Source: Acidimicrobiia bacterium
GTDB taxonomy: Bacteria > Acidobacteriota > Vicinamibacteria > Vicinamibacterales > CAVVIG01
Assembly (NCBI GenBank): GCA_016871175.1
Contig: VFZL01000003.1
Coordinates: 62,001-126,000, forward strand
DNA length: 64,000 nt
Direction: 5' to 3'
Shown: piece after piece, positions 1 to 64,000 of the stretch
How the letters are laid out: the number at the start of each line of letters is the position of its first letter
How positions within the stretch are numbered: position 1 is the first letter of the stretch
Notes under the pieces: model-generated
The model's database searches: none
Seen by the model: the letters and a program-made list of their open reading frames with translations, nothing else
What the model was told of the DNA's origin: nothing
Position numbers and translations under genes: made by a program

Positions 1-2
1 CG

Positions 3-734
3 CGCCTGTTCAGTCCGTTCAACTGGGACTGGTACGCGACCGACCTAATGCCAATCGTCGACATCTACTTCCTCATCGTCCTCGCGGGCGGGATGGCGTT
101 CGGACGCCTGCGTCCGGCGCTGCGGCAGCCCCTGGCGGCGGTCGTGATGGGCCTCACGCTGCTGAATTACGGGGTCCGAGCAGGGGCGCACCACTGGGCG
201 CTCTCAGCGGCTACCGCCGCCATGGCGCCAGCCCTTCCCGACCGGTGCCCTGATGCCCTACCACAGTCGTTGATCAGCCGCTGGCCGACCGAGAGCGCGA
301 CGCAACGGCGCGAGCGTGGCGCCGCTCGCTGCCTTGTCGAAGTCGCTGCCATACCGACGTTCCTGTCGCCGCTGCGTTGGCAGATCGTCGTCCGGAACAC
401 GGATTCGTACCAGACACTCGCCCTCGATTTGCTTCGGGATCCGGCTCGGGTACCGGAGGCGATCGACGCGCCGTGGCGGTCGGCGGTCCACCATCCCGAT
501 CAGTGGACGCCAGCCGCCTTGCGCGCGGCTGAAACCGAACTCGGTCGGGTGTTTCTGGGTTTCTCACGATTCCCCGCCACCGAGTCGGTCCTGAACGACG
601 ACCAGTCCGCCACCGTGCGGTGGACCGATCTGCGATTCACCACGCCCGGCGGGCCGGCACCGCGCGGCCTGTTCACCGCCGTCGTGACGTTGACACCAGA
701 GGGCCGTGTGGTCGCGATGCGGCTTGGGGAGTAG
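3..734 (+). CDS. DUF457-like membrane protein (metal-dependent hydrolase family), 5' end outside window
   Basis: The reading frame is open from the first bases of the window, so the ATG at 48 in the ORF track is internal and the gene is cut at its 5' end. The frame before that ATG reads LFSPFNWDWYATDLM, a stretch typical of the end of the catalytic/membrane part of the YdjM/DUF457 'inner membrane-bound metal-dependent hydrolase' family. Two hydrophobic segments follow (IYFLIVLAGGMAF and the region around AAVVMGLTLLNYG), then a soluble C-terminal domain of about 150 residues. Metal ligands would lie upstream of the window. The family's substrate is not well established; family assignment is moderately sure. 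Confidence 0.65.
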   Translation, partial: RLFSPFNWDWYATDLMPIVDIYFLIVLAGGMAFGRLRPALRQPLAAVVMGLTLLNYGVRAGAHHWALSAATAAMAPALPDRCPDALPQSLISRWPTESATQRRERGAARCLVEVAAIPTFLSPLRWQIVVRNTDSYQTLALDLLRDPARVPEAIDAPWRSAVHHPDQWTPAALRAAETELGRVFLGFSRFPATESVLNDDQSATVRWTDLRFTTPGGPAPRGLFTAVVTLTPEGRVVAMRLGE

Positions 735-741
735 ACCTCGC

Positions 742-1377
742 CTAGTGGAGCCGGTCCGCGTAGCCAGCCAGCGTCAACACGTGGCGAACGAGCTCGTGAA
801 ACGGACCCTGCGTCGACGGCTGCCGCTCGACGTGATGGTATCCGCCGCCCAGCCGCCCCTCGAGATCCCACAGCGGCACGCTGTCCGCCGGGAGGTGACC
901 CTCTTCGGCAGGCATCTCCCAGAAGCCCGCCGAGCGGAGCGCGGTGGTCAGGGCATGCCACTCCTCTTCCGGCACGGGCCGGATCTTGGACGCGACGACG
1001 CTCAAGGGCTGGGCCGCCTCAGGGGACGCCGCCCACGCGTACTGCCGGGCAATGAGTAGCGCCTGCCCCTCCATGCGGCTCAGCCGCACCGATAGCGGCG
1101 AAGATGCGCGGTCCGGCGACTGGGCGACGAAGCGATACACTTCGTCCTCGGCGAACGGACCGCAGGCAAGCACCGGTTCGCCCATCCACTGCAAGGAACG
1201 GCGCGAGAGCGGTCGGACGACGCTCGCGCGCTGTTCGGGAGGACACTGGTCTGGGGCCGGCAGGGCGCGTCCGAGCAGCGCCCGCGCGGGCTTGGAGGAA
1301 TCCGCCGCCCGACATCCCGGAACAGTCACGCCGACGATGACCAGCGCGGCCAACACGGCTCGGAGCCGTGCACTCAT
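742..1377 (-). CDS. Putative lipoprotein, unknown function
   Basis: The protein starts MSARLRAVLAALVIVGVTVPGC, a signal peptide ending in a plausible lipobox (VPGC), so it is probably lipidated and tethered to a membrane facing the periplasm. I chose the ATG at 1377 rather than 1392 because it gives the cleaner signal peptide and avoids overlap with the upstream gene's stop codon (TAA at 1380-1382). The mature part is about 190 residues with no motif I recognise. It is the last gene of the minus-strand run of exported proteins that begins near 7.9 kb, and is probably co-transcribed with the genes upstream. Confidence 0.6.
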   Translation of the reverse strand: MSARLRAVLAALVIVGVTVPGCRAADSSKPARALLGRALPAPDQCPPEQRASVVRPLSRRSLQWMGEPVLACGPFAEDEVYRFVAQSPDRASSPLSVRLSRMEGQALLIARQYAWAASPEAAQPLSVVASKIRPVPEEEWHALTTALRSAGFWEMPAEEGHLPADSVPLWDLEGRLGGGYHHVERQPSTQGPFHELVRHVLTLAGYADRLH

Positions 1378-1379
1378 CC

Positions 1380-1889
1380 TTAGGTGAGCCACCGACCGAC
1401 CTCGACGAAGCGGCGAGCGCTCGGATCGAATTGCCAGCAGATTGCGAGCGTCGGATCAGCGAACCCGCACACTGTGGTCGTCGCCCAACGGGGCGCAAGG
1501 TGTCCGTGGATCCCGACGGAGTCCTTGAGCGCCGTGCTGATGTCCGCCGCCTCCTTTCGGCTGTAGCAGGACAGGTCCACATCGCCGGTGAACGTGCCGA
1601 GCTCGATGGCCGGACCGTCGACATCGATCGCGAAGTATCGTCCGGTCGACTCCTGTGGTGCTCGCATCGCGATCGCGAAGGCGCCGCGATGCCCGGGCTC
1701 GAACTCCGCCGGGCAGAACCGCAGAATCGGACCACTGAGGCCCAGGGCTGCCACGCGCGCAACGAGCTCGGGCGGACGCACTTGCGCGGAGGCGAGATCG
1801 GTCAGAACGACCGCCGCGAGGCCGATCGCAACTGCGGACGCACGTGCCAACCAATGGGTCAACCTCGCGCTGCCGATCTGCAATGTCAC
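1380..1889 (-). CDS. Small exported protein, unknown function
   Basis: The ORF track begins at 1994, but the first 35 codons overlap the neighbouring gene (1912-2433) and look like read-through. A GTG at 1889, or a TTG two codons later preceded by GAGGAG, gives a protein starting with a hydrophobic segment (ASAVAIGLAAVVLTDLASAQ) and a good signal peptidase site. The mature domain is about 130 residues with three cysteines. No family is recognised. Its position between two other exported proteins with 2 to 22 base spacing suggests one transcript. Confidence 0.55.
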   Translation of the reverse strand: MTLQIGSARLTHWLARASAVAIGLAAVVLTDLASAQVRPPELVARVAALGLSGPILRFCPAEFEPGHRGAFAIAMRAPQESTGRYFAIDVDGPAIELGTFTGDVDLSCYSRKEAADISTALKDSVGIHGHLAPRWATTTVCGFADPTLAICWQFDPSARRFVEVGRWLT

Positions 1890-1911
1890 TCCTCGATCAA
1901 ATGCACGAGAC

Positions 1912-2433
1912 TCAGTCAGTGATCCATGTTCGCTTGAACGCCCTTGACTTCGCGTCCCACCAGAAAATCGATCGAGCCTTGTCGAACTGCACAAGCTCGA
2001 CGGCAGGCGCCGTCAGCGTCAGCGATTTCAGTTCGGGATGCGGGCACTCCAAGTAGCCGCGTCCGCACGTGGTGTCGTAGCAGCCTGGCGGGACGTCACG
2101 GATCCCGTACATCTGCAGACGGCTTCCCGGGTCGCCCGCCAACTGCCACGCGTGGTGCCGGCCGTTGGCTTGCGCGAGAAATGCGAACAGCGCCCAGCCG
2201 AGACCCTTGACGGCGGTGAACAGCCAAGCCTCATCGGTGCGACCGTCATGATCGAAGTCGCCCTTCACGACGTATGGCGTGGGGAACTCGGCGCGGTGTA
2301 TCTGCCAAGCACCGGCGATGTCAGCATCGGTCGGCATGCGGTAGCCGCGCGGTGCCGCAACCTGCGCCCAACCGGTTGACACCGTCAACGCCACACTCAT
2401 CACGGCGATCGCGGGCGTGAGCCGGAGGTCCAT
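1912..2433 (-). CDS. Exported hypothetical protein with FG-GAP/VCBS-like motif
   Basis: The protein has an N-terminal signal peptide ending at GWAQ and a mature domain of about 150 residues. The segment KGDFDHDGRTDEAWLF resembles the Asp-rich calcium loop of FG-GAP/VCBS repeats (D-x-D-x-D/N-G), which suggests a single propeller-blade-like motif rather than a full propeller. Four cysteines in CYDTTCGRGYLEC could form disulfides after export. No enzyme motif is visible. It sits in the minus-strand exported-protein run between the VWA protein and a second small exported protein. Confidence 0.55.
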   Translation of the reverse strand: MDLRLTPAIAVMSVALTVSTGWAQVAAPRGYRMPTDADIAGAWQIHRAEFPTPYVVKGDFDHDGRTDEAWLFTAVKGLGWALFAFLAQANGRHHAWQLAGDPGSRLQMYGIRDVPPGCYDTTCGRGYLECPHPELKSLTLTAPAVELVQFDKARSIFWWDAKSRAFKRTWITD

Positions 2434-2492
2434 TCCAGCTATCAGGATAAGCCATAAGACCGTCTCGAAGTCTCTCGAGTCGGCGCACGCGG

Positions 2493-3344
2493 CTACGGCT
2501 TGAAGTAGCCTGGTCGTGCGAGGACGTCGGCGTTGCGACCACCGAGGCGAATCTTGACGTCGTGCCAGCCGCGCTTTCCGGCAGCGGTGGGCGTGTAGGA
2601 CACCAGATAACGCGCACGCATCTCGGCGAGCGCGCGGGAAAAGAGCTCCGCCAGATCGCGCTGCGAGGTCGCCGACCAGATCCGGCCGCCTGTCGCGTCG
2701 ACAAGATCCTCCATCCAGTTCGAGCGCAGCTCGTCGCGCGCCGGGGATCGCACGATGTGGGTAACGCCCCCCGAACGGTGCGCCGACTCGAGGACGTCCT
2801 CCTCGGTCAACCAGCTCGCGTTGTCCGCACCGTCGGTGAAGAGCAGCATCATGGGGCGGGCGTCGCTATCGTGAGTCGCAGCCAGCGCCAGCTGGACCGC
2901 ATCGCGGACCGCGGTCTGGCCCTCGCCCTTGATCCCACCCAACGACCGTCTGACCGAGGCGAGGTCGGGCGTCATACGTGCACGAATAGCGACCGAATCG
3001 GAGAACGTCACGAGCCCGGCGTGGTCGCTGGGACGCAGCGCGCCAAGCAGCCCGTCGCCCGCCTTGATCAAGGCGGTGAGGCGACCACCCTGGACGCTTA
3101 GGCTCGTGTCCAAGACGAGCTGCACGCTGAGCGGCACGTCATCGAGTCTGACGGCGTCGATGGTCTGGGGGGCGCCATCGTCAGTCGCGATGAAGTCGTC
3201 CTTGGTGAGACCGGCGACCGGACGTCCGTCGCGCGTGACCGAGACGTCCATCCGAACGACCTCGACATCGGCGCGAAACGTTTGGCCGGCGACCACACCG
3301 ACCGTCGCGCTCGAGACCACGAGCGCGATCATCGTCGCGTTCAT
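2493..3344 (-). CDS. VWFA-related domain protein (Acidobacteria-type)
   Basis: This is an exported protein with a von Willebrand factor A fold. Its signal peptide is MNATMIALVVSSATVGVVAG. A short beta-domain (FRADVEVVRMDVSVTRDG...) precedes the VWA domain. The MIDAS metal site is intact: D79-x-S81-x-S83 in VLDTSLS, a Thr in GEGQTAVRDAV and an Asp in LLFTDGADN. These features match the VWFA-related family described almost exclusively from Acidobacteria, which helps place the organism. The start at 3344 was chosen because its ATG overlaps the upstream TGA as ATGA. Partner proteins are unknown; adhesion or complex assembly is inferred from the fold. Confidence 0.85.
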   Translation of the reverse strand: MNATMIALVVSSATVGVVAGQTFRADVEVVRMDVSVTRDGRPVAGLTKDDFIATDDGAPQTIDAVRLDDVPLSVQLVLDTSLSVQGGRLTALIKAGDGLLGALRPSDHAGLVTFSDSVAIRARMTPDLASVRRSLGGIKGEGQTAVRDAVQLALAATHDSDARPMMLLFTDGADNASWLTEEDVLESAHRSGGVTHIVRSPARDELRSNWMEDLVDATGGRIWSATSQRDLAELFSRALAEMRARYLVSYTPTAAGKRGWHDVKIRLGGRNADVLARPGYFKP

Positions 3345-4363
3345 CGGCGGACCCCCGCCTGACTCAAGAGCCACTCGATGAGCTCGGTGCCCGTAAAACC
3401 CTGCAGGTAGAGCGTCCAGGCATCGATAGGAGCCGTCGGCGAGGCCGCCGCGAACTGTTCACCGAGTTGGCGGACCCGGTCCAGATTGCCCCGCTCGAAT
3501 TCGAGCCGCGTGAGCGCTGCGTACGAGGACTTCTGCGGTGAGATCTTGTGGGCCTGCTCCGCGTGCGCGACCGCCTCGTCCAACCGCTTCTCGCGCTGCT
3601 CCAAGGCGGCCAGAAACAGGTGCGCGAGGTAGCGGAGGTCGGGACTCCTCGCCCGGCTGGCGACGGCTTCGAGCGGCTCGCGGGCGTTGCCTGGCGACTT
3701 GTTGGCCAATAGGATCCAGCCGAGGCGCAGACGCGCCTCGAGCGAGTCGGGATGGTTGGACAGGATCTGTCGATACAGTTGTGCGATCTTATGGAGCGTT
3801 TCGCTCAGCGCCTCGTGGACAGGCGCCCACCGCCCTCGGAGGTTGGGCTCGGACTCACGGACGTCGGCCTCCCGAAGCGCCCCCCGCACCAACAAAGCGT
3901 CAGCGCTGGTGACGTCAATGGTGAGGGCCTGGTTGACCGCCCGTTCGGCGCGCACACGCTCGTTGCGCGTCAGGTACACGAGGGCCTGGAGGCCGCGCCA
4001 TCGTGTTTCGGACACGCGACTGCCCGCATCACGCGACACGGCCTCGACGAGTGCTTCTGCCGCACTCAGATGCTCGTGCGCGGATTTTGCGGGTAACGAC
4101 AGCACGGCGTCCGCATGGAGCATGACCGCGGCGCGTCGGCGCGGATCACCGGTTTCGAGTGTTCGAGCGGCGGCACGGGCGCGGTCGCCGCTCCACCCGG
4201 CTACCACGGCAACCGCCTCCAGGCGCCCGCCTTCGGTGTAGCGACGCAGAAGCGTGTCGTACTCCTGGTCCGGCCTTCGACCCTGTGCGGCGGCGCGATT
4301 CGTTGCCGCGAGCAGGACGATCAGTACCGCTGAGGCCACTCGGGGCGGCCACGGCCCTTGCAT
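3341..4363 (-). CDS. Exported TPR-repeat protein
   Basis: The start at 4363 (MQGPWPPRVASAVLIVLLAATNRAAAQG) gives a normal signal peptide and lies 5 bases below the stop of the PQQ dehydrogenase; the longer ORF start runs back into that gene. The mature protein is almost entirely helical repeats, with recognisable TPR units in the second half (for example DSLEARLRLGWILLANKSPG and LAHLFLAALEQREKRLDEAV). TPR solenoids bind other proteins; no catalytic motif is seen. The ATGA overlap with the downstream VWA gene indicates translational coupling, and TPR plus VWA pairs are a common scaffold arrangement. Confidence 0.75.
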   Translation of the reverse strand: MQGPWPPRVASAVLIVLLAATNRAAAQGRRPDQEYDTLLRRYTEGGRLEAVAVVAGWSGDRARAAARTLETGDPRRRAAVMLHADAVLSLPAKSAHEHLSAAEALVEAVSRDAGSRVSETRWRGLQALVYLTRNERVRAERAVNQALTIDVTSADALLVRGALREADVRESEPNLRGRWAPVHEALSETLHKIAQLYRQILSNHPDSLEARLRLGWILLANKSPGNAREPLEAVASRARSPDLRYLAHLFLAALEQREKRLDEAVAHAEQAHKISPQKSSYAALTRLEFERGNLDRVRQLGEQFAAASPTAPIDAWTLYLQGFTGTELIEWLLSQAGVRR

Positions 4364-4368
4364 GAGCC

Positions 4369-6363
4369 CTATTTGCCTGGCAGGGCAAACGCCATCAACT
4401 CGCCAGGCATCACCGCACCACTCACGCCGAGCACGATGTACTGCTTGCCGTTCCACATGTAGCTCATCGGCGAGCCGGTCTGTGCCCCAGGCATGTAGAC
4501 CGCACCGACTTCCTTACCGGTCGCCTTGTCGTACGCGCGGAGCATGGCGCCACGCTGACCGTTCGGTGTGGTGAATGCACCACCCTCGCCCGAGATCACC
4601 AGCGTCTTCGTGGTAAGAATGCCGATTCCGCCCGAGCTTCCGCCCGCCCCTCCCGGCCGTCCGGTGCGTGGGATGTTCATCCCCTTCAGCGCCGGATGAT
4701 TCTTGATGTTGTCCGGTGTCTCGCCGTGCGCGATCTGCCAAACGACCTCGCCCTTGTTCAGGTCGATCGCGCTAATCCGGCCGTACGGCGGCTTGATGAG
4801 CGGCAGCCCTTGCACGCTCAACCCCGGCCCTCCATCGTCCCCGCCGCCCACGCTGATGTAGTTCATGTCCGATCGCTTCGGATCGTTCACCATCGAAAGC
4901 ACGCGCAACAGGGAGTGCGAGTACACATAGAGGATCCCCGTGTCGGGATCGAGCGAGCCGCCGGGCCAGTTGGCGCCGTTCGGAATGAACAACGTGCCAA
5001 CCTTCCCGCCCTCGCCGCGCGCGATCGGCGGTGTGTAGATTGGGCCAAACTTGTACTGCTGCAGGAGCTTCAGCCCTTCCGCCTTCAATTGGGGCGTGAA
5101 GTCGATGACGTAGTCTTCGAGGAACCCGTTGCGCTCGAACGGGGGTGGCTTGGTCGGAAACGGCTGCGTCGGCGAGTAGGTCTCGGACGGGAGCGTCCCC
5201 TTCTCCACGGGACGCTCTTCGATCGGCCACACCGGCTTGCCCGTCACCCGATCGAAAAGGAACAGGAAGCCTTGCTTGGTTGGCTGCGCAATCGCTTTGA
5301 TCCGCTGGCCGTTCACCGTGATGTCCGCCAGAATGGGTGCGCAGGGCACGTCGTAGTCCCAGATCGGGTGGTGGACGAACTGGAAATGCCACAGCCGCTT
5401 CCCAGTCTGCAATTCGACTGCGACGAGACTCTCCGCAAACAAGTTGTTGCCGGGTCGGTGTCCTCCGAAGTAGTCGCCGGTCGGAATCTCAACCGGCAAA
5501 TACGCGATGCCCAACTCCTCGTCGACCGTGAGCTGCGTCCACATGCCGGTGTGTCCGGTGTACGACCATGAGTCGTTCAACCATGTGTCGTTGCCAAACT
5601 CGCCGGGACGGGGAATAGTGTGGAAGATCCAGAGTCGCTTGCCCGTTTTCGCGTCGTATCCTCGGACGTAGCCCTTCGGGTTCTCCCTGCTCCGCGGTGC
5701 CGTGCCGCCACGATGCGACGCACCCACGATGACGACGTTTTTCGCGACGATGGGCGCGCCGTTCCAGGAGATGTCGGCTGTCTCGAGGTCGAGGGTCTGG
5801 TCCGCGTCCAGCCGCAGATCGACGACGCCGTGGCTCCCGAAGTCCGCGAGCGGCCGTCCGGTCTTCGCATCCAGCCCGACGAGTTGATACCCGTTCGACA
5901 CGTAGAAGATGCGCTCGTCGCCCTTCCCGTCGGTCCAGTAGCCGACGCCGCGGCCCGACATACGCCGCGACGACACCTGGGCACGGCGACCTTCCTCGAG
6001 TCGATGCATCCACAGCATCTCGCCGGTATCGGCCCTCACGGCGACAGCGTTCCGATGCGATCCGGCCGTGAAGTACAACACGCCGTTCACCATCAGCGGC
6101 GTCGTCTGGAGGTTGAAATCGGGACGGGGGCCCAGGTTGTCCGTCTTGAATCGCCAGGCCACTTCCAGCGTGTTGAAGTTCTGGGCGTTGATCTGGTCGA
6201 GCGGCGCGTACCGCGTGGACCCCACGTCACCCGCCCAGGATCGCCACTCGCCCTTAGTGGCGCCCTTCTGCGCCACGGCGGTCGTCGTCACAGCCGCGAC
6301 GCACAGTGCCACTGTTCCGAGCCAGACGCGTACGGACGCCCCGCAGAAGCTGCATGACCGCAT
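4369..6363 (-). CDS. PQQ-dependent dehydrogenase (quinoprotein alcohol/glucose dehydrogenase family)
   Basis: This is a 664-residue exported quinoprotein. After a signal peptide (ending TTTAVAQ) the protein has beta-propeller W-motifs such as LEVAWRFKTDN, GEMLWMHRLEEG, GKRLWIFHT and GKRLWHFQF. The motif HHPIWDYDVPCAPIL resembles the HHDLWD(M/Y)D active-site segment of membrane-type quinoprotein glucose dehydrogenases, where the Asp is the catalytic base. No cytochrome c domain is fused, so electrons must pass to a separate acceptor, possibly the cytochrome domain encoded just upstream (6486-7946). The substrate, a sugar or an alcohol, cannot be read from sequence. An intrinsic terminator lies between this gene and the upstream heme-PHM gene. 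Confidence 0.88.
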   Translation of the reverse strand: MRSCSFCGASVRVWLGTVALCVAAVTTTAVAQKGATKGEWRSWAGDVGSTRYAPLDQINAQNFNTLEVAWRFKTDNLGPRPDFNLQTTPLMVNGVLYFTAGSHRNAVAVRADTGEMLWMHRLEEGRRAQVSSRRMSGRGVGYWTDGKGDERIFYVSNGYQLVGLDAKTGRPLADFGSHGVVDLRLDADQTLDLETADISWNGAPIVAKNVVIVGASHRGGTAPRSRENPKGYVRGYDAKTGKRLWIFHTIPRPGEFGNDTWLNDSWSYTGHTGMWTQLTVDEELGIAYLPVEIPTGDYFGGHRPGNNLFAESLVAVELQTGKRLWHFQFVHHPIWDYDVPCAPILADITVNGQRIKAIAQPTKQGFLFLFDRVTGKPVWPIEERPVEKGTLPSETYSPTQPFPTKPPPFERNGFLEDYVIDFTPQLKAEGLKLLQQYKFGPIYTPPIARGEGGKVGTLFIPNGANWPGGSLDPDTGILYVYSHSLLRVLSMVNDPKRSDMNYISVGGGDDGGPGLSVQGLPLIKPPYGRISAIDLNKGEVVWQIAHGETPDNIKNHPALKGMNIPRTGRPGGAGGSSGGIGILTTKTLVISGEGGAFTTPNGQRGAMLRAYDKATGKEVGAVYMPGAQTGSPMSYMWNGKQYIVLGVSGAVMPGELMAFALPGK

Positions 6364-6401
6364 AGTGAGACCTCACGCTCCGGAAACGGCTGGATGCTAC
6401 C

Positions 6402-6440
6402 CCAAAAACAAAAGGAGAGGCCCTTTCGGAACCTCTCCTT
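6402..6440 (-). terminator. Intrinsic terminator after the heme-PHM gene (module A)
   Basis: On the minus strand a perfect 9-bp stem (AAGGAGAGG with CCTCTCCTT) closes an 11-base loop and is followed by TTTTGTTTTT. It lies between the stop of the heme-PHM gene and the start of the PQQ dehydrogenase gene, so the two are either separate transcripts or linked by partial read-through. Confidence 0.88.
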
Positions 6441-6485
6441 CCCTACCTGCCTACCCGCCCAGCTCCTTGCCCGCGTGACCGAGGC

Positions 6486-7946
6486 CTACTGCTGCTGTTG
6501 CTGCTGCGTCCGAGTACCGGCGGGCGCCTTGCCGCGCTTGGCGAGCTCTTTCTGGTACTGCTCTGGAGTCAGGAACGCGATATCGGTCCACCCGTGCCCC
6601 ATCTCGTCCATCGTTCGGCTGCCCCATCCGCGCCAGTTGGTCGGGTCGGGGTTGTGCTTATTGTTCGCTGTGTTGTCATGGTACGAGATGGTGTGGAGGA
6701 TCGTCCCCTTCGGGAAGAGGTGCGGCGTCTTGTACGTGTAAGTGATCTGCCAATTCTGCTCGTAGCGGTTCGCATCCGTGAGCGTCTCACGTCGGCCGTC
6801 CGGGTGAATGGCTTCGAGGATCATCCGCGTGCCCAGGAAGTGCATGTGCGGCTGGAAGCTGAGGATCAGCGCATCTTGCGGCAGCGGCCAGAAGCGCTCG
6901 TGCGTGGCCACGGTATTCGGGGGGATGCTCAGCGTGGTCGCCGAGTGCAGCGGATTCTCTTGAACCAGGAATCCCGTTGGCATCCGCGGTTCGTTGATGT
7001 CGATCTTGTGGCCGGCCTTGAGGATGGCGTCTTCCACCTTCTCGCGGTTGAGCGCCCACATATTCCCGACGTCGGTGCGGATGCGATGTGACGTGACCAC
7101 GTACTCAGGCTTGTAGCCCTTGGGGTAGAACTTGATGCCGACGCGTTCGATGTCGTGCTTCTCCTCGCCCATCGAGTGATAGTGCGGGGCGAATCGGAAC
7201 TTGGATCCCGCCTTGATCAGCTTCGCTGTTCCGTCCGCGAAGAAGTCGGCGTCGTTCCCCGGCCCGTACTCGATGAGGTCCATCTCCTCGTCGGTATTCG
7301 AGCCCATGCCCAGCGAGAGCCCATCTCGATCGGCGCCCTCCGGCGCACGCACATACACGTGAGAATGGTGCACACAGCAGTTCGCCGACGGAATCATCTG
7401 CACCCACTTGACGTAGCGGTCTTCGGTGATCTTCGGATCCACGATCTCGCTCGGCTGCGTGTCCCGACCGGCGGCGGGGATCGTGAAGCCTTTCTCCATG
7501 CTCACGACCAGGTCGGGCTCGCCGAACGCCCATTCGTCTGCAGCTCTGAACTTGGCCGGGGGCGGTGCGTCCTTGGGATCACCCTGAGGCGCACCCCCGT
7601 CGATCCACCTCACGACCGTCTCGATCTCCTTGTCGGAGAGCGACGGATCATCGAGATACTCGCCGATGCTCCGATCGATGTGCCACGGTGGCATTTGACG
7701 GCTCGACACCCGCGCCTTGATGGCCCGGACCCATGGACGCACGTCCTGATACGTCAGCAGTGACATCGGGGCGATCGAGTTTGGACGATGACACTTCTGG
7801 CACGAGCGCTGAAGGAGCGGAAGGACATCCTTCGTGAACGTTGGCGTGGCTGCCTTCGTTGATTGCCCCGCGACGACGGGCGGCATGAGCAACACGAACA
7901 CGGTCGGCACGCCGACGCTCAACGCGAGCCGGGCGAACTTGCGCAT
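6486..7946 (-). CDS. Exported cytochrome c / PHM-like copper monooxygenase fusion (module A)
   Basis: The protein has a signal peptide followed by a one-heme cytochrome domain (CQKCH at 49-53, MPPWH near 85-89). A two-lobed domain resembling copper type II ascorbate-dependent monooxygenases (PHM/DBM) follows. Predicted CuH ligands are the His pair at 193-194 (CVHHSH) and a His at 255 or 257 (APHYH). Predicted CuM ligands are H367 and H369 (FQPHMH) and M449 (DEMGHGW). The C-terminus is six glutamines directly before the stop. I chose ATG 7946 over the GTG at 7952 because AGGAG lies 8 bases upstream. The family is known mainly from annotation; activity and substrate are inferred, with hydroxylation fed by electrons through the heme as the obvious idea. 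Confidence 0.8.
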   Translation of the reverse strand: MRKFARLALSVGVPTVFVLLMPPVVAGQSTKAATPTFTKDVLPLLQRSCQKCHRPNSIAPMSLLTYQDVRPWVRAIKARVSSRQMPPWHIDRSIGEYLDDPSLSDKEIETVVRWIDGGAPQGDPKDAPPPAKFRAADEWAFGEPDLVVSMEKGFTIPAAGRDTQPSEIVDPKITEDRYVKWVQMIPSANCCVHHSHVYVRAPEGADRDGLSLGMGSNTDEEMDLIEYGPGNDADFFADGTAKLIKAGSKFRFAPHYHSMGEEKHDIERVGIKFYPKGYKPEYVVTSHRIRTDVGNMWALNREKVEDAILKAGHKIDINEPRMPTGFLVQENPLHSATTLSIPPNTVATHERFWPLPQDALILSFQPHMHFLGTRMILEAIHPDGRRETLTDANRYEQNWQITYTYKTPHLFPKGTILHTISYHDNTANNKHNPDPTNWRGWGSRTMDEMGHGWTDIAFLTPEQYQKELAKRGKAPAGTRTQQQQQQ

Positions 7947-7990
7947 AATCACCTCTCCTGAACCGACCGGTGACCTGGATCGACCGCAAC

Positions 7991-8019
7991 AGTATACGCT
8001 ATGGACTGGCGGTCGTGAA
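7991..8019 (-). promoter_or_regulatory. Sigma-70-like promoter for the module A heme-PHM gene
   Basis: On the minus strand TTCACG and TATACT are separated by 17 bases, about 45 bases upstream of the ATG at 7946. The -10 box is 5/6 and the -35 box 4/6 to consensus. The rest of the 7947-8306 divergent intergenic stretch holds no gene that I can support. Confidence 0.55.
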
Positions 8020-8306
8020 CGCCTGAAACCCTCCTTGAGGAAGAAGTTGCCAGGCCTCTTGACAGCGGCTACGCTCGGGTTTCGATCGGTGTCGTCGCGT
8101 GCAACGGCTCAGGTAATGAGCGCCACACGACAGGAAGGAACTCAGTGGAGGGCTAGATGTGCCAAGTTGACGCTCACAAAAGGGTCGGCCGAAGCGGCGT
8201 GCTAAGCGGAGCGTACCCACTCGACGGATCCGCTGCCCCCCCAGTTGCGGATCCAGCACCCGCGCGCCTCGGGACCGAAGCTGACCTCGCAAGGAGACCA
8301 CGTGCG

Positions 8307-9077
8307 GTGAGCGTGCCCCAGACCTTCGTCCGCTGGTTCGCCGCACTGGTGTGGAGCGCGGGGCCGCTCGTCGGGACTGGGCTGGCGCAACAGAATCAGC
8401 CGATCTACCCCTCGTACGAGGGGTTCATGAAGAACGCCGATGGCACGCTCACGCTGTCGTTCGGATACTACAGCCACAACGCCGAGGTCATCACCATTCC
8501 CCCCGGCGCCGACAACTCCTTCGCTCCAACCCCTGAGGATCGCCAACAGCCCACGGTGTTCAAGCCAGGGCATTGGGAGCGTCAATGCGTCATGGTGGTG
8601 CCCGGCAACTTCGATGGCAAGTTGACGTGGAATCTCGCCTACGCCGGGAAAGCGACCAGCACCAGCACGAGGATGCTCCAGTCCAATTGGTTCCTCGTGG
8701 AAGCGGTGGATGAGCTCACCAGGTCGATCGACCTCGCGAAAGCCAAACACGGCGTCTGTCTCAATCGTGCGCCGGAGGTGTCGGTGCTCGGAACGGTCCG
8801 CAAGCGCGGCGCACCGTCGACCTTGGCGACGCCGATGGATGTCGGCGCGACGGAGAGCCTCTTCGGGAGCGTGCACGATGAGGGGCTGCCGCGGGGCAAG
8901 CCAGTGACGGCCAGCTGGAAACAAATCTCAGGTCCCGGCACGGCGAGGTTCGAGCGAGCCGACACGGCTCGCACGCACGTCGTGTTCTCGGCACCCGGTG
9001 AATACGTCCTGGAGTTGACCGGAAGCGACTCCGAGCTGAACGCGTCGACACGAGTCACGGTGACGGTCGTGAAGTAA
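8307..9077 (+). CDS. Secreted beta-sandwich partner protein of heme-PHM (module A)
   Basis: The start is the GTG at 8307, which yields a signal peptide (VPQTFVRWFAALVWSAGPL...LAQ) with AAGGAG upstream; the ORF-track start at 8157 has no signal sequence. The mature protein begins with YEGFMKNADGTLTLSFGYYS, followed by QQPTVFKPG and a C-terminal Ig-like/PKD-like segment (VFSAPGEYVLELTGSDSELN). The same three blocks occur in the proteins at 14467 and 44902. This defines a small paralogous family in the window, each member adjacent to a heme-PHM gene. No catalytic residues stand out; a substrate-binding or partner role is inferred from the linkage. The next gene starts 12 bases downstream. Confidence 0.7.
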   Translation: MSVPQTFVRWFAALVWSAGPLVGTGLAQQNQPIYPSYEGFMKNADGTLTLSFGYYSHNAEVITIPPGADNSFAPTPEDRQQPTVFKPGHWERQCVMVVPGNFDGKLTWNLAYAGKATSTSTRMLQSNWFLVEAVDELTRSIDLAKAKHGVCLNRAPEVSVLGTVRKRGAPSTLATPMDVGATESLFGSVHDEGLPRGKPVTASWKQISGPGTARFERADTARTHVVFSAPGEYVLELTGSDSELNASTRVTVTVVK

Positions 9078-9089
9078 CTCGACGGTCCC

Positions 9090-11216
9090 ATGGCCCTTGG
9101 TCCCGCAGGCGGCGCCCCTCGGTGGGCGCCCCCATTCCACACGCTGACCCTCACCCTGGCCTGGGTCGCCCTGACGACGGCACCGCTCTGTGCGCAACCG
9201 CGCTCCACTGTGTTCACACGTGATGTTGCGCCGATTCTTTACAAGCACTGTGTGGTCTGTCATCGGGACGGCGAAGTCGGAGGATTCAGCCTGCTGACGT
9301 ACGAAGACGCGCGTCCGCGCGCGGCGGCCCTCGCGCGTGCCACGCGGGCGCGACGCATGCCTCCGTGGATGCCGGCACCGATCAACGGCGTCACGTTCGT
9401 GGGTCAGCGAGGCCTCACCAACGCGGAGATCGAGACGATCGAGCGGTGGGCTGACTGGGGCGCACCGGAGGGCAGTCGATCCGAGCGACCGGCCCCCCCC
9501 GCGGTGACATCGGGCTGGCGCCTCGGCACACCCGATCTCGTCGTCGCTATGCCGGAGCCTTACGTGTTGGCCCCGGGATCGGCCGACGTCCTCCGCAACG
9601 TCGTCATCCCAGTACCGCTTGGCGAAGGCCGCTACGTGCGTGGGCTGGAGTTCCGCCCGGACAACGGGGCCGTGGTCCACCACGCCAACATCAGGGTCGA
9701 CCGGACACGCTCGGCCCGTGCGGCCGACGCGACGGACATCGAGGTGGGTTTCGATGGACGCATAAGCGCCGGCGCCGAGTTTCCCTCGGGATACTTCCTC
9801 GGGTGGACCCCGGGCCAGCTCTCTCCCCTGCAGGACGACGACACCGCCTGGCAGCTGGATCCAGGCAGCGACCTGGTCGTCCAACTGCATCTGCGGCCGA
9901 CCGAACGGACAGAGCGAGTGCAAGTGCGTATCGGGTTCTTCTTCAGCCGGCACGACACGAAGCCGAGCGCGTCGAAGCGCCCTCGGCGCACCCCGGTGAT
10001 GATCCGCCTGGGTCGGCAGAACCTCGACATTCCGGCCGACACGAGCGACCATCGCGTCGAAGACCACTACCGCCTGCCCGTGGACGTCGAACTGGCCGCG
10101 ATCCAGCCGCACGCGCACCATCGGGCCCGCAGCGTCGTCGTGCTCGCGCGGCTCCCCGACGATGTCGAGCGAACGCTGCTGGACATCCCCGAGTGGAGTT
10201 TCGATTGGCAGGACCAGTATCGCTACACCGCACCCATCGTCTTGCCGGCTGGGACCGAGCTCCGCTCTGTGTACCATTTTGACAACAGCGTCGCGAACCG
10301 GCGGAATCCCGACCACCCGCCGCGGCGGGTGCGCTGGGGCCAGAGCAGCTCAGATGAAATGGGGGATGTCTGGTTCCAGGTCATCACGCGCGACGCCACT
10401 GCTCGGGCGGTCCTCACCGAGGACGTGAAGCGTAAGGTCCTCGCGGAAGACGCCGTCGGATACGAGACGATGCTCGAGCGCGAGCCGGGCAACGCCAGGC
10501 TCCACGAGGCCGCGGCGACGCTGCTGCTCGCGCTCGGGCAACACGATCGTGCGGCCGATCATCTCGAACAGGCGCTGCGACTGAATCCCGGTTCGGCCGA
10601 GGCGCATTACAACCTCGGAACGGCGTTGGCACAACAGGGTCGAGCGGATGAAGCGATCCAGCACCTTCGGGAAGTGGTGTCGACGTCGCCGAATCACGTG
10701 CCGGCGCGTGTGAACCTCGGGGCCCTGCTCCGAGGCAAGGGCGACCTTGCCGGCGCCGCCACGCATCTGCAGCGAGCGCTGGCGCTCGATGGGCAGAATG
10801 CCGCAGCCCGAGCGAACCTTGGGGGCGTCCTGCTGCGTCAAGGACACGTGTCGCGGGCGATGGAGGAATACCGGGTCGCCCTTGCCGCGAATCCTACGCT
10901 CCTCGAGCCGCTCACCGAGCTCGCGTGGTCGCTGGCGACGTCTCCGCATCGGGCACTGCGAAATCCGGTCGAAGCGATCGCGTTTGCCGAGCAGGCGCGT
11001 CAACTGACGAACGCTCGAGACGTCCGCGTGCTGGACGCCCTCGCCGCGTCCTACGCGGCTGCGAATCGATTCGGTGAGGCCACGCGGACGCTCGAGCACG
11101 CACTCCGACTCGTGCCCTCCACCGCACCCGACGCTGCCGACACACGTCGTCTCCTCAGCGAACGCCTCGCGCTCTATCGGGCGCGACAGCCCTACGTCGA
11201 CAAAGCGAGACGATAG
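9090..11216 (+). CDS. Cytochrome c - PHM-like domain - TPR fusion protein
   Basis: This 708-residue exported protein has a signal peptide (to LCAQ) and a heme site CVVCH at 54-58. It then has a PHM-like region with a His pair at 197-198 (VVHHAN), H267 (QLHLRP), H341 and H343 (PHAHH) and M424 (DEMGDVW), the same ligand order as the three other paralogues here. From about residue 455 to 690 it continues into a TPR array (for example AEAHYNLGTALAQQGRADEA and AAARANLGGVLLRQGHVSRA). The TPR array replaces the poly-Gln tail of the others and may dock partner proteins. It is the only member encoded downstream of, rather than upstream of, its beta-sandwich gene. The copper-enzyme assignment is inference. 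Confidence 0.8.
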   Translation: MALGPAGGAPRWAPPFHTLTLTLAWVALTTAPLCAQPRSTVFTRDVAPILYKHCVVCHRDGEVGGFSLLTYEDARPRAAALARATRARRMPPWMPAPINGVTFVGQRGLTNAEIETIERWADWGAPEGSRSERPAPPAVTSGWRLGTPDLVVAMPEPYVLAPGSADVLRNVVIPVPLGEGRYVRGLEFRPDNGAVVHHANIRVDRTRSARAADATDIEVGFDGRISAGAEFPSGYFLGWTPGQLSPLQDDDTAWQLDPGSDLVVQLHLRPTERTERVQVRIGFFFSRHDTKPSASKRPRRTPVMIRLGRQNLDIPADTSDHRVEDHYRLPVDVELAAIQPHAHHRARSVVVLARLPDDVERTLLDIPEWSFDWQDQYRYTAPIVLPAGTELRSVYHFDNSVANRRNPDHPPRRVRWGQSSSDEMGDVWFQVITRDATARAVLTEDVKRKVLAEDAVGYETMLEREPGNARLHEAAATLLLALGQHDRAADHLEQALRLNPGSAEAHYNLGTALAQQGRADEAIQHLREVVSTSPNHVPARVNLGALLRGKGDLAGAATHLQRALALDGQNAAARANLGGVLLRQGHVSRAMEEYRVALAANPTLLEPLTELAWSLATSPHRALRNPVEAIAFAEQARQLTNARDVRVLDALAASYAAANRFGEATRTLEHALRLVPSTAPDAADTRRLLSERLALYRARQPYVDKARR

Positions 11217-11382
11217 GCCGTTCTGCGACGCCGAGCGAGAACTGTTCCCGCGTCGCGTACACCGGTGCCGCGCAAGGCGCCCGCGGCCCTTCCACAGACT
11301 TCAGGTCGTCCGGGCCTGTCGAAGGACGGCTGAGCGCCGGTTCGGATCGAGCCCCCGCCGTGTTCAGAAGACCCCGACACGT

Positions 11383-14344
11383 TTAGAAAGAGTAGAGAAA
11401 CCCGAGCTCGACAATCCGTGGCGGCAGCACGTCCGTGGGCCGGCCGAAGTTCGGGCCTGACAGCCGGGTGACGTCCAGCACTGGATTCGCGTTGAGGATA
11501 TTGAAGATGTTCACGCGCATGCCCGCCTTCTGGCCGCGTCCCAAGTCGAAGTTCTTCTCGACGCGCCAGTCGACCTGATGGCTGAACGGCAAACGCCGCG
11601 CGCCGATGGGCTCGACGTTGAGCGTGATGTTGGGAATGGTACGTCCCCCCGTGAACTGCACCTGTCGCGCCCAGGGGTACCCGCTGCGCGCCTCGTAGTT
11701 GACCGACGTCAGCAATCCGTACGGCAGCTGATAGACACCTGATAGCTTCCAGGTGTTCTCCCAATTGCGATCCGCAGTGTTGATCTCGTTGTTCGGATTG
11801 AGCGGTGCGCTCTCGACGTTTCCGTTGAACTCACCCGCCGCCGTCGTCGCGGGCTGAGTCAGATCCGTGTAGATGAACGGGACGTTTCGCTTCGTCGCGG
11901 AATACGACCCCGTGAGCTGCCACCGCTGCGACAAGCGCTTCGAGACCGCGACGTCGATGCTGTTGTACTGCTGATTGGCGTTCGGATCGTTCACTCGGCT
12001 GAATCGCTCGAAAGCCCGGCCGGCGAGACTCTGGGGGAACTCGGAGTACGTGAAAGTCCGTCCCGGGTCGTCGCTCGTGTTGACACGTCCATCCGGTCCA
12101 GGATCCGGTGCCGCGATTGGCACGCTGTAGGCCGAGTACGGCCGCAGCGTGTTCAGAATGCGGTAGGTGTTGCTGTACCGCGAGTACAGGTAGGTGGCCC
12201 GAACACCGAAGTTCTGCATGAGCTCACGCTCGAGCGACAACGAGACCTCGTCGCTCTTCGGCTGCCGTTCATCGGGATTAGGGAAGAAGTTGCTGCCGCC
12301 CGACTGGGAGATGAAGTCCGGGCCATTGAGATTCAGATTCGACTCGCCCGCATCATAGACCCGGTTGCCGTTAAAGTCGCGCCATCTGAAGGTGGTGGTG
12401 GTGCGCACCTGCCAGTCTGCCGCGTCCATTTCCGGCACTTGTTGGCGCTGATGGTCGAATCGCCCCCAGCCCCCCCTTGAGCACCGTCTTCCCGTTGCCG
12501 AAGAGATCCCACGAGGCGTGCAACCGCGGTGCGACGCTGCTCCAGATGTTGAACTGCTGTTTGTCGCGACACCCCGCAGGATACACGGCGTCAGCTGGAA
12601 ACGCCGCCGCGACCTGACAAGACGCCGGCACGAACCCGTTGTCGTGCGCGTAACGCAACCCAAGATTCAACGTCACGCGGCGGCTGACCGACCAACTATC
12701 TGTCAGGTACGTGCCGAGGTAGTGACTGACGACTTTCGCCTCGGCGGGATTGTTCCACATCTCCACGCGACACGGTGTCGCGGCGCCCGCCGAGACCTGA
12801 CACGAGGCGAACCCGTTCGACGGTCGCAACCGATAGGGCCACACCCACGAAGAAAACGCGCCGGACAGTTGCGTATTCGGATCGAGAAGCGGGTACTGTC
12901 GTCCGAACCAGTTGTCCGTGTAGTCGAACCCGAACTTGAACTCGTGACTACCGATCAAGAGCTCGGGCTTGTACAGCGTCGCGTTCGCCTTGTAGTGATA
13001 GCGCGGGTTGTGCGGCCGTTGACCAATCGTCGCCATCGGACCGAGATTCAACAGCGTTTGCAGGTCGAGACTGGGGGGCGTGTCGCGGGGCGCGAAGCTC
13101 CAGTAGTGGCTGTCGTAGGTCCAGTAGCCCACCTGGGCGGAGGTGACGAGCTGATTGCTCCACACCCGTTGCAACTCGACCTTCGCGGTTCGACTCGGCG
13201 TCATCAAGCCGCCGCGATGCTCCCACGGGAAGAACTGGCTCAAGGTGCTGGTGGTGTATTTGTGATTGAACTGATAGAACCCGACAAGCCGATTAGCCTT
13301 CGACATCTGGTACGACAGCTTCGAGGTGACGAAGTACGCGACTTCCTTGGCGATGGCCGGTGTCACGCGGTCAGGCATGAACGTGTTCAACGGCTGGGAA
13401 TCGTCGATCTGCCGGCGCGCGGCCCCGTAGAACCAGAGTCTGTCGCGAATGAGGCGACCACCAAGATCCGAGCTGATACTGTAGCGGTCGGCCAAGTCGG
13501 TGCCGCCGGCGAGCCCGAGGGCGCGCAAGCGATCGTCGATATTGCTGCTCTGAAAGCCAGGCCCCGTTTTGTTGAATGCCGTGTTGCTGTGGAAATCGTT
13601 GCCTCCCGACTTGACGATGCCCACCAGATTCACGCCGCGGCTCGGCACTTCGGCGCTGTTACCTAACGTGCGGACAGCCGCCTCCTCCAGCGTGGTGTAG
13701 TCCCAGTAGTTTGCCTGGCCGCTTGAGGCTTGCAGGCTGCTCGTCTGCACGCCCTCGAGCGTCGAGTATGCTTCTCCCGCCTGCCCGAAGACGCGATAGG
13801 TCGGGACCTCGTTGAGCGAGCTGCCGCCGACATCCCGCAGCGTGCGCACGCCGGGCGCCTGCGCCAGCAGGCTCACGATGCCATTACGACTGGTTGGCAG
13901 GAGCTCGATGGTCTCGCGCGTGAACTGCGTGGTCGCTGCGGTGGAGGAGGTGTCGACGACGGGAGCCGCGCCTGACACCGTAATTGTCTCCTTGAGTGAT
14001 CCGACCTTCAGTGGAACATCGATGCGCGCCGTGAACCCCACGGTCAGACGCACACCCTCTCGACGCACGCTCTGGAAGCCGGACAACGTGTACTCGACGG
14101 TGTAGGTGCCAATCGGGAGTGGCATCAACCGATAATCGCCCCGCTCGTCGGAAATCGACACGACCGACGGCACCTGCAGCGACGGGCTCGTCGCGGTGAC
14201 CGTCACGCCTGGCAGCACGCCGCCGCTCTCGTCGGTCACCTGTCCAACGATGCCGGCCTCCTGCGCAGAGGCGGATGCGGTCAGCGCCAGCGCGACCAGA
14301 ATCGCGCCGGCGACGTGCGTGGAGCCGAGACGACGCCTGTCCAT
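11383..14344 (-). pseudogene. Oar-like TonB-dependent receptor, frameshifted
   Basis: Two overlapping ORFs (12371-14371 and 11383-12663) are the two halves of one outer-membrane receptor. The first half has a signal peptide, a carboxypeptidase-regulatory-like domain (GIVGQVTDESGGVLPGVTVT), a plug (LLAQAPGVRTL) and the start of the barrel. The second half finishes the barrel and ends in the expected terminal Phe (LGFLYSF). The frame changes at a run of seven Gs on the coding strand (12470-12476); removing one G gives KGGWGRFD and a single 986-residue protein. The start at 14344 has AGGAGGGTGGT just upstream. This could be a true lesion, slippage-based on/off switching, or a sequencing error. 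It follows module B and may import a substrate or product of that system. Confidence 0.85.
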
Positions 14345-14466
14345 ACCACCCTCCTGAGACCCTGCGAACAAGATGAGATAGCAGCCGACGTTCTGTGTCG
14401 GCGGAAACGAACCGTCTCGGATCCGCGGGGCAAGTTTCCCCGTGCCTGGGCCGAGTGGCCGAGGCG

Positions 14467-15405
14467 CTAGCGGGTCACGGTGACCGTGACCTCTTGATTG
14501 CGGCTCATCGCGCCGTCGGTGGCGGTGGCCAGGATCTTGTAGGTGCCGACCTCCGAAAACCGGACCGATGTTTCGGTCTCCCCCTGCGTCCCGGAGACGG
14601 CGATCAGATCCTCTGGCAGGAACACGGCCTTGGCCGGACCGCGATATTGCTTCCAGGTCACCCGAAGGCCGAGCACGCGCCGCGGGGCCGAGGAGTTCAC
14701 TTGCGCCGTAAACTGCGACGGTGCCGTCGTGCCGGACGTCGCAACCGGCTTGGGTGTGGGCACCGATCGCGGCTTTGGTAGGCCGTCGTCGGCCGCCTGC
14801 ACTCTGAGCGCGAGCGGCACGTTCACTTTCGCGGTCGCCGTCGCGGCAACAATCAAGGTTGGCTGTTTGTTCGGATCGTCGTGGCCGGGATCGAAACTGC
14901 CGTTGGTCATGACCACCCGCTCGTTGATCTCCTGCTCAGGGATCAGCTCGCCGTACGCGCGCTCGGTTCGGCCGTTCGTCGTCAGCGTCCAGATGACGGA
15001 TTGCTTGCCGAAGTTGGCCGGCACGCGCACGCGGTAGATGAAGCGGTGGCGACGTGGCAGAAAGTACGTGGGCTGATTCAAGTCGCCCGTCGTGCCCAGC
15101 AGCGGCTCAACCTTGTTGTCCGGGCCGACGGGCACGCTGATCTCTTGCTTCCAATTGCGGTTGAAGTACCCGAATACCATGTCGAAGGTGCCGTCCGGGT
15201 TTTTGATCCACCCCTCGAAGTACGGCACGACCGACTGTCCGGCGTTGAAGCGCACCTGCGTGATTTCGGTGGGAAGGCCCGGTGGCGTGTAGCTGCCCGG
15301 CGACGGGCCCTGCGCAGGCAGGGTCCCCCCCCCGACGAAGATGGTCCCAAATGCGACAACGAGAGACGGGCCCCAGCGAGCCCTGGGGCAGCGCGGCCTG
15401 TCCAT
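14467..15405 (-). CDS. Secreted beta-sandwich partner protein of heme-PHM (module B)
   Basis: The protein has a signal peptide (VVAFGTIFVGGGTLPAQG). The block YFEGWIKNPDGTFDMVFGYFN is followed by QPTYFLP, a VIWTL segment, and a C-terminal Ig-like unit (VTWKQYRGPAKAVF ... SEVGTYKILATATDG). These blocks match the proteins at 8307 and 44902. The ATG at 15405 is preceded by AGTAGGAG, whose TAG is the stop codon of the upstream heme-PHM gene, so translation of the two is almost certainly coupled. Compared with its paralogues it has an extra Pro/Thr-rich linker (KPRSVPTPKPVATSGTTAP). The function is unknown, and the tight linkage to heme-PHM is the main clue. Confidence 0.72.
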   Translation of the reverse strand: MDRPRCPRARWGPSLVVAFGTIFVGGGTLPAQGPSPGSYTPPGLPTEITQVRFNAGQSVVPYFEGWIKNPDGTFDMVFGYFNRNWKQEISVPVGPDNKVEPLLGTTGDLNQPTYFLPRRHRFIYRVRVPANFGKQSVIWTLTTNGRTERAYGELIPEQEINERVVMTNGSFDPGHDDPNKQPTLIVAATATAKVNVPLALRVQAADDGLPKPRSVPTPKPVATSGTTAPSQFTAQVNSSAPRRVLGLRVTWKQYRGPAKAVFLPEDLIAVSGTQGETETSVRFSEVGTYKILATATDGAMSRNQEVTVTVTR

Positions 15406-15414
15406 CACCGACTC

Positions 15415-16752
15415 CTACTGCTGCTGCTGGCTCGTTCGCGCCGCCTTGGCGCGCTCCGCGACGCGCTGCTTGAAGTCGGCTTCCTCGAGATACGTGATGG
15501 TGACCCATGCGAAGCTCATCTCGTCGATCGAACGAGAGCCACCGCCCACCCAGTTCTTCGGGTTGGGATTCCACCGGTTGTTCTGAGTGTTGTCGTGCCA
15601 CGAGGTGATGTGCACGATGGTGCCCGCCGGCAGCAACGGCGCCACATCGTCCGCGTAGGGATACGTGATGTGCCAGCCGAACTGGTAGTTGCTCACACAG
15701 CTGATGGTCTCGACGCGGGCCGGGCCCGGCCGCGCGGAGTCCGCTCGCACATCCGGGTAGATCGCTTCCATGCACATGGCCTTGCCCCGATTGTGCATGT
15801 GCGGCTGGAAGGACGCGACCAGCGCCGGCCGCGGGAGCCGGAAGTAGCCGTCGTGGCGAGCGATCTGACCCGGCGGAATGTCGAGCTCCGGCGCATCGCC
15901 CATGTGCTGAGTGAACGCGACGTACTTGGGCACCTGGCCCCTCGGGAACACCTTCAACCCCAATTTCACCGACACGGGCGTCTCTTCACCGCGCGGGTTG
16001 AGGTGCAGGTTGAAGTTGATCTTCGTGCCGGCCTTGATCAGGCGCCCCGAATTCGGCGGAAAGATGTCGCCGTTCTTCCCGAGCGCGTACTCATTCAAGA
16101 ACAATCCGGTCGGATCCTCGTCAGGGTCCTCAACGAGGTTCGTCGTGAAGTGGTGGACAACCTTGAAGCTGCGTGGGTCGGCCGGCTTGCTCTCGATCGC
16201 CATCACATACATGTCTTCCGTGAAGCCCGGGTCGACCATCACGTCGACGATGTTGTCTGGGCCATTCGGCGGAAGGATGTACGGCTTCTTCATCTCGACC
16301 ACGAGATCCGGCTTGCCGATGTACCAGGCATCGAGATCGCTGAACTCACGCGGCTTGGGCAGGTCGGCCGGATTGCCCTGCGGCGCGCCGGCATCCACCC
16401 ACGTCACGATGGTGGCGATCTCGGCGTCGGTCAGCGAGGGATCGTCCTTGAACTTCGTGATGCCGACATTCCGATCGATGTGCCACGGCGGCATCTCGCG
16501 CGCGGCCACCTTGGCCTTGATCGACCGCGCCCACGGTCGCGAGTCCTGATAGGTCAACAGTGACATCGGCGCCACCGAACCCGGCCGATGGCAGTTCTGA
16601 CAGGCACGCTGGAGAATCGGCGCGACGTCCTTGGCAAACGTCGGCTGAGCACTGGAAGACGGAGTCTGCGCCGACGCAGGGGATCCGACGGCCACGCAGA
16701 TTACAAAGGCTCCGGCACCGATCGCGACGAGGGGACCCCTAAGCACGCCCAT
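15415..16752 (-). CDS. Exported cytochrome c / PHM-like copper monooxygenase fusion (module B)
   Basis: This 445-residue protein has a signal peptide ending ASAQ, heme motif CQNCH at 51-55 and MPPWH near 87-91. Predicted CuH ligands are H200-H201 (VVHHFT) and H250 (NLHLN). Predicted CuM ligands are H318 and H320 (FQPHMH) and M412 (DEMSFAW). It ends in four glutamines before TAG. The start at 16752 has GGAGG six bases upstream. It shares long blocks with the 6486 paralogue (CHRPxSxAPMSLLTYQDxRPW; FQPHMH). The TAG is part of the ribosome-binding site of the downstream beta-sandwich gene. Role inferred: extracytoplasmic oxidation or hydroxylation, substrate unknown. Confidence 0.8.
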   Translation of the reverse strand: MGVLRGPLVAIGAGAFVICVAVGSPASAQTPSSSAQPTFAKDVAPILQRACQNCHRPGSVAPMSLLTYQDSRPWARSIKAKVAAREMPPWHIDRNVGITKFKDDPSLTDAEIATIVTWVDAGAPQGNPADLPKPREFSDLDAWYIGKPDLVVEMKKPYILPPNGPDNIVDVMVDPGFTEDMYVMAIESKPADPRSFKVVHHFTTNLVEDPDEDPTGLFLNEYALGKNGDIFPPNSGRLIKAGTKINFNLHLNPRGEETPVSVKLGLKVFPRGQVPKYVAFTQHMGDAPELDIPPGQIARHDGYFRLPRPALVASFQPHMHNRGKAMCMEAIYPDVRADSARPGPARVETISCVSNYQFGWHITYPYADDVAPLLPAGTIVHITSWHDNTQNNRWNPNPKNWVGGGSRSIDEMSFAWVTITYLEEADFKQRVAERAKAARTSQQQQ

Positions 16753-16823
16753 CGGACCTCCTCAACGCTCGAATAGCAGCCGCCCGACAAGAGGTAAGCG
16801 AGCTGTTAGGTTACAGTCGAACC

Positions 16824-17754
16824 GTGTCGGGAGGCAACCCTCGCTTTGGCGCCCACATGTCGGTGGCCGGCGGCCTCCCCCGAGCGGTTGAACGCGCCCA
16901 GGTGCATGGGTGCGAGGCGCTGCAAATCTTCACAAAGAACGCGAGCCGCTGGCGAGGGCGACCCGTGTCAACAGATGAGATTGCCCTGTTTCGGGAACGA
17001 GTTGAGAAAGCTGGTATCAGGCCTGTCGTGTCGCACGCCAGTTATCTCGTCAATCTGGCGGCGTTCCATCCGGCGCTCCGCCGCCAATCGATCGAAGCCA
17101 TGGCTGACGAACTCGATCGAGCGGAGTCACTGGGCTTGCTCGGCGTTGCCTTGCATCCGGGGTGTTCCACGTCCGCCGGGGCGCAGCACGGAATCGGGCT
17201 CGTCGGCGAGGCCTTGCTCGAGCTCCTTCGGACACGTCCGCATGGGCGAACGATGATCCTGCTGGAGCAGACGGCCCGGACAAGGCACGACACTCGGGTC
17301 ACGCTTCGAAGAGCTTGCCGCGATTATCGACCGCACGGACGGTCACGTTTGCATCGGAGTCTGCCTCGACACATGCCATCTGCTGGCCGCGGGCTAAGAC
17401 CTCACGACCCCTGCTGGGTATCGAGAGACCTTCGACACGTTCGAGAGGCTCGTCGGCTTCAGCCGGCTGCACCTCGTGCATGTGAACGATTCAAAGCGGC
17501 CACTGGGCAGCCGCGTCGATCGCCATGAGCACATCGGCAAGGGGTTCGTGGGCGTGGGAGCGTTTCGTCGGCTCGTGAACGACCGCAGGTTCGCGGGTCT
17601 CCCGATGCTGCTCGAGACGCCCAAGGCATATGCCGGCAAGCCGGCCGGTGCGATTCTGGGGGATCCGCTGGACCTTGCGAACTTGAAGCTGCTTCGGGGC
17701 CTCGTCGCGACCGCGCCGCGCCGCGCGACGCACGTGCATCGACGTCCCGTTTAG
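16824..17754 (+). pseudogene. nfo: Endonuclease IV (AP endonuclease) pseudogene, frameshift plus nonsense
   Basis: The 5' part (GAHMSVAGGL, CEALQIFTKN, VSHASYLVNLA, LHPG) and the 3' part (HVNDSK, DRHEHIGKG, LLETPK) are those of endonuclease IV, a zinc enzyme of base excision repair. The expected EQTAGQG is broken by one extra C near 17275-17277. The correct frame then continues through [11 protein letters not shown] to an in-frame TAA at 17395-17397, where the family has a Tyr codon. With the extra base removed the length is 309 codons. All metal ligands remain recognisable, so the damage is recent or partly due to sequencing error. Two independent lesions favour a real pseudogene. Confidence 0.85.
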
Positions 17755-17763
17755 ACGATCACG

Positions 17764-18228
17764 TGCGCGCTCAACCAGCCTCGGCGACATCGAAGCTGCT
17801 GCTGCCAGTTCAAAGCGAACTGGGAGTGCCAGGCTGGGTCGTCGCCGGGGCATGCTCGCCCTGCTCGTATCGGCAGTCCTGGCTCCACCCGTTGGCCGGT
17901 TGAGTGACAGGGGTCACGCTCCACGCGCGATGGTGCTCCTCTGGATCGCTGGGGCCGCGTTGCTTGTGCTGTGGGCATGGGTGCCGAGCGTGCTGACACT
18001 GTACGCCGTGGGGGGCCTATCTGGTGCAGGGCCGATTCGGTCCTGATCACACAGGCGCTGTCAATGGACGGCTCGCGCGCGTTCAACTACTCACCCGAGC
18101 GGCCGGGCGCATTGCTGCATCCGGAGCGGCGATGCTGTCCAGCCACGCCGCGGTGCTCGTGTCCCTGAGTGTGGCGCTTGGACTGCTCGCGTGGCGAGTG
18201 ACCGAGTATCCTCGGGCATCGGTGCGTC
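17764..18228 (+). pseudogene. Major facilitator superfamily transporter remnant
   Basis: Pieces of an MFS protein appear in different frames. VQSELGVPGWVVAGA is in one frame. LLVSAVLAPPVGRLSDRGHAPRAM plus a following membrane segment (VLLWIAGAALLVLWAW) is in a second frame. VNGRLARVQLLTRAAG plus a last membrane segment (AVLVSLSVALGLLAW) is in a third. The first two blocks match the TM1-TM3 region and the motif-A loop; the last looks like TM11-TM12, so most of the middle is missing. At about 465 bp, against roughly 1,200 bp for a full gene, it is a deletion derivative that cannot encode a transporter. Confidence 0.7.
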
Positions 18229-18230
18229 GG

Positions 18231-19082
18231 TCACGGGCCCACGATCTCGGCTTCGAATCGAGAGATGATGATGGCGCCCGACTTCCACGCGTCGTGCCGC
18301 AGGCCGGCCTTCTCGCACGTGTGAGCCAGGAACTGCTCCCGCGTCCAGCCCCACTCGATGGCCACTTGCGGGAGCAGCAGCCCACGGCGAGATCCATGCT
18401 CGACAATCAGGCCATGCCGTCCGAGCTCGATGGTCTCGATGTCGGTCACGCGCTCGATGACAGCCTCGTCGAGCTTTGCCGCGATCGGCGCGTCGTTGTA
18501 GTGCGACAGGTCGGTGCTGGCGATGAACATCACGCGCCGCCCGGCGAACGTCTCGGCCAAGGCGCGCCCCAACTCGGATGCGGTCTCTGCCGTTTGGCGT
18601 CCCAGGAGCAAGGGCACGATTGGCACGTGCGGGCACACTCGACACAGGAACGGGAGCTGCATTTCGATCGAATGCTCACGAGCATGGGCCGCCTCGTGTT
18701 CACACACAAGGGCCGAAGCCGCCGCCAACGCGGTCACCGACGCTTCGTCGACCGTCACCAGGCCAAAGGGAGTCTCGAAGGCGTCTGCGCGCGTCACCGC
18801 CACCCCCTCGAACTCGACGAAGTGCGAGGGTCCGACCAACACGACGAGGTCGAGTGCGCAGCCCTGAAGCTCTCGATAGGCGTACGCCGCCACCGGTCCG
18901 GAGTAGCGCAGCCCCGCGTGCGGGGCCACCAGCGCCGTGAGGTCGGTCACAGCCGACCACTCGCTCGGATCCGGTCCGCCGGCCGTCGCGGACGCCAGGT
19001 ACTGGTCGACTTCCTGCGCCAGAACGTCGGCGATTCCGGGATACCAGCGCCCGGCGACGGCTGCGGGACGGGTGACGGCCAT
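18231..19082 (-). CDS. Chimeric Memo-AMMECR1 protein (AmmeMemoRadiSam B front, A tail)
   Basis: The ATG at 19082 starts MAVTRPAAVAGRWYPG, the usual Memo-family N-terminus. Residues 1 to about 209 are Memo-like (APHAGLRYSG, VGPSHF, EHSIEMQLPFL, STDLSHYND). From about residue 211 the sequence is instead the tail of AMMECR1 (GRHGLIVEHG, RRGLLLPQVAIEWGW, FLAHTCEKAGLRHDAW). The end of Memo and most of AMMECR1 are missing, yet the frame is open for 283 residues. The simplest reading is an in-frame deletion between neighbouring memo and AMMECR1 genes. Memo and AMMECR1 belong to the AmmeMemoRadiSam set with a radical SAM enzyme, which is not in this window. The chimera is probably non-functional, or a novel fusion. 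Confidence 0.75.
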   Translation of the reverse strand: MAVTRPAAVAGRWYPGIADVLAQEVDQYLASATAGGPDPSEWSAVTDLTALVAPHAGLRYSGPVAAYAYRELQGCALDLVVLVGPSHFVEFEGVAVTRADAFETPFGLVTVDEASVTALAAASALVCEHEAAHAREHSIEMQLPFLCRVCPHVPIVPLLLGRQTAETASELGRALAETFAGRRVMFIASTDLSHYNDAPIAAKLDEAVIERVTDIETIELGRHGLIVEHGSRRGLLLPQVAIEWGWTREQFLAHTCEKAGLRHDAWKSGAIIISRFEAEIVGP

Positions 19083-19177
19083 CAGCGATCTAGAATCTAC
19101 TCCTCCACACGCTCCGGCAGAACGGCCGCCGCGACGGCTGCGGCTGAGCTGTCTGCGATTCGGTGCTAGCATCTGGC

Positions 19178-19477
19178 ATGCCTGCTGTCTTTTCCCGGGC
19201 GGAGATCGCGCGAATTGCCGCGCTCGCCCACCTCGAGCTTGGCGAACACGAGGTTGAGCTGTTCGCCGACCAGCTCGGCGATATCCTCGGGTACGCGAAC
19301 CAACTGCAGCCGATCGACACGACTGGTGTCCCGCCCACATCGAGTGTCGTCATCGAAGACGAGGGTGAGCGGGCGGACGCGGTCGTGCCGAGCGTCGATC
19401 GCGAGATCGCGCTGGCCAATGCCCCCGACGCGTCGCTCGAGGTGGGACTCTTTCGCGTGCCGCGTGTGATCGGGTAG
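19178..19477 (+). CDS. gatC: Aspartyl/glutamyl-tRNA(Asn/Gln) amidotransferase subunit C
   Basis: This 99-residue protein begins [21 protein letters not shown] and has the family pattern of a helix, the [19 protein letters not shown] loop, and the C-terminal fragment rich in Ala/Asp. It stabilises the GatA-GatB core that converts Glu-tRNA(Gln) or Asp-tRNA(Asn) to the amide form. The ATG at 19178 is preferred over the GTG at 19163. gatA follows after 7 bases. gatB is not in the window, so the complex must be completed from elsewhere. Confidence 0.92.
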
Positions 19478-19484
19478 ACCACGG

Positions 19485-20966
19485 ATGGCGCACACGACAC
19501 TCAGCGCCGCGCGCACGGCGTGGCAGGTGGGAGCACACTCGGCCGTCGAGCTCTGCGAAGCGTCGCTCGCCGCCATCGCCGATCAGGACCCGGTCCTTGG
19601 AGCGTTCACTGAGGTCACGGCGGACCGCGCATTGAGTCGAGCCGCCGCGATCGATCGGGACCGCGAGGCATGGGCACACCAGCCGCTAGCCGGCGTCCCA
19701 GTGGCGATCAAGGACAACCTCTGCACTGCCGAAGTCCGCACGACGGCTTCGTCGCGAATACTCGAAACCTTCGTCCCGCCGTACACGGCAACAGCGGTCG
19801 CCAAGCTCGAAGCCGCCGGCGCCATCATCATAGGCAAGACGAATTGCGACGAGTTCGCGATGGGGTCGTCGACAGAGAACTCCGCGTTCCGCGTGACGCG
19901 GAATCCGTGGGCGACCGACCGCATACCCGGCGGATCGAGTGGCGGGTCTGCGGTGGCGGTGGCCTCCGGGATGGCTCCCCTCGCGCTCGGCTCGGACACA
20001 GGCGGATCCATCAGACAACCGGCGGCGCTCTGCGGCATCGTCGGCCTCAAGCCGACCTACGGACGCGTGTCTCGATACGGGCTGATCGCGTTCGCCTCGT
20101 CGCTCGACCAAGTCGGTCCGCTCACGTGGACGGTCGCCGACGCCGCGCTGGCACTCTCGGTCATCGCGGGCGGCGATGCGGCCGACGCCACGAGTGCGCC
20201 GCATCCGGTCCCGGACTACACAGTGGGGCTGACGGGGAACGCGCGCGGTCTTCGGATCGGCGTGCCGCGCGACCTCCTGAATGGCGAGGGTGTCGATGCG
20301 GATGTCGCGACACACGTCCAGCAGGCGCTCGAGACGCTCAAGGCTCGAGGAGCGTCGATCGTCGACATTGCGCTGCCGACTGCGGCGGCAGCCATCCCAA
20401 CCTACTACCTGGTGGCCACGGCCGAAGCCAGCTCGAATCTGGCGCGCTACGACGGCGTGCGTTACGGCTTTCGTGCGCCGGCAGAGGGACGCGACACGCT
20501 ACGCGCGATGTACTGCCGGACGCGCGAGCGGGGCTTCGGCGCGGAAGTCAAGCGACGGATCATGCTCGGCACCTACGTGCTCAGCGCCGGCTACTACGAT
20601 GCGTACTACCTGAAGGCCCAGCAGGTGCGCACGCTGATCCGGCGGGACTACGAGCGCGCGTTTGAGCAGGTCGACCTCGTCGCGATGCCGACAAGCCCGA
20701 CACCGGCGTTTCGCATCGGAGAGCGCATCGCCGATCCGGTCCAGATGTATCTGGCCGACATCTTCACGGTCAGCGCCAACCTCTCGGGGCTTCCGGCGAT
20801 CAGCGTCCCCTGTGGCTTCAGCACCGAGGGGCTGCCGATCGGCCTTCAGCTGACCGGACGGCACTTCGACGAAGCCACGCTCCTTCGCGCGGCAGACGCG
20901 TACGAGCGCGACGCGAACTGGTCTGTCCATCGTCCGCCCCACGTGGGGGCCCGCACACATGCCTGA
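19485..20966 (+). CDS. gatA: Aspartyl/glutamyl-tRNA(Asn/Gln) amidotransferase subunit A
   Basis: This is a 493-residue amidase-signature enzyme that releases ammonia from glutamine for the transamidation of mischarged tRNA. The Ser-cisSer-Lys triad is visible: Lys in PVAIKDNL, the Gly/Ser-rich signature [14 protein letters not shown], and the cis-Ser in the same block ([15 protein letters not shown]). The length is normal and no residue is missing. It overlaps the following metallopeptidase gene by 8 bases (ATG at 20959 inside the end of gatA), so the four genes from gatC to the ATP-grasp ligase look like one transcript. Confidence 0.95.
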
Positions 20967-21972
20967 GCCCGCGTGGGCGAACTGGCCGGACGAACGGCTC
21001 CTGTCGCTGCGTCTCTGCGATCTGAAGGTGACGCTCGCGGGTACAACGGTCGAGCGCCTGATCGCCCAAGTCAACAAAGAGCTCAATGACCGCGGCCTCG
21101 CGCAGCCGCACTACTATCTGTCGGACGAGTGGTTCACGGCCGACGGCGTGGCAGGCATCGCCGTGCCCTTTTATCTCGCGCACCCGCGTCTGGCACGCTT
21201 GGAGCTCGCCCAGATGCTCGAAGTGGAAGGGGGAGACGAGGAGACGTGCCTGCGGATTCTTCGGCACGAGGCAGGTCACGCCGTCGACAACGCCTACGAC
21301 CTGCGCCGCCAGCCGCTGCGCCGGCGACTGTTCGGCAACCCTGACGCCGTATATCCGAAGTACTACACGCCAAAGCCGTACAGCACAAACTTCGTGCATC
21401 ATCTCGATCACTGGTACGCCCAGAGCCACCCCGACGAAGATTTCGCCGAAACGTTCGCGGTATGGCTGGATCCGGCCTCGCTCTGGGGTCTGCGGTACGC
21501 GGGGTGGGGTGCCCAGCGCAAGCTGGAATACATGGACCGGTTGATGCACCGGATCAGGGGGACGGCGCCGAAGGTCACCTCGGTCCGACGAGTCGATCCG
21601 CTGCGACGATTGCGGCGCACGCTGCGCGACCACTATCGCCTGAAACGAGAGCACTACGGCCTCGACCACCCCGACTTCTGGGATGACGACCTCCGCCAGG
21701 TGTTCTCCGACGCACCCGAGTTCGCAAAGCGCAAGTCGGCGGCACGCTTTGTCCGTGCCATTCGCCGAGAGGTTCGGACAACGGTTGCAAGCTTCACCGA
21801 CAGCTACCAGTACACGATCGATCAATTGATTGAGAAGGTCATCGCGCGCTGCCGCGAGCTCAACCTCCGCCTCACTGACGATGAGCAGACGGCCAAGGTC
21901 GATTTCGTGGTGTTCCTCACAGTCCAGACGATGAACTACCTGCACGGCGGGCGGCACCGAGTGGCGCTATGA
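20959..21972 (+). CDS. Putative zinc-binding metallopeptidase
   Basis: This 337-residue protein carries HEAGH (in [13 protein letters not shown]), the HExxH-type zinc motif, and a likely third ligand in [12 protein letters not shown] about 55 residues later. The N-terminus has no signal peptide, so it is cytoplasmic. The C-terminal third is charged and helical. Proteins like this are annotated as 'putative zinc-binding metallo-peptidase' and are often adjacent to a Ddl-like ATP-grasp ligase, as here (4-base ATGA overlap). Its substrate is not known. Coupling a peptidase to a ligase suggests turnover or modification of a small peptide, but that is inference. Confidence 0.75.
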
Positions 21973-23000
21973 GCGGAACCAAACTGCGTGTGCTGGCCCT
22001 GGTGCATCGACATCTCGTGCCGCCAGAAACGGTGCCCGAGGACACCGATCTGCTCGCCGCGCCCTGGCGGACCGAGTACGATGTGATCTCGACGTTACGC
22101 TCGCTGGGGCACGATGTCCTGCCGCTCGGCGTTCACGACGATCTCGGCGAGCTTCGCCGCGCCAACTTCGAGTGGAAGCCACAGATCGCCTTCAACCTCC
22201 TCGAGGGCTTCGACGACATCACCATCTTCGACCAGAATGTCGTCAGTCACCTGGAGCTGCTCAAGCTCGCGTACACGGGCTGTAATCCCCGTGGGTTGAT
22301 CCTCTCGCGCGACAAGTCTCTCTCGAAGAAGCTGCTTGCCTACCATCGCATCCCCGTTCCGGAGTCCGAAGTCTTTCGTGTCGGTCGGCTGGGCCGGCGG
22401 CCCAAGCGCCTGCCCTACCCGCTGATCGTGAAACCGCTCACGCAAGAATCTTCGGTCGGCATCTCGCAGGCTTCGGTGGTCGAGACGGACGAGAAGCTCG
22501 AGGAGCGGGTCGCGTTCGTGCACCAGAGCATCGGCACCGCGGCAATCGTCGAGCAGTACATCGAGGGTCGCGAGCTCTATGTTGCGATTCTCGGCAACCA
22601 GACGCTGCAGTCGTTCCCCGTCTGGGAGCTGTTCTTCACCCACATGCCCACTGACGCCAAGCGGATCGCGACCGATCGGGTCAAGTGGAGTGTGAAGTAC
22701 CAGAAGAAGTACGGGATCGAGAGCGGGCCGGCGAAAGACCTCTCCGAGTCGATCTGCGAGCGGATTCAGCACACGTGCAAGCGGGCGTATCGAGCGCTCG
22801 AGCTGAGCGGCTACGCCCGCATCGACCTGCGACTCGACGCCGAAGGCCGACTGTGGGTGCTCGAAGCGAATCCGAACCCACAGATCGCCCGCGGGGAAGA
22901 CTTCGCCGCGTCAGCTGAAAGAGCAGGTCTGGGCTACGAAGGGCTGCTCCAGCGGATCCTCAACCTCGGACTCCGATGGCAGCCGGAGAGCTTCGCATAG
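21969..23000 (+). CDS. ATP-grasp ligase, D-Ala-D-Ala ligase-like
   Basis: The 343-residue protein has the Ddl/ATP-grasp layout. It has an N-terminal Rossmann-like part with NLLEGFDD and YTGCNPRGLILSRDKSLSK, an ATP-binding Lys in PLIVKPLTQESSVGIS, and metal ligands in ARIDLRLD and WVLEANPNPQIA. It carries the GYxRxD..R-like catalytic pattern of the family. The sequence is only distantly Ddl-like and sits in an overlapping operon with a metallopeptidase rather than with mur genes. It may therefore ligate amino acids or small peptides other than D-Ala-D-Ala. It should not be named ddl without further evidence. Confidence 0.8.
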   Translation: MSGTKLRVLALVHRHLVPPETVPEDTDLLAAPWRTEYDVISTLRSLGHDVLPLGVHDDLGELRRANFEWKPQIAFNLLEGFDDITIFDQNVVSHLELLKLAYTGCNPRGLILSRDKSLSKKLLAYHRIPVPESEVFRVGRLGRRPKRLPYPLIVKPLTQESSVGISQASVVETDEKLEERVAFVHQSIGTAAIVEQYIEGRELYVAILGNQTLQSFPVWELFFTHMPTDAKRIATDRVKWSVKYQKKYGIESGPAKDLSESICERIQHTCKRAYRALELSGYARIDLRLDAEGRLWVLEANPNPQIARGEDFAASAERAGLGYEGLLQRILNLGLRWQPESFA

Positions 23001-23210
23001 CCGAGCCCGCAGGTCGGCGGGGCCAAGCGGGGATTGCCGGGGATTGCCGGGCGTAGATGTAAGAACCGCGCGATGAGCCAGATGCTCCCCAATGCGAGCG
23101 CTGCGCCCAGGAGCCGAGCACCGCACCGAGCACGCCGCGTGATGGACAGACACCGCCGCGAGGCGGGAGGTCCCGCTCGGCAGGTGGTCGTGGTTGACCG
23201 CGGCCACGCA

Positions 23211-23522
23211 CTAGCTGGATTCGGCGGCTCGACGACCGCCTCGGATCCACACGGGCACCGTGTAGGGCACGAGACGTCGACGAACTTCCTCCATCGCAAC
23301 GCGCTCGGGCTTTAGAGGCGCCGTTCCTTGATCCGTTCCAAAGCGGATGCGGGCTCCACGACGCAGTTGCTTGGCCCGCATGGCCGCCACGTCGACGAAC
23401 AGGAATCGGCTCGTAATCGGAACCGCTGGCTCGAGCGAAACGACTGGTCCGTCTTCGAGAACAGAGGTTTCCAGTGCTGCAGCGCGTTCAGTTGGCTCTG
23501 GCTGTGAGATCGTGTCTTCCAT
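23211..23522 (-). CDS. rpoZ: DNA-directed RNA polymerase omega subunit
   Basis: This 103-residue protein carries the omega-family core: ITSRFLFVDVAAMRAKQLRRGAR (the helix that wraps the beta' C-terminus) and PERVAMEEVRRRLVPYTVP. Omega helps fold and assemble RNA polymerase. Compared with E. coli omega it has an acidic N-terminal extension of about 30 residues and a basic C-terminal tail. gmk is not adjacent. It lies downstream of hsp20 on the same strand with a repeat-containing 123-base gap, so it may have its own promoter. The 210 bases between its stop and the ATP-grasp gene hold nothing that I recognise beyond a short direct repeat. Confidence 0.8.
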   Translation of the reverse strand: MEDTISQPEPTERAAALETSVLEDGPVVSLEPAVPITSRFLFVDVAAMRAKQLRRGARIRFGTDQGTAPLKPERVAMEEVRRRLVPYTVPVWIRGGRRAAESS

Positions 23523-23545
23523 CGCTTCCCAGACGATAACACGAA

Positions 23546-23577
23546 GGCCGGGTTGGCCGGGTGGGCCGGGTGGGCCC
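23546..23577. repeat. 9-bp tandem repeat, about 3.5 copies
   Basis: The unit GGCCGGGT(T/G) occurs three times in a row plus a partial GGCCC copy, just upstream of rpoZ. It is G-rich and could alter spacing or structure of the rpoZ leader. No function is known. Confidence 0.8.
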
Positions 23578-23645
23578 AGCAGATGGCTGGAAGGCGTGAC
23601 CTGCCACCTGCGCGACCGACCCGGCTTGACCCGTCCCGAGTAAGA

Positions 23646-24098
23646 CTAGGCGGCTACGTCAATCTTGATCTGCCGCGGCTTGGCCTCTTCGCGCATCGGA
23701 AGCTTAACGGTCAGCACGCCATCTCGATAGTCCGCTGACACCCGGCCGGCGTCGAGGGTCTGCGGCAGCGAGAACGACCGGCTGAACGTGCCGTACCGAC
23801 GCTCGATCCGGTGGAACTGCTCCTCTTTCACCTCGGAGCTCAACTTCTTCTCACCCTTGATCGTGAGCGTGCCGTTGTCGACGGTGATCTCGATATCTTC
23901 GCGCTGCATGTCCGGCAACTCGGCCTTCAGCACGACCTCGTGGTCGCCGTTCTGGTAGATGTCCACCGGCGGAACCCACGCACCCGATGTCATCAGCCCC
24001 TCATCACTGCGGCCGTATGCGTCGCTGAACACCCGGTTGATCCGGTCCTGCAACTGCGAAAACTCGCGAAACGGGTCACTCCAACGAACGATTGCCAT
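23646..24098 (-). CDS. hsp20: Small heat shock protein, Hsp20/alpha-crystallin family
   Basis: This 150-residue chaperone starts MAIVRWSDPFREFSQLQDRI. I chose the ATG at 24098 with AAGGA upstream; the longer ORF start is an in-frame extension rich in Arg. The alpha-crystallin domain runs from about 42 to 140 (WVPPVDIYQNGDHEVVLKAELPD, ending DGVLTVKLP), followed by a short IxV-like tail (IKIDVAA). Such proteins hold unfolding proteins in the cytoplasm for DnaK. It lies downstream of dnaK on the same strand, separated by a strong hairpin. Confidence 0.92.
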   Translation of the reverse strand: MAIVRWSDPFREFSQLQDRINRVFSDAYGRSDEGLMTSGAWVPPVDIYQNGDHEVVLKAELPDMQREDIEITVDNGTLTIKGEKKLSSEVKEEQFHRIERRYGTFSRSFSLPQTLDAGRVSADYRDGVLTVKLPMREEAKPRQIKIDVAA

Positions 24099-24124
24099 GA
24101 TGTTGTGTCCTTTCTTTGCCACTG

Positions 24125-24148
24125 GCGCTGGGGCCCCATCCCCAGCGC
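24125..24148 (-). promoter_or_regulatory. Strong hairpin between dnaK and hsp20
   Basis: A perfect 9-bp GC-rich stem (GCGCTGGGG / CCCCAGCGC) with a 6-base loop lies between the dnaK stop and the hsp20 start on the minus strand. There is no U-tract on the transcript side, so it may act as an RNA-processing or stability element, or an attenuating structure, rather than an intrinsic terminator. Confidence 0.5.
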
Positions 24149-24236
24149 AGAACTCACGCCAATGCCTTCGCCACCGATCCCCATGTCCTCGGCTCCGGCT
24201 GGTCGCGGATGCTTCCTGCACCCGCGCACCTCCGCC

Positions 24237-26144
24237 CTAGAGGGTCTCCGCGTACTCCGCGTCTACCACCTCGGCGTCGCGGACGTCCTTGCTGTGCGAC
24301 GGCGATCCCGACCGCTCGGCGTTCTGACCGCCGGAGCCGGACTGGGCCGACTTGTAGAGGAACTCGGCGACGCTGTGTGAGGCCCGCTGCAGCGCGTCGG
24401 TCGCGGCCTTGATGCGGCCGAGGTCATCCCCTTCGCTGACCTTGCGCGCGTCCACGATCGCCGCTTCCACCCTGGACCGGTCACCGACGCTGATCCGCTC
24501 GCGGTTCTCGTTCACCGTCTTCTCGACCTGATAGACCAACGCGTCGACCTGGTTGCGCGCGTCGACGAGATCGCGGCGCGCCTGGTCCTCGGCGGCGTGG
24601 CTCTGCGCATCCTTCACCATCCGTTCGACCTCGTCTTTCGACAGGCCGCTCGATCCGCTGATGGTGATCTTCTGCTCTTTGCCGGTCGCCAGATCCTTCG
24701 CAGAGACGTTGACGATGCCGTTCGCGTCGATGTCGAACGCGACCTCGATCTGCGGCAGGCCACGCGGCGAAGGCGGAAGACCTCCGAGATGGAACCGTCC
24801 GAGCGTGCGGTTGTCACGCGCCATCGGGCGCTCACCCTGCAGCACGTGGACCTCGACGCTCGTCTGGTTGTCGGTCGCCGTGGAGAAGGTCTCGCTCTTC
24901 CGCGTGGGAATCGTCGTGTTGCGCGGAATCAGCGTTGTCAGCACACCGCCGAGCGTTTCGATGCCGAGCGAGAGTGGTGTCACGTCGAGCAGCAGGACGT
25001 CCTTGACTTCGCCCGCCAGCACGCCGCCTTGAATCGCCGCACCGATCGCGACCACTTCATCGGGGTTCACCCCCTTGTGGGGCTCCTTCTTGAAGTAGTC
25101 CTTCACGAGCTGCTGAACCTTGGGCATGCGCGTCGACCCACCGACGAGCACGACCTCGTCGATTTTCGAGGGGTCGACGCCCGCGTCAGCCAGCGCCTGC
25201 CGCACCGGACCCATCGTCCGCTGGAGCAGATCGTCGACGAGCGACTCGAGCTTCGAGCGCGTCAACTTGACCTGCAGATGCTTGGGTCCGGTCGCATCCG
25301 CCGTGATGAACGGCAGATTGATCTCGGTTTCGAGCGCGGTAGATAGCTCGATTTTTGCCTTCTCCGCTGCCTCTTTCAGGCGCTGAAGCGCCATGCGGTC
25401 CTTGGTGAGGTCGGGGCCTTCGCTCTTCTTGAACTCGCCGGCCAGCCACTGAATGATGCGGTCATCCAGATCGTCACCACCAAGATGCGTGTCGCCGTTG
25501 GTCGCCTTGACCTCGACCACGCCCTCGCCGACTTCGAGCACCGAGACATCGAAGGTCCCGCCGCCGAAGTCGTACACCGCAATCGTCTCGTCCTTCTTCT
25601 TGTCGAGCCCGTACGCGAGCGCGGCGGCCGTCGGTTCGTTGATGATGCGCAAGACGTTGAGCCCCGCGATCTGTCCGGCGTCCTTGGTCGCCTGCCGCTG
25701 CGCGTCGTTGAAGTAGGCGGGAACGGTGATCACGGCATCGGTCACCTTCTCACCCAAGTAGTCCTCCGCGGCCTGTTTGAGCCTCTGGAGCACCATCGCT
25801 GAGATTTCGGGTGGCGAGTACGACTTGCCCCTGACATCGATCCGCGCGTCGCCGTTCGCGGCCTGCGTCACCCTGTACGGCACGCGTGACGCTTCCTTCG
25901 AGACCTCGTCGTGTTTCCGCCCCATGAACCGCTTGATCGAAAAGACGGTGTTCTCGGGGTTGGTGACGGCCTGGCGTTTGGCCACCTGGCCTACGAGTCG
26001 TTCGCCGTCCTTCGAGATCGCGACCACCGAAGGCGTGATTCGTGAACCCTCCTGGTTGACGATGACGGTCGGCTGTCCGCCTTCCATGACAGCCACCACG
26101 GAGTTCGTGGTGCCGAGGTCAATGCCGATGACTTTGCCAGCCAT
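24237..26144 (-). CDS. dnaK: Molecular chaperone DnaK (Hsp70)
   Basis: This 635-residue Hsp70 has an actin-like ATPase domain ([39 protein letters not shown]) and a substrate-binding domain ([15 protein letters not shown] onward), with a helical lid that ends in [10 protein letters not shown]. It folds and rescues cytoplasmic proteins with DnaJ and GrpE, neither of which is in the window. All nucleotide-binding segments are intact and the length is normal. The upstream DNA is unusually AT-rich for this genome, which fits a strongly expressed stress gene. A second Hsp20 gene is divergent from it. Confidence 0.97.
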
Positions 26145-26504
26145 GTGTTCTTTTAAAAACCTCCGGCGAATAACCCTGAGCAGAAGTCTACGAATTATAT
26201 GAGTGTATGTAAATAAGTTTTTTTTAGTGTGTATATATTAAGTCTTCCGGCCACTGGGGGTGAACTTGCCCGCGAGCCGTCCGAACAAGAGCGCACGGGT
26301 TGTCATATATCCGCACGACTCCGAACCACCCCGACAGTTCCGCCAAGGATGAGCTCGGTCACCCCGCTGTTCCACGGCCCCGGGACGGTTTCCGACGCGA
26401 CAAACGCAGGCGCCCCGCCGCGAAGGGAACTCGACTCGGCGCTGGACCCCGCGCTGAAAGAAACGACGCACCAATTCCCTGGCGCCTGTGCGATCATCGC
26501 GACC
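26145..26504. promoter_or_regulatory. Divergent dnaK / hsp20-like control region with AT-rich island
   Basis: About 100 bases from 26145 to 26250 are strongly AT-rich in a GC-rich surround. On the minus strand a perfect TATAAT (26194-26199) sits about 50 bases upstream of dnaK, behind a run of eight A residues that could act as an UP-like element. I see no CIRCE inverted repeat and no clear sigma-32 box. The remaining bases to 26504 contain an in-frame extension of the following gene that lacks coding character; I regard it as non-coding. Confidence 0.55.
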
Positions 26505-26900
26505 ATGCGCTCGCGCCTACAGGCTGTCGTCCTTCCATCGGACGTGGGCGAGTTCTCTGAGGAGGCGCGTCGCGTCTTTCTTGAGCTCGGCCGGATTTCG
26601 AGCCCAGATGCCCTGACGGGCGAATGCACACCAGCCGTCGACGTCTATGAGACGGACGAAGCGGTGGAGGTCGTGATGGACCTGCCGGGCGTGGAGAGCG
26701 GCGCCGTGCGCGTCGTCATCAAGGGCGCCGCCGTGCTCCTGGCCGGAGAGAAGACGCCGCGCCGTGGACGGGGCGACTTTACTTTTCATCTGGTGGAGCG
26801 AGACTTCGGTCGCTTCGCCCGACTCGTCCGACTCTCGGCGGCCTGCGATGGAGGCCGCGCGATTCAGGTGCCGGTCACGACGGCACAGCCCACCAAGTAA
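26505..26900 (+). CDS. Short Hsp20-family protein
   Basis: I start this at ATG 26505 (MRSRLQAVVLPSDVGEF), not at 26229, because residues before it are low-complexity. The 131-residue product has an alpha-crystallin domain: PAVDVYETDEAVEVVMDLPGVE, then VRVVIKGAAVLLAGEKTPRRG and FHLVERDFGRFARLVRL. The usual closing GVLxIxxPK is reduced to GGRAIQVPV, so the domain is short and the IxI tail is absent. It probably binds unfolding proteins but may oligomerise poorly. Its stop codon overlaps the next start as TAATG. Confidence 0.75.
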   Translation: MRSRLQAVVLPSDVGEFSEEARRVFLELGRISSPDALTGECTPAVDVYETDEAVEVVMDLPGVESGAVRVVIKGAAVLLAGEKTPRRGRGDFTFHLVERDFGRFARLVRLSAACDGGRAIQVPVTTAQPTK

Positions 26901-27715
26901 TGCGGCTCCTCTTCATCGGCGACATTGTGGGGCGGCCAGGACGCGAGCTGGTGCGGCGCGGCTTGGCCTATCTGGTCGAGCAGTACCAGATTGACCTCGT
27001 GATTGCGAACGCCGAGAACGCGGCAGCCGGCTTCGGTATCACGCGCGAGATCGGCGATCAGCTCCTGGAGTGTGGCATCGACGTGATGACCTCCGGCAAC
27101 CACATCTGGGACAAGAAGGAGGCCGTCGACTACATCGGCGCTGAGCCGCGTCTGTTGCGGCCTGCCAACTACCCGTCTGGCGTGCCCGGGAACGGGAGTT
27201 ACCTCGCCCGTACCCGGGACGGCCGAGCGGTTGGCGTGATCAACGTCATGGGGCGCGTGTTCATGCCCGCCATCGACGATCCGTTCACGGTCGTGCTGCG
27301 GGAGATCGAAGCGCTGCGCCAGCGGGCGCGCGTCATCTTCGTGGACTTCCATGCCGAAGCCACTTCCGAGAAGATCGCAATGGGTTGGCACCTCGACGGC
27401 AAAGTCACGGCCGTCATCGGGACGCACACGCACGTGCAGACCGCGGACGAGCGGATCCTGCCGAAGGGAACGGCCTACCTCACCGATGTGGGCATGACGG
27501 GACCGCACGACTCGGTGATCGGCGTCGAGATCGAAGCGGCCTTGGGGCGTTTCCTGAACGCGATGCCCGTGCGCCTCGAAACGGCCACAGGGAACCCGCG
27601 TCTTCACGCTGCGGTCGTCGAGGCTGCGGACGACACCGGCAAAGCGACCGATATCGAGCGCGTGAGCCATAGCCTCGAGGAGCTCGTCGCGCTCTCCGGG
27701 GATTCCCATGGGTGA
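26900..27715 (+). CDS. ymdB: YmdB-type metallophosphoesterase (2',3'-cyclic nucleotide phosphodiesterase family)
   Basis: The 271-residue protein matches the calcineurin-like YmdB family. It has MRLLFIGDIVGRPGR (metal-binding Asp), NAENAAAGFGIT, TSGNHIWDKKE (Asn-His pair), DFHAEATSEK and GTHTHVQTADERILP (His ligands). Family members hydrolyse 2',3'-cAMP or related cyclic nucleotides and affect RNA turnover and developmental choices in Bacillus; the role here is not shown. It is cytoplasmic and overlaps xseA by 8 bases, as in many genomes where ymdB sits with DNA or RNA metabolism genes. Confidence 0.88.
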   Translation: MRLLFIGDIVGRPGRELVRRGLAYLVEQYQIDLVIANAENAAAGFGITREIGDQLLECGIDVMTSGNHIWDKKEAVDYIGAEPRLLRPANYPSGVPGNGSYLARTRDGRAVGVINVMGRVFMPAIDDPFTVVLREIEALRQRARVIFVDFHAEATSEKIAMGWHLDGKVTAVIGTHTHVQTADERILPKGTAYLTDVGMTGPHDSVIGVEIEAALGRFLNAMPVRLETATGNPRLHAAVVEAADDTGKATDIERVSHSLEELVALSGDSHG

Positions 27716-29330
27716 TTTGTTCGACCTGCCGTTCGAGGAGGAACAGGACCAGCCGACCGCGCAGGAGCCGCCGACCGACGGGCGATTGCGCGCGACGCCC
27801 GCACCGCCGCACTCGTCGCCCCCGCAGGCCTCACCACGTCCGGCTTCGCCGCCTTCGGTGCCCCCACTTCCCGTGCCTGAACGTGTGGGTGAGGTCGTCC
27901 CCGCGGCCCTGGCACGGCCGATCGCCGCACCGCACGAACGAGATCGCGCACCGCGCCGGCGGCCAGGGGCTTCCTCCGGTCGCGCGCTGACGGTCGGTCA
28001 GCTCACGGCGCAGATACGTCACCTGCTCGAGAGCGAGCTCTTCGAAGTGTGGGTCGAAGGCGAGCTCTCGAACTGTCGACTGTGGAATACCGGCCATCTG
28101 TACTTCACGTTGAAGGACTCCTCCGCGCAAATCAAAGGCGTGATCTTCCGCTCCTCGCTGCGCTACCTCCGATTCAAGCCCGAGGATGGGCTGAAGGTCG
28201 TCGCGCGCGGACGAGTCTCCGTGTACGACCCCAAGGGCGAGTATCAGCTCGTGTGCGAGCACCTCGAGCCGCAAGGTCTCGGTGCGTTGCAACTGGCCTT
28301 CGAGCAGCTGAAGGCACGCCTGCAGGAGGAGGGGCTCTTCGACCCGGCGCGGAAGCGTCCGCTACCGGCGCTCCCGCGCAAGATTGGCCTGGTGACGTCG
28401 ACCGATGGCGCGGCCATACGCGACATCCTGAAAGTCTTGGCCAGACGCCATTCCACCGCGCACATCGTGATCCGGCCCGCACGCGTGCAGGGTGAAGGCG
28501 CCTCGGTCGAGATCGCACGGGGGCTGAAAGCGCTCGGCCACGTGCCAGGTGTCGATGTCATCATCGTGGGCCGTGGCGGCGGGTCGATTGAGGATCTCTG
28601 GTCCTTCAACGAAGAAATCGTGGCCCGCGCGATCACGCTCTGTCCCGTGCCAGTCATTTCGGCCGTTGGACATGAGACTGACGTGACGATCGCTGACTTC
28701 GTCGCGGATCTCCGCGCGCCGACGCCGTCGGCCGCCGCCGAAATGGTCATCGCGGCGAAGGACGAGTTCAGGGCACGAATCGATCGCCTCGCGGATCGGC
28801 TCCGTACGTCGGCGGTCGGGCGACTGCGCACGCTCGGTCGCCGGCTTCAGCTCCTGACCAGCCGCCCGGCCCTCGCGGGTCTGCCGAGTCGTGTCGCCAA
28901 CCGAGGTCGTCATGTCGCGGAGCTATCGCATGCGCTGGCACACACGGGCCGGCTGACGCTCCAGTCGCGAGAGCGCCACGTGCGGTCGCTCGAGCGCCGC
29001 CTTCGGGCGTGCGACCTTCGACAGCGACTCGCGCACGTGCGGACGCGGTTGGTCGGCGTCGATGGACGAGGGGCGGCGGCGCTGACACGCCGGCTCCATC
29101 GGGCCACCACCCAGCTGCGCGAATGCGCGGGGCGCTTGGAGAGCTTGAGCCCGCTGGCCGTCCTCGGGCGCGGGTACGCCGTGTGCTGGAATGCCGACCG
29201 GACCCGGATCATCCGCGCGGCGACACAGGCCACGCCGGGCGATCGGGTGCGAGTCACATTGGCCGAGGGCGAGCTCGACTGCGACGTCCGCGATACGATC
29301 CTCGACTCGGCACCGCGTGTTCAGTCCTGA
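27708..29330 (+). CDS. xseA: Exodeoxyribonuclease VII large subunit
   Basis: This is the catalytic subunit of the exonuclease that degrades single-stranded DNA from either end. The OB-fold (LTVGQLTAQIRHLLES...YFTLKD) starts near residue 92. The catalytic domain has VTSTDGAAIRDI, GRGGGSIEDLWSFN and SAVGHETDVTIADFVADLRAPTPSAAAE. A helical C-terminal region binds XseB. An extra N-terminal stretch of about 85 residues, rich in Pro, Ala and acidic residues at the very start, is not part of the family core and may be disordered. xseB follows after 16 bases. Confidence 0.95.
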   Translation: MGDLFDLPFEEEQDQPTAQEPPTDGRLRATPAPPHSSPPQASPRPASPPSVPPLPVPERVGEVVPAALARPIAAPHERDRAPRRRPGASSGRALTVGQLTAQIRHLLESELFEVWVEGELSNCRLWNTGHLYFTLKDSSAQIKGVIFRSSLRYLRFKPEDGLKVVARGRVSVYDPKGEYQLVCEHLEPQGLGALQLAFEQLKARLQEEGLFDPARKRPLPALPRKIGLVTSTDGAAIRDILKVLARRHSTAHIVIRPARVQGEGASVEIARGLKALGHVPGVDVIIVGRGGGSIEDLWSFNEEIVARAITLCPVPVISAVGHETDVTIADFVADLRAPTPSAAAEMVIAAKDEFRARIDRLADRLRTSAVGRLRTLGRRLQLLTSRPALAGLPSRVANRGRHVAELSHALAHTGRLTLQSRERHVRSLERRLRACDLRQRLAHVRTRLVGVDGRGAAALTRRLHRATTQLRECAGRLESLSPLAVLGRGYAVCWNADRTRIIRAATQATPGDRVRVTLAEGELDCDVRDTILDSAPRVQS

Positions 29331-29346
29331 GCCCGAACTGCGTCCC

Positions 29347-29592
29347 ATGGCCGATCCGTCAATCAGAGATTTCGAAGCTGCGATTGCCGAGCTCGACGGC
29401 ATCGTGAAGAAGCTAGAAGAAGGCGATCTATCGCTGGAACAGTCGCTCGCGCTGTACGAGCGCGGGGTTCAGCTCTCGCGCTTTTGCCACGCGAAGCTCG
29501 AGGACGCCGAGCGCCGCATCGAGATCCTGACCGATCGCGGCGAACTCAAGCCCGCGCCAGCGTCGCTGCAGCCCGACGACACGGACCGCTGA
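29347..29592 (+). CDS. xseB: Exodeoxyribonuclease VII small subunit
   Basis: This 81-residue helical protein starts MADPSIRDFEAAIAELDGIVKKLEEGDLSLEQSL and contains the family signature ALYERGVQLSRFC. Several copies bind the C-terminal region of XseA to form the active complex. ATG 29347 was chosen over the upstream ORF start because it matches the family N-terminus. It sits between xseA and ispA, the standard arrangement. Confidence 0.93.
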   Translation: MADPSIRDFEAAIAELDGIVKKLEEGDLSLEQSLALYERGVQLSRFCHAKLEDAERRIEILTDRGELKPAPASLQPDDTDR

Positions 29593-29593
29593 C

Positions 29594-30550
29594 GTGGCGG
29601 GCGAGACACTGGGCCTCTTTCTCGAGCGGGCGCGCACACGCGTCGATCACGCACTCGAGGCGTGGCTGCCCAGGCCTCCGAGAGTGCCGCCCCTCGTCAG
29701 TGAGGCGCTTCGCTATAGCGTGTTCGCCGGCGGGAAACGCCTGCGTCCCGTCTTGGTGCTGGCGGCCGCGGACGCCGTGGCGCGTCGTGCCGCGCCGGAT
29801 GACGAGCGGCGACGCGTCGAGGCACACGATGCGGCGCTCCCCACCGCGTGTGCCCTGGAGCTCATACACACCTACTCGCTCGTGCACGACGACCTGCCGG
29901 TCATGGACAACGACACGCTGCGGCGGGGGCGGCCTACCGCGCACGTGGTCTTTGGCGACGGCATCGCGATTCTCGCAGGCGACGGGTTGCAGGCGGCCGC
30001 GTTCGAGCTGCTCGCGCGGGAGCCCGCCACCGCAGATCCGAGGGTCGCCGAGCGCAAACTCCGCACGATCCTGGCGATCGCGCAGGCGGCTGGGCCCGCG
30101 GGCATGGTCGGCGGCCAGGCGCTCGACCTACAGGCTGCAGGTCAGGCCAAAGATCGGCCCTTGACCCTCGACGCGGACGGACTGCGCGCCATGCACGCCC
30201 GGAAGACCGGCGCCATCATTCGCGCGTCCGCCGTGTGCGGTGGCATCATGGCCGGCGCTGACGAGCCCCTCGTCTCCGCCCTCGATCGATACGCGGCCGA
30301 GCTCGGCCTCGCGTTTCAGATTGTGGACGACATCCTTGACGTTGAAGGGGACGCGACCACCCTCGGTAAGACAGCGGGCAAGGACGCCGCCGGTGCCAAG
30401 CCGACCTATCCGGCACTCTTCGGCCTCGAGCAGTCGAAGGCGCTTGCCGCGGAGTGTATCAACCGCTGTCGCGCGACGCTCGACGAGGCAGGCCTTCAGG
30501 ACGGTTGGCTGTGGGCTATTGCCGAGTGGATGCTGGGCAGGAGAAGCTGA
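29594..30550 (+). CDS. ispA: Polyprenyl synthetase, probable farnesyl diphosphate synthase
   Basis: This 318-residue prenyltransferase condenses isopentenyl diphosphate with allylic diphosphates, supplying C15 or longer isoprenoids. Both Asp-rich motifs are present, DDLPVMDND near residues 98-106 (first, with the ..DDxxxxD short-chain form) and DDILDVEGD (second), plus GGKRLRP near the N-terminus. The start is a GTG one base after the xseB stop. The xseA-xseB-ispA order is typical. dxs, often next, is absent here; tlyA follows directly. Confidence 0.93.
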   Translation: MAGETLGLFLERARTRVDHALEAWLPRPPRVPPLVSEALRYSVFAGGKRLRPVLVLAAADAVARRAAPDDERRRVEAHDAALPTACALELIHTYSLVHDDLPVMDNDTLRRGRPTAHVVFGDGIAILAGDGLQAAAFELLAREPATADPRVAERKLRTILAIAQAAGPAGMVGGQALDLQAAGQAKDRPLTLDADGLRAMHARKTGAIIRASAVCGGIMAGADEPLVSALDRYAAELGLAFQIVDDILDVEGDATTLGKTAGKDAAGAKPTYPALFGLEQSKALAAECINRCRATLDEAGLQDGWLWAIAEWMLGRRS

Positions 30551-30555
30551 GGCGG

Positions 30556-31335
30556 TTGTCTCGCACTCGGCTCGACCTACTGCTCACCGACCGCGGTCTC
30601 GCACCCTCACGCGAGCGGGCACGTGCGCTCATCCTCGCCGGACAGGTGCGCGTGAACGGCCAGACCGCCACCAAGGCCGGGACGTTGGTGGCCAGCGACG
30701 TCGATCTCACACTCGACGTGCCCGATCACCCGTACGTGAGCCGAGGTGGCGTCAAGCTCGCCCACGCCCTCGAGACGTTCGCCATCGACGTTCGCGGGCG
30801 CCGTGCGCTCGACGTTGGGGCATCGACCGGTGGGTTTACCGATGCGCTCCTGCGGCGTGGCGCGGCCTCCGTCATCGCCCTCGATGTCGGCCACGGGCAA
30901 CTCGATTGGTCACTCCGTACCGATCCGCGCGTTGTCGTGCGCGAGCACGTCAATGCGCGCGCCCTTACGCGGGGGGACGTGCCGCACGACGTCGGCGTCG
31001 TCACGATCGATGTCTCCTTCATCTCGCTGCGCCACATTCTCCCGGCCCTGCGACCGTTTCTTCTGCGGGGCGCCGACGTCGTAACTCTGGTGAAACCGCA
31101 GTTCGAGGCCGGACGCGCAGACGTCGGAAAGGGCGGCCTTGTCACCGACCCGGTCGTTCACGCTGCCGTCGTGGCACGCGTGGTCGACGAGGCGCAGGGC
31201 TTCGGTTACACGGCCCTCGCTCAGACACCGTCGCCCATCACCGGCGCACGCGGGAACCGAGAGTTCTTCGTGTACTTGACGTGGGCGCCGACCAAGAATC
31301 CGCCCCATAGCGGTGTATCGTTCAACTTGAAATAG
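30556..31335 (+). CDS. tlyA: TlyA-family rRNA (cytidine-2'-O)-methyltransferase
   Basis: The N-terminal S4 RNA-binding domain (RTRLDLLLTDRGLAPSRERARALILAGQVRVNG) is followed by an FtsJ-like methyltransferase domain with the SAM motif ALDVGASTGGFTD. Conserved segments DVSFISLRHILPAL and LVKPQFEAGR follow. TlyA proteins 2'-O-methylate 16S and/or 23S rRNA and were once called hemolysins. The upstream ORF start at 30454 lies inside ispA; a TTG at 30556, just after the ispA stop, or a GTG at 30526 fits better. It is co-oriented and close to nadK. Confidence 0.9.
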   Translation: MSRTRLDLLLTDRGLAPSRERARALILAGQVRVNGQTATKAGTLVASDVDLTLDVPDHPYVSRGGVKLAHALETFAIDVRGRRALDVGASTGGFTDALLRRGAASVIALDVGHGQLDWSLRTDPRVVVREHVNARALTRGDVPHDVGVVTIDVSFISLRHILPALRPFLLRGADVVTLVKPQFEAGRADVGKGGLVTDPVVHAAVVARVVDEAQGFGYTALAQTPSPITGARGNREFFVYLTWAPTKNPPHSGVSFNLK

Positions 31336-31341
31336 CATGAG

Positions 31342-32238
31342 ATGGTGTCCGAGTCGCACGCGCCGATCACAACGATCGGCATCCTAGCCAAATCCCATCT
31401 GCACGCAGCGGCCTCCCACCTGGTGGACATTGCCGAGTGGCTCGACCGCCGGGGCGTTCGCGCGGTCTTCGAGTCGGAAACGGCGAGCCTGATGCCACCG
31501 GGTACAGCGCGCGCGATCGCGACGAAGCCCGATTTGGCGACCACGGTGGGCATGGTGCTCGTGCTCGGTGGTGATGGCACGCTCCTCGGCATGGCCGATG
31601 GCATCGCGGAGGCCGGATCGAACATCCCGCTGCTCGGCGTCAACTTCGGCAGCCTCGGTTTTCTCACCGAAGTCACGCTCCCAGAGCTCTATCCGGCGCT
31701 CGAGGCGGTGCTGGCCGGGCAAGTGCCGATCGAAGAGCGCGTGATGCTGCACGCCACCGTCCAGCGCGAGGGGCGCACCTTCGCCACCCACGTCGCGCTG
31801 AACGACGTCGTGGTCACGAAGGGGACGCGAGCCCGGATGGTCGACCTCTCCGTCTGGCTCAACGACGACTTCGTCACTCGAGTGAAGGCGGACGGGCTGA
31901 TCGTCGCGACCCCTACGGGATCGACGGCCTACAACCTCGCGGCAGGCGGCCCGATCGTGCAGCCAGCCGTCGACGCGCTCGTCCTGACGCCCATCGCGCC
32001 TCACACGCTGACGAATCGGCCGGTGGTGGTCCCCGCCACCGCCACCGTGCGAGTCCAGCCGACGATGGAGGGGCGGGATGAGGTGTACGTGACCTTCGAC
32101 GGCCAGACGACGTATCGGCTGCAAGAAGGCGATGAGATCCTCACGCGTCGAGCCGACGTCCGCGTGCGGCTGCTGCGCCCGACGACACGAAACTACTACC
32201 AGGTGCTACGCACGAAGCTGAAGTGGGGAGAGCGCTGA
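31342..32238 (+). CDS. nadK: NAD kinase
   Basis: This 298-residue enzyme phosphorylates NAD to NADP. The GGDGTLL motif, GVNFGSLGFLTE, the LNDVVVTKG region and the TPTGSTAYNLAAGGPIV glycine-rich loop are all present, so it should be active. It begins 6 bases after tlyA and ends the plus-strand operon. recN, which often follows nadK, is absent; instead the mltG gene converges from the other strand, with a GC-rich hairpin between them. Confidence 0.95.
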   Translation: MVSESHAPITTIGILAKSHLHAAASHLVDIAEWLDRRGVRAVFESETASLMPPGTARAIATKPDLATTVGMVLVLGGDGTLLGMADGIAEAGSNIPLLGVNFGSLGFLTEVTLPELYPALEAVLAGQVPIEERVMLHATVQREGRTFATHVALNDVVVTKGTRARMVDLSVWLNDDFVTRVKADGLIVATPTGSTAYNLAAGGPIVQPAVDALVLTPIAPHTLTNRPVVVPATATVRVQPTMEGRDEVYVTFDGQTTYRLQEGDEILTRRADVRVRLLRPTTRNYYQVLRTKLKWGER

Positions 32239-32285
32239 CAGTCGCACGTCACTCCGCCGGCGGCTGACGGCCGCGCCTGCGCCTG

Positions 32286-32304
32286 GGCGCGCGTGAAGCG
32301 CGCC
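32286..32304. terminator. GC-rich hairpin between convergent nadK and mltG
   Basis: A perfect 7-bp stem (GGCGCGC / GCGCGCC) with a 5-base loop sits in the 99-base gap between convergent genes. It lacks U-tracts, so terminator function is a guess from position. Confidence 0.4.
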
Positions 32305-32337
32305 GAGGCACGACTCGAGCCTGGTGACCTGGGACGC

Positions 32338-33393
32338 CTATCGCCCTGTGGCGGCCCTCCGCCCGGCGAGGCGTCGCTGGCGAAAGTACTCCACCTGAAA
32401 CGTCTGCACATGGCGATTGTGTTCACTCAGCGTGCGCGAGAACACATGCGAGTTGTCGTTCCGGCTGACGAAGTAGAGGTAGTCGGTGTCTGCCGGCTGT
32501 GCTGCCGCCTGGAGAGACTCGGCACCAGGCGCCGCGACCGGCCCTGGCGGCAGGCCGGGGTACCTGTAGGTGTTGTACGGTGAGTCGAACTGGAGATCGT
32601 CGCGCCGCAGGTTCCCGTCGTATCGACCGGCGCGGAGAAGTGCATAAATCACGGTCGGATCGCACTGCAGCGGCATGCCAATGCGGAGCCGGTTGGCGTA
32701 CACGCTAGCGACGATGGGCCGCTCCTCCGGTTTGCCGGTTTCCTTCTCGACGATCGACGCGAGCGTCACGAGTTGCCGGACGGAGAGGCCACGCGACTGA
32801 GCGGCCGCTCGCAACTCGGGCGTCAACGTCTTCGTGAACCGATCCACCATGAGCGCCACGAGGCGCGGTGCGTCGGTGCTGCGAGACAGCGAGTAGGTTT
32901 CGGGAAAGAGGTAGCCCTCGAGATCGGTCGCCTCCGGATCGAGGTCTCGGATCAGGGCGGGGTTGGCAGTGGCCGCCATGAACGCCTCAGCGGTGCCGAA
33001 GCCAGCGGACTCGAACACGTGCGACATCTCTCGGACCGTGAGTCCTTCTCGAAATGTCAGGGGGACCAGGTCGACCTCGCCGCGAGCGATCTTGTCGATC
33101 ACGTCCAGAGCGCTGAGCGGCTTGTCGAAGCGAAACTCACCGGCCTGGAGCCGGCGCGCATTGCCACTGCGCCACAGCGCCACGCGGTACGTCCATTCGT
33201 CCCGGACAATCCCGGCCGCGATGAGGCGCTGGCCGATCCCTTGCGGCCCCGTGCCCGGCGGGATGACCACGAGCGGCGACTCACCGGCCGGATACCCCTG
33301 GTACGGCTGCGCAGCACTGCGGTAGGACCGATAGCCCACCACGCCGGCCCCCCCGCCGACGACCAGCAGCACGAGAAGCAGCATCCTCTTCAT
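32338..33393 (-). CDS. mltG: Endolytic murein transglycosylase MltG
   Basis: This is an inner-membrane protein with one N-terminal anchor (MLLLVLLVVGGGAGVVGY). A LysM-like domain (PLVVIPPGTGPQGIGQRLIAAGIV) is followed by the YceG catalytic domain with LASIVEKETGKPEERP (catalytic Glu) and RIGMPLQCDPTVIYAL. MltG cleaves nascent glycan strands and sets their length. The ATG at 33393 gives the natural membrane anchor; the ORF-track start at 33420 is a TTG. It is just downstream of ruvX on the minus strand, a common pairing. Confidence 0.93.
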   Translation of the reverse strand: MKRMLLLVLLVVGGGAGVVGYRSYRSAAQPYQGYPAGESPLVVIPPGTGPQGIGQRLIAAGIVRDEWTYRVALWRSGNARRLQAGEFRFDKPLSALDVIDKIARGEVDLVPLTFREGLTVREMSHVFESAGFGTAEAFMAATANPALIRDLDPEATDLEGYLFPETYSLSRSTDAPRLVALMVDRFTKTLTPELRAAAQSRGLSVRQLVTLASIVEKETGKPEERPIVASVYANRLRIGMPLQCDPTVIYALLRAGRYDGNLRRDDLQFDSPYNTYRYPGLPPGPVAAPGAESLQAAAQPADTDYLYFVSRNDNSHVFSRTLSEHNRHVQTFQVEYFRQRRLAGRRAATGR

Positions 33394-33416
33394 CGGAGAC
33401 CGTCGCCGAGCGATCG

Positions 33417-33857
33417 TCAACAGACCGGAGCTCCGCGATCGAGGAAATCCTGGAGGAACACCGCCGCGGCGGCGGCATCCAGTTGGGCCTTGCGCTTGCG
33501 CCAGTCGCGCTCACGGAGGGCCAGGCGCTGCTCCGCCTCGCGACTGGTCAGGCGCTCGTCCTCCCCGACGACCGGGACACTCACACGGGAGCGGAGCTGG
33601 TCGATGAATGCGCGGGCACGGCGCGTGTCGTCCGAGGCTTGGCCGTCGAGCCGTGCCGGCACGCCGACGACGATCACGCGTAGGCCGTCGGCGTCGCGCA
33701 TCAACGAGTCGACTTCGGCGACCACGACGTCCAGCGTGGTGACACCCGTCACCTGGAGTGTTTTGAACGGCCTGGCCAGGGTGCCCGACACGTCACTGAG
33801 CGCGAGGCCCACGCGTCGCGTCCCGAGATCAATGGCCAGCGCCCGACCAGTGCCCAT
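33417..33857 (-). CDS. ruvX: Putative Holliday junction resolvase / pre-16S rRNA nuclease (YqgF family)
   Basis: This 146-residue RNase H-fold protein has ALAIDLGTRRVGLALSD (first catalytic Asp), VVGVPARLDG, GEDERLTSREAE (catalytic Glu region) and AAAAVFLQDFLD (last Asp). YqgF/RuvX trims the 5' end of 16S rRNA in E. coli and has been proposed as a Holliday junction resolvase. It forms a two-gene minus-strand operon with mltG, divergent from the EnvC-like gene 76 bases away. Confidence 0.92.
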   Translation of the reverse strand: MGTGRALAIDLGTRRVGLALSDVSGTLARPFKTLQVTGVTTLDVVVAEVDSLMRDADGLRVIVVGVPARLDGQASDDTRRARAFIDQLRSRVSVPVVGEDERLTSREAEQRLALRERDWRKRKAQLDAAAAAVFLQDFLDRGAPVC

Positions 33858-33933
33858 CGTTGCTCACTTCGACCAAGCGTATCAGATGGCACCGCGCTGC
33901 ACATGCGGCGCCAGCCTACCGATACCACAGGTG

Positions 33934-35100
33934 ATGCGAAAGCGGTCCGCGGTTGCCATCGGTCTGCTCGGGCCTGCCGTGCTCCTGCTCGCGGCGGGAC
34001 CTGCGCTTCGTGCTGGACAGGATGGTCCTTCACAACTGGCGCTCACTCGTCGCGCCAACGAGCGGCTGCGCGCACTCTACGAGGAGGCAGATCGCCTCGC
34101 GAGTCAGGAACAAACCGTCCTCAGAGAGCTGCGGCAGCTGGAGATCGCCCTTCAGATCGCCCGCGAGGAGTTCCAGCGGGCCGACACCGCCGTCACAGAA
34201 GCGGCGACACTGCGTGACGCGCTGAACGCGCAGGTGGCGACCCTGGAGCGGACACGAGACGAGGAGCATCCTCGTTTGGCCGCTCGCCTCGCCGAAATGT
34301 ACAAGCTCGGGCGGCGTCGCTACGCGAAGCTGCTGCTGTCGGTGACGGACGTGCGCGGGCTGGGGCGCTCGATCAGGAGCCTCGCCTCGCTCGCCGATCG
34401 CGACCGGGCGCGGGTCCGCGCGTACGAGGCGCGACTGGGCACACTGCAAGCCACGCGCGCCGAGTTGGAAGCGCAACAGCGGGCGCTGGACGGACGGCGG
34501 GCCGAAGCCGCCACTGCGCGCGCGACAACCGAGGCGGCCGTCGCCGCTCAGACGGCGCGCATCAGAGAGATCGACGCACGGCGCGACGTGAACGCCAAGC
34601 TGGTCAGCGAGCTACAAACGGCCCGGCAACAATTGGAGGCGACCATCGCACGCGCCGAGCCGGTGCCGGTCGCCCTCCCGATCGCCTCGTTCCGCGGAGC
34701 CCTTCCCTGGCCGGTCATGGGGACGGTCCGGCGACCGCAAGGGCCCGCCATGTCCCAGCGCCCCGGTCTCGAGATCGCGGCATCGGAAGGAACGCCGGTC
34801 CAGGCCGTGCACAACGGGGCTGTCGCGTACGCCGGGAGCTTCGATGGTCTGGGAAACCTCATCATCGTCGACCACGGCGAACAGACCTTCTCGCTCTACG
34901 GCCACCTCCTCGACGTGGCGGTCGGTCGCGGCGTCACGGTGTCAGCGCAACAGCCCCTGGGCCGCGTCGGCCTGACCATCTTCGGCTCGCCGGCACTGTA
35001 TTTCGAGCTGCGCGTCAACGGCAAAAGTGTCGACGCGACGGCCTGGCTCGAGCGCCGGGCCGGCCCGGTGCCCGGGTCCTCGCCGCCGGAGGCTCGTTAG
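33934..35100 (+). CDS. EnvC-like murein hydrolase activator with degenerate LytM domain
   Basis: The true start is ATG 33934 (or GTG 33931); the ORF extension to 32773 is antisense to mltG and ruvX. The protein has a signal peptide and a long coiled coil (about 30-240, for example NERLRALYEEADRLASQEQ). A C-terminal M23/LytM domain of about 120 residues follows. The zinc-binding HxxxD is replaced (QRPGLEIAASEGTPV), leaving only the later YGHL His. As in E. coli EnvC, the domain should therefore not cut peptidoglycan but should activate amidases at the septum. The S41 protease homologue downstream is probably co-transcribed. Confidence 0.87.
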   Translation: MRKRSAVAIGLLGPAVLLLAAGPALRAGQDGPSQLALTRRANERLRALYEEADRLASQEQTVLRELRQLEIALQIAREEFQRADTAVTEAATLRDALNAQVATLERTRDEEHPRLAARLAEMYKLGRRRYAKLLLSVTDVRGLGRSIRSLASLADRDRARVRAYEARLGTLQATRAELEAQQRALDGRRAEAATARATTEAAVAAQTARIREIDARRDVNAKLVSELQTARQQLEATIARAEPVPVALPIASFRGALPWPVMGTVRRPQGPAMSQRPGLEIAASEGTPVQAVHNGAVAYAGSFDGLGNLIIVDHGEQTFSLYGHLLDVAVGRGVTVSAQQPLGRVGLTIFGSPALYFELRVNGKSVDATAWLERRAGPVPGSSPPEAR

Positions 35101-35158
35101 CCCAGATCCCTGCACGAATCGGGTGGCGAGGCTCCAGATCACCCTGTAGACTGGTGTC

Positions 35159-36334
35159 ATGTCTGGTCGCACCCGGCGCGTCGTGTTGTGGTTTTCGACG
35201 CCGGTCGTCGCTTTTGTGCTGGTGGGGGCGCTCCTCAGCAAAGTGACGTCCGGTCAAGGCGTCTACCAGGACCTCAAGATCTTCAACGACGTGTTCAACT
35301 TGATCTCCAGTAACTACGTCGAGAAAGTCGATCTCACCAAGGTCATGCATGGCGCGATGGACGGTCTCGCCGACAGCCTGGACCCGGATAGCGCCTACCT
35401 CTCCACCGACCAGGTCAAGCAGATCGAAGCGGGCAACACGCTCGCGGCCGGCGATGTCGGTCTGGATCTCACACGACAGTATTACCTCCGCATCATCGCG
35501 GCCCGCGATGGATCACCCGCGGCGAAGGCGGGATTGCAGACCGGCGATTTCGTACGCATCATCGACAGCAAGCCGACGCGGGAGATGTCGGTGTGGGAGG
35601 GCATGCGGGCTCTGCGCGGCTCCCCGGGCACCAAAGTGAAGCTCACCGTCTTCCGAGGCGCCGCGACCGACCCGCACGAAATCGAGCTCACCCGTGAAGT
35701 ACTTTCCGCGCCCGATGCGACGAGCCGGATTGCGGCGCCAGGGGTCGGGTACCTCCGTATCGCGGCCATTGGCGTGAAGACACCGGACATCGTCAAGGCG
35801 CAGGTCGCCGATCTCATCAAAGCAGGCGCCGCCAAGCTCATCGTCGACGTACGCCGAACGTCGGGTGGATCGCTCGATGCCGGGCTCGCGCTCGCGCGAT
35901 TGTTCGTGGCCTCGGGCACGTTGGCGATCCGTGAGAGCAAGGGCGCCGCGAAAGAGACAATCACCACCAAAGCCGGCGACGGGACAATAGCGCTTCCGAT
36001 CCAGATCTTGGCCGACACGGGAACTTCGAGCGGGGCAGAGCTCTTCGCGTCTGCGCTCGTCGGCAACAAGCGCGCGGAGCTCGTGGGCGAGCACACGATC
36101 GGCCGCGCGGCCTCCCAACGGCTTATCAAGCTTCCCGACGGCAGCGGGCTCTACTTGACAACGATTCGGTACCTGACCCCTGACGGCACGCCGCTGCATG
36201 AAAAGGGGCTCGCGCCCACTGTTCCGGTGGATCAGCCGGATGTCGAGTTCGGGCAGTTGCCGCCGACCACCGACCCCGTCCTCGAAAAAGCGCTGGAGCG
36301 GGCGGGTGCCCCGGCAGCCAGGAAGGCCGCCTGA
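35159..36334 (+). CDS. S41-family C-terminal processing protease homologue (CtpA-like), altered catalytic Lys
   Basis: This 391-residue protein has an N-terminal membrane anchor (VVLWFSTPVVAFVLVGALL) and an N-terminal helical part (FNLISSNYVEKVDLTKVMHGAMDGL). A PDZ domain (GSPAAKAGLQTGDFVRIIDS) and an S41 core follow. The nucleophile Ser is in GTSSGAELFASAL. The usual GKGxxQ that carries the general-base Lys reads GRAASQ, with Arg in the Lys position. It may therefore be inactive or need a different base. It follows an EnvC-like gene by 58 bases, an order where CtpA normally controls septal or envelope factors. Confidence 0.88.
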   Translation: MSGRTRRVVLWFSTPVVAFVLVGALLSKVTSGQGVYQDLKIFNDVFNLISSNYVEKVDLTKVMHGAMDGLADSLDPDSAYLSTDQVKQIEAGNTLAAGDVGLDLTRQYYLRIIAARDGSPAAKAGLQTGDFVRIIDSKPTREMSVWEGMRALRGSPGTKVKLTVFRGAATDPHEIELTREVLSAPDATSRIAAPGVGYLRIAAIGVKTPDIVKAQVADLIKAGAAKLIVDVRRTSGGSLDAGLALARLFVASGTLAIRESKGAAKETITTKAGDGTIALPIQILADTGTSSGAELFASALVGNKRAELVGEHTIGRAASQRLIKLPDGSGLYLTTIRYLTPDGTPLHEKGLAPTVPVDQPDVEFGQLPPTTDPVLEKALERAGAPAARKAA

Positions 36335-36392
36335 AGCGGCGCGGCGCCATCGGCTGACGACATCCGGCTTCCGAAGGTCATCTGGGCTTTGT

Positions 36393-36398
36393 TATACT
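36393..36398 (+). promoter_or_regulatory. -10 box (TATACT) upstream of tRNA-Val
   Basis: GTTATACTGC lies 34 bases before the mature tRNA and matches the sigma-70 -10 consensus at 5/6. A recognisable -35 is weak (TTCCGA, 18 bases away). It may also serve thrS. Confidence 0.45.
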
Positions 36399-36432
36399 GC
36401 TCGTTCGTCCAACGCCTGATTTTTCAAGATGT

Positions 36433-36508
36433 AGGCGCGTAGCTCAGGGGTTAGAGCGCCTGCTTGACACGCAGGAGGTCGGTGGTTCGAATCCACCCGT
36501 GCCTACCA
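36433..36508 (+). tRNA. tRNA-Val (GAC)
   Basis: The full cloverleaf can be folded by eye. The acceptor is AGGCGCG/CGTGCCT with discriminator A and an encoded CCA. The D-arm is GCTCAGGGGTTAGAGC, the anticodon stem CCTGC/GCAGG with loop TTGACAC (anticodon GAC), and the T-arm GGTGG-TTCGAAT-CCACC. It decodes GUC and GUU. It sits alone between the S41 protease homologue and thrS. Confidence 0.95.
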
Positions 36509-36626
36509 ACCTTCGCTCGCCGCCATGCACGACGCGAGCTGAGGTTGGCCAGCCAGGCGTTGCTTGCGGCGGCTCGCGCGGTCGTGGCCCGCGATCGGCC
36601 AGCCACCCGAGGGCTGACATCGTTCC

Positions 36627-38612
36627 ATGAGCCAGGTTTCCATCACACTCCCTGACGGGTCACGACGAGACGTGCCGCGGGGTACGTCCGTCCTCGACGT
36701 CGCGGCCGCGATCTCGCCGCGGCTGGCGAAGGCCGCCATCGCAGGGATGGTCGACGGCCGGTTGGTCGACTTGTCGTTCCCGCTGACGTCGCATGCGGCC
36801 GTCCGCGTCCTGACGAGCGACGGTCCGGATGCGCTATACGTCTATCGCCATAGCGCCGCACACCTCCTCGCGGCGGCGGTCACCTCGCTCTTTCCCGCGG
36901 CGCAGTGCGGCATCGGTCCCCCGACCGAGGACGGCTTCTTCTACGACTTCGTCGTCCCCCGCCCCTTTGTCCCCGAGGACCTCGAGGCTATCGAGCGGAA
37001 GATGAAGGAGCTCGCTGCCCAGGATCTCGTGTTCGAACGCCAGATGTGGCCGCGCGAGGATGCGAAGGCGTTCTTCGCGGGCCTCGGTGAACCGCTCAAG
37101 GTGCAGCTCATCGAGGAGAAGACCGAGGGCCAACGCGAGATCTCCTGCTACACGATCAAGGACAAAGAGACCTTCATCGACTTCTGCGTCGGACCGCATG
37201 TGCCGTCGACGGGCCGATTGAAGGCGTTCAAGCTGCTCAGCACGTCGAACGCCTACTGGAAGGGCGACGCGAACAACCAGCCCATGCAGCGGATCTACGG
37301 CACGGCGTTCTTCTCCGAGAAGGAGCTCAAGGACTACCTGACGCAGATCGAGGAGGCCAAGAAACGCGATCATCGAAAGATCGGGAAGGATCTGGGGCTT
37401 TTCTTGTTCCACCCCTGGGCACCGGGCGCAGCCTTCTGGCTCGACAAGGGCACCACGCTGTATCACACGCTCGCGAACTACATGCGCGAGGTGCTATTTC
37501 CCGCAGGGTACGTCGAGGTCAAGACACCGCTCATCTTCAACAGGGCGCTGTGGGAGACCTCAGGGCACTGGTCGCACTATCGTCAGAACATGTTCATCAT
37601 CGATCCGGCTTCCGGTGGGGCAGCGACCGGCTCGCAGGCACCAGAGCACGGGTCCGCGAAAGACCATGAGCTGATGGGCGTGAAAGCGATGAACTGTCCG
37701 GCGCACATGTTGCTCTTCGCGAGCGAGATGCGAAGCTACCGCGACCTGCCCCTGCGGTTCCACGAGCAGACGGCGCTCCACCGCAACGAGGCGTCGGGCG
37801 TCCTCTCGGGCTTGACGCGCGTGCGGCAATTTTCGCAGGACGATGCGCACTGCTTCGTCACACAGGAGCAGATCGGTGAGGAGGTGGGGCGATGCCTGGG
37901 TCTGGTCCGGCGCGTGTACGGCGACCTCGGCCTTCCCTACTCGATGAAACTGTCGACGCGTCCGCCGGAGTTTCTGGGCGACGTCGCGACGTGGGACTCC
38001 GCCGAGTCGCAGCTCAAGAGCGCTCTGGAGCGCGCCGAGCAGCCATACACACTCAACGCCGGCGACGGAGCATTCTACGGACCCAAGATCGACGTGGATG
38101 TCGTGGATGCCATCGGGCGCAAGTGGCAGTGCGCCACGGTTCAACTCGACTATCAGATTCCGCAGCGGTTCGACCTGAAGTACATCGGACCCGACAACGC
38201 CGAGCATCGTCCAGTAGTGATTCACCGGGCCATCTTCGGGAGCTTCGAACGGTTCATCGCCATCCTGATCGAGCATTACGCTGGGGCATTTCCACTCTGG
38301 CTGGCGCCCGTCCAGGCAGTGGTGCTGCCAATCGCCGACCGACATCTCGAGTATTGCCAGCAGGTTCGGGCAGATCTCGAGGCCGCGGGCCTGCGAGGGG
38401 GTCTGGACGACCGCCAGGAGAAGATTGGATATAAAATCCGTGAGGCTCAGCTGCAGAAGATTCCCTACATGCTCGTCGTCGGGGACCGGGAAGCGGCCGA
38501 GGGGACGGTGTCGGTGCGTACGCGGACGGGCGGCGACCAAGGCGCCAGTTCGGTGGGGGCGTTCTTGGAGCGCGCGCTGGACGAGGTCAAGCGGCGGGTT
38601 CTGCCCGCCTAG
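36627..38612 (+). CDS. thrS: Threonyl-tRNA synthetase
   Basis: This 661-residue class II synthetase charges tRNA-Thr. An N-terminal TGS domain (VSITLPDGSRRDVPRGTSVLDVAAAIS) is followed by the editing domain with HSAAHLLAAAV and CVGPHVPSTG (the HxxxH..C..H zinc/editing site). The core has motif 2 (RFHEQTALHRNEASG), the zinc Cys (MNCPAHMLLF) and motif 3 (HRAIFGSFERFIAILIEH). The anticodon-binding domain closes the protein. It heads the conserved thrS-infC-rpmI-rplT-pheST translation cluster. Confidence 0.97.
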   Translation: MSQVSITLPDGSRRDVPRGTSVLDVAAAISPRLAKAAIAGMVDGRLVDLSFPLTSHAAVRVLTSDGPDALYVYRHSAAHLLAAAVTSLFPAAQCGIGPPTEDGFFYDFVVPRPFVPEDLEAIERKMKELAAQDLVFERQMWPREDAKAFFAGLGEPLKVQLIEEKTEGQREISCYTIKDKETFIDFCVGPHVPSTGRLKAFKLLSTSNAYWKGDANNQPMQRIYGTAFFSEKELKDYLTQIEEAKKRDHRKIGKDLGLFLFHPWAPGAAFWLDKGTTLYHTLANYMREVLFPAGYVEVKTPLIFNRALWETSGHWSHYRQNMFIIDPASGGAATGSQAPEHGSAKDHELMGVKAMNCPAHMLLFASEMRSYRDLPLRFHEQTALHRNEASGVLSGLTRVRQFSQDDAHCFVTQEQIGEEVGRCLGLVRRVYGDLGLPYSMKLSTRPPEFLGDVATWDSAESQLKSALERAEQPYTLNAGDGAFYGPKIDVDVVDAIGRKWQCATVQLDYQIPQRFDLKYIGPDNAEHRPVVIHRAIFGSFERFIAILIEHYAGAFPLWLAPVQAVVLPIADRHLEYCQQVRADLEAAGLRGGLDDRQEKIGYKIREAQLQKIPYMLVVGDREAAEGTVSVRTRTGGDQGASSVGAFLERALDEVKRRVLPA

Positions 38613-38691
38613 ACCAGGCCGGGAGGCATGGAAAGAATGAGAGGGCTATATCGCTTTCGATAGAGGACCACGCCGCGACGACCGTGTACGC

Positions 38692-39249
38692 GTGAACGAG
38701 CGCATCCGCGTTCGGGAAATCCGAGTCATCGACGATACCGGGCAGCAACTCGGGATCATGACGCCCCCCCAAGCGCTGGCCATTGCCAGACAGAAGGGGC
38801 TGGACCTGGTGGAAATCTCACCGACGGCCGTGCCGCCGGTGTGCCGAATCATGGACTTCGGCAAGTACCAGTACCAGGAACAAAAGCGCGCCCGTGAGGC
38901 CCGAAAGCACCAGCAGGTCATCGAGGTCAAGGAGATCAAGTTCCGACCGAAGGTGGACGAACACGACTATCAGTTCAAGAAGAAGCACATCGAACGCTTC
39001 CTCGAGGACGGGGACAAGGTCAAGGCGACCATCTTTTTCCGGGGCCGTGAGATGGCCCATCCGGAGATCGGGCAGCGTATCATCGAGCGATTGGTGCAGG
39101 AGCTGGCGGAGGTCGCGATCGCAGAGGCGCTACCCCGCCTCGAAGGCAACCAGATGCACACCATCCTGAGCCGGAAACCTCAGGGACGGTCGAAGGCGGT
39201 GGCACCGTCCCCCGCTCCGCCACCGCCGGCGCCGGCGCGTCAGAGATAG
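38692..39249 (+). CDS. infC: Translation initiation factor IF-3
   Basis: The protein (about 185 residues) has the two IF-3 domains. The N-domain is [18 protein letters not shown]...[24 protein letters not shown]; after a basic linker, the C-domain is [20 protein letters not shown]...[13 protein letters not shown]. It starts with GTG and has no good Shine-Dalgarno sequence. IF-3 genes commonly use weak starts for autoregulation. A Pro/Ala-rich tail of about 20 residues follows the C-domain. It is followed within 7 bases by rpmI. Confidence 0.95.
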
Positions 39250-39256
39250 GACACCT

Positions 39257-39463
39257 ATGGCGAAGAAGTTGAAGCTCAAAACGCACCGCGGCGCGGCCAA
39301 GCGGTTCAAACGGACGAAGCGAGGCAAGTTCCTTCGCTCGAAGGCATTCAAGCGTCACATCTTGAGCAGCAAGACGACCAAGCGGAAACGCCACCTGCGA
39401 GCGCCTGCGGCCGTTTCCGACCAGGACTCGGCGAAGCTCGAGCGGATGCTGCCGTATAAGTGA
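39257..39463 (+). CDS. rpmI: 50S ribosomal protein L35
   Basis: This 68-residue, very basic protein starts [36 protein letters not shown] and ends LERMLPYK, the standard L35 pattern. It lies between infC and rplT, the conserved IF3-L35-L20 operon order. Confidence 0.97.
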
Positions 39464-39499
39464 CCGTGCACTGTGAAGCGTGCTAGGTAGGAGAGAGTC

Positions 39500-39868
39500 A
39501 TGCCCCGCGTGAAACGAGGAACAGTTCGGCGTGCCAAGCGCAAGAAGCTGCTCGGCCTTGCCAAAGGATACTTCGCCAACAAGAGCAAGCTGTATCGCGC
39601 CGCCAAAGAGTCGGTCGACACGGCGCTCAAGTACGCCTTCGTCGGCCGGCGCAACAAGAAGCGGGACTTCCGACGGCTCTGGGTCGTGCGGATCAACGCC
39701 GCCACGCGGCAGCACGGGCTGACTTACGGGCAGTTCATGAACGGCTTGAAGCACGCTGGTGTGGCACTCGACCGTAAGAGCCTGTCGGAGCTCGCCATCG
39801 CGAGTCCGGCAGCGTTCGGGCGTCTGGTGGAGACGGCCAAGACCGCGATCAAGTCGGCCGCAGCGTAA
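39500..39868 (+). CDS. rplT: 50S ribosomal protein L20
   Basis: This 122-residue 23S rRNA-binding protein begins MPRVKRGTVRRAKRKKLLGLAKGYFANKSKLYRAAKES and contains RDFRRLWVVRINAATRQHG and MNGLKHAGVALDRKSLSELA, hallmarks of L20. In other bacteria L20 binds the operon mRNA to repress rpmI and itself. The 36-base rpmI-rplT spacer here shows no structure that I can assign by eye. pheS starts 2 bases after its stop. Confidence 0.97.
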   Translation: MPRVKRGTVRRAKRKKLLGLAKGYFANKSKLYRAAKESVDTALKYAFVGRRNKKRDFRRLWVVRINAATRQHGLTYGQFMNGLKHAGVALDRKSLSELAIASPAAFGRLVETAKTAIKSAAA

Positions 39869-39870
39869 GG

Positions 39871-40935
39871 ATGAGTCTTCCCGACCAGGCCGCCGTTCAG
39901 ACCCAGATTGCCTCGTTCGAGACCGAGCTGACACACGCGCGGACGGCGCGCGATGCGCAAGCGGTGCGCGACCGTTACCTGGGCCGGAAGAACAGCGTGG
40001 TCGCCTCCTGGATGCAGCTCATCTCCAGCGCGGCCCTGGAAGACAAGAAGGCACTTGGCCAGCGCGCGAACGAGCTGAAGCAGTCTATCGAGGCGCGTTG
40101 GGCCGCATACCAGGCAAGCGCCGACCAGCACGCGCGCCCCTCGGGCGCGATTGACGTGACCCTCCCGGGTCGTGCACCGACCCTCGGCCGACGGCATCCG
40201 CTGACCCTTGTCCGCGATCGGATGGAGGGCATCTTCACGCGTATGGGCTTCGCCATCGTCGAAGGGCCCGAAATCGAGGATGAATGGCACTGCTTCGACG
40301 CGCTGAACATGCCGGCAGAGCACCCTGCGCGCGACATGCAGGACACGCTCTATCTCGCCACGCCGGTCCTCGGGGAATCGCGGCGCGCGGACGATAAGCG
40401 GACGATGTTGCGGACGCACACGTCGTCGATTCAGGTGCGCTACATGCAGGCCCATCAGCCCCCCGTCCGCATCGTCGCGCCGGGCCGTGTGTACCGTCGG
40501 GACGACCTGGACCTGACGCACACGCCGATGTTCACGCAGATGGAAGGTCTCGCCGTCGGTGACGGCATCTCCCTGGCGGATCTCAAAGGGACGCTGACCG
40601 CCTTCGCGCGCGAGATGTTCTCGCCGAGCGCCCTGGTTCGGTTCCGCCCAAGCTTCTTCCCGTATACGGAACCGAGCGCTGAAGTGGACATCAGTTGCTG
40701 GCAGTGCGAGGGCGCCGGCTGCGCCATGTGCAAGCGCACAGGGTGGATCGAGATCGGCGGCTGCGGCATGGTGCACCCCGCCGTGTTCGAGGCCGTGGGG
40801 TACGACGCCGAGCGCTACACCGGATTCGCCTTCGGCATCGGCATCGAACGCGTCGCGATTCTCAGGCATCAGGTGCAGGACATCCGCTTGTTCTTCGAGA
40901 ACGATCTGCGATTCCTCGAACAGTTCCCGTACTGA
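39871..40935 (+). CDS. pheS: Phenylalanyl-tRNA synthetase alpha subunit
   Basis: This 354-residue catalytic subunit has an N-terminal coiled coil (about 1-85). Motif 1 is the HPLTLVRDRMEGIFTRMGF region, motif 2 is RTHTSSIQVRYMQ with GRVYRRDDLDLTHTPMFTQMEG, and motif 3 is GFAFGIGIERVAILR. The Phe-binding region FRPSFFPYTEPSAEVDI is intact. It pairs with PheT as an alpha2-beta2 enzyme; the stop and the pheT start overlap as TGATG. Confidence 0.97.
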   Translation: MSLPDQAAVQTQIASFETELTHARTARDAQAVRDRYLGRKNSVVASWMQLISSAALEDKKALGQRANELKQSIEARWAAYQASADQHARPSGAIDVTLPGRAPTLGRRHPLTLVRDRMEGIFTRMGFAIVEGPEIEDEWHCFDALNMPAEHPARDMQDTLYLATPVLGESRRADDKRTMLRTHTSSIQVRYMQAHQPPVRIVAPGRVYRRDDLDLTHTPMFTQMEGLAVGDGISLADLKGTLTAFAREMFSPSALVRFRPSFFPYTEPSAEVDISCWQCEGAGCAMCKRTGWIEIGGCGMVHPAVFEAVGYDAERYTGFAFGIGIERVAILRHQVQDIRLFFENDLRFLEQFPY

Positions 40936-43058
40936 TGCGCGTCCTGGTTTCCTGGCTCCGCGACTTCGTGGCCGTGACCGCTTCGCCTGAGGAGCTCGCC
41001 GAGAGGCTGGGGCTTCGTGGATTCGAAGTCGCGTCCGTGGAACCGGCTCCGGACGGCGTGCGGCCGCCATGGGCGCAGATGGCCGCCGGCCTGGATGGCG
41101 TCATCGACTTCGAGGTGACGGCCAACCGACCAGATTGCCTGAGCGTACTTGGCTTCGCCCGAGAGGTCTCGACGCTGTACAACCTGCCGCTGCGATTGGT
41201 CACGCCCGTCACCGCGGCGCGCGTACCCAACGTCGAGGTCAGCCTGCCAGTCGTGGCCGTCACTATCGAGGACGCCGAGCGCTGCCCGCGATACGCCGCC
41301 GCGATGACCGCTGTCACAGCGACGACGTCGCCGCGATGGATGGTCGCGCGGCTCGAAGCGGCAGGCGTCCGAGCGATCAGCCCGTTCGTCGACATCACCA
41401 ACTACGTGCTGATGGAGCTCGGCCACCCGATGCACGCGTTCGATTTCGCGAAGCTCAGCGGTGGACGGATTCGCGTCCGCCGAGCCACGCCAGGCGAAAC
41501 GATGACGACGCTCGACGGGGTGAAGCGGGAGCTCGATACAGAGATGCTGGTCATCGCCGACGCCGACCGAGCGCAAGCGGTCGCCGGCGTGATGGGCGGC
41601 GGCTCGTCCGAGGTGTCCGCTGCCACCCGCGTGGTCGTGTTCGAGAGTGCCTACTTCCAGCCGGCATCAGTCCGTCGCACCAGCAAGCGGCTTCAGCTCA
41701 AGACCGAAGCCTCGTCACGATTCGAGCGCGGCGTCGACATCCACGCACCGGTCGTAGCGCTCGAACGCGCCCTGGAGCTCACGGAGCTTATCGGCGCAGG
41801 TCGCCGTGGAGCGGTCGTTGACCGCTACCCGTCTCCTCGCAGTCCGCGAACCATCGTGCTGCGTGGCGCACGCATCGGCCTGATCCTCGGACTGACGATT
41901 CCAGATGCGGACGTCGAACGGATCCTTGGGTCGCTAGGGCTTGCCCTCACCAGGCGAGCCGACGGGTGGAACGTCGAGGTTCCGGCCTTCCGGGTCGATC
42001 TCCTGCGGGAGATCGACCTCATCGAGGAAGTCGGGCGTCATCATGGCTTCGAACGGCTCGAGCCCACGTTCCCGCCGATGTCGATGGCCGCGGCGCCAGC
42101 GGATCCACGGATCTCGCGCGATCGGGCGATCCGGACGACGCTGGCCGCGGCGGGCCTGACCGAGGCGGTGACCTTCGGGTTCATACAGAGCGCGACCGCC
42201 CGGCGGTTCCTCCGAGCGGACGACGCCACGCAGTTGGTGACCATCGCGAATCCGCTGACGGCGCTCTTCGATGTGTTGCGGCCCTCGATCGTGCCCGGGC
42301 TGCTCGACGTGCTCGCGCACAATCGACGACACGGCCGGCGGGATGTGGCGATTTTCGAGATCGGCGCACGCTTCACGATCGCGCATGGGGAACGGCGTGC
42401 CGTCGGGCTCGCTTGGACCGGCGCGGCATCGACCGAGCACTGGTCGGGTAGTGGACGCGAGGTCGACTTCTTCGACGTCAAGGGCGCCATCGAACGGCTG
42501 TGCGACATGTTGCGGGTACCTGTTCACTGGACCCCCACCGCTGCGCCGTATCTCACGGCAGGAGAGTCTGCGGCGATCATGGCCGGTGATTCGGTGATTG
42601 GGATCGCAGGTCTGATGGTCCCGAAGATCGTCGATGAGCACGGCGCCCCCAAGCAGGACGACGTATTCGTGGCCGAGCTCGATCTGGAGGCGCTGGAGGC
42701 CGCGCGCGCTTCAGGCGTCGCGCGCGAGACGATGGGAGGGGCGGATGAGACCGTCCGGCCGTTGCCGCGCTTTCCTTTCGTCGTCCGAGACCTCTCGATC
42801 GTCGTGTCGGAAGCCTTGTCTGCCGACACCATCCGTGGCACCATTCAAACGGCCGCTGAGGGTGCTCCGGCACCGCTCGCCTCGATCGCGTTCTTCGATC
42901 GATACAAGGGAAAGGGCGTCGCGGAGGACTGCGTCAGTCTTTCGGTGCGACTGACGTTCCAGTCGGCCGAGCGGACGTTGACCGACGTCGACGTGCAGCA
43001 GAGTTTCGACCGCGTCCGTGCCGCTCTGGTCCAGACGCACGGCGCCGTTCAACGGTAG
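40935..43058 (+). CDS. pheT: Phenylalanyl-tRNA synthetase beta subunit, short form
   Basis: The protein (707 residues) starts MRVLVSWLRDFVAV and has B1 (FEVTANRPDCLSVLGFAREV), B3/B4 (FVDITNYVLMELGHPMHAFD), B5 (ILGLTIPDADVERILGSLG), the catalytic-like B6/B7 and the C-terminal anticodon-binding domain. The EMAP-like tRNA-binding OB domain that normally follows the first 40 residues is missing. Only about 20 residues link the N-terminal helix region to B1, making it about 100 residues shorter than typical PheT. The ORF-track start at 40695 lies inside pheS. Function as the beta subunit is not in doubt. Confidence 0.94.
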   Translation: MRVLVSWLRDFVAVTASPEELAERLGLRGFEVASVEPAPDGVRPPWAQMAAGLDGVIDFEVTANRPDCLSVLGFAREVSTLYNLPLRLVTPVTAARVPNVEVSLPVVAVTIEDAERCPRYAAAMTAVTATTSPRWMVARLEAAGVRAISPFVDITNYVLMELGHPMHAFDFAKLSGGRIRVRRATPGETMTTLDGVKRELDTEMLVIADADRAQAVAGVMGGGSSEVSAATRVVVFESAYFQPASVRRTSKRLQLKTEASSRFERGVDIHAPVVALERALELTELIGAGRRGAVVDRYPSPRSPRTIVLRGARIGLILGLTIPDADVERILGSLGLALTRRADGWNVEVPAFRVDLLREIDLIEEVGRHHGFERLEPTFPPMSMAAAPADPRISRDRAIRTTLAAAGLTEAVTFGFIQSATARRFLRADDATQLVTIANPLTALFDVLRPSIVPGLLDVLAHNRRHGRRDVAIFEIGARFTIAHGERRAVGLAWTGAASTEHWSGSGREVDFFDVKGAIERLCDMLRVPVHWTPTAAPYLTAGESAAIMAGDSVIGIAGLMVPKIVDEHGAPKQDDVFVAELDLEALEAARASGVARETMGGADETVRPLPRFPFVVRDLSIVVSEALSADTIRGTIQTAAEGAPAPLASIAFFDRYKGKGVAEDCVSLSVRLTFQSAERTLTDVDVQQSFDRVRAALVQTHGAVQR

Positions 43059-43067
43059 GAATGAATC

Positions 43068-43343
43068 ATGGCAAAGACCGCAGTCCGCACCGAGCTCGAG
43101 TTGATCGACCGGCTCGAGGAGAAGCTGAAGAAACTCGTCGCTCTGGTCGAGCGGCTGAAGTCGGACCATGCCGGCTCCGCCGCGGAGAACCAGCGCCTCT
43201 CGCGCGAGATTGAGCGCCTCACCAACCAGCTCTCGACAAGCGACGCGCTGTCCACTGAGCTGGCCGCGCTACGCGAAGAGCGCGACATCATCCGCACGCG
43301 GGTCAGCGACATGCTCGAACAGCTGGAATCGTTGAACCTCTAG
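43068..43343 (+). CDS. ZapB-like coiled-coil protein
   Basis: This 91-residue protein is a continuous heptad-repeat coiled coil (LELIDRLEEKLKKLVALVERLKSD ... ENQRLSREIERLTNQL). It resembles the small division factor ZapB and the coiled-coil gene that often precedes zapA in Acidobacteria. Its placement between pheT and zapA supports a role in Z-ring organisation, but the family call rests on length, composition and context only. Confidence 0.7.
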   Translation: MAKTAVRTELELIDRLEEKLKKLVALVERLKSDHAGSAAENQRLSREIERLTNQLSTSDALSTELAALREERDIIRTRVSDMLEQLESLNL

Positions 43344-43459
43344 AAGGGTTCGATATCTGCGTGGACAGCTCTGAATCCCGAGTTGAAGGCTCTGAGGCAG
43401 TTGTCGCTGCTTCGAGCGCAGGACACACGACCCAGAACTGAAGAGTGCTGTAAACATTT

Positions 43460-43756
43460 ATGAGCGATGGCGGCCGCGTCGTCTCGGTCCAGATCCATGG
43501 ACAGCGATACCCGATCCGCAGCGGGCTGGATCAGGAGTACGTGGCGCGGCTGGCCGAGTACGTCGACGAGCGGATTCGCATCGCGGCTGACGCGTCCCCC
43601 TCCGGCGATTCGCTGCGACTCGCGGTCCTTGCCGCCCTGAACATCGCCGACGAGCTCTTCCGCTGCCGGGAATCCAGCCGGCAGCGCACCGGCGAGCTTT
43701 CCGAGCGCTGGGACGAGCTCGAACGCCTGGTCGACCGCATGCTCACGATGCCCTGA
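43460..43756 (+). CDS. zapA: Cell division protein ZapA
   Basis: The 98-residue protein has the ZapA globular head (VVSVQIHGQRYPIRSGLDQEYVARLAEYVDERI) and a C-terminal coiled coil (LAALNIADELFRCRESS...LVDRMLTM). ZapA bundles FtsZ filaments at midcell. The 116 bases before it contain no clear RNA gene; the 6S RNA often found near zapA in other bacteria is instead at 48 kb. Confidence 0.88.
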   Translation: MSDGGRVVSVQIHGQRYPIRSGLDQEYVARLAEYVDERIRIAADASPSGDSLRLAVLAALNIADELFRCRESSRQRTGELSERWDELERLVDRMLTMP

Positions 43757-43771
43757 TCGGTCTCGGGACCT

Positions 43772-44866
43772 CTACCTCATCCCTCCTGGTGCAATCGCCT
43801 GTTTCCCACGCGCGTGCTGCGCGTGCCCGGAGCTGTTCCGGTCGGTTCGTGTCATCTCCATGAGCGCGGGACCACCCTGCGCGAAGATGCTGTGACGCAG
43901 CGCCATCTTGATCCACTCGTCGACATCGACAACTCGATAGTTCCGGTCCACGAACTGTCCAATCGCTTCATCAACGACCGCGCGCGGATTCGACACCTTG
44001 GGGTGCACCAGGATGTCCGCGAGCACGTCGTGCAGCATGTTCAGGTTGTCGAGAATCGCCGCCGAACGTTCGTGAACCGATACCAGGCCTGGCGCGATCG
44101 ACGGAGCGAGGGGGAGCTCACTGGGAAATGCATCGGGAGGCGTGCCAGCGGTGAGCTTGCGCTCGAATCGATCAGTGACGATCTTCAACCCCGCCGCGCG
44201 ACCCGCGCGATCGCCAGCAGTCTCGAGCGGCTCTTGCGCAGCGAGCTGAAACCAGTGCGCGGCCCACACGAAGCCGGACAAGGTGGGATAGCGCAGCTCT
44301 CGCCGAGGGTTGAAGCCCTCTTCGGTGAACGTCGTGTACGGGTGGTCGTACAGGATGCCCATGTCCTTCGGGACGTCGGGAAGCGCCACGTCCGGACGGC
44401 TCGAGTAGCGTTCGACGGCCGCATCGAGCGCCGCTGCCCGTGCCGGCGGCTCGACCATCGCGAAGATCGCGAGGACCTCTCGGTGGAAGACGTGCGTTCG
44501 CCGGATCAGCTCAGCGCCGCGTCTGCCGAGCGCGGCGTACCCACGGTCGGCGTCAGGATCCGATGATGCGAGACCGGATTCGGCGCTGAGACGCTGCCTG
44601 AGCCGCGCGAAGACGTCGGACTCCTCGACCTTGCCCTTGCCTCGCGTCAGCTCGCCGTACAACACGCCATGAGCGCGCTCCAGGCCGACCAACCGCGCGT
44701 GGAGCTCGGGCCACGCCTGCTTGAAGGACGCGGTCAGCCACGCGGCGTCGGTCTCGCCTGCGCTCGGGCCCCCACCTTGTGCCCCGCCCCTCGCCGACCA
44801 CGCGGCGACGCACGCCACGACGATGACGAGGCGAGCCACGACTGCGTGAATCGGGCGGGGCATCAT
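43772..44866 (-). CDS. Exported protein of unknown function, third gene of module C
   Basis: The start at 44866 (MMPRPIHAVVARLVIVVACVAAWSARGGAQ) gives a signal peptide and lies 36 bases below the stop of the beta-sandwich gene; the ORF-track start at 44947 overlaps that gene. The mature protein of about 335 residues is mostly helical with Arg/Ala-rich amphipathic stretches and no Cys pairs or catalytic motif that I recognise. Being co-oriented and close to the module C genes, it may take part in the same process. No equivalent gene accompanies modules A or B. Confidence 0.6.
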   Translation of the reverse strand: MMPRPIHAVVARLVIVVACVAAWSARGGAQGGGPSAGETDAAWLTASFKQAWPELHARLVGLERAHGVLYGELTRGKGKVEESDVFARLRQRLSAESGLASSDPDADRGYAALGRRGAELIRRTHVFHREVLAIFAMVEPPARAAALDAAVERYSSRPDVALPDVPKDMGILYDHPYTTFTEEGFNPRRELRYPTLSGFVWAAHWFQLAAQEPLETAGDRAGRAAGLKIVTDRFERKLTAGTPPDAFPSELPLAPSIAPGLVSVHERSAAILDNLNMLHDVLADILVHPKVSNPRAVVDEAIGQFVDRNYRVVDVDEWIKMALRHSIFAQGGPALMEMTRTDRNSSGHAQHARGKQAIAPGGMR

Positions 44867-44901
44867 ACAGCAGCCGTCCGGGGGCCGCCTGAGCGGCCTC
44901 G

Positions 44902-45873
44902 CTAGCGGGTCACCGAGATCTTCCAATACCCGTTGGTCCAACAGCACTGGTCCGCGGCCGTACTATCGACGTTGCCAAACGTGTCGGCGCGAACGCGAAT
45001 CACATAGTCCCCCGGCTCACTGAACGTCGCCGTCGTGGTGGCCTTCCCTTGGACTTCGGCCAGCTGGATTTTCGGTGCGCTGAAGACCACAGGTGCCGCC
45101 GGTCCCGCGTGCCGGTAGAAGGTGGCGTTCAAGGCCGGCACCGCTTCGCGCTTGACTGGAATGGGTTCCTTCTCGTGCACCGCGTCATCGGTAGCCCAAA
45201 CGGTCAAATCGAGAGGGACACCGACCTTGGCCTGCAGCGCCGGCCCTTGTATCCCAGTCGGGCCACGTCCGGAGGGTCCCTTCTCCTGGAACCGCAAGAG
45301 CGGTGGAGTCGATCCCATGGCCATCGGCCAACTCAATTGATACGCCGTCGACGTTGCGCGGGCGGGGATGCTCCACGTCTGGCCCTGATGCCGCAGCGTC
45401 CACACCACGTCGCCCTTGAACGAGCCCGGCACCGTGACGGTGAACACACCGCGCTGGCGATCGTATTGGTTGCCGCCGCCGCCACCGCCGCCACGACCAC
45501 CACGACCCCGTCCGCCGCCGCCGGCCGCCGCGCCCTGCGCATCTGCCCCAGCCGCGCCCGCGTTGGCGCCACCACCCCGGTTGGAGTAGTTCTCGCCGGG
45601 CAAGAACACCGTTGGCTGACGGCCGTCGTATTCCTTCGGCGTGATGAAGTTATTCGGCCCAAGCGGAATGTCCACGGCTACCTTGTTCAGATTCGAGTAG
45701 CCGAACGAGAAGCTGAACGTGCCGTCAGGGTTGGCGTACCACCCATCGAAGAACGGAGCAATGCGCGCCGCTTCAGGAACCGGCCCGAGTGGCCTCGGTG
45801 ACTGCGCCTGGAGCGCGACCGCTCCCGCCACCGCCGCGAGCACGAACCCCCCAACGATCCATCGTGCAAACAC
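44902..45873 (-). CDS. Secreted beta-sandwich partner protein of heme-PHM (module C)
   Basis: The protein has a signal peptide (VLAAVAGAVALQAQ), then FFDGWYANPDGTFSFSFGYSNLN, RQPTVFLPGENYSN, VVWTLRHQG and a C-terminal Ig-like unit (FSEPGDYVIRVRAD). These are the same blocks as in the partner proteins of modules A and B. It is set apart by an insert of about 40 residues that is nearly all Gly, Ala and Arg (AAAGGGGRGRGGRGGGGGGG) and by a terminal DQCCWTNGYW. The insert lies in a loop between strands and should be disordered. Function is unknown; the linkage to heme-PHM is repeated three times in the window. Confidence 0.72.
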   Translation of the reverse strand: MFARWIVGGFVLAAVAGAVALQAQSPRPLGPVPEAARIAPFFDGWYANPDGTFSFSFGYSNLNKVAVDIPLGPNNFITPKEYDGRQPTVFLPGENYSNRGGGANAGAAGADAQGAAAGGGGRGRGGRGGGGGGGNQYDRQRGVFTVTVPGSFKGDVVWTLRHQGQTWSIPARATSTAYQLSWPMAMGSTPPLLRFQEKGPSGRGPTGIQGPALQAKVGVPLDLTVWATDDAVHEKEPIPVKREAVPALNATFYRHAGPAAPVVFSAPKIQLAEVQGKATTTATFSEPGDYVIRVRADTFGNVDSTAADQCCWTNGYWKISVTR

Positions 45874-45920
45874 TGGCGCGCCTCCAGAACTCAGAAGTTG
45901 GTACTCAGAGCGACACGGGC

Positions 45921-45956
45921 AAAACGAAAGAGCCTCTCGATCATCTCGAGAGGCTC
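45921..45956 (-). terminator. Intrinsic terminator between module C genes
   Basis: A perfect 11-bp stem (GAGCCTCTCGA / TCGAGAGGCTC) with a 5-base loop is followed on the minus strand by TTTCGTTTT. It lies between the heme-PHM stop and the beta-sandwich start. The pair is either two transcripts or attenuated, unlike module B where the genes are directly coupled. Confidence 0.88.
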
Positions 45957-45987
45957 CTCAGGTCGGGCGATCGATTTGTCCCCCGTC

Positions 45988-47352
45988 CTACTGCTGCTGT
46001 TGCTGCGTCGTCGTGCTCCGCGCCTTCGCCTTGGCCTCACGATCCGCCACGATCTGCGCATAGCCCTCGTCATCGAGGTGCGTCACGGCGATCCACGCGT
46101 GAGACATCTCGTCTGCCGTCCGGCTGCCGCCGCCCACCCACTGATCGGGATCGGGGTTGCCCTTGTTCTTCACGGTGTTGTCGTAATAGCCCGTCACGAC
46201 GAGCACGGCGCCTTTGGGGATGAGCGGCGCGTAGTCGTCTTCGTACACGTGACTCGTATGCCACTGGTTCGTCCAGTTGGACACGGAGCTGATCATCTCG
46301 AGCTTGCCCGTCTCCGGGTAGAAGATCTCCGCCGTCATGCCGACCATGCGCGAGTGCCCGTGTGGCTGGAAGCTATCGATCCGAACTGGCGTCTTGAAGG
46401 AGTGGAAGCCTTGCGTCATGGCCGTGCCATGCGGAGCAATCTCGAGCTCGCCGCCCTTCATCAGGAGCGAGTACAGCTTGAGGTCCTGCTTGTACTTCGC
46501 CTTCTGCTTGTGATCGGGAGGATAAAGCCAGACGCCCATCTCGACCTGGTCGTCCTTCACCTCTTCGCCGTACGGCCAGTAGTGCACGTCCCACTTGACC
46601 ATCGAGTTGGCAGGCAACGTGCGGCAACCGCTCGCTGGGACGACCTCGCCAGCCTTGCCCGATGCGTACTCCGACAGGCGCTCGACCACCGCATACTGAC
46701 CCGTCTTTTCATCCAGCCCCATGAGATCGCTGTTGGCGTGGTGAGCCGCCGGGCGCCCCTTGAGGGATGGCTTGACGGCAATCGCCTTGATGCACCGATC
46801 CTCGGCGAGGCCAGCGGGCACGATGGGGCGCCACCAGCGATCTTGTCCGCGGGCAGGCACCGTGTATGGTTTCGTCTTGATGACGAGATCGGGCTTGCCG
46901 AATTCATCTTCGTACGACCACTTGGTGCCGTCCGGGAACTGCGCGGGAGGCGGCATGTCGGCCGGATTGCCTTGCGGCGCGCCACTGTCCACCCATCGCA
47001 CGATCGTGTCGATCTGCACGTCTTTGAGGCGGAGATCATTCTTCAAGTGCTGGATGCCGATCGTGTCGTACCGGTACGGCGGCATTTCTCGATCCATGAC
47101 CCGCTGCCTGATCGCGCGGACCCACGGACGAACCTCCTGAAACGTCACGAGGGACATCGGACCCACGGATCCAGGGCGATGGCATTCCTGGCAGTTCTTC
47201 TGAAGGATGGGCGCTACGTCCTTCGCAAACGTGACGGCCGGCCCGTTGCTCGCCGACTGCGCGGCGGCCTGCTGACCTAACCCCAAGAAGGCGAGCGCCG
47301 CCACGGCTCCCACTCCGGCACTCTGCATCCGACCGACCCGCGTTCTCGCCAT
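45988..47352 (-). CDS. Exported cytochrome c / PHM-like copper monooxygenase fusion (module C)
   Basis: The start ATG 47352 has GGGAGGG upstream. A signal peptide (ending AAAQS) is followed by heme motif CQECH at 54-58 and MPPYR near 90-94 (the Trp-His seen in the others is Tyr-Arg here). Predicted CuH ligands are H204-H205 (AAHHAN) and H257 (DVHYWP). Predicted CuM ligands are H331 and H333 (FQPHGH) and M416 (DEMSHAW). It ends in five glutamines before the stop. It is the most divergent of the three poly-Gln members. Upstream lies the wreck of a quinohemoprotein gene. Redox function is inferred from the family folds. Confidence 0.8.
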   Translation of the reverse strand: MARTRVGRMQSAGVGAVAALAFLGLGQQAAAQSASNGPAVTFAKDVAPILQKNCQECHRPGSVGPMSLVTFQEVRPWVRAIRQRVMDREMPPYRYDTIGIQHLKNDLRLKDVQIDTIVRWVDSGAPQGNPADMPPPAQFPDGTKWSYEDEFGKPDLVIKTKPYTVPARGQDRWWRPIVPAGLAEDRCIKAIAVKPSLKGRPAAHHANSDLMGLDEKTGQYAVVERLSEYASGKAGEVVPASGCRTLPANSMVKWDVHYWPYGEEVKDDQVEMGVWLYPPDHKQKAKYKQDLKLYSLLMKGGELEIAPHGTAMTQGFHSFKTPVRIDSFQPHGHSRMVGMTAEIFYPETGKLEMISSVSNWTNQWHTSHVYEDDYAPLIPKGAVLVVTGYYDNTVKNKGNPDPDQWVGGGSRTADEMSHAWIAVTHLDDEGYAQIVADREAKAKARSTTTQQQQQ

Positions 47353-47472
47353 AGACCCTCCCACACGTTGCATTCTACACGTAGCCGCCCACCGCCGGCA
47401 GGCGAAACGGCACCGCAGCCCTACCTGCCGAGCCCCGTAGGCCCCGACCCGGCCACCGGGCCAGCCGGCCCG

Positions 47473-47931
47473 TCAGCGCAGCCTCCAGAGACACTCAACC
47501 AGGCGGCGAAGTTCCTCGTCCGGGAGCTCGCGCGCCGACATCGGCGGCATCTGACCGACACCCTCGCGCACAATACCCAACACATCGGCCGCACCGCGGG
47601 ACAAGTGCACTAGCGCCGGCGTTCCTCCGGACCGTGACACGGCGCGCACACCCGCGCATAGGCGGGGTGTGCCTGGGCACATCGCGCGCGAGGATCTCGT
47701 TCAGCGCGGCCGCGCCGTTCCCATCGAACGTCTCGATCGGCCGGCCCGTCCTGGCCTCGACGGCGAACAGCCGCTGACGTCCGGCGATCCAACACCCAGA
47801 GCTGCGCGCCTGTCCGCGTTGAGCGCGGCGACGCGATGGAACGAGGTGCTGAGGGACATCACGTCGTCAATCATCGCGCCAGCCCGCGCTGTGAGAAATT
47901 TTCGGCGGTCATATCGGTCGTCGCGCAGCAC
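47473..47931 (-). pseudogene. PQQ dehydrogenase / cytochrome c (quinohemoprotein) remnant
   Basis: Read on the minus strand in changing frames, this stretch shows a quinoprotein W-motif segment (VMSLSTSFHRVAALNAD) and a later blade segment (RLFAVEARTGRPIETFDGNGA). A heme site follows (YARVCAPCHGPE), then a typical C-terminal cytochrome end (GGTPALVHLSRGAADVLGIV ... GQMPPMSARELPDEELRRLV). The propeller middle is missing and at least three frame changes occur, so no enzyme can be made. It sits directly upstream of the module C heme-PHM gene in the same orientation. Confidence 0.75.
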
Positions 47932-48035
47932 GGCGCCACATCAGCAGAGTCTGCGTCAGAGTGGGCGCAAATCTGCGAACCTTGGACTGGCAGTCTCCAA
48001 GATCCGATCGTTGCGTATGGTAAGATCCACAAGTC

Positions 48036-48222
48036 TTTCAGTTCCTGCTTTGCTCGTGATGGCGGCAGGCTCGTTTGAGCCAACGTTTCATCCAAGTGAG
48101 CTGCGACGCTGCGTGGTGTGCATGCCTCTGAGCGAGGAAGCCTGAAGCGCGGCTTTTGAAGCGGTTCCACCTGCTTACGCAGGTTCATCGACCTCCCCAC
48201 ACGGCAAAGCGGGGCCCTTTCT
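48036..48222 (+). ncRNA. ssrS: 6S RNA
   Basis: The transcript strand folds into one long hairpin of about 180 nt. The closing stem is perfect: TCCTGCTTTGC (48043-48053) with GCAAAGCGGGG (48204-48214). The internal sequence carries the conserved 6S pieces: GGTGTGCATGCCTC...GAGGAAGCCT near the tip, and CCACCTG...CAGGTTCA on the 3' side. A -10-like TAAGAT at 48021-48026 lies just before the predicted 5' end, and the stem is followed by CCCTTTCTT. 6S RNA binds the housekeeping RNA polymerase and mimics an open promoter in stationary phase. It precedes thiL on the same strand. Confidence 0.88.
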
Positions 48223-48317
48223 TGTTCGCACGGGCTCCGCCCCGAACCCCGGCTCAGGCGCACGCCGCAACTGCACCGACCAACGCCCCCCAGCCAAAAG
48301 CGCCGTACACTAAGCGT

Positions 48318-49325
48318 GTGCCCACCGCCTCTCCCTCTGTTGCCGACCGGACGGAAGCCGAGCTCATCTCGATCATCCAGACGCACACATCGTATTCGGC
48401 GGACTGCGTGGTCGTGGGTATCGGCGATGACGCAGCGGTCGTGGAGCCTGCGCGAAACCGTCTCGAGGTGCTGACTGTCGACGCGCTCGTCGAGGGAATC
48501 CATTTCGATCGGCGGTTCACACCACCCGAGGCCATCGGGCATCGCGCGCTGGCGGTCAATCTCAGCGACTTGGCAGCGATGGGAGCCGAGCCCCGTCACG
48601 CCCTCCTGTCTCTCGCGCTGCCGGCCACGCTGCCGCTTGAGGAGTTCGACCGCTTGCTCGCCAGCTTTGGCCAGCTGGCGCGTCGGTATCGGTTGCCGCT
48701 GATCGGGGGGAACCTGACGCGCACACCCGGGCCGCTCGTTGTGGACGTGACCGTCTCGGGGACCGTAAGACGCCGGCGCGCGCTGCTACGCAGCGGCGCC
48801 CGACCAGGCGACGAGGTGTACGTCAGCGGCAGGGTCGGATCCGCGGCGGCCGGCTTGGCCCTCTTGCGGGCAGGCGAGACGGATCAGACGCTGACATCGT
48901 GCGTCGAGCGCTACCTTTGGCCTGAGCCACGCGTTCGCTTGGGCCTCTTGCTGGGTCGGAACAACGCGGCGACCGCCTGCATGGACCTCAGCGACGGGCT
49001 CGCGGACGCCGCCACGCACGTGTCTCGGTCCTCAGGCGTGGGGATGATCATCGACGCGGCGGCGATTCCCATCGAGGCCGCCGCGACGGCGCGGCTGGCT
49101 CGAGACGACCGTGACCCGCTTACTGCCGCGTTGACGGCGGGCGACGACTACGAGCTGCTCTTCACGGTTCGGCCTCGCCTCCGGAACCGCCTGCGGACCG
49201 TGTTGCGCCAGACCGATACGACCATCACACGGATCGGGGTGTGCACGACGGGTCCTGGCGTCCTGCTCAACCGTGGCGACCGCTCGGATCCAATGCCATC
49301 TGGCTTCACGCACTTTCACAGGTGA
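48318..49325 (+). CDS. thiL: Thiamine-monophosphate kinase
   Basis: The GTG at 48318 gives the family N-terminus (RTEAELISIIQ); the ORF-track extension upstream covers the 3' side of the 6S RNA and is Pro/Ala-rich. ThiL phosphorylates thiamine monophosphate to the diphosphate cofactor. Motifs present are VGIGDDAAVV, DALVEGIHFDRRF, ALAVNLSDLAAMGAEPRHALLSL, GGNLTRTPG, MDLSDGLADAATHVS and TAGDDYELLFTV. All Asp residues that bind magnesium appear intact, and the length of 335 residues is normal. Confidence 0.94.
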   Translation: MPTASPSVADRTEAELISIIQTHTSYSADCVVVGIGDDAAVVEPARNRLEVLTVDALVEGIHFDRRFTPPEAIGHRALAVNLSDLAAMGAEPRHALLSLALPATLPLEEFDRLLASFGQLARRYRLPLIGGNLTRTPGPLVVDVTVSGTVRRRRALLRSGARPGDEVYVSGRVGSAAAGLALLRAGETDQTLTSCVERYLWPEPRVRLGLLLGRNNAATACMDLSDGLADAATHVSRSSGVGMIIDAAAIPIEAAATARLARDDRDPLTAALTAGDDYELLFTVRPRLRNRLRTVLRQTDTTITRIGVCTTGPGVLLNRGDRSDPMPSGFTHFHR

Positions 49326-49335
49326 CGCACGTCCG

Positions 49336-49827
49336 ATGATGAGCATGACGCGCGACCTTGTGCGACGCTGGGCGGAAACACTTCTGCACATCGACGACGC
49401 ACCGGAGCGCACAGCGGCTGCGTACGCGCTCGGCGTGTTCTTCGCCTTCTCGCCATTTCTCGGACTTCATACGATTCTGGGCGTTGCTCTGGCGTTCGTG
49501 CTGCGACTGAACCGGGTAGCCGTGCTGCTTGGCGTCTACTCGAACGTGCCGTGGCTCCTCCTGCCGTACTACACGGCTGCCACAGGACTTGGCGCCGCGG
49601 TGACCGGCGCGCGACTCCCGGCCGGCTTCCGCGACCGCCTGGGCCAGGTGATGGAGTTGTCGATCACCAATGGCACCTTGTTCCGGGAGATCGGTTCGCT
49701 GCTCGAGCCCCTCCTGTGGCCCTACACAATCGGGTCGATGATCGGCTCGATCGCCCTTGCCGCTGTCGCGTACCCGATTGCCCTCGGGTTTGTTCGGACG
49801 CGACGGCGGCACCAGCGTCACCATTGA
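49336..49827 (+). CDS. DUF2062 membrane protein
   Basis: The 163-residue protein has the DUF2062 layout. A short cytoplasmic start (VRRWAETLLHIDDAPERTAAAYALGVFFAFSPFLGLHTILG) is followed by hydrophobic segments including VALAFVLRLNRVAVLLGVYSNVPW and a final transmembrane helix (IGSMIGSIALAAVAYPIALG). Function of the family is not established. It starts 10 bases after thiL and its stop is next to the start of the 3D-domain gene, so the three are likely one operon. Confidence 0.85.
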   Translation: MMSMTRDLVRRWAETLLHIDDAPERTAAAYALGVFFAFSPFLGLHTILGVALAFVLRLNRVAVLLGVYSNVPWLLLPYYTAATGLGAAVTGARLPAGFRDRLGQVMELSITNGTLFREIGSLLEPLLWPYTIGSMIGSIALAAVAYPIALGFVRTRRRHQRHH

Positions 49828-49834
49828 GGCCATC

Positions 49835-50314
49835 GTGCGAGCGAGATCCTTCCTGCGCATGTCGGTGGTCGTGCTGGTCGCCAGTGCTGGACTGTGGTGG
49901 CTCGTGGGAACGGCCGGACCCGTACCACCATGGGAATCTGCCACCGGCGCACCTGAGACGGCCACGCCCGGCCCGCTGTCGCCAGGAGCCCGACGCGCGT
50001 TCACGGCAACCGCGTATTGCAAGGGCCACACGACACGCGCGGGCGTCGCCCCGCGGCACGGCGTCATCGCCAGTGACCCCGCCGTGCTCCCGCTCGGCTC
50101 CATCGTCGAGATTGACGCGGACGACGATCGCCTGGACGGTTTGTACAGCGTGCTGGATACGGGCCCGAAGGTCCGCGGCCGCCGCGTGGATCTCTACATG
50201 TGGAGCTGCCATGAGGCTCTCGCCTTCGGCAAGCAGAGCGTGGAGATCACGGTGCTCCGAGCCGGCTGGAACCCGGCGGCCGTCAGGGCGCCGGCGACGA
50301 ACGCGATCGACTAA
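49835..50314 (+). CDS. 3D (Asp-box) domain protein, cell-wall associated
   Basis: From GTG 49835 the 159-residue protein has an N-terminal membrane anchor or signal (SVVVLVASAGLWWLVG). A double-psi beta-barrel '3D' domain follows: FTATAYCKGHTTRAGVAP, GVIASDPAVLPLGSIVEI, and LDTGPKVRGRRVDLYMWSCHEAL. The three conserved Asp residues of the name are present. Related domains occur in MltA-type transglycosylases, YuiC and Rpf-like factors that act on peptidoglycan. It is probably exported and wall-active, but it lacks the other MltA parts. Confidence 0.82.
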   Translation: MRARSFLRMSVVVLVASAGLWWLVGTAGPVPPWESATGAPETATPGPLSPGARRAFTATAYCKGHTTRAGVAPRHGVIASDPAVLPLGSIVEIDADDDRLDGLYSVLDTGPKVRGRRVDLYMWSCHEALAFGKQSVEITVLRAGWNPAAVRAPATNAID

Positions 50315-50421
50315 CGCCGTTGCATATCAAAGAGCCACCGATCCTCCGGTCATCGGTCGCTTCCCTCGGTGCGCTCGACACGCCCATGTCACTGGCGCCG
50401 ATCGAGACAGCTCGGACATGC

Positions 50422-50439
50422 ATGCGCCCGGGCGCATGG
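50422..50439. terminator. 18-bp perfect palindrome between convergent genes
   Basis: CATGCGCCC|GGGCGCATG is a perfect inverted repeat in the gap between the 3D-domain gene (+) and the ABC transporter gene (-). It could be a bidirectional terminator stem or a protein-binding site. There is no flanking T-tract. Confidence 0.4.
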
Positions 50440-50443
50440 GCGA

Positions 50444-52258
50444 CTATGACTTGAGGCTCGTGACGTGCGACTGATGACGGTATTGGAGTTCGAACAACCG
50501 GAAGTAGATGCCGCGCTGGGCGAGCAGCTCCTGGTGGCTGCCGCGCTCGCGGAGCACGCCTTTGTGCAGCACGAGGATCTGATCCATGTCTTGAATCGTC
50601 GACAGACGATGGGCGATGGCGATCGTCGTGCGGCCCTGCATCAGGACTTCGAGCGCATCCTGGATGAGCACCTCTGTGTCGGTGTCCACGCTGGAAGTCG
50701 CCTCGTCGAGCACGAGGATGCGGCGATCGAACGCCAGGGCGCGTGCAAACGACAGCAGCTGTTTCTGTCCGACCGACAAGGTGGAGCCTCGTTCGGCAAC
50801 GGCCGATCCGTACCCCTGCCCCATCGACTCGATGAACGCGTGCGCGTACACCGCTTCCGCCGCACGGCGGACGCGCTCGTCATCGATCGCCTGTTCTCCG
50901 AGTCGCATATTGTCCGCGATGGTGCCCGAGAAGAGATGAACGTCCTGGAGCACCAGACTGAACAGCGACCGGACCTCCTGCAGGTCGAGCTCTCGGAGAT
51001 CGACCCCATCGATGGTGATGCGGCCCTTCTGGACGTCGTAGAACCGGAGCAGGAGATTGATGATCGTCGTCTTGCCGGAGCCCGTCGCGCCGACGATCCC
51101 GATGCGCTGACCCGGACGCACGTCGAAACTGACGTCCCTCAACACCCATTCCACCCCCTCGTCCGGCGTGCCGGGCGTGGGCGGTCGGTACGCGAACCAC
51201 ACATGCTCGAACGCGATATGACCGAGGCCGGTCGGTGGACGCACCCTGGGGCTCCGGGGCGACTGAATGGCAACCGGCTCGTCGAGCAGGCCGAACATCC
51301 GCTCCGATGAGGCCATCGCAGACTGCAGCACGTTGAACTTCTCGGACATGTCGCTGATCGGCCGGAAGAACCGTTGCGAGTACTGAAGGAAGGCGACGAG
51401 CGCACCGAACGTGAGCGTGTCGCGCATCACGCTGAAGCCGCCGTACCAAATGATGAGCGCCGTGGCGAGCGCGCTGGTCACTTCGATGGCCGGGTAGAAC
51501 ACAGCGTAGTAGAAGATCGACTCGATGTTCGCGTCGCGGTACTTGCGGTCGATGTCATCGAACCTGGCAAAGTTGAGCGCCTCTCGGCGGAACAGCTGCA
51601 CCGTCGACATCCCCGTGATGTTCTCTTGGAGGAACGCATTGATCTTCGCGATCCAGCCCCGGACGACACGGTACGACTCGCGGACGTTTCGGCGAAACCA
51701 CTGCGTCACGAGCACGATGAGTGGGAGGACGGAGAACGCCACTATCGCCAACCGCCAGTCCATCCAGACCATCACCGCCATGATCCCAGCGAGCGTCAGC
51801 GCATCGCCAACGATGGTGACCACGCCGGAGGTGAAGAGGTCGTTGAGGACATCGACGTCCGACGTCACGCGGGTCATGAGCCGCCCGACGGGATTCCGAT
51901 CGTAGTAGCGGAGATCGAGTCGCTGCAGATGGCCGTACACCGCCATCCGCAGATCGAACATGATCCGCTGACCGGTCAGTTGGAGCGTCCACGTCTGGAC
52001 GTACTCGGCGGCAAACGCGACCACGAGTACGGCGACGTACACCAGCGCGAGCTGGTCGAGCCCCTCGAGGCGCCGGGTCGCGACATGGTCGTCGATCGCG
52101 AGCTTGACAAGATACGGCTGGGCCAACGCGGCTCCCGATCCGACGAGGATGGCCGCGAGCGCAACCGCCACTTGCCGCCAGTAAGGCCGCAAGTGGGTCA
52201 GCAGACGGCGCATTAGTCGCGCGTCGTACGCCTTACCGAGGATCTCGTCGTCGCTCAC
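50444..52258 (-). CDS. ABC exporter half-transporter, subunit 2 of a heterodimer
   Basis: This 604-residue protein has six transmembrane helices (about 30-330) and a C-terminal ATPase domain. The ATPase motifs are Walker A GATGSGKTT, Q-loop FSLVLQD, a changed signature LSVGQ (instead of LSGGQ), Walker B RILVLDEATSS with the catalytic Glu, and switch His in AIAHRLST. The changed signature together with the Asp-for-Glu Walker B in the neighbouring subunit gives the one-weak-site pattern of heterodimeric type IV exporters such as TM287/288 or BmrCD. It starts with GTG 33 bases below the partner's stop. Substrates may be lipids or drugs; none can be inferred. Confidence 0.92.
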   Translation of the reverse strand: MSDDEILGKAYDARLMRRLLTHLRPYWRQVAVALAAILVGSGAALAQPYLVKLAIDDHVATRRLEGLDQLALVYVAVLVVAFAAEYVQTWTLQLTGQRIMFDLRMAVYGHLQRLDLRYYDRNPVGRLMTRVTSDVDVLNDLFTSGVVTIVGDALTLAGIMAVMVWMDWRLAIVAFSVLPLIVLVTQWFRRNVRESYRVVRGWIAKINAFLQENITGMSTVQLFRREALNFARFDDIDRKYRDANIESIFYYAVFYPAIEVTSALATALIIWYGGFSVMRDTLTFGALVAFLQYSQRFFRPISDMSEKFNVLQSAMASSERMFGLLDEPVAIQSPRSPRVRPPTGLGHIAFEHVWFAYRPPTPGTPDEGVEWVLRDVSFDVRPGQRIGIVGATGSGKTTIINLLLRFYDVQKGRITIDGVDLRELDLQEVRSLFSLVLQDVHLFSGTIADNMRLGEQAIDDERVRRAAEAVYAHAFIESMGQGYGSAVAERGSTLSVGQKQLLSFARALAFDRRILVLDEATSSVDTDTEVLIQDALEVLMQGRTTIAIAHRLSTIQDMDQILVLHKGVLRERGSHQELLAQRGIYFRLFELQYRHQSHVTSLKS

Positions 52259-52291
52259 AGCATCACGGGTCGCGGGTTCATGGGATCATCC

Positions 52292-54118
52292 TCAGCTCGC
52301 GGCGAGCTCCTCCTCGAGCAGCTGCTTGCGATAGAGGTCGGCGTAGAGGCCATCGAGGCCGAGCAACTCATCATGGGTCCCGCGTTCGATGATGCGGCCC
52401 TCGTCCAACACCAGGATTTGGTCGGCGCCACGGACGGTCGAGATGCGATGCGACACGATGATGGACGTACGCTGGCGCATCACGTCTCGCAGGCGCGTGA
52501 GGATCTCCTCTTCGGTGTGCGTGTCCACCGCCGATAACGCGTCGTCCAAGATCAGGATGCGGGGGTCGATGGCGATGGCGCGCGCGATCGCGGTCCGCTG
52601 CTTCTGGCCGCCAGACAGCGTCAGCCCACGCTCGCCCACGTGCGTGTCGTAGCCCTGCGGGAAGTCGGCGACGTCCTTGTCGAGCCGTGCGATCGCGGCG
52701 GCATCGAGCACACGCGGCAAGCGGCCCTCCCGGCCTCCCTGGCCGAGTCGGCCGTCGAGGCCGAACGCCACGTTGTCGGCGATCGTGTCGGAGAAGAGGA
52801 ACGGTTCCTGCGGGACGCACCCGATCGCAGCCCGGAGCACGGACAGCGGCAGAGCGCGGACGTCGATGCCGTCTACGAAGACGGTACCGACTGGCGGATC
52901 CTGTACGCGCGCCAGCAGGTTGACGAGCGTCGATTTGCCCGAGCCGGTCACACCGACCAGAGCCGTGGTCGTTCCGGCCGGAATGGTCGCGGACACATGC
53001 CGAAGGACGGGGGCCCTGGATCCGAATGCGAACGTCAGGTCTCGGAACTCGATGTCGCCGCGGAGTTCGCTCGATGCGTAGATGGCGGCCTCCGGTGCGT
53101 CGTGAATCGCGGGCGGGACATCGAGGACGTCCACCATCCGCTTCCAACTGGCCATCCCTCGCTGAAGCATGTTGGTGACCCAGCCGAACGCAATCATGGG
53201 CCAGCTGAGCATCGTCAGGTACGCATTGAACGCGACGAACTCGCCGAGGGTGATCCGCCCCGACACGACGGCCCGGCTTCCCAGCCACAGGACGACCATC
53301 GCGCCGAGCCCGAGGAAGAGGCCCATGCTCGGAAAGAAGAATCCCTGGAGCACGATGAGATGTCGGCTGCGATTCACGTATTCCTGATTCGCACGGCGGA
53401 AACGATCGAGCTCCGAGACCTCCTGTCCGTAGGCGCGGACCACCCGCACGCCACCCAGCGCCTCCTGCGCCACGGCGCTCAACTCGGAGAGTTGCGCCTG
53501 AATCCTCTCGAATCGGCGATGGATGGCGCTGCCGAAGACCTTCACCGAGATCGAGACGAGCGGGAGCGGCAGCAGCGACCACAATGTCAGCCACGGATCG
53601 AGGGCGAGCATCAAAGCGATCGCGACGACGAACACGAAGAGCGTATTCGCCGCGTACATCACGGACGGGCCGATCATCATGCGGACGGCGTTCAGATCGT
53701 TGGTCGCGCGCGACATGAGATCGCCGGTCCGATTGGCCTGGAAGTAGGAGAGCGGCAGCGTCTGCAGGTGGGCGAAGAACGCGTTGCGCATGTCGTACTC
53801 GATGTCGCGCGACACACCGATGATCACCCTGCGCATCAAGAACTGGAAGCATCCCCGGATGACGCCGATGGCAAGCAGCAGCGCGCCGTAGAACGTCAGC
53901 TTGGCGCCTGACACGCCCGCGGCGAGGTCGTCGATGGTGCGCTGCAGGACGACGGGCGCCGTCAAGGCGACGCTTTGCGTCACAAGAATGCAGAACAACC
54001 CGACGAGAAAGGCGCGGCGGTAGGGCCGGACGAAGACCAGGAGCCGCTGAAACGCCGTCACCACACGAGTATACCGTTCAAGCCGACCAGACCTTCGCGC
54101 AGGCTTCACCGGAGCCAC
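52292..54118 (-). CDS. ABC exporter half-transporter, subunit 1 of a heterodimer
   Basis: This 608-residue protein is the first gene of the pair. The membrane domain is followed by an ATPase with Walker [10 protein letters not shown], canonical signature LSGGQKQR, and Walker [14 protein letters not shown], where the catalytic Glu is Asp, plus switch His in IVSHRIST. Its Walker site therefore forms the weak site with the partner's LSVGQ, and its LSGGQ completes the good site. The ORF-track start at 54118 may be too early; GTG codons at 54061 and 54064 would still leave a normal cytoplasmic N-terminus before TM1. cstA is divergent. Confidence 0.92.
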
Positions 54119-54141
54119 CGCGACTGATAGAATGCCGCCCT

Positions 54142-55959
54142 ATGCATGCCCTCTATCTCGTGATTCCGACGCTCTGCGTCATGGCCATCGCCTATCGCTA
54201 CTACAGCGCGTTCATCGCCGCGAAGGTGATGGTGCTGGACGACACGCGCAAGACGCCGGCGCATACGAAATACGACGGATCGAACTACTATCCCACCAGC
54301 CGGTGGGTGCTCTTCGGTCACCACTTCGCGGCCATCGCCGGCTCGGGTCCGCTCATCGGTCCCGTGCTCGCCGCGCAATTCGGCTGGGCACCCGGGTTCC
54401 TGTGGCTGCTGGCCGGCGTCGTGTTGGCTGGGGCGGTGCACGACTCGGTCACGCTCTGGGCCTCGACACGACGCGGCGGACGGTCTCTCGCCGAAATCGC
54501 GCGATCCGAGATCGGGTCCGTCGCGGGCATTACCGCGGTCATCGCCGTCCTCTTCATTCTCATCGTCGCGCTCGCGGGCCTCGGGATCGTGGTCGTCAAC
54601 GCGCTTGCGGAGAGCGCGTGGGGCATGTTCACGATCTCGATGACCATCCCGATCGCCTTCTTCATGGGCTTCCACATGTTCGTGTGGCGCAAGGGCCAGG
54701 TGAAAGAAGCGACGGTGATTGGCGTCGTCTTGATGCTCCTCGCCGTGGTGTTCGGCAAGAACGTCGCCGAGTCCTCGATCGCGCCGTGGTTCATCCTGAC
54801 GAAGCACCAGATCACCGCGGCGCTGGCCGTCTACGCGTTCGTCGCCTCCGTCATCCCCATGTGGATGCTGCTCACGCCGCGTGGATACCTCAGCACCTAC
54901 ATGAAGATCGGCACCATCCTGCTGCTGGTCGTCGGTGTCGCGGTGGCGAATCCGACGCTGGAGGCGCCGGCATTCTCTCAATTCATCGGAGGTGGGGGCC
55001 CCGTCATCGCGGGTCCGCTCTTCCCCTTCGTCTTCGTCACCATCGCGTGCGGCGCGGTGTCGGGCTTCCACGCCCTCATCTCGTCCGGCACGACGCCGAA
55101 GATGGTGGACGTCGAGACCGACATCCGCCCCGTCGGGTACCTGGGGATGCTCTTCGAAGGCCTCGTCGGCGTGATGGCGCTCATCGCGGCCGCATCGCTC
55201 CACCCCGGCGACTACTTCGCCATCAACGTCGCGGACCCCACGGTGTTCGCCGCCCTGAACATCCCCATGGTGAACGTCGAACAGCTTGGGCGTGAGGTCG
55301 GCGAGAACGTCATCGGCCGCTCGGGCGGCGCGGTGTCACTGGCGCTGGGCATGGCGCAGATTTTCGCGAACATCCCCGGCATGAAGGCGCTGCTGTCCTA
55401 CTGGTACCACTTCGCGATCATGTTCGAAGCGTTGTTCATCCTGACCACGATCGACTCCGGCACGCGCGTGGGCCGGTTCCTGCTGCAGGAAGCGGGCGGT
55501 CGCGTGTGGAAGCAGTGGGGCGACACCAACTGGATGCCGAGCGCGCTCATCTCCACGGGTCTGATGGTGCTCGGGTGGGGCTACTTCATCTGGACCGGAA
55601 GCATCACCACCATCTGGCCGCTGTTCGGTGTAGCGAATCAGCTTCTCGCGTCGGTGGCCCTCGCCGTCGGGACGACGATCATCATCAACCTCGGCCGCCA
55701 GAAGTATGCGTGGGTCACGTTGACCCCGCTCGTCTTCCTGGCGACGACAACGTTGACGGCTGGGTACATGAGCATCCGCGACAACTTCTGGCCGCTGACG
55801 CTCAGAGCGGATCCAGCCCTGCGGATTCAGGGCTACGTGGACTCGATCGCGACGGCCATCATGATGGTGTGCGCGATCGTGATCTTCGCGTCCGCTATCC
55901 GTCGGTGGATCAAGGTGCTGTCCGGCAAGTCTCCGGCGCTGGAGCTCGCCGAAGCCTAG
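54142..55959 (+). CDS. cstA: Carbon starvation protein A family (pyruvate/peptide transporter)
   Basis: This 605-residue polytopic membrane protein has a dozen or more hydrophobic segments. It carries the CstA signatures [49 protein letters not shown] and the C-terminal [20 protein letters not shown]. CstA proteins take up pyruvate and possibly peptides during carbon limitation. The stop codon TAG spans the junction of a 23-bp tandem duplication, which may have shortened the C-terminus. A downstream partner (YbdD-like) is not present. Confidence 0.93.
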
Positions 55960-55981
55960 CGCTGGAACTCGCCGAAGCCTG
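55936..55981 (+). repeat. 23-bp tandem duplication over the cstA stop codon
   Basis: The unit GCGCTGGAGCTCGCCGAAGCCTA is followed directly by GCGCTGGAACTCGCCGAAGCCTG (two mismatches). The TAG stop uses the last two bases of copy one and the first base of copy two. Because 23 is not a multiple of three, the second copy is read out of frame. Confidence 0.92.
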
Positions 55982-56063
55982 GCGTGGATTGTCGAGCGGT
56001 AGCCTCAGCCGTATCGCGGCGCGCCCGTGAGAAACCGGCGCGCCGCGCGCACGCGTCATCGAC

Positions 56064-56092
56064 TTGGACTCCGCACCACGGCCTGGTACTAT
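56064..56092 (+). promoter_or_regulatory. Sigma-70 promoter for outer-membrane protein gene
   Basis: TTGGAC and TACTAT are separated by exactly 17 bases, 55 bases upstream of the ATG at 56147. Both boxes are close to consensus (5/6 and 4/6). Confidence 0.65.
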
Positions 56093-56146
56093 CCCCTTAC
56101 CCTACCGGCCGCACCTGCCGATAAGCAATCGGAGCGCCTGACCCTC

Positions 56147-56965
56147 ATGCACACACACGGTTTTCGTCTGTACGGGATCTGGCTGGTCCTGGTGGTGAGC
56201 GCCACCCCCGCCCTGGCACAGTTCCGGCCACGCCCGCTGGCTGACGCGCCGCTCGCGGAGCGGTACATCATCGAAGCACAGGGCGGCCTGTGGAACCCGG
56301 GGCCGGAGATGTCCATTACCAGCGAATCGCTTGGCATCCTCGGCACGAAGATCGACTTCAAGTCCGATCTCGGGCTCGCGCAGACCCGCTTCAAGGAATT
56401 TCGCGCGACGCTCCACCCCGCGCGCAAGCACAAGCTGCGCTTCCAGTACGTCCCGATCACCTACGAGCAATCCTCAACGCTCCGCCGGACCCTGGTGTTC
56501 AACGGCCAGCGTTACGACCTCGGCGTGCCCGTCAGGTCGGAGCTCGAGTGGAAGGCGTATCGCTTCTCCTACGAGTACGACTTCGTCTCGATGAGCCGAG
56601 GCTTCGGTGGCTTCGTCTTGGATCTCAAGCAAACGGACGTCACGGCTCGGCTGAGGAGCCCGTTGCTGGAGGAGTTCACGAAGCTTCAGGCCCCAATCCC
56701 CTCGATCGGCGGCATCGCGCGTATCTACTTGAGCCCGGCCGTTTCAGTAACAGGCGAGCTCTCGGGGATCAAGATTCCGAGGAACGAACAGTACGACTTC
56801 AACGGCCACTATGCCGACCTCGACATCTACGGGACGTTGAACGTCAACCGACACGTCGGTGCCCAGTTCGGCTACCGTTCGTTCGACGTCGAGGCGTTCA
56901 TCAACGATGACTCCGGCGCGTTCACATTGAAGGGCATCTACTTCGGCTTCGTCGCGCGATACTGA
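56147..56965 (+). CDS. Outer-membrane beta-barrel protein, unknown substrate
   Basis: From ATG 56147 the protein has a signal peptide (LYGIWLVLVVSATPALAQ). A run of alternating amphipathic strands follows (YIIEAQGGLWNPG, KLRFQYVPITYE, AYRFSYEYDFVS, VGAQFGYRSFDVEAF), ending in aromatic Tyr (YFGFVARY), the usual end of a barrel that the BAM machinery recognises. At about 245 mature residues it would form an 8- to 12-strand barrel. No family-specific motif is seen. It has its own promoter and faces the aminotransferase gene convergently. Confidence 0.75.
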   Translation: MHTHGFRLYGIWLVLVVSATPALAQFRPRPLADAPLAERYIIEAQGGLWNPGPEMSITSESLGILGTKIDFKSDLGLAQTRFKEFRATLHPARKHKLRFQYVPITYEQSSTLRRTLVFNGQRYDLGVPVRSELEWKAYRFSYEYDFVSMSRGFGGFVLDLKQTDVTARLRSPLLEEFTKLQAPIPSIGGIARIYLSPAVSVTGELSGIKIPRNEQYDFNGHYADLDIYGTLNVNRHVGAQFGYRSFDVEAFINDDSGAFTLKGIYFGFVARY

Positions 56966-56985
56966 TCTCGCGCCACGCAGGCTGT

Positions 56986-58179
56986 TCAACGAACGGGCGC
57001 AGTGAGCTTGGCGAGCCGCCGGTCGGCCTCGGCCAGCGTTTCGTCCTTCTTGCAGAAGGTAAACCGCAGTTTCGTTCGGCCCGCGGTGGGATGACGATAG
57101 AAGCTGCTCCCGGGCACTGCGGCCACGCCCACGTCGCGCACCAGGTATCGCGCGAACTCGACATCGTCGGGGAATCCAAAGCCACCGATATCGGTCATGA
57201 TGTAGTACGCGCCGCGCGGAACGTAACAGGTGAAGGAGTGTCGCCTCAGGATACCGAGGAGCGTGTCTCGCCGCCGCGTGTAGCTGTCCGCGAGCTGCGC
57301 GTAGTAGGAGTCGGGCACCTGTAAGGCGACAACGCCCGCTTCCTGCAGGGGCGCGGCCGCGCCGACTGTGAGAAAGTCGTGCACCTTCCGAATGGCCCCG
57401 GCCAACGTCGGCGGCGAGATTGCCCAACCAACCCGCCAACCGGTCACGCTGTAGGTTTTCGACAGGCTGTTGATCGTCACCGTGCGCTCGGCCATGCCGT
57501 CGAGCGCGGCGATCGGCACGTGGCGCCAGCCGTCGTACACGATGTGCTCGTAGATCTCGTCTGAGATCGCGACCACGTCCCACTTGGAGCACAGTCGCGC
57601 GATCGTTTCGAGCTCGCCTCGCGTGAACACCTTTCCCGTCGGATTGTTCGGGGTATTCAGGATGATGGCCTTTGTCCGCTCGTTGAACGCCGCGTCCAGC
57701 TCGTCGGCGTCGAACGTCCACTCGGGCCTGCCGAGGGACGGGTCGGGCTCGTGCAGCGTTACGTACCGCGGCGTCGCACCTGAGAGGATCGCGTCGGGCC
57801 CATAGTTCTCATAAAAGGGCTCGAAGATGATGACCTCGTCTCCTGGGTCGATGATCGCCATCATCGTGGCCATCATCGCTTCCGTCGCACCGCAGCACAC
57901 GGTGACCTGTTCGTCAGCCGAGATCCGCACGCCGAAGCGACGCTCGAACTGCGCGGCAATCGCTTCCCGCAGGCGGCGTGTGCCCCACGTGACGGCGTAC
58001 TGGTTCACATCGGCGCTAATGGCGGCGATGGCCGCTTCCTTGACGACATCGGGTGCGGGGAAATCGGGAAACCCCTGGGACAGATTGACGCCGCCGTGCT
58101 GCTGGTTCAGCCGCGTCATCTCCCGAATGACCGACTCGGTGAATTGGGTCGCCTTCTTCGAGCCGGTCAGCTTGGGCAT
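56986..58179 (-). CDS. Class I/II aminotransferase (methionine/kynurenine aminotransferase-like)
   Basis: This 397-residue PLP enzyme has VNLSQGFPDFPAPDVV near the N-terminus and a pyridoxal-binding region NNPTGKVFTRGELE. The Schiff-base Lys lies in SLSKTYSVTGWRVGWA, and the phosphate-binding Arg in the LRFTFCKKDETL segment. The pattern fits the fold-type I group that includes YbdL methionine aminotransferase and kynurenine/glutamine transaminase K. The exact amino donor cannot be fixed by eye. It is cytoplasmic and just downstream of the lytic transglycosylase gene on the same strand. Confidence 0.9.
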   Translation of the reverse strand: MPKLTGSKKATQFTESVIREMTRLNQQHGGVNLSQGFPDFPAPDVVKEAAIAAISADVNQYAVTWGTRRLREAIAAQFERRFGVRISADEQVTVCCGATEAMMATMMAIIDPGDEVIIFEPFYENYGPDAILSGATPRYVTLHEPDPSLGRPEWTFDADELDAAFNERTKAIILNTPNNPTGKVFTRGELETIARLCSKWDVVAISDEIYEHIVYDGWRHVPIAALDGMAERTVTINSLSKTYSVTGWRVGWAISPPTLAGAIRKVHDFLTVGAAAPLQEAGVVALQVPDSYYAQLADSYTRRRDTLLGILRRHSFTCYVPRGAYYIMTDIGGFGFPDDVEFARYLVRDVGVAAVPGSSFYRHPTAGRTKLRFTFCKKDETLAEADRRLAKLTAPVR

Positions 58180-58190
58180 GCGGACGGGAC

Positions 58191-60758
58191 CTATCCGCGC
58201 GAGTGCCGACGAGCGGCGAGGGCCTGCGTCGAGGGCGTGGCCCGCACCCTTCGCGTGCGAGTCCTCAGCGTGGAGGTCGTCGTTCTCACGGCGGTGCTCG
58301 TGCGGACTCGCCGGGAGAGCGCCGAAGGCTTCGCGCGCACCTTAGGCGCGGGCCTCGCGGTGGCGCCGACATGGGACCGGCTGCGTTTCTTGACCGGCGG
58401 CCGTATAGACGTGGCAGCGGTGAGGGCACCGGCGGCGCGCTCGTCGACCAAGCGTCCGGATGGCGAATCGGCGACGAACACCGGCGTGGCCGGCGTGGCG
58501 CCATCGCCAGATCCGGACAACTGCAGCGGCGGCACCGACACGCCTCCATAGAGGCGACGGTAGTCATCCGCCGTCCCGAGAATACGCTTCACGTAGTTCT
58601 GTGTCTCGGGATACGGGATATCGTCGATGAACTCGTCGGTCGGCACGCCTGGCCGCTGGGCCAGCCACCTGCGCACTGCGCCCTCGCCGGCGTTGTAACC
58701 CGCCAGCGCCAGGTGCACGCGACCGAACTGTCGCATGAGCTCGGTGAGATACGTCGTCCCCATGCGAATGTTCGACTCCGGATCGGTCATCAGCTTGGCC
58801 GAGTACGCCAACCCGACCTTTCGCGCGTAGATGCGCGCGGTGGGCGGAATGAGCTGCATCAAGCCCACGGCGTTGGCTGATGACCGGACGTCGGGTACGA
58901 ACGTGGACTCCTGGGCGACGAGCGCCGCCACCAAGTACGGATCGAGCCCCCCGGCAGCGGAGTACTTCTGAATCAGATCCCAGTAGGAGATCGGGAAGAT
59001 GTGCGACAGCACTTCCGGCGGCAAGTACTCACCGCCAGCCGCCATGAACTGCGGATAGGCGCGTCGCATCGTCGAGATCGATCCGCGGAGCAGCGCGAAC
59101 TGCTCGCGGCCGGTGGCGACCAGCCCTTGCTGGCGGTAGATCCACGCCGTCGTGGCCTGCACGGCCGCCGAGTCACCCCACACGCGCTGGATGAACTTGA
59201 GCTCGTTGAGGGCGTCCTGATAGAGCTCGACCTGCAGCAAGGCGCGCACGATGTCCGTGTTCGGTGGCGGCGGGACCGCCGGACCCGGGACCTCTCGGAT
59301 GACACGCGGGGGCGGCACGCGCCCGTTGAGCTGCGCGACCGCCAGACGACCGTAGTACGAGTTCAGGTAATCCAGCGATGCCAGCGTGAACCGCGCGTCG
59401 GCGAGATCCGGCTGCTGGTTCGCGCGATGAGCGCGTCCCGACCAGAAGAGCCACGCCGGCCGATAGTCCGAGCGCGGGAAGTCCACCGCGGCATGGTCGA
59501 AGAGCTGTGCGGTCTCCGCGTAACGGCCCTGTCGATATGATCGCCAGCCGACCTTCCACACGGCGCGTTCGGTGAACGTGCCGCGCGGGTATCGCTGAAT
59601 CATCTCGCGAAACACCGTGTCGGCGGCCGTCTCGTCATCCTGGCGGATGTACTGCGTCGCCAGGTGGCTGAGGGACTCTTGGGCCCACGGCGAATTCGCA
59701 TGCTTGTCCACGATCGAGCGGACGTTCCGCAGATACGTGGCACTGTCACCAAGCGCGCGACTAGCCAGGGCCTCGAAGTACAGGGCCTCCGCCTGTCGAG
59801 CGCCCCTCTTCAACAGTCGGGTCGCGCCCTCTCGGGCAGTCCGATAGCGCTTCAAGTAGAAGTCCAACGCGGCCAGGCGAAGGTCGACGAGATCTTTGTC
59901 GTCACCCGTCGCAGCCACACTGAGCGCCTCGTACGCCGACTTCGCGGCGGGGTACTGCTTGGAAGCGTACAGCCGCTGCGCGCGACCCAACTCGAGGCGG
60001 AAGCGTTCCGTCCCCGGCATGATGCGTCCGAAGCTGGGGAACGTGTCCAAGCGGGCACGCGCGGCCGGGGCGTGCTCGCTCAACGGAAACTCGTAGTACA
60101 CGCGAAGGTATGCCTCGACCGCGCGCTCCTTCTGCCCCACGGCCTCTGCGGTGCGTCCGAGACGCAGCAGCACATCATCGAGCGCGAGCGGCCGCTCCTT
60201 GCTCACACGCTCGTACACGGCTGCGGCCGCACCAGGGTCGCCGGCCGCCTCGAGCGTCTCGGCTTCGCCGAGCGCGCTCGCCTCGTGCAGGTAACCCACC
60301 AGCTGCCGTTGCTGGAGCAACCGGAAGGCCCTCAGCGCATCGGCGGTCTTGCCCATTCGCTGTTGGGCGCGCGCCGCATAGTAGAGCGCGTAGTGCCCCA
60401 GCACGCCATCCTGCACGGAGGCTTGTGAAAGCGTGGCCAGGGCCTGCGCGTCCTTGCCCGTCTGGAACAGAGTGATCCCGTTCACGAGGGCCGCCGGCGG
60501 ACGGACCGTGCGTGCTCGATCGGGCGCCAGCCACAGGTGCCGTGCGTCAACCGACAGCCGCGGGTGCTCAGTCGGCGCCAACATCAGGACAGCCGCGGTC
60601 CCGGAGAGACCAACGGACGGGGACGCAGGCGTCGAATCCATGTGAGCGGTACCGCCGCCGCTCGATCGCTCGCCCGACACGGCAGCCTGCTGGGCGATCG
60701 CCGCGTGTGCCGCCAACAGGAACGCGAAGAACGCGAGGGGCCGGGCCAGGCGTGTCAT
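58191..60758 (-). CDS. Soluble lytic murein transglycosylase (SLT) with TPR-like superhelix and basic tail
   Basis: The start at 60758 (MTRLARPLAFFAFLLAAHAAIAQQ) gives a signal peptide and an ATGA overlap with the upstream GAF gene; the ORF-track extension to 61163 is Arg-rich read-through. Residues about 90-560 are helical repeats (LYYAARAQQRMGKTADALRAF and similar) as in Slt70. The SLT domain follows, with the catalytic Glu in VAQESTFVPDVRSSANAVGLMQLIPPTA and AGYNAGEGAVRRWL. It cleaves peptidoglycan glycan strands in the periplasm. The last 70-75 residues are almost only Arg, Thr, Ser, Ala and Val and should be disordered and strongly cationic. Confidence 0.92.
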   Translation of the reverse strand: MTRLARPLAFFAFLLAAHAAIAQQAAVSGERSSGGGTAHMDSTPASPSVGLSGTAAVLMLAPTEHPRLSVDARHLWLAPDRARTVRPPAALVNGITLFQTGKDAQALATLSQASVQDGVLGHYALYYAARAQQRMGKTADALRAFRLLQQRQLVGYLHEASALGEAETLEAAGDPGAAAAVYERVSKERPLALDDVLLRLGRTAEAVGQKERAVEAYLRVYYEFPLSEHAPAARARLDTFPSFGRIMPGTERFRLELGRAQRLYASKQYPAAKSAYEALSVAATGDDKDLVDLRLAALDFYLKRYRTAREGATRLLKRGARQAEALYFEALASRALGDSATYLRNVRSIVDKHANSPWAQESLSHLATQYIRQDDETAADTVFREMIQRYPRGTFTERAVWKVGWRSYRQGRYAETAQLFDHAAVDFPRSDYRPAWLFWSGRAHRANQQPDLADARFTLASLDYLNSYYGRLAVAQLNGRVPPPRVIREVPGPAVPPPPNTDIVRALLQVELYQDALNELKFIQRVWGDSAAVQATTAWIYRQQGLVATGREQFALLRGSISTMRRAYPQFMAAGGEYLPPEVLSHIFPISYWDLIQKYSAAGGLDPYLVAALVAQESTFVPDVRSSANAVGLMQLIPPTARIYARKVGLAYSAKLMTDPESNIRMGTTYLTELMRQFGRVHLALAGYNAGEGAVRRWLAQRPGVPTDEFIDDIPYPETQNYVKRILGTADDYRRLYGGVSVPPLQLSGSGDGATPATPVFVADSPSGRLVDERAAGALTAATSIRPPVKKRSRSHVGATARPAPKVRAKPSALSRRVRTSTAVRTTTSTLRTRTRRVRATPSTQALAARRHSRG

Positions 60759-61654
60759 CCTACAGCTCCGGCAGCAGTCGGCGCGGATAGCGTGGTGGGT
60801 GTGGACGTCGGTGCCTGCCGCAAGACGCCGCTCGCCTCGAGGCAGCGCGACGCGTGACGCGTCATCACCTCGAGCGCGGCAGGCCACGCGATCCCTTCGC
60901 ATGGCTGATCCGCTGGTCGTGCCTCCGGGCCCTGGTCCGCATACAGCACGGCGACGACGCGACCTTGAATGACGATCGGCACGCCGATCGCTCGCCGACC
61001 GAGCGGCTCCTCCGCAAAAGCTGGTGCGGGAATCCGCACGGGCCCGTGCGTCGACGCCGCAGTGCCGCTGCGAACAGCCTCTTCGACAACGCCGGCGCCG
61101 AGGATGGCTTCGCGGAACTCGGTGAGTTTGTCGGTCCGCGCGCCAAAGCCAACGAACTTCCAACCCTGCAGCTCATGGCCGTGCACGATCAGGATGGCGG
61201 CACGGGCGGCCTCTCGCGTCGCGTACTCAAGCAGGATTTCGAGCACGTCCGGGACGGTGCGACCCGTTTCGAGGTATCGGATGGCCTCCACCAGGCGCTC
61301 ACTCCTCGCCAGCCCGCGAGCTGCGGCTTCCGCTGTCGCGGCTTGCTGTCCTTCGAGGGCGCCGTGTTGGCGTCCAGTCTCCCAGCCGTCCGCGCGTCCA
61401 GCGTCGAATCCTTCGTCGTACGCGTCCTGTCGTGAACGCTCGTGGCCTACGGCGGTGGCGCTCGCCGCAGTGGCCACGCGGAGGTCCGCTGCCGCACGCG
61501 CCGTCTGTTCAGCTTGCTCGAGAATGACGCAGCGCTCGTAGACCAACGCGCTACTCAACCGCTGCTCGACCGTCTTGACCTCACGGGCCAGCACATCCTC
61601 GATCGAGCGGCGAAGAGTCTCCAGCGTGGCGCGCAGCGATTCGTCGAGGCTCAT
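60755..61654 (-). CDS. Coiled-coil plus GAF-like domain protein
   Basis: From ATG 61654 (MSLDESLRATLETLRRSIEDVL) the 299-residue protein has an N-terminal helical/coiled-coil part to about residue 130. A GAF-like domain follows (YATREAARAAILIVHGHELQGWKFVGFG ... ERRAIGVPIVIQGRVVAVLYADQG type pattern). No output domain is fused and there is no signal peptide, so it is likely a cytoplasmic sensor or scaffold. Its stop overlaps the start of the transglycosylase gene, so the two are translationally coupled; a link to cell-wall stress is inferred from that alone. Confidence 0.72.
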   Translation of the reverse strand: MSLDESLRATLETLRRSIEDVLAREVKTVEQRLSSALVYERCVILEQAEQTARAAADLRVATAASATAVGHERSRQDAYDEGFDAGRADGWETGRQHGALEGQQAATAEAAARGLARSERLVEAIRYLETGRTVPDVLEILLEYATREAARAAILIVHGHELQGWKFVGFGARTDKLTEFREAILGAGVVEEAVRSGTAASTHGPVRIPAPAFAEEPLGRRAIGVPIVIQGRVVAVLYADQGPEARPADQPCEGIAWPAALEVMTRHASRCLEASGVLRQAPTSTPTTLSAPTAAGAVG

Positions 61655-61813
61655 CGTTCCTGCGGTCGGTGACGGTCGGCTCGGGCGTTGGCGTTCAGCC
61701 ACGCCGCACCGCTCAGCCCCATCCGCTCCCCCGTCTAGCTCTATCGGCTGTGATCGGTGTGACGGGCAGGGCGCAGGCGCTTCGCCACTCCCCCCACCCC
61801 CGGACCTTCTGAT

Positions 61814-61843
61814 ATTATGCGGGCCACTCGGAGGACAAGTCAA
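61814..61843 (-). promoter_or_regulatory. Promoter for the GAF-SLT operon
   Basis: On the minus strand TTGACT and CATAAT are separated by 18 bases, about 160 bases upstream of the GAF-protein start. The leader between shows no gene. The rest of 61655-61991 shows no other feature that I can support. Confidence 0.5.
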
Positions 61844-61991
61844 GGACGCAAGTGGTACAAGTGCAAACGGTACAGTAGCTTGCGTAGCATGCGTGCGGAC
61901 AACCCAAGTAATAGTCGTCGATAGGGCGCGCGGAAGTGTGCAGATCCTGATCGCGCGGAATCGGCGGCTCGGAAATGCGCGGTGCGCAACG

Positions 61992-64000
61992 CTAGAAGCT
62001 CACCCGTGTGCCGACGATCACGGTTCTGGGAGCGCCAGGGGCCAAGAAAGTGCCCTGCTGGACGGGGAACTCGCCACCGACCGCGGGGAACTGACGGGCG
62101 ACGAACGTACCTGCAGGGGTGAACGCCACCGACCCGAGCTGCGCGGCCGATGCGTACTCGGCGCCGAGCAGGTTGTTGACCTGGACGAACAGCTGCATCC
62201 ACGGCGTGAATCGGTAGCGCACCGACAGGTTGCTCACCACATAGCCGTCGGCCGAGCCGGGACCGAGGTAGAAGAGCCCATCGGGCTCGTGCTCACCGTT
62301 CTCGTTGCCGCGTGCGAACGAGCTCGACGCGCCGATCACGTTGAAGTCGATCGAGAGCGCCGGCGTCGGCTGCCAATCCGCGAAGACCTTGAGGGTGTGG
62401 CTGGGCATCAACGGAATCCGGTCACCGGGTCCCACCTCGATCGTGCTCTCGAGGCCTGCCCGACCGGCTTCGGCGTTCTCGTTGCTGCTGTTACCCGACC
62501 CGTTGACGACTTCATGGCTCTGAAACGTCGCCGAGAGCCAGTTGTAACCCGCGCCGAAGGCCACATCACCCACGCGGCTCTGCACGCCGAGCTCGAGACC
62601 GAGCCGACGCGTGCGCCCGAAGTTCTTGAAGTAGCCGAAACCGGTTGCCTCGGACGCGACGAACAGGATGTCGTTCCGATTCTCTGCTTGGAAGAACCCC
62701 GCGTTCCACTGCGTGCGCCGGTGCCAGCGCCCGCGGACACCGGCCTCGACAGTCCGCGTCACGACCTGCTCGAGTGGCGGATCACCGGCCATCGCGTTCG
62801 GCAGCTTGCATGGCTGCTCAGGGTCTGCGCAGCCCAGCTCGATCGATGTCGCCGCGCGACTGCCTTCGCTGTAGCCCGCGTAGAGATCGATCGAGGGCCG
62901 AACGTTGTAGGTCACGCCGGCCGCAGGATTGAATCGCGAGAACACGTGATCCCCATCGAGCGATCCCGCTTCCCCACCCGGGCGGATCCGATCGCGGTTT
63001 TCGAGCCGCGTCCGATTGAAACGACCCGACACGGTGAGGTGCCACACATCGTTCAGCGTGAGCGTATCGAGGGCATAAACGCTCCACGTCCGCTGCACGC
63101 CGTCGAGCCTGACACGCGAATCGAAGGGCTCGCCGTCGACGTCCCCGGCGTTCTCGCCGTCGGCGAAGACGCCCGTGCCCTGGATGCTTCGATCCGGCAA
63201 CAGGTAGCCGAGCTCGGAGGACTGCAGGAAGTCCATGCGGCTCCGGTCGATCGCGGCGCCGAACACGACCTGGTGCTTTGCGGTCCGCCCCGTCTGCTCC
63301 CAGTTGGCCTGCCCCGTGAGACCGGCCGTGTTCTGATGCGCCTGCCCACGGTTGATCAACCCGTTGCACTGCTCTCCGGGCTCATCTTGGAGGAGGATGT
63401 TGCCAATACAGCGCAGGAATGGAAACGGCATGGTCGCGGCGCTCGCACCACTCACCGGCACAGTGGTGTACCCGGCAGCGATGAGCGCAGCACGTTCCGC
63501 AGCGCTCGGCTGATACACCGACTGATCGAGCGAGCCTTCGTTGGAGTCGCCGTTGAACGTGTGCGTCCGGATGTGCCGGACGTAGCCGCTGCCGGTGAAG
63601 CCGAGGCGATCGGACCACGCGCGACGAAAGATCGCATTGACCCATGTCGATCGGTTGTCGGTCTCATCAGGCTTCGTGTAGACGCTGCGGTAATCGCGCT
63701 CGAGCAATCGCTCCTCTTGAAGCCCATTCCCATTCAGCGCGTTGTCCGCGTGGGCCGCTGACACGGTCAGCGTGGTGCGCGCGTGCTGCCAGCCGATCTT
63801 GCCGAACAGTTGCCTCACGTCTGACGGGGATGCCTCGCGCCAGCCGTCCTCGGCGAACAGATTTCCGGTGGCGTACCAATGCAGCGACCCGTCGCCACGC
63901 GAGGCCCCGTGCTCGAACTCGACAGCCCGCCGTACGAACTGCCCGTAGAGGGCCTGGACCGACGTCCCTTTGTGGCTCAAGCCGTCCTTGGTCTGGAGCA
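61992..64000 (-). CDS. TonB-dependent outer-membrane receptor, N-terminus beyond window
   Basis: The frame stays open to the end of the window, so only the C-terminal ~670 residues (the barrel) are visible; the TonB box and plug lie outside. Barrel features are dense aromatic and Gly beta-strands (WYATGNLFAEDGWREA, DIYAGYSEGSRAATSIELGC, WNAGFFQAENRNDILFV, VSNLSVRYRFTPWMQLFVQVNNLLG) and the closing Phe of VGTRVSF. The VNNLLGAEYA segment is typical of siderophore- or vitamin-type receptors. Its ligand is unknown. It is not of the Oar type seen at 11.4 kb in the part visible here. Confidence 0.9.
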   Translation of the reverse strand, partial: LQTKDGLSHKGTSVQALYGQFVRRAVEFEHGASRGDGSLHWYATGNLFAEDGWREASPSDVRQLFGKIGWQHARTTLTVSAAHADNALNGNGLQEERLLERDYRSVYTKPDETDNRSTWVNAIFRRAWSDRLGFTGSGYVRHIRTHTFNGDSNEGSLDQSVYQPSAAERAALIAAGYTTVPVSGASAATMPFPFLRCIGNILLQDEPGEQCNGLINRGQAHQNTAGLTGQANWEQTGRTAKHQVVFGAAIDRSRMDFLQSSELGYLLPDRSIQGTGVFADGENAGDVDGEPFDSRVRLDGVQRTWSVYALDTLTLNDVWHLTVSGRFNRTRLENRDRIRPGGEAGSLDGDHVFSRFNPAAGVTYNVRPSIDLYAGYSEGSRAATSIELGCADPEQPCKLPNAMAGDPPLEQVVTRTVEAGVRGRWHRRTQWNAGFFQAENRNDILFVASEATGFGYFKNFGRTRRLGLELGVQSRVGDVAFGAGYNWLSATFQSHEVVNGSGNSSNENAEAGRAGLESTIEVGPGDRIPLMPSHTLKVFADWQPTPALSIDFNVIGASSSFARGNENGEHEPDGLFYLGPGSADGYVVSNLSVRYRFTPWMQLFVQVNNLLGAEYASAAQLGSVAFTPAGTFVARQFPAVGGEFPVQQGTFLAPGAPRTVIVGTRVSF

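Follow-up and report, generated by a model that had tools for sequence, protein, structure and literature searches.

The window analysed here, a 64-kb stretch of DNA, carries on its minus strand an ORF of 283 aa (19082..18231) that combines parts of two protein families. Its Memo half (18456..19082, minus strand, residues 1-209) shows 53-60% identity to the memo genes of the family, a set of 27 genomes made up of the source genome (G000) and 26 others, and it is followed by an AMMECR1 C-terminal remnant (18231..18443, minus strand, residues 214-283 plus the stop codon). In Pfam, residues 7-217 match Memo (PF01875, profile positions 2-209 of 269, E=1.5e-50) with 172.3 bits, above the curated cut-off of 27, and residues 210-280 match AMMECR1 (PF01871, profile positions 97-167 of 168, E=5.1e-22). 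Among the NCBIfam models, TIGR04336 scored 209.5 bits against a cut-off of 26 (E=5.2e-62), with the match ending at profile position 212 of 270, and TIGR04335 (E=1.9e-18) reached 66.5 bits, below its cut-off of 99. Against PDB sequences, human MEMO1 is matched up to residue 212 of 294 and chain 1vaj over residues 127-190 of 214. Pfam, NCBIfam and PDB sequences all agree with the original prediction, in which one ORF joins the first ~209 residues of a Memo protein to the last ~75 of AMMECR1. The C-terminal part could have been Memo-like; alignment places it with AMMECR1 rather than with the C-termini of Memo, and this ruled out a divergent Memo C-terminus as the identity of the tail. A contig search with the chimera as query returned a Treponema Memo as its sole match, and an Rfam search of the chimera region matched no RNA element. 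With an in-frame ATG further upstream, the ORF would reach 19340, inside gatC; since intact memo genes start in alignment with the ATG at 19082, this codon was taken as the start of the chimera.

The N-terminal histidine motifs of Memo (PHAG, GPSH and DLSHY) are present in the chimera. His55, His87 and His194 are invariant with the relatives, and the first two correspond in the alignment to the histidines of PHAG and GPSH in human MEMO1. The C-terminal ACGGGP motif of the family relatives is missing, so the chimera does not qualify as a full-length Memo; nor is it a full-length AMMECR1, as it stays below the TIGR04335 cut-off and lacks LRGCIG, or a fusion of two complete domains, given its 283 aa versus about 550 aa in the fusions L067 and L069. 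What has been lost is the last ~65 residues of Memo, including the ACGGGP cysteine motif, and roughly the first 110 residues of AMMECR1, including LRGCIG. The ACGGGP cysteine appears to correspond to human Cys244, which has been modelled as a metal ligand together with His49 and His81 (PMC9477392). Judging from its sequence, the product, if made, is most likely inactive, because Memo has lost its cysteine motif and AMMECR1 the N-terminal part that holds LRGCIG.

The ancestral arrangement of the two genes is preserved in the relatives. Matches to memo or AMMECR1 were found in 21 of the 26 other family genomes and in none of the remaining five. As the original prediction had led us to expect, intact memo and AMMECR1 genes lie next to each other on the same strand of one contig, memo first, in all 19 genomes that span the place; G018 and G025 fall outside this count because their contigs end there. 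In the conserved order of the family, nfo is followed by AMMECR1 and memo, which lie on the opposite strand, and these by gatC and gatA. Counted from equivalent positions in the window and the relatives, the join is longer in the relatives, in most of them by 527-664 bp and in the genome of the same genus (G001) by 565 bp; three relatives fall outside this range, with an excess of 488 bp in one and of 825 and 907 bp in the other two. Both this layout and the missing 527-664 bp (in most relatives) support the predicted origin by one deletion, which took the 3' end of memo and the 5' end of AMMECR1. The source genome is a 4.44-Mb draft in 85 contigs, 96.8% complete, and searches of these contigs with the chimera and with AMMECR1 gave no further match.

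The two parents meet at residues ~210-213, i.e. at ~18444-18455, inside the interval 18440-18460 where the junction had been expected. In the alignments, similarity to intact Memo extends to about VI (residue 209), and similarity to intact AMMECR1 sets in at about VTDIE (residue 212). Between them, a comparison with the relatives' codons (memo VIDRV, AMMECR1 EPVT) delimits a junction zone (18444..18455, minus strand; residues 210-213, E R V T) that is both Memo-like and AMMECR1-like: in one and the same frame, the codons GAG CGC GTG ACC at 18455-18444 are compatible with either parent. A short microhomology at GTGAC is therefore plausible, and the exact position of the breakpoint is an inference. 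No long repeats were found around the breakpoint; the only matches there are short ones of the GTCGGTCACG type, one of which sits at the junction. Retention of the reading frame was considered as a sign of selection and rejected: any deletion that joins co-directional genes stays in frame by chance in about 1 of 3 cases, and this GC-rich DNA has few stops, a plus-strand frame being likewise open over 18024-19169, so that frame retention does not show function.

The DNA next to the chimera is damaged as well. The endonuclease IV gene nfo (16824..17754, plus strand), usually a conserved DNA-repair gene, is a pseudogene here, with an intact 301-aa homologue in G001. Two independent lesions disrupt it: one extra C near 17272-17277 shifts the frame by +1, and an in-frame TAA at 17395-17397 stands in place of the Tyr codon found in G001. 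This broken copy is the sole nfo of the source genome. An MFS transporter remnant (17781..18200, plus strand), identified by tblastn with the MFS protein of G022 (L065), separates nfo from the chimera. It matches residues ~47-125 and 342-402 of this 410-aa protein, is frameshifted and lacks residues ~125-341; its PF07690 match (E=3.4e-5) is under Pfam's cut-off. Among the 27 family genomes, only the window and G022 gave this MFS match, and G001 has no MFS gene at this place, AMMECR1 following directly after nfo. On the other side, the damaged patch ends at gatC: the divergent neighbours gatC and gatA (19178..20966, plus strand) are intact, conserved in order and alignable over their full length with G001 and the family, and the genes from gatC on are intact. 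The window shares ~28 genes with G001, and clear damage among them is confined to nfo, memo-AMMECR1 and a TonB-receptor-like gene. The last of these, a TonB-dependent receptor-like gene at 14932-11386 (minus strand), has a frameshift near 12480 and an intact 1191-aa homologue in G001. The locus thus shows what a deletion remnant would be expected to show: intact, adjacent ancestors in the relatives, loss of the conserved core and damaged surroundings.

Memo and AMMECR1 belong to the AmmeMemoRadiSam set (TIGR04335, AmmeMemoSam_A; TIGR04336, AmmeMemoSam_B; and the radical SAM protein TIGR04337), so that the chimera consists of parts of A and B. These parts keep the order and the neighbourhood of the intact pair of the relatives, whereas in the source genome B is truncated, A is reduced to its last third or so, and the radical SAM partner was not found: a TIGR04337 search of the 96.8% complete draft gave no match, although control genomes did match. 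TIGR04337 is present in 17 of the 27 family genomes, 16 of the 21 with memo/AMMECR1 versus one of the six without the intact pair (Fisher p=0.015, with related genomes that are not independent). Five genomes (G007, G013, G016, G023 and G025) have memo/AMMECR1 and no TIGR04337, and G006 shows the reverse case. Given these exceptions, linkage of the three genes is not strict in the family.

Full-length fusions of Memo and AMMECR1 do occur in nature. L067 and L069 were read through and are 550 aa each with both motifs kept, and many matches in the phylum sit in open frames of about 500-550 aa. Like the chimera, these proteins have Memo first and AMMECR1 last in one chain; they differ in that they keep the Memo cysteine motif and LRGCIG, both absent from the chimera. 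In addition, the natural fusions of the order are divergent paralogues with 36-40% identity to the Memo half, whereas the chimera derives from a pair of separate genes. No second chimera of its kind, defined as one match running across both halves, was seen among the matches listed for 162 genomes of the order or for a phylum sample of 396 genomes; because the matches are listed by rank, a strong chimera should appear near the top, and weak ones may be missed. In an AlphaFold2 model of the chimera, most of the Memo half is confident (block means up to 96), confidence is poor from ~residue 192, and pLDDT is <50 for most of residues 212-283. The input alignment held Memo rows only, with no AMMECR1 alignment behind the tail, and the low confidence of the tail is therefore weak evidence.

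We then compared the state of the chimera with that of intact genes. The Memo half keeps 60 of 62 family-invariant residues (intact G001 Memo, 59 of 62) and the AMMECR1 half 28 of 30 (intact G001 AMMECR1, 28 of 30), a total of 88 of 92 with no stop. GC3 is 82-84% in the chimera, 81% in gatA and 71-76% in the nfo pseudogene. The distances of the source genome and of G001 to the rest are about equal, with ratios of 0.98 for Memo and 0.92 for AMMECR1 (1.07-1.18 for intact neighbours), showing that the chimera evolves no faster than G001's intact memo and AMMECR1. An undecayed chimera of this sort fits either a young deletion or a product that is still under constraint.

Taken together, we consider it probable (roughly three chances in four) that one recent deletion of ~0.56 kb between memo and AMMECR1 left the chimera as its scar, in a decaying patch and with a product that is most likely inactive. 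In an ancestor with adjacent, co-directional memo and AMMECR1 genes, the deletion would have started near Memo residue 210 and reached about two thirds of the way into AMMECR1, and the remaining ends would have fallen into one reading frame; the chimera would then belong to a small patch of decay together with nfo and the MFS remnant. A recent loss is favoured because these adjoining genes are broken too. The likeness to in-frame fusion by deletion during pseudogene formation is close, as co-directional neighbours are joined, the intervening DNA is gone and broken genes lie beside them; the chimera differs only in which two genes are involved. An unlikely alternative is that the cells, or most of them, have intact memo and AMMECR1 genes and that the assembler joined across a gap or followed a minority variant. 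The assembly is a fragmented and incomplete draft, the frame errors in nfo and the TonB receptor gene lie within 5 kb and could reflect locally poor sequence, and the lack of sequence decay in the chimera would be explained. However, the place lies within a 196-kb contig, and with no long repeat at the breakpoint in the window, where the deleted DNA itself is not visible, a typical repeat-driven misjoin is not expected. Moreover, a misjoin at memo explains neither the nonsense codon and frameshift in nfo nor an MFS remnant that G001 lacks, and no further piece of memo or AMMECR1 is present in the assembly.

The original prediction had left the choice between a deletion fossil and a minimal fused version. 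The fossil is favoured, as the motifs of both proteins are gone, the radical SAM partner is not found, and nfo and the MFS gene are broken. That the N-terminal part of Memo and the C-terminal part of AMMECR1 form a working protein under selection is quite improbable, even though the frame is open, the start region is intact, GC3 is high, and family-invariant residues are kept on both sides of the junction without acceleration of the rate. The natural full-length fusions of ~500-550 aa in the order and the phylum do indicate that linking Memo to AMMECR1 is compatible with function, yet those examined retain precisely the two motifs that were lost here, Memo with the putative Cys244 equivalent in its missing ~65 residues and AMMECR1 with LRGCIG in its missing ~110. 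Both the order genomes and the phylum sample lacked a second case among the matches listed, and the model of the tail, built with no AMMECR1 alignment, is of low confidence. It is highly improbable that we are looking at a stripped-down protein able to function with neither the Memo cysteine nor the N-terminal part of AMMECR1 nor a radical SAM partner; a functional chimera would change the view of which parts a widely conserved, poorly understood system needs at minimum. The chimera is most likely a scar of gene loss and not a new kind of protein.

As a gene-loss scar it is ordinary but clean, and it confirms memo and AMMECR1 as once adjacent partners. Annotators should list the ORF as neither protein A nor protein B of the AmmeMemoRadiSam set. 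The chimera adds a case in which the pair is lost and a radical SAM match is missing from the genome as well, which fits a joint loss, weakly supported as that is. Within the genus, the source genome and G001 share 55-62% identity in memo/AMMECR1 (L042 in G001) versus 76-87% in gatC, gatA and the next two genes; with the pair so much more diverged than its neighbours, the comparison of the two sequences suggests fast evolution or replacement of memo/AMMECR1 in this genus.
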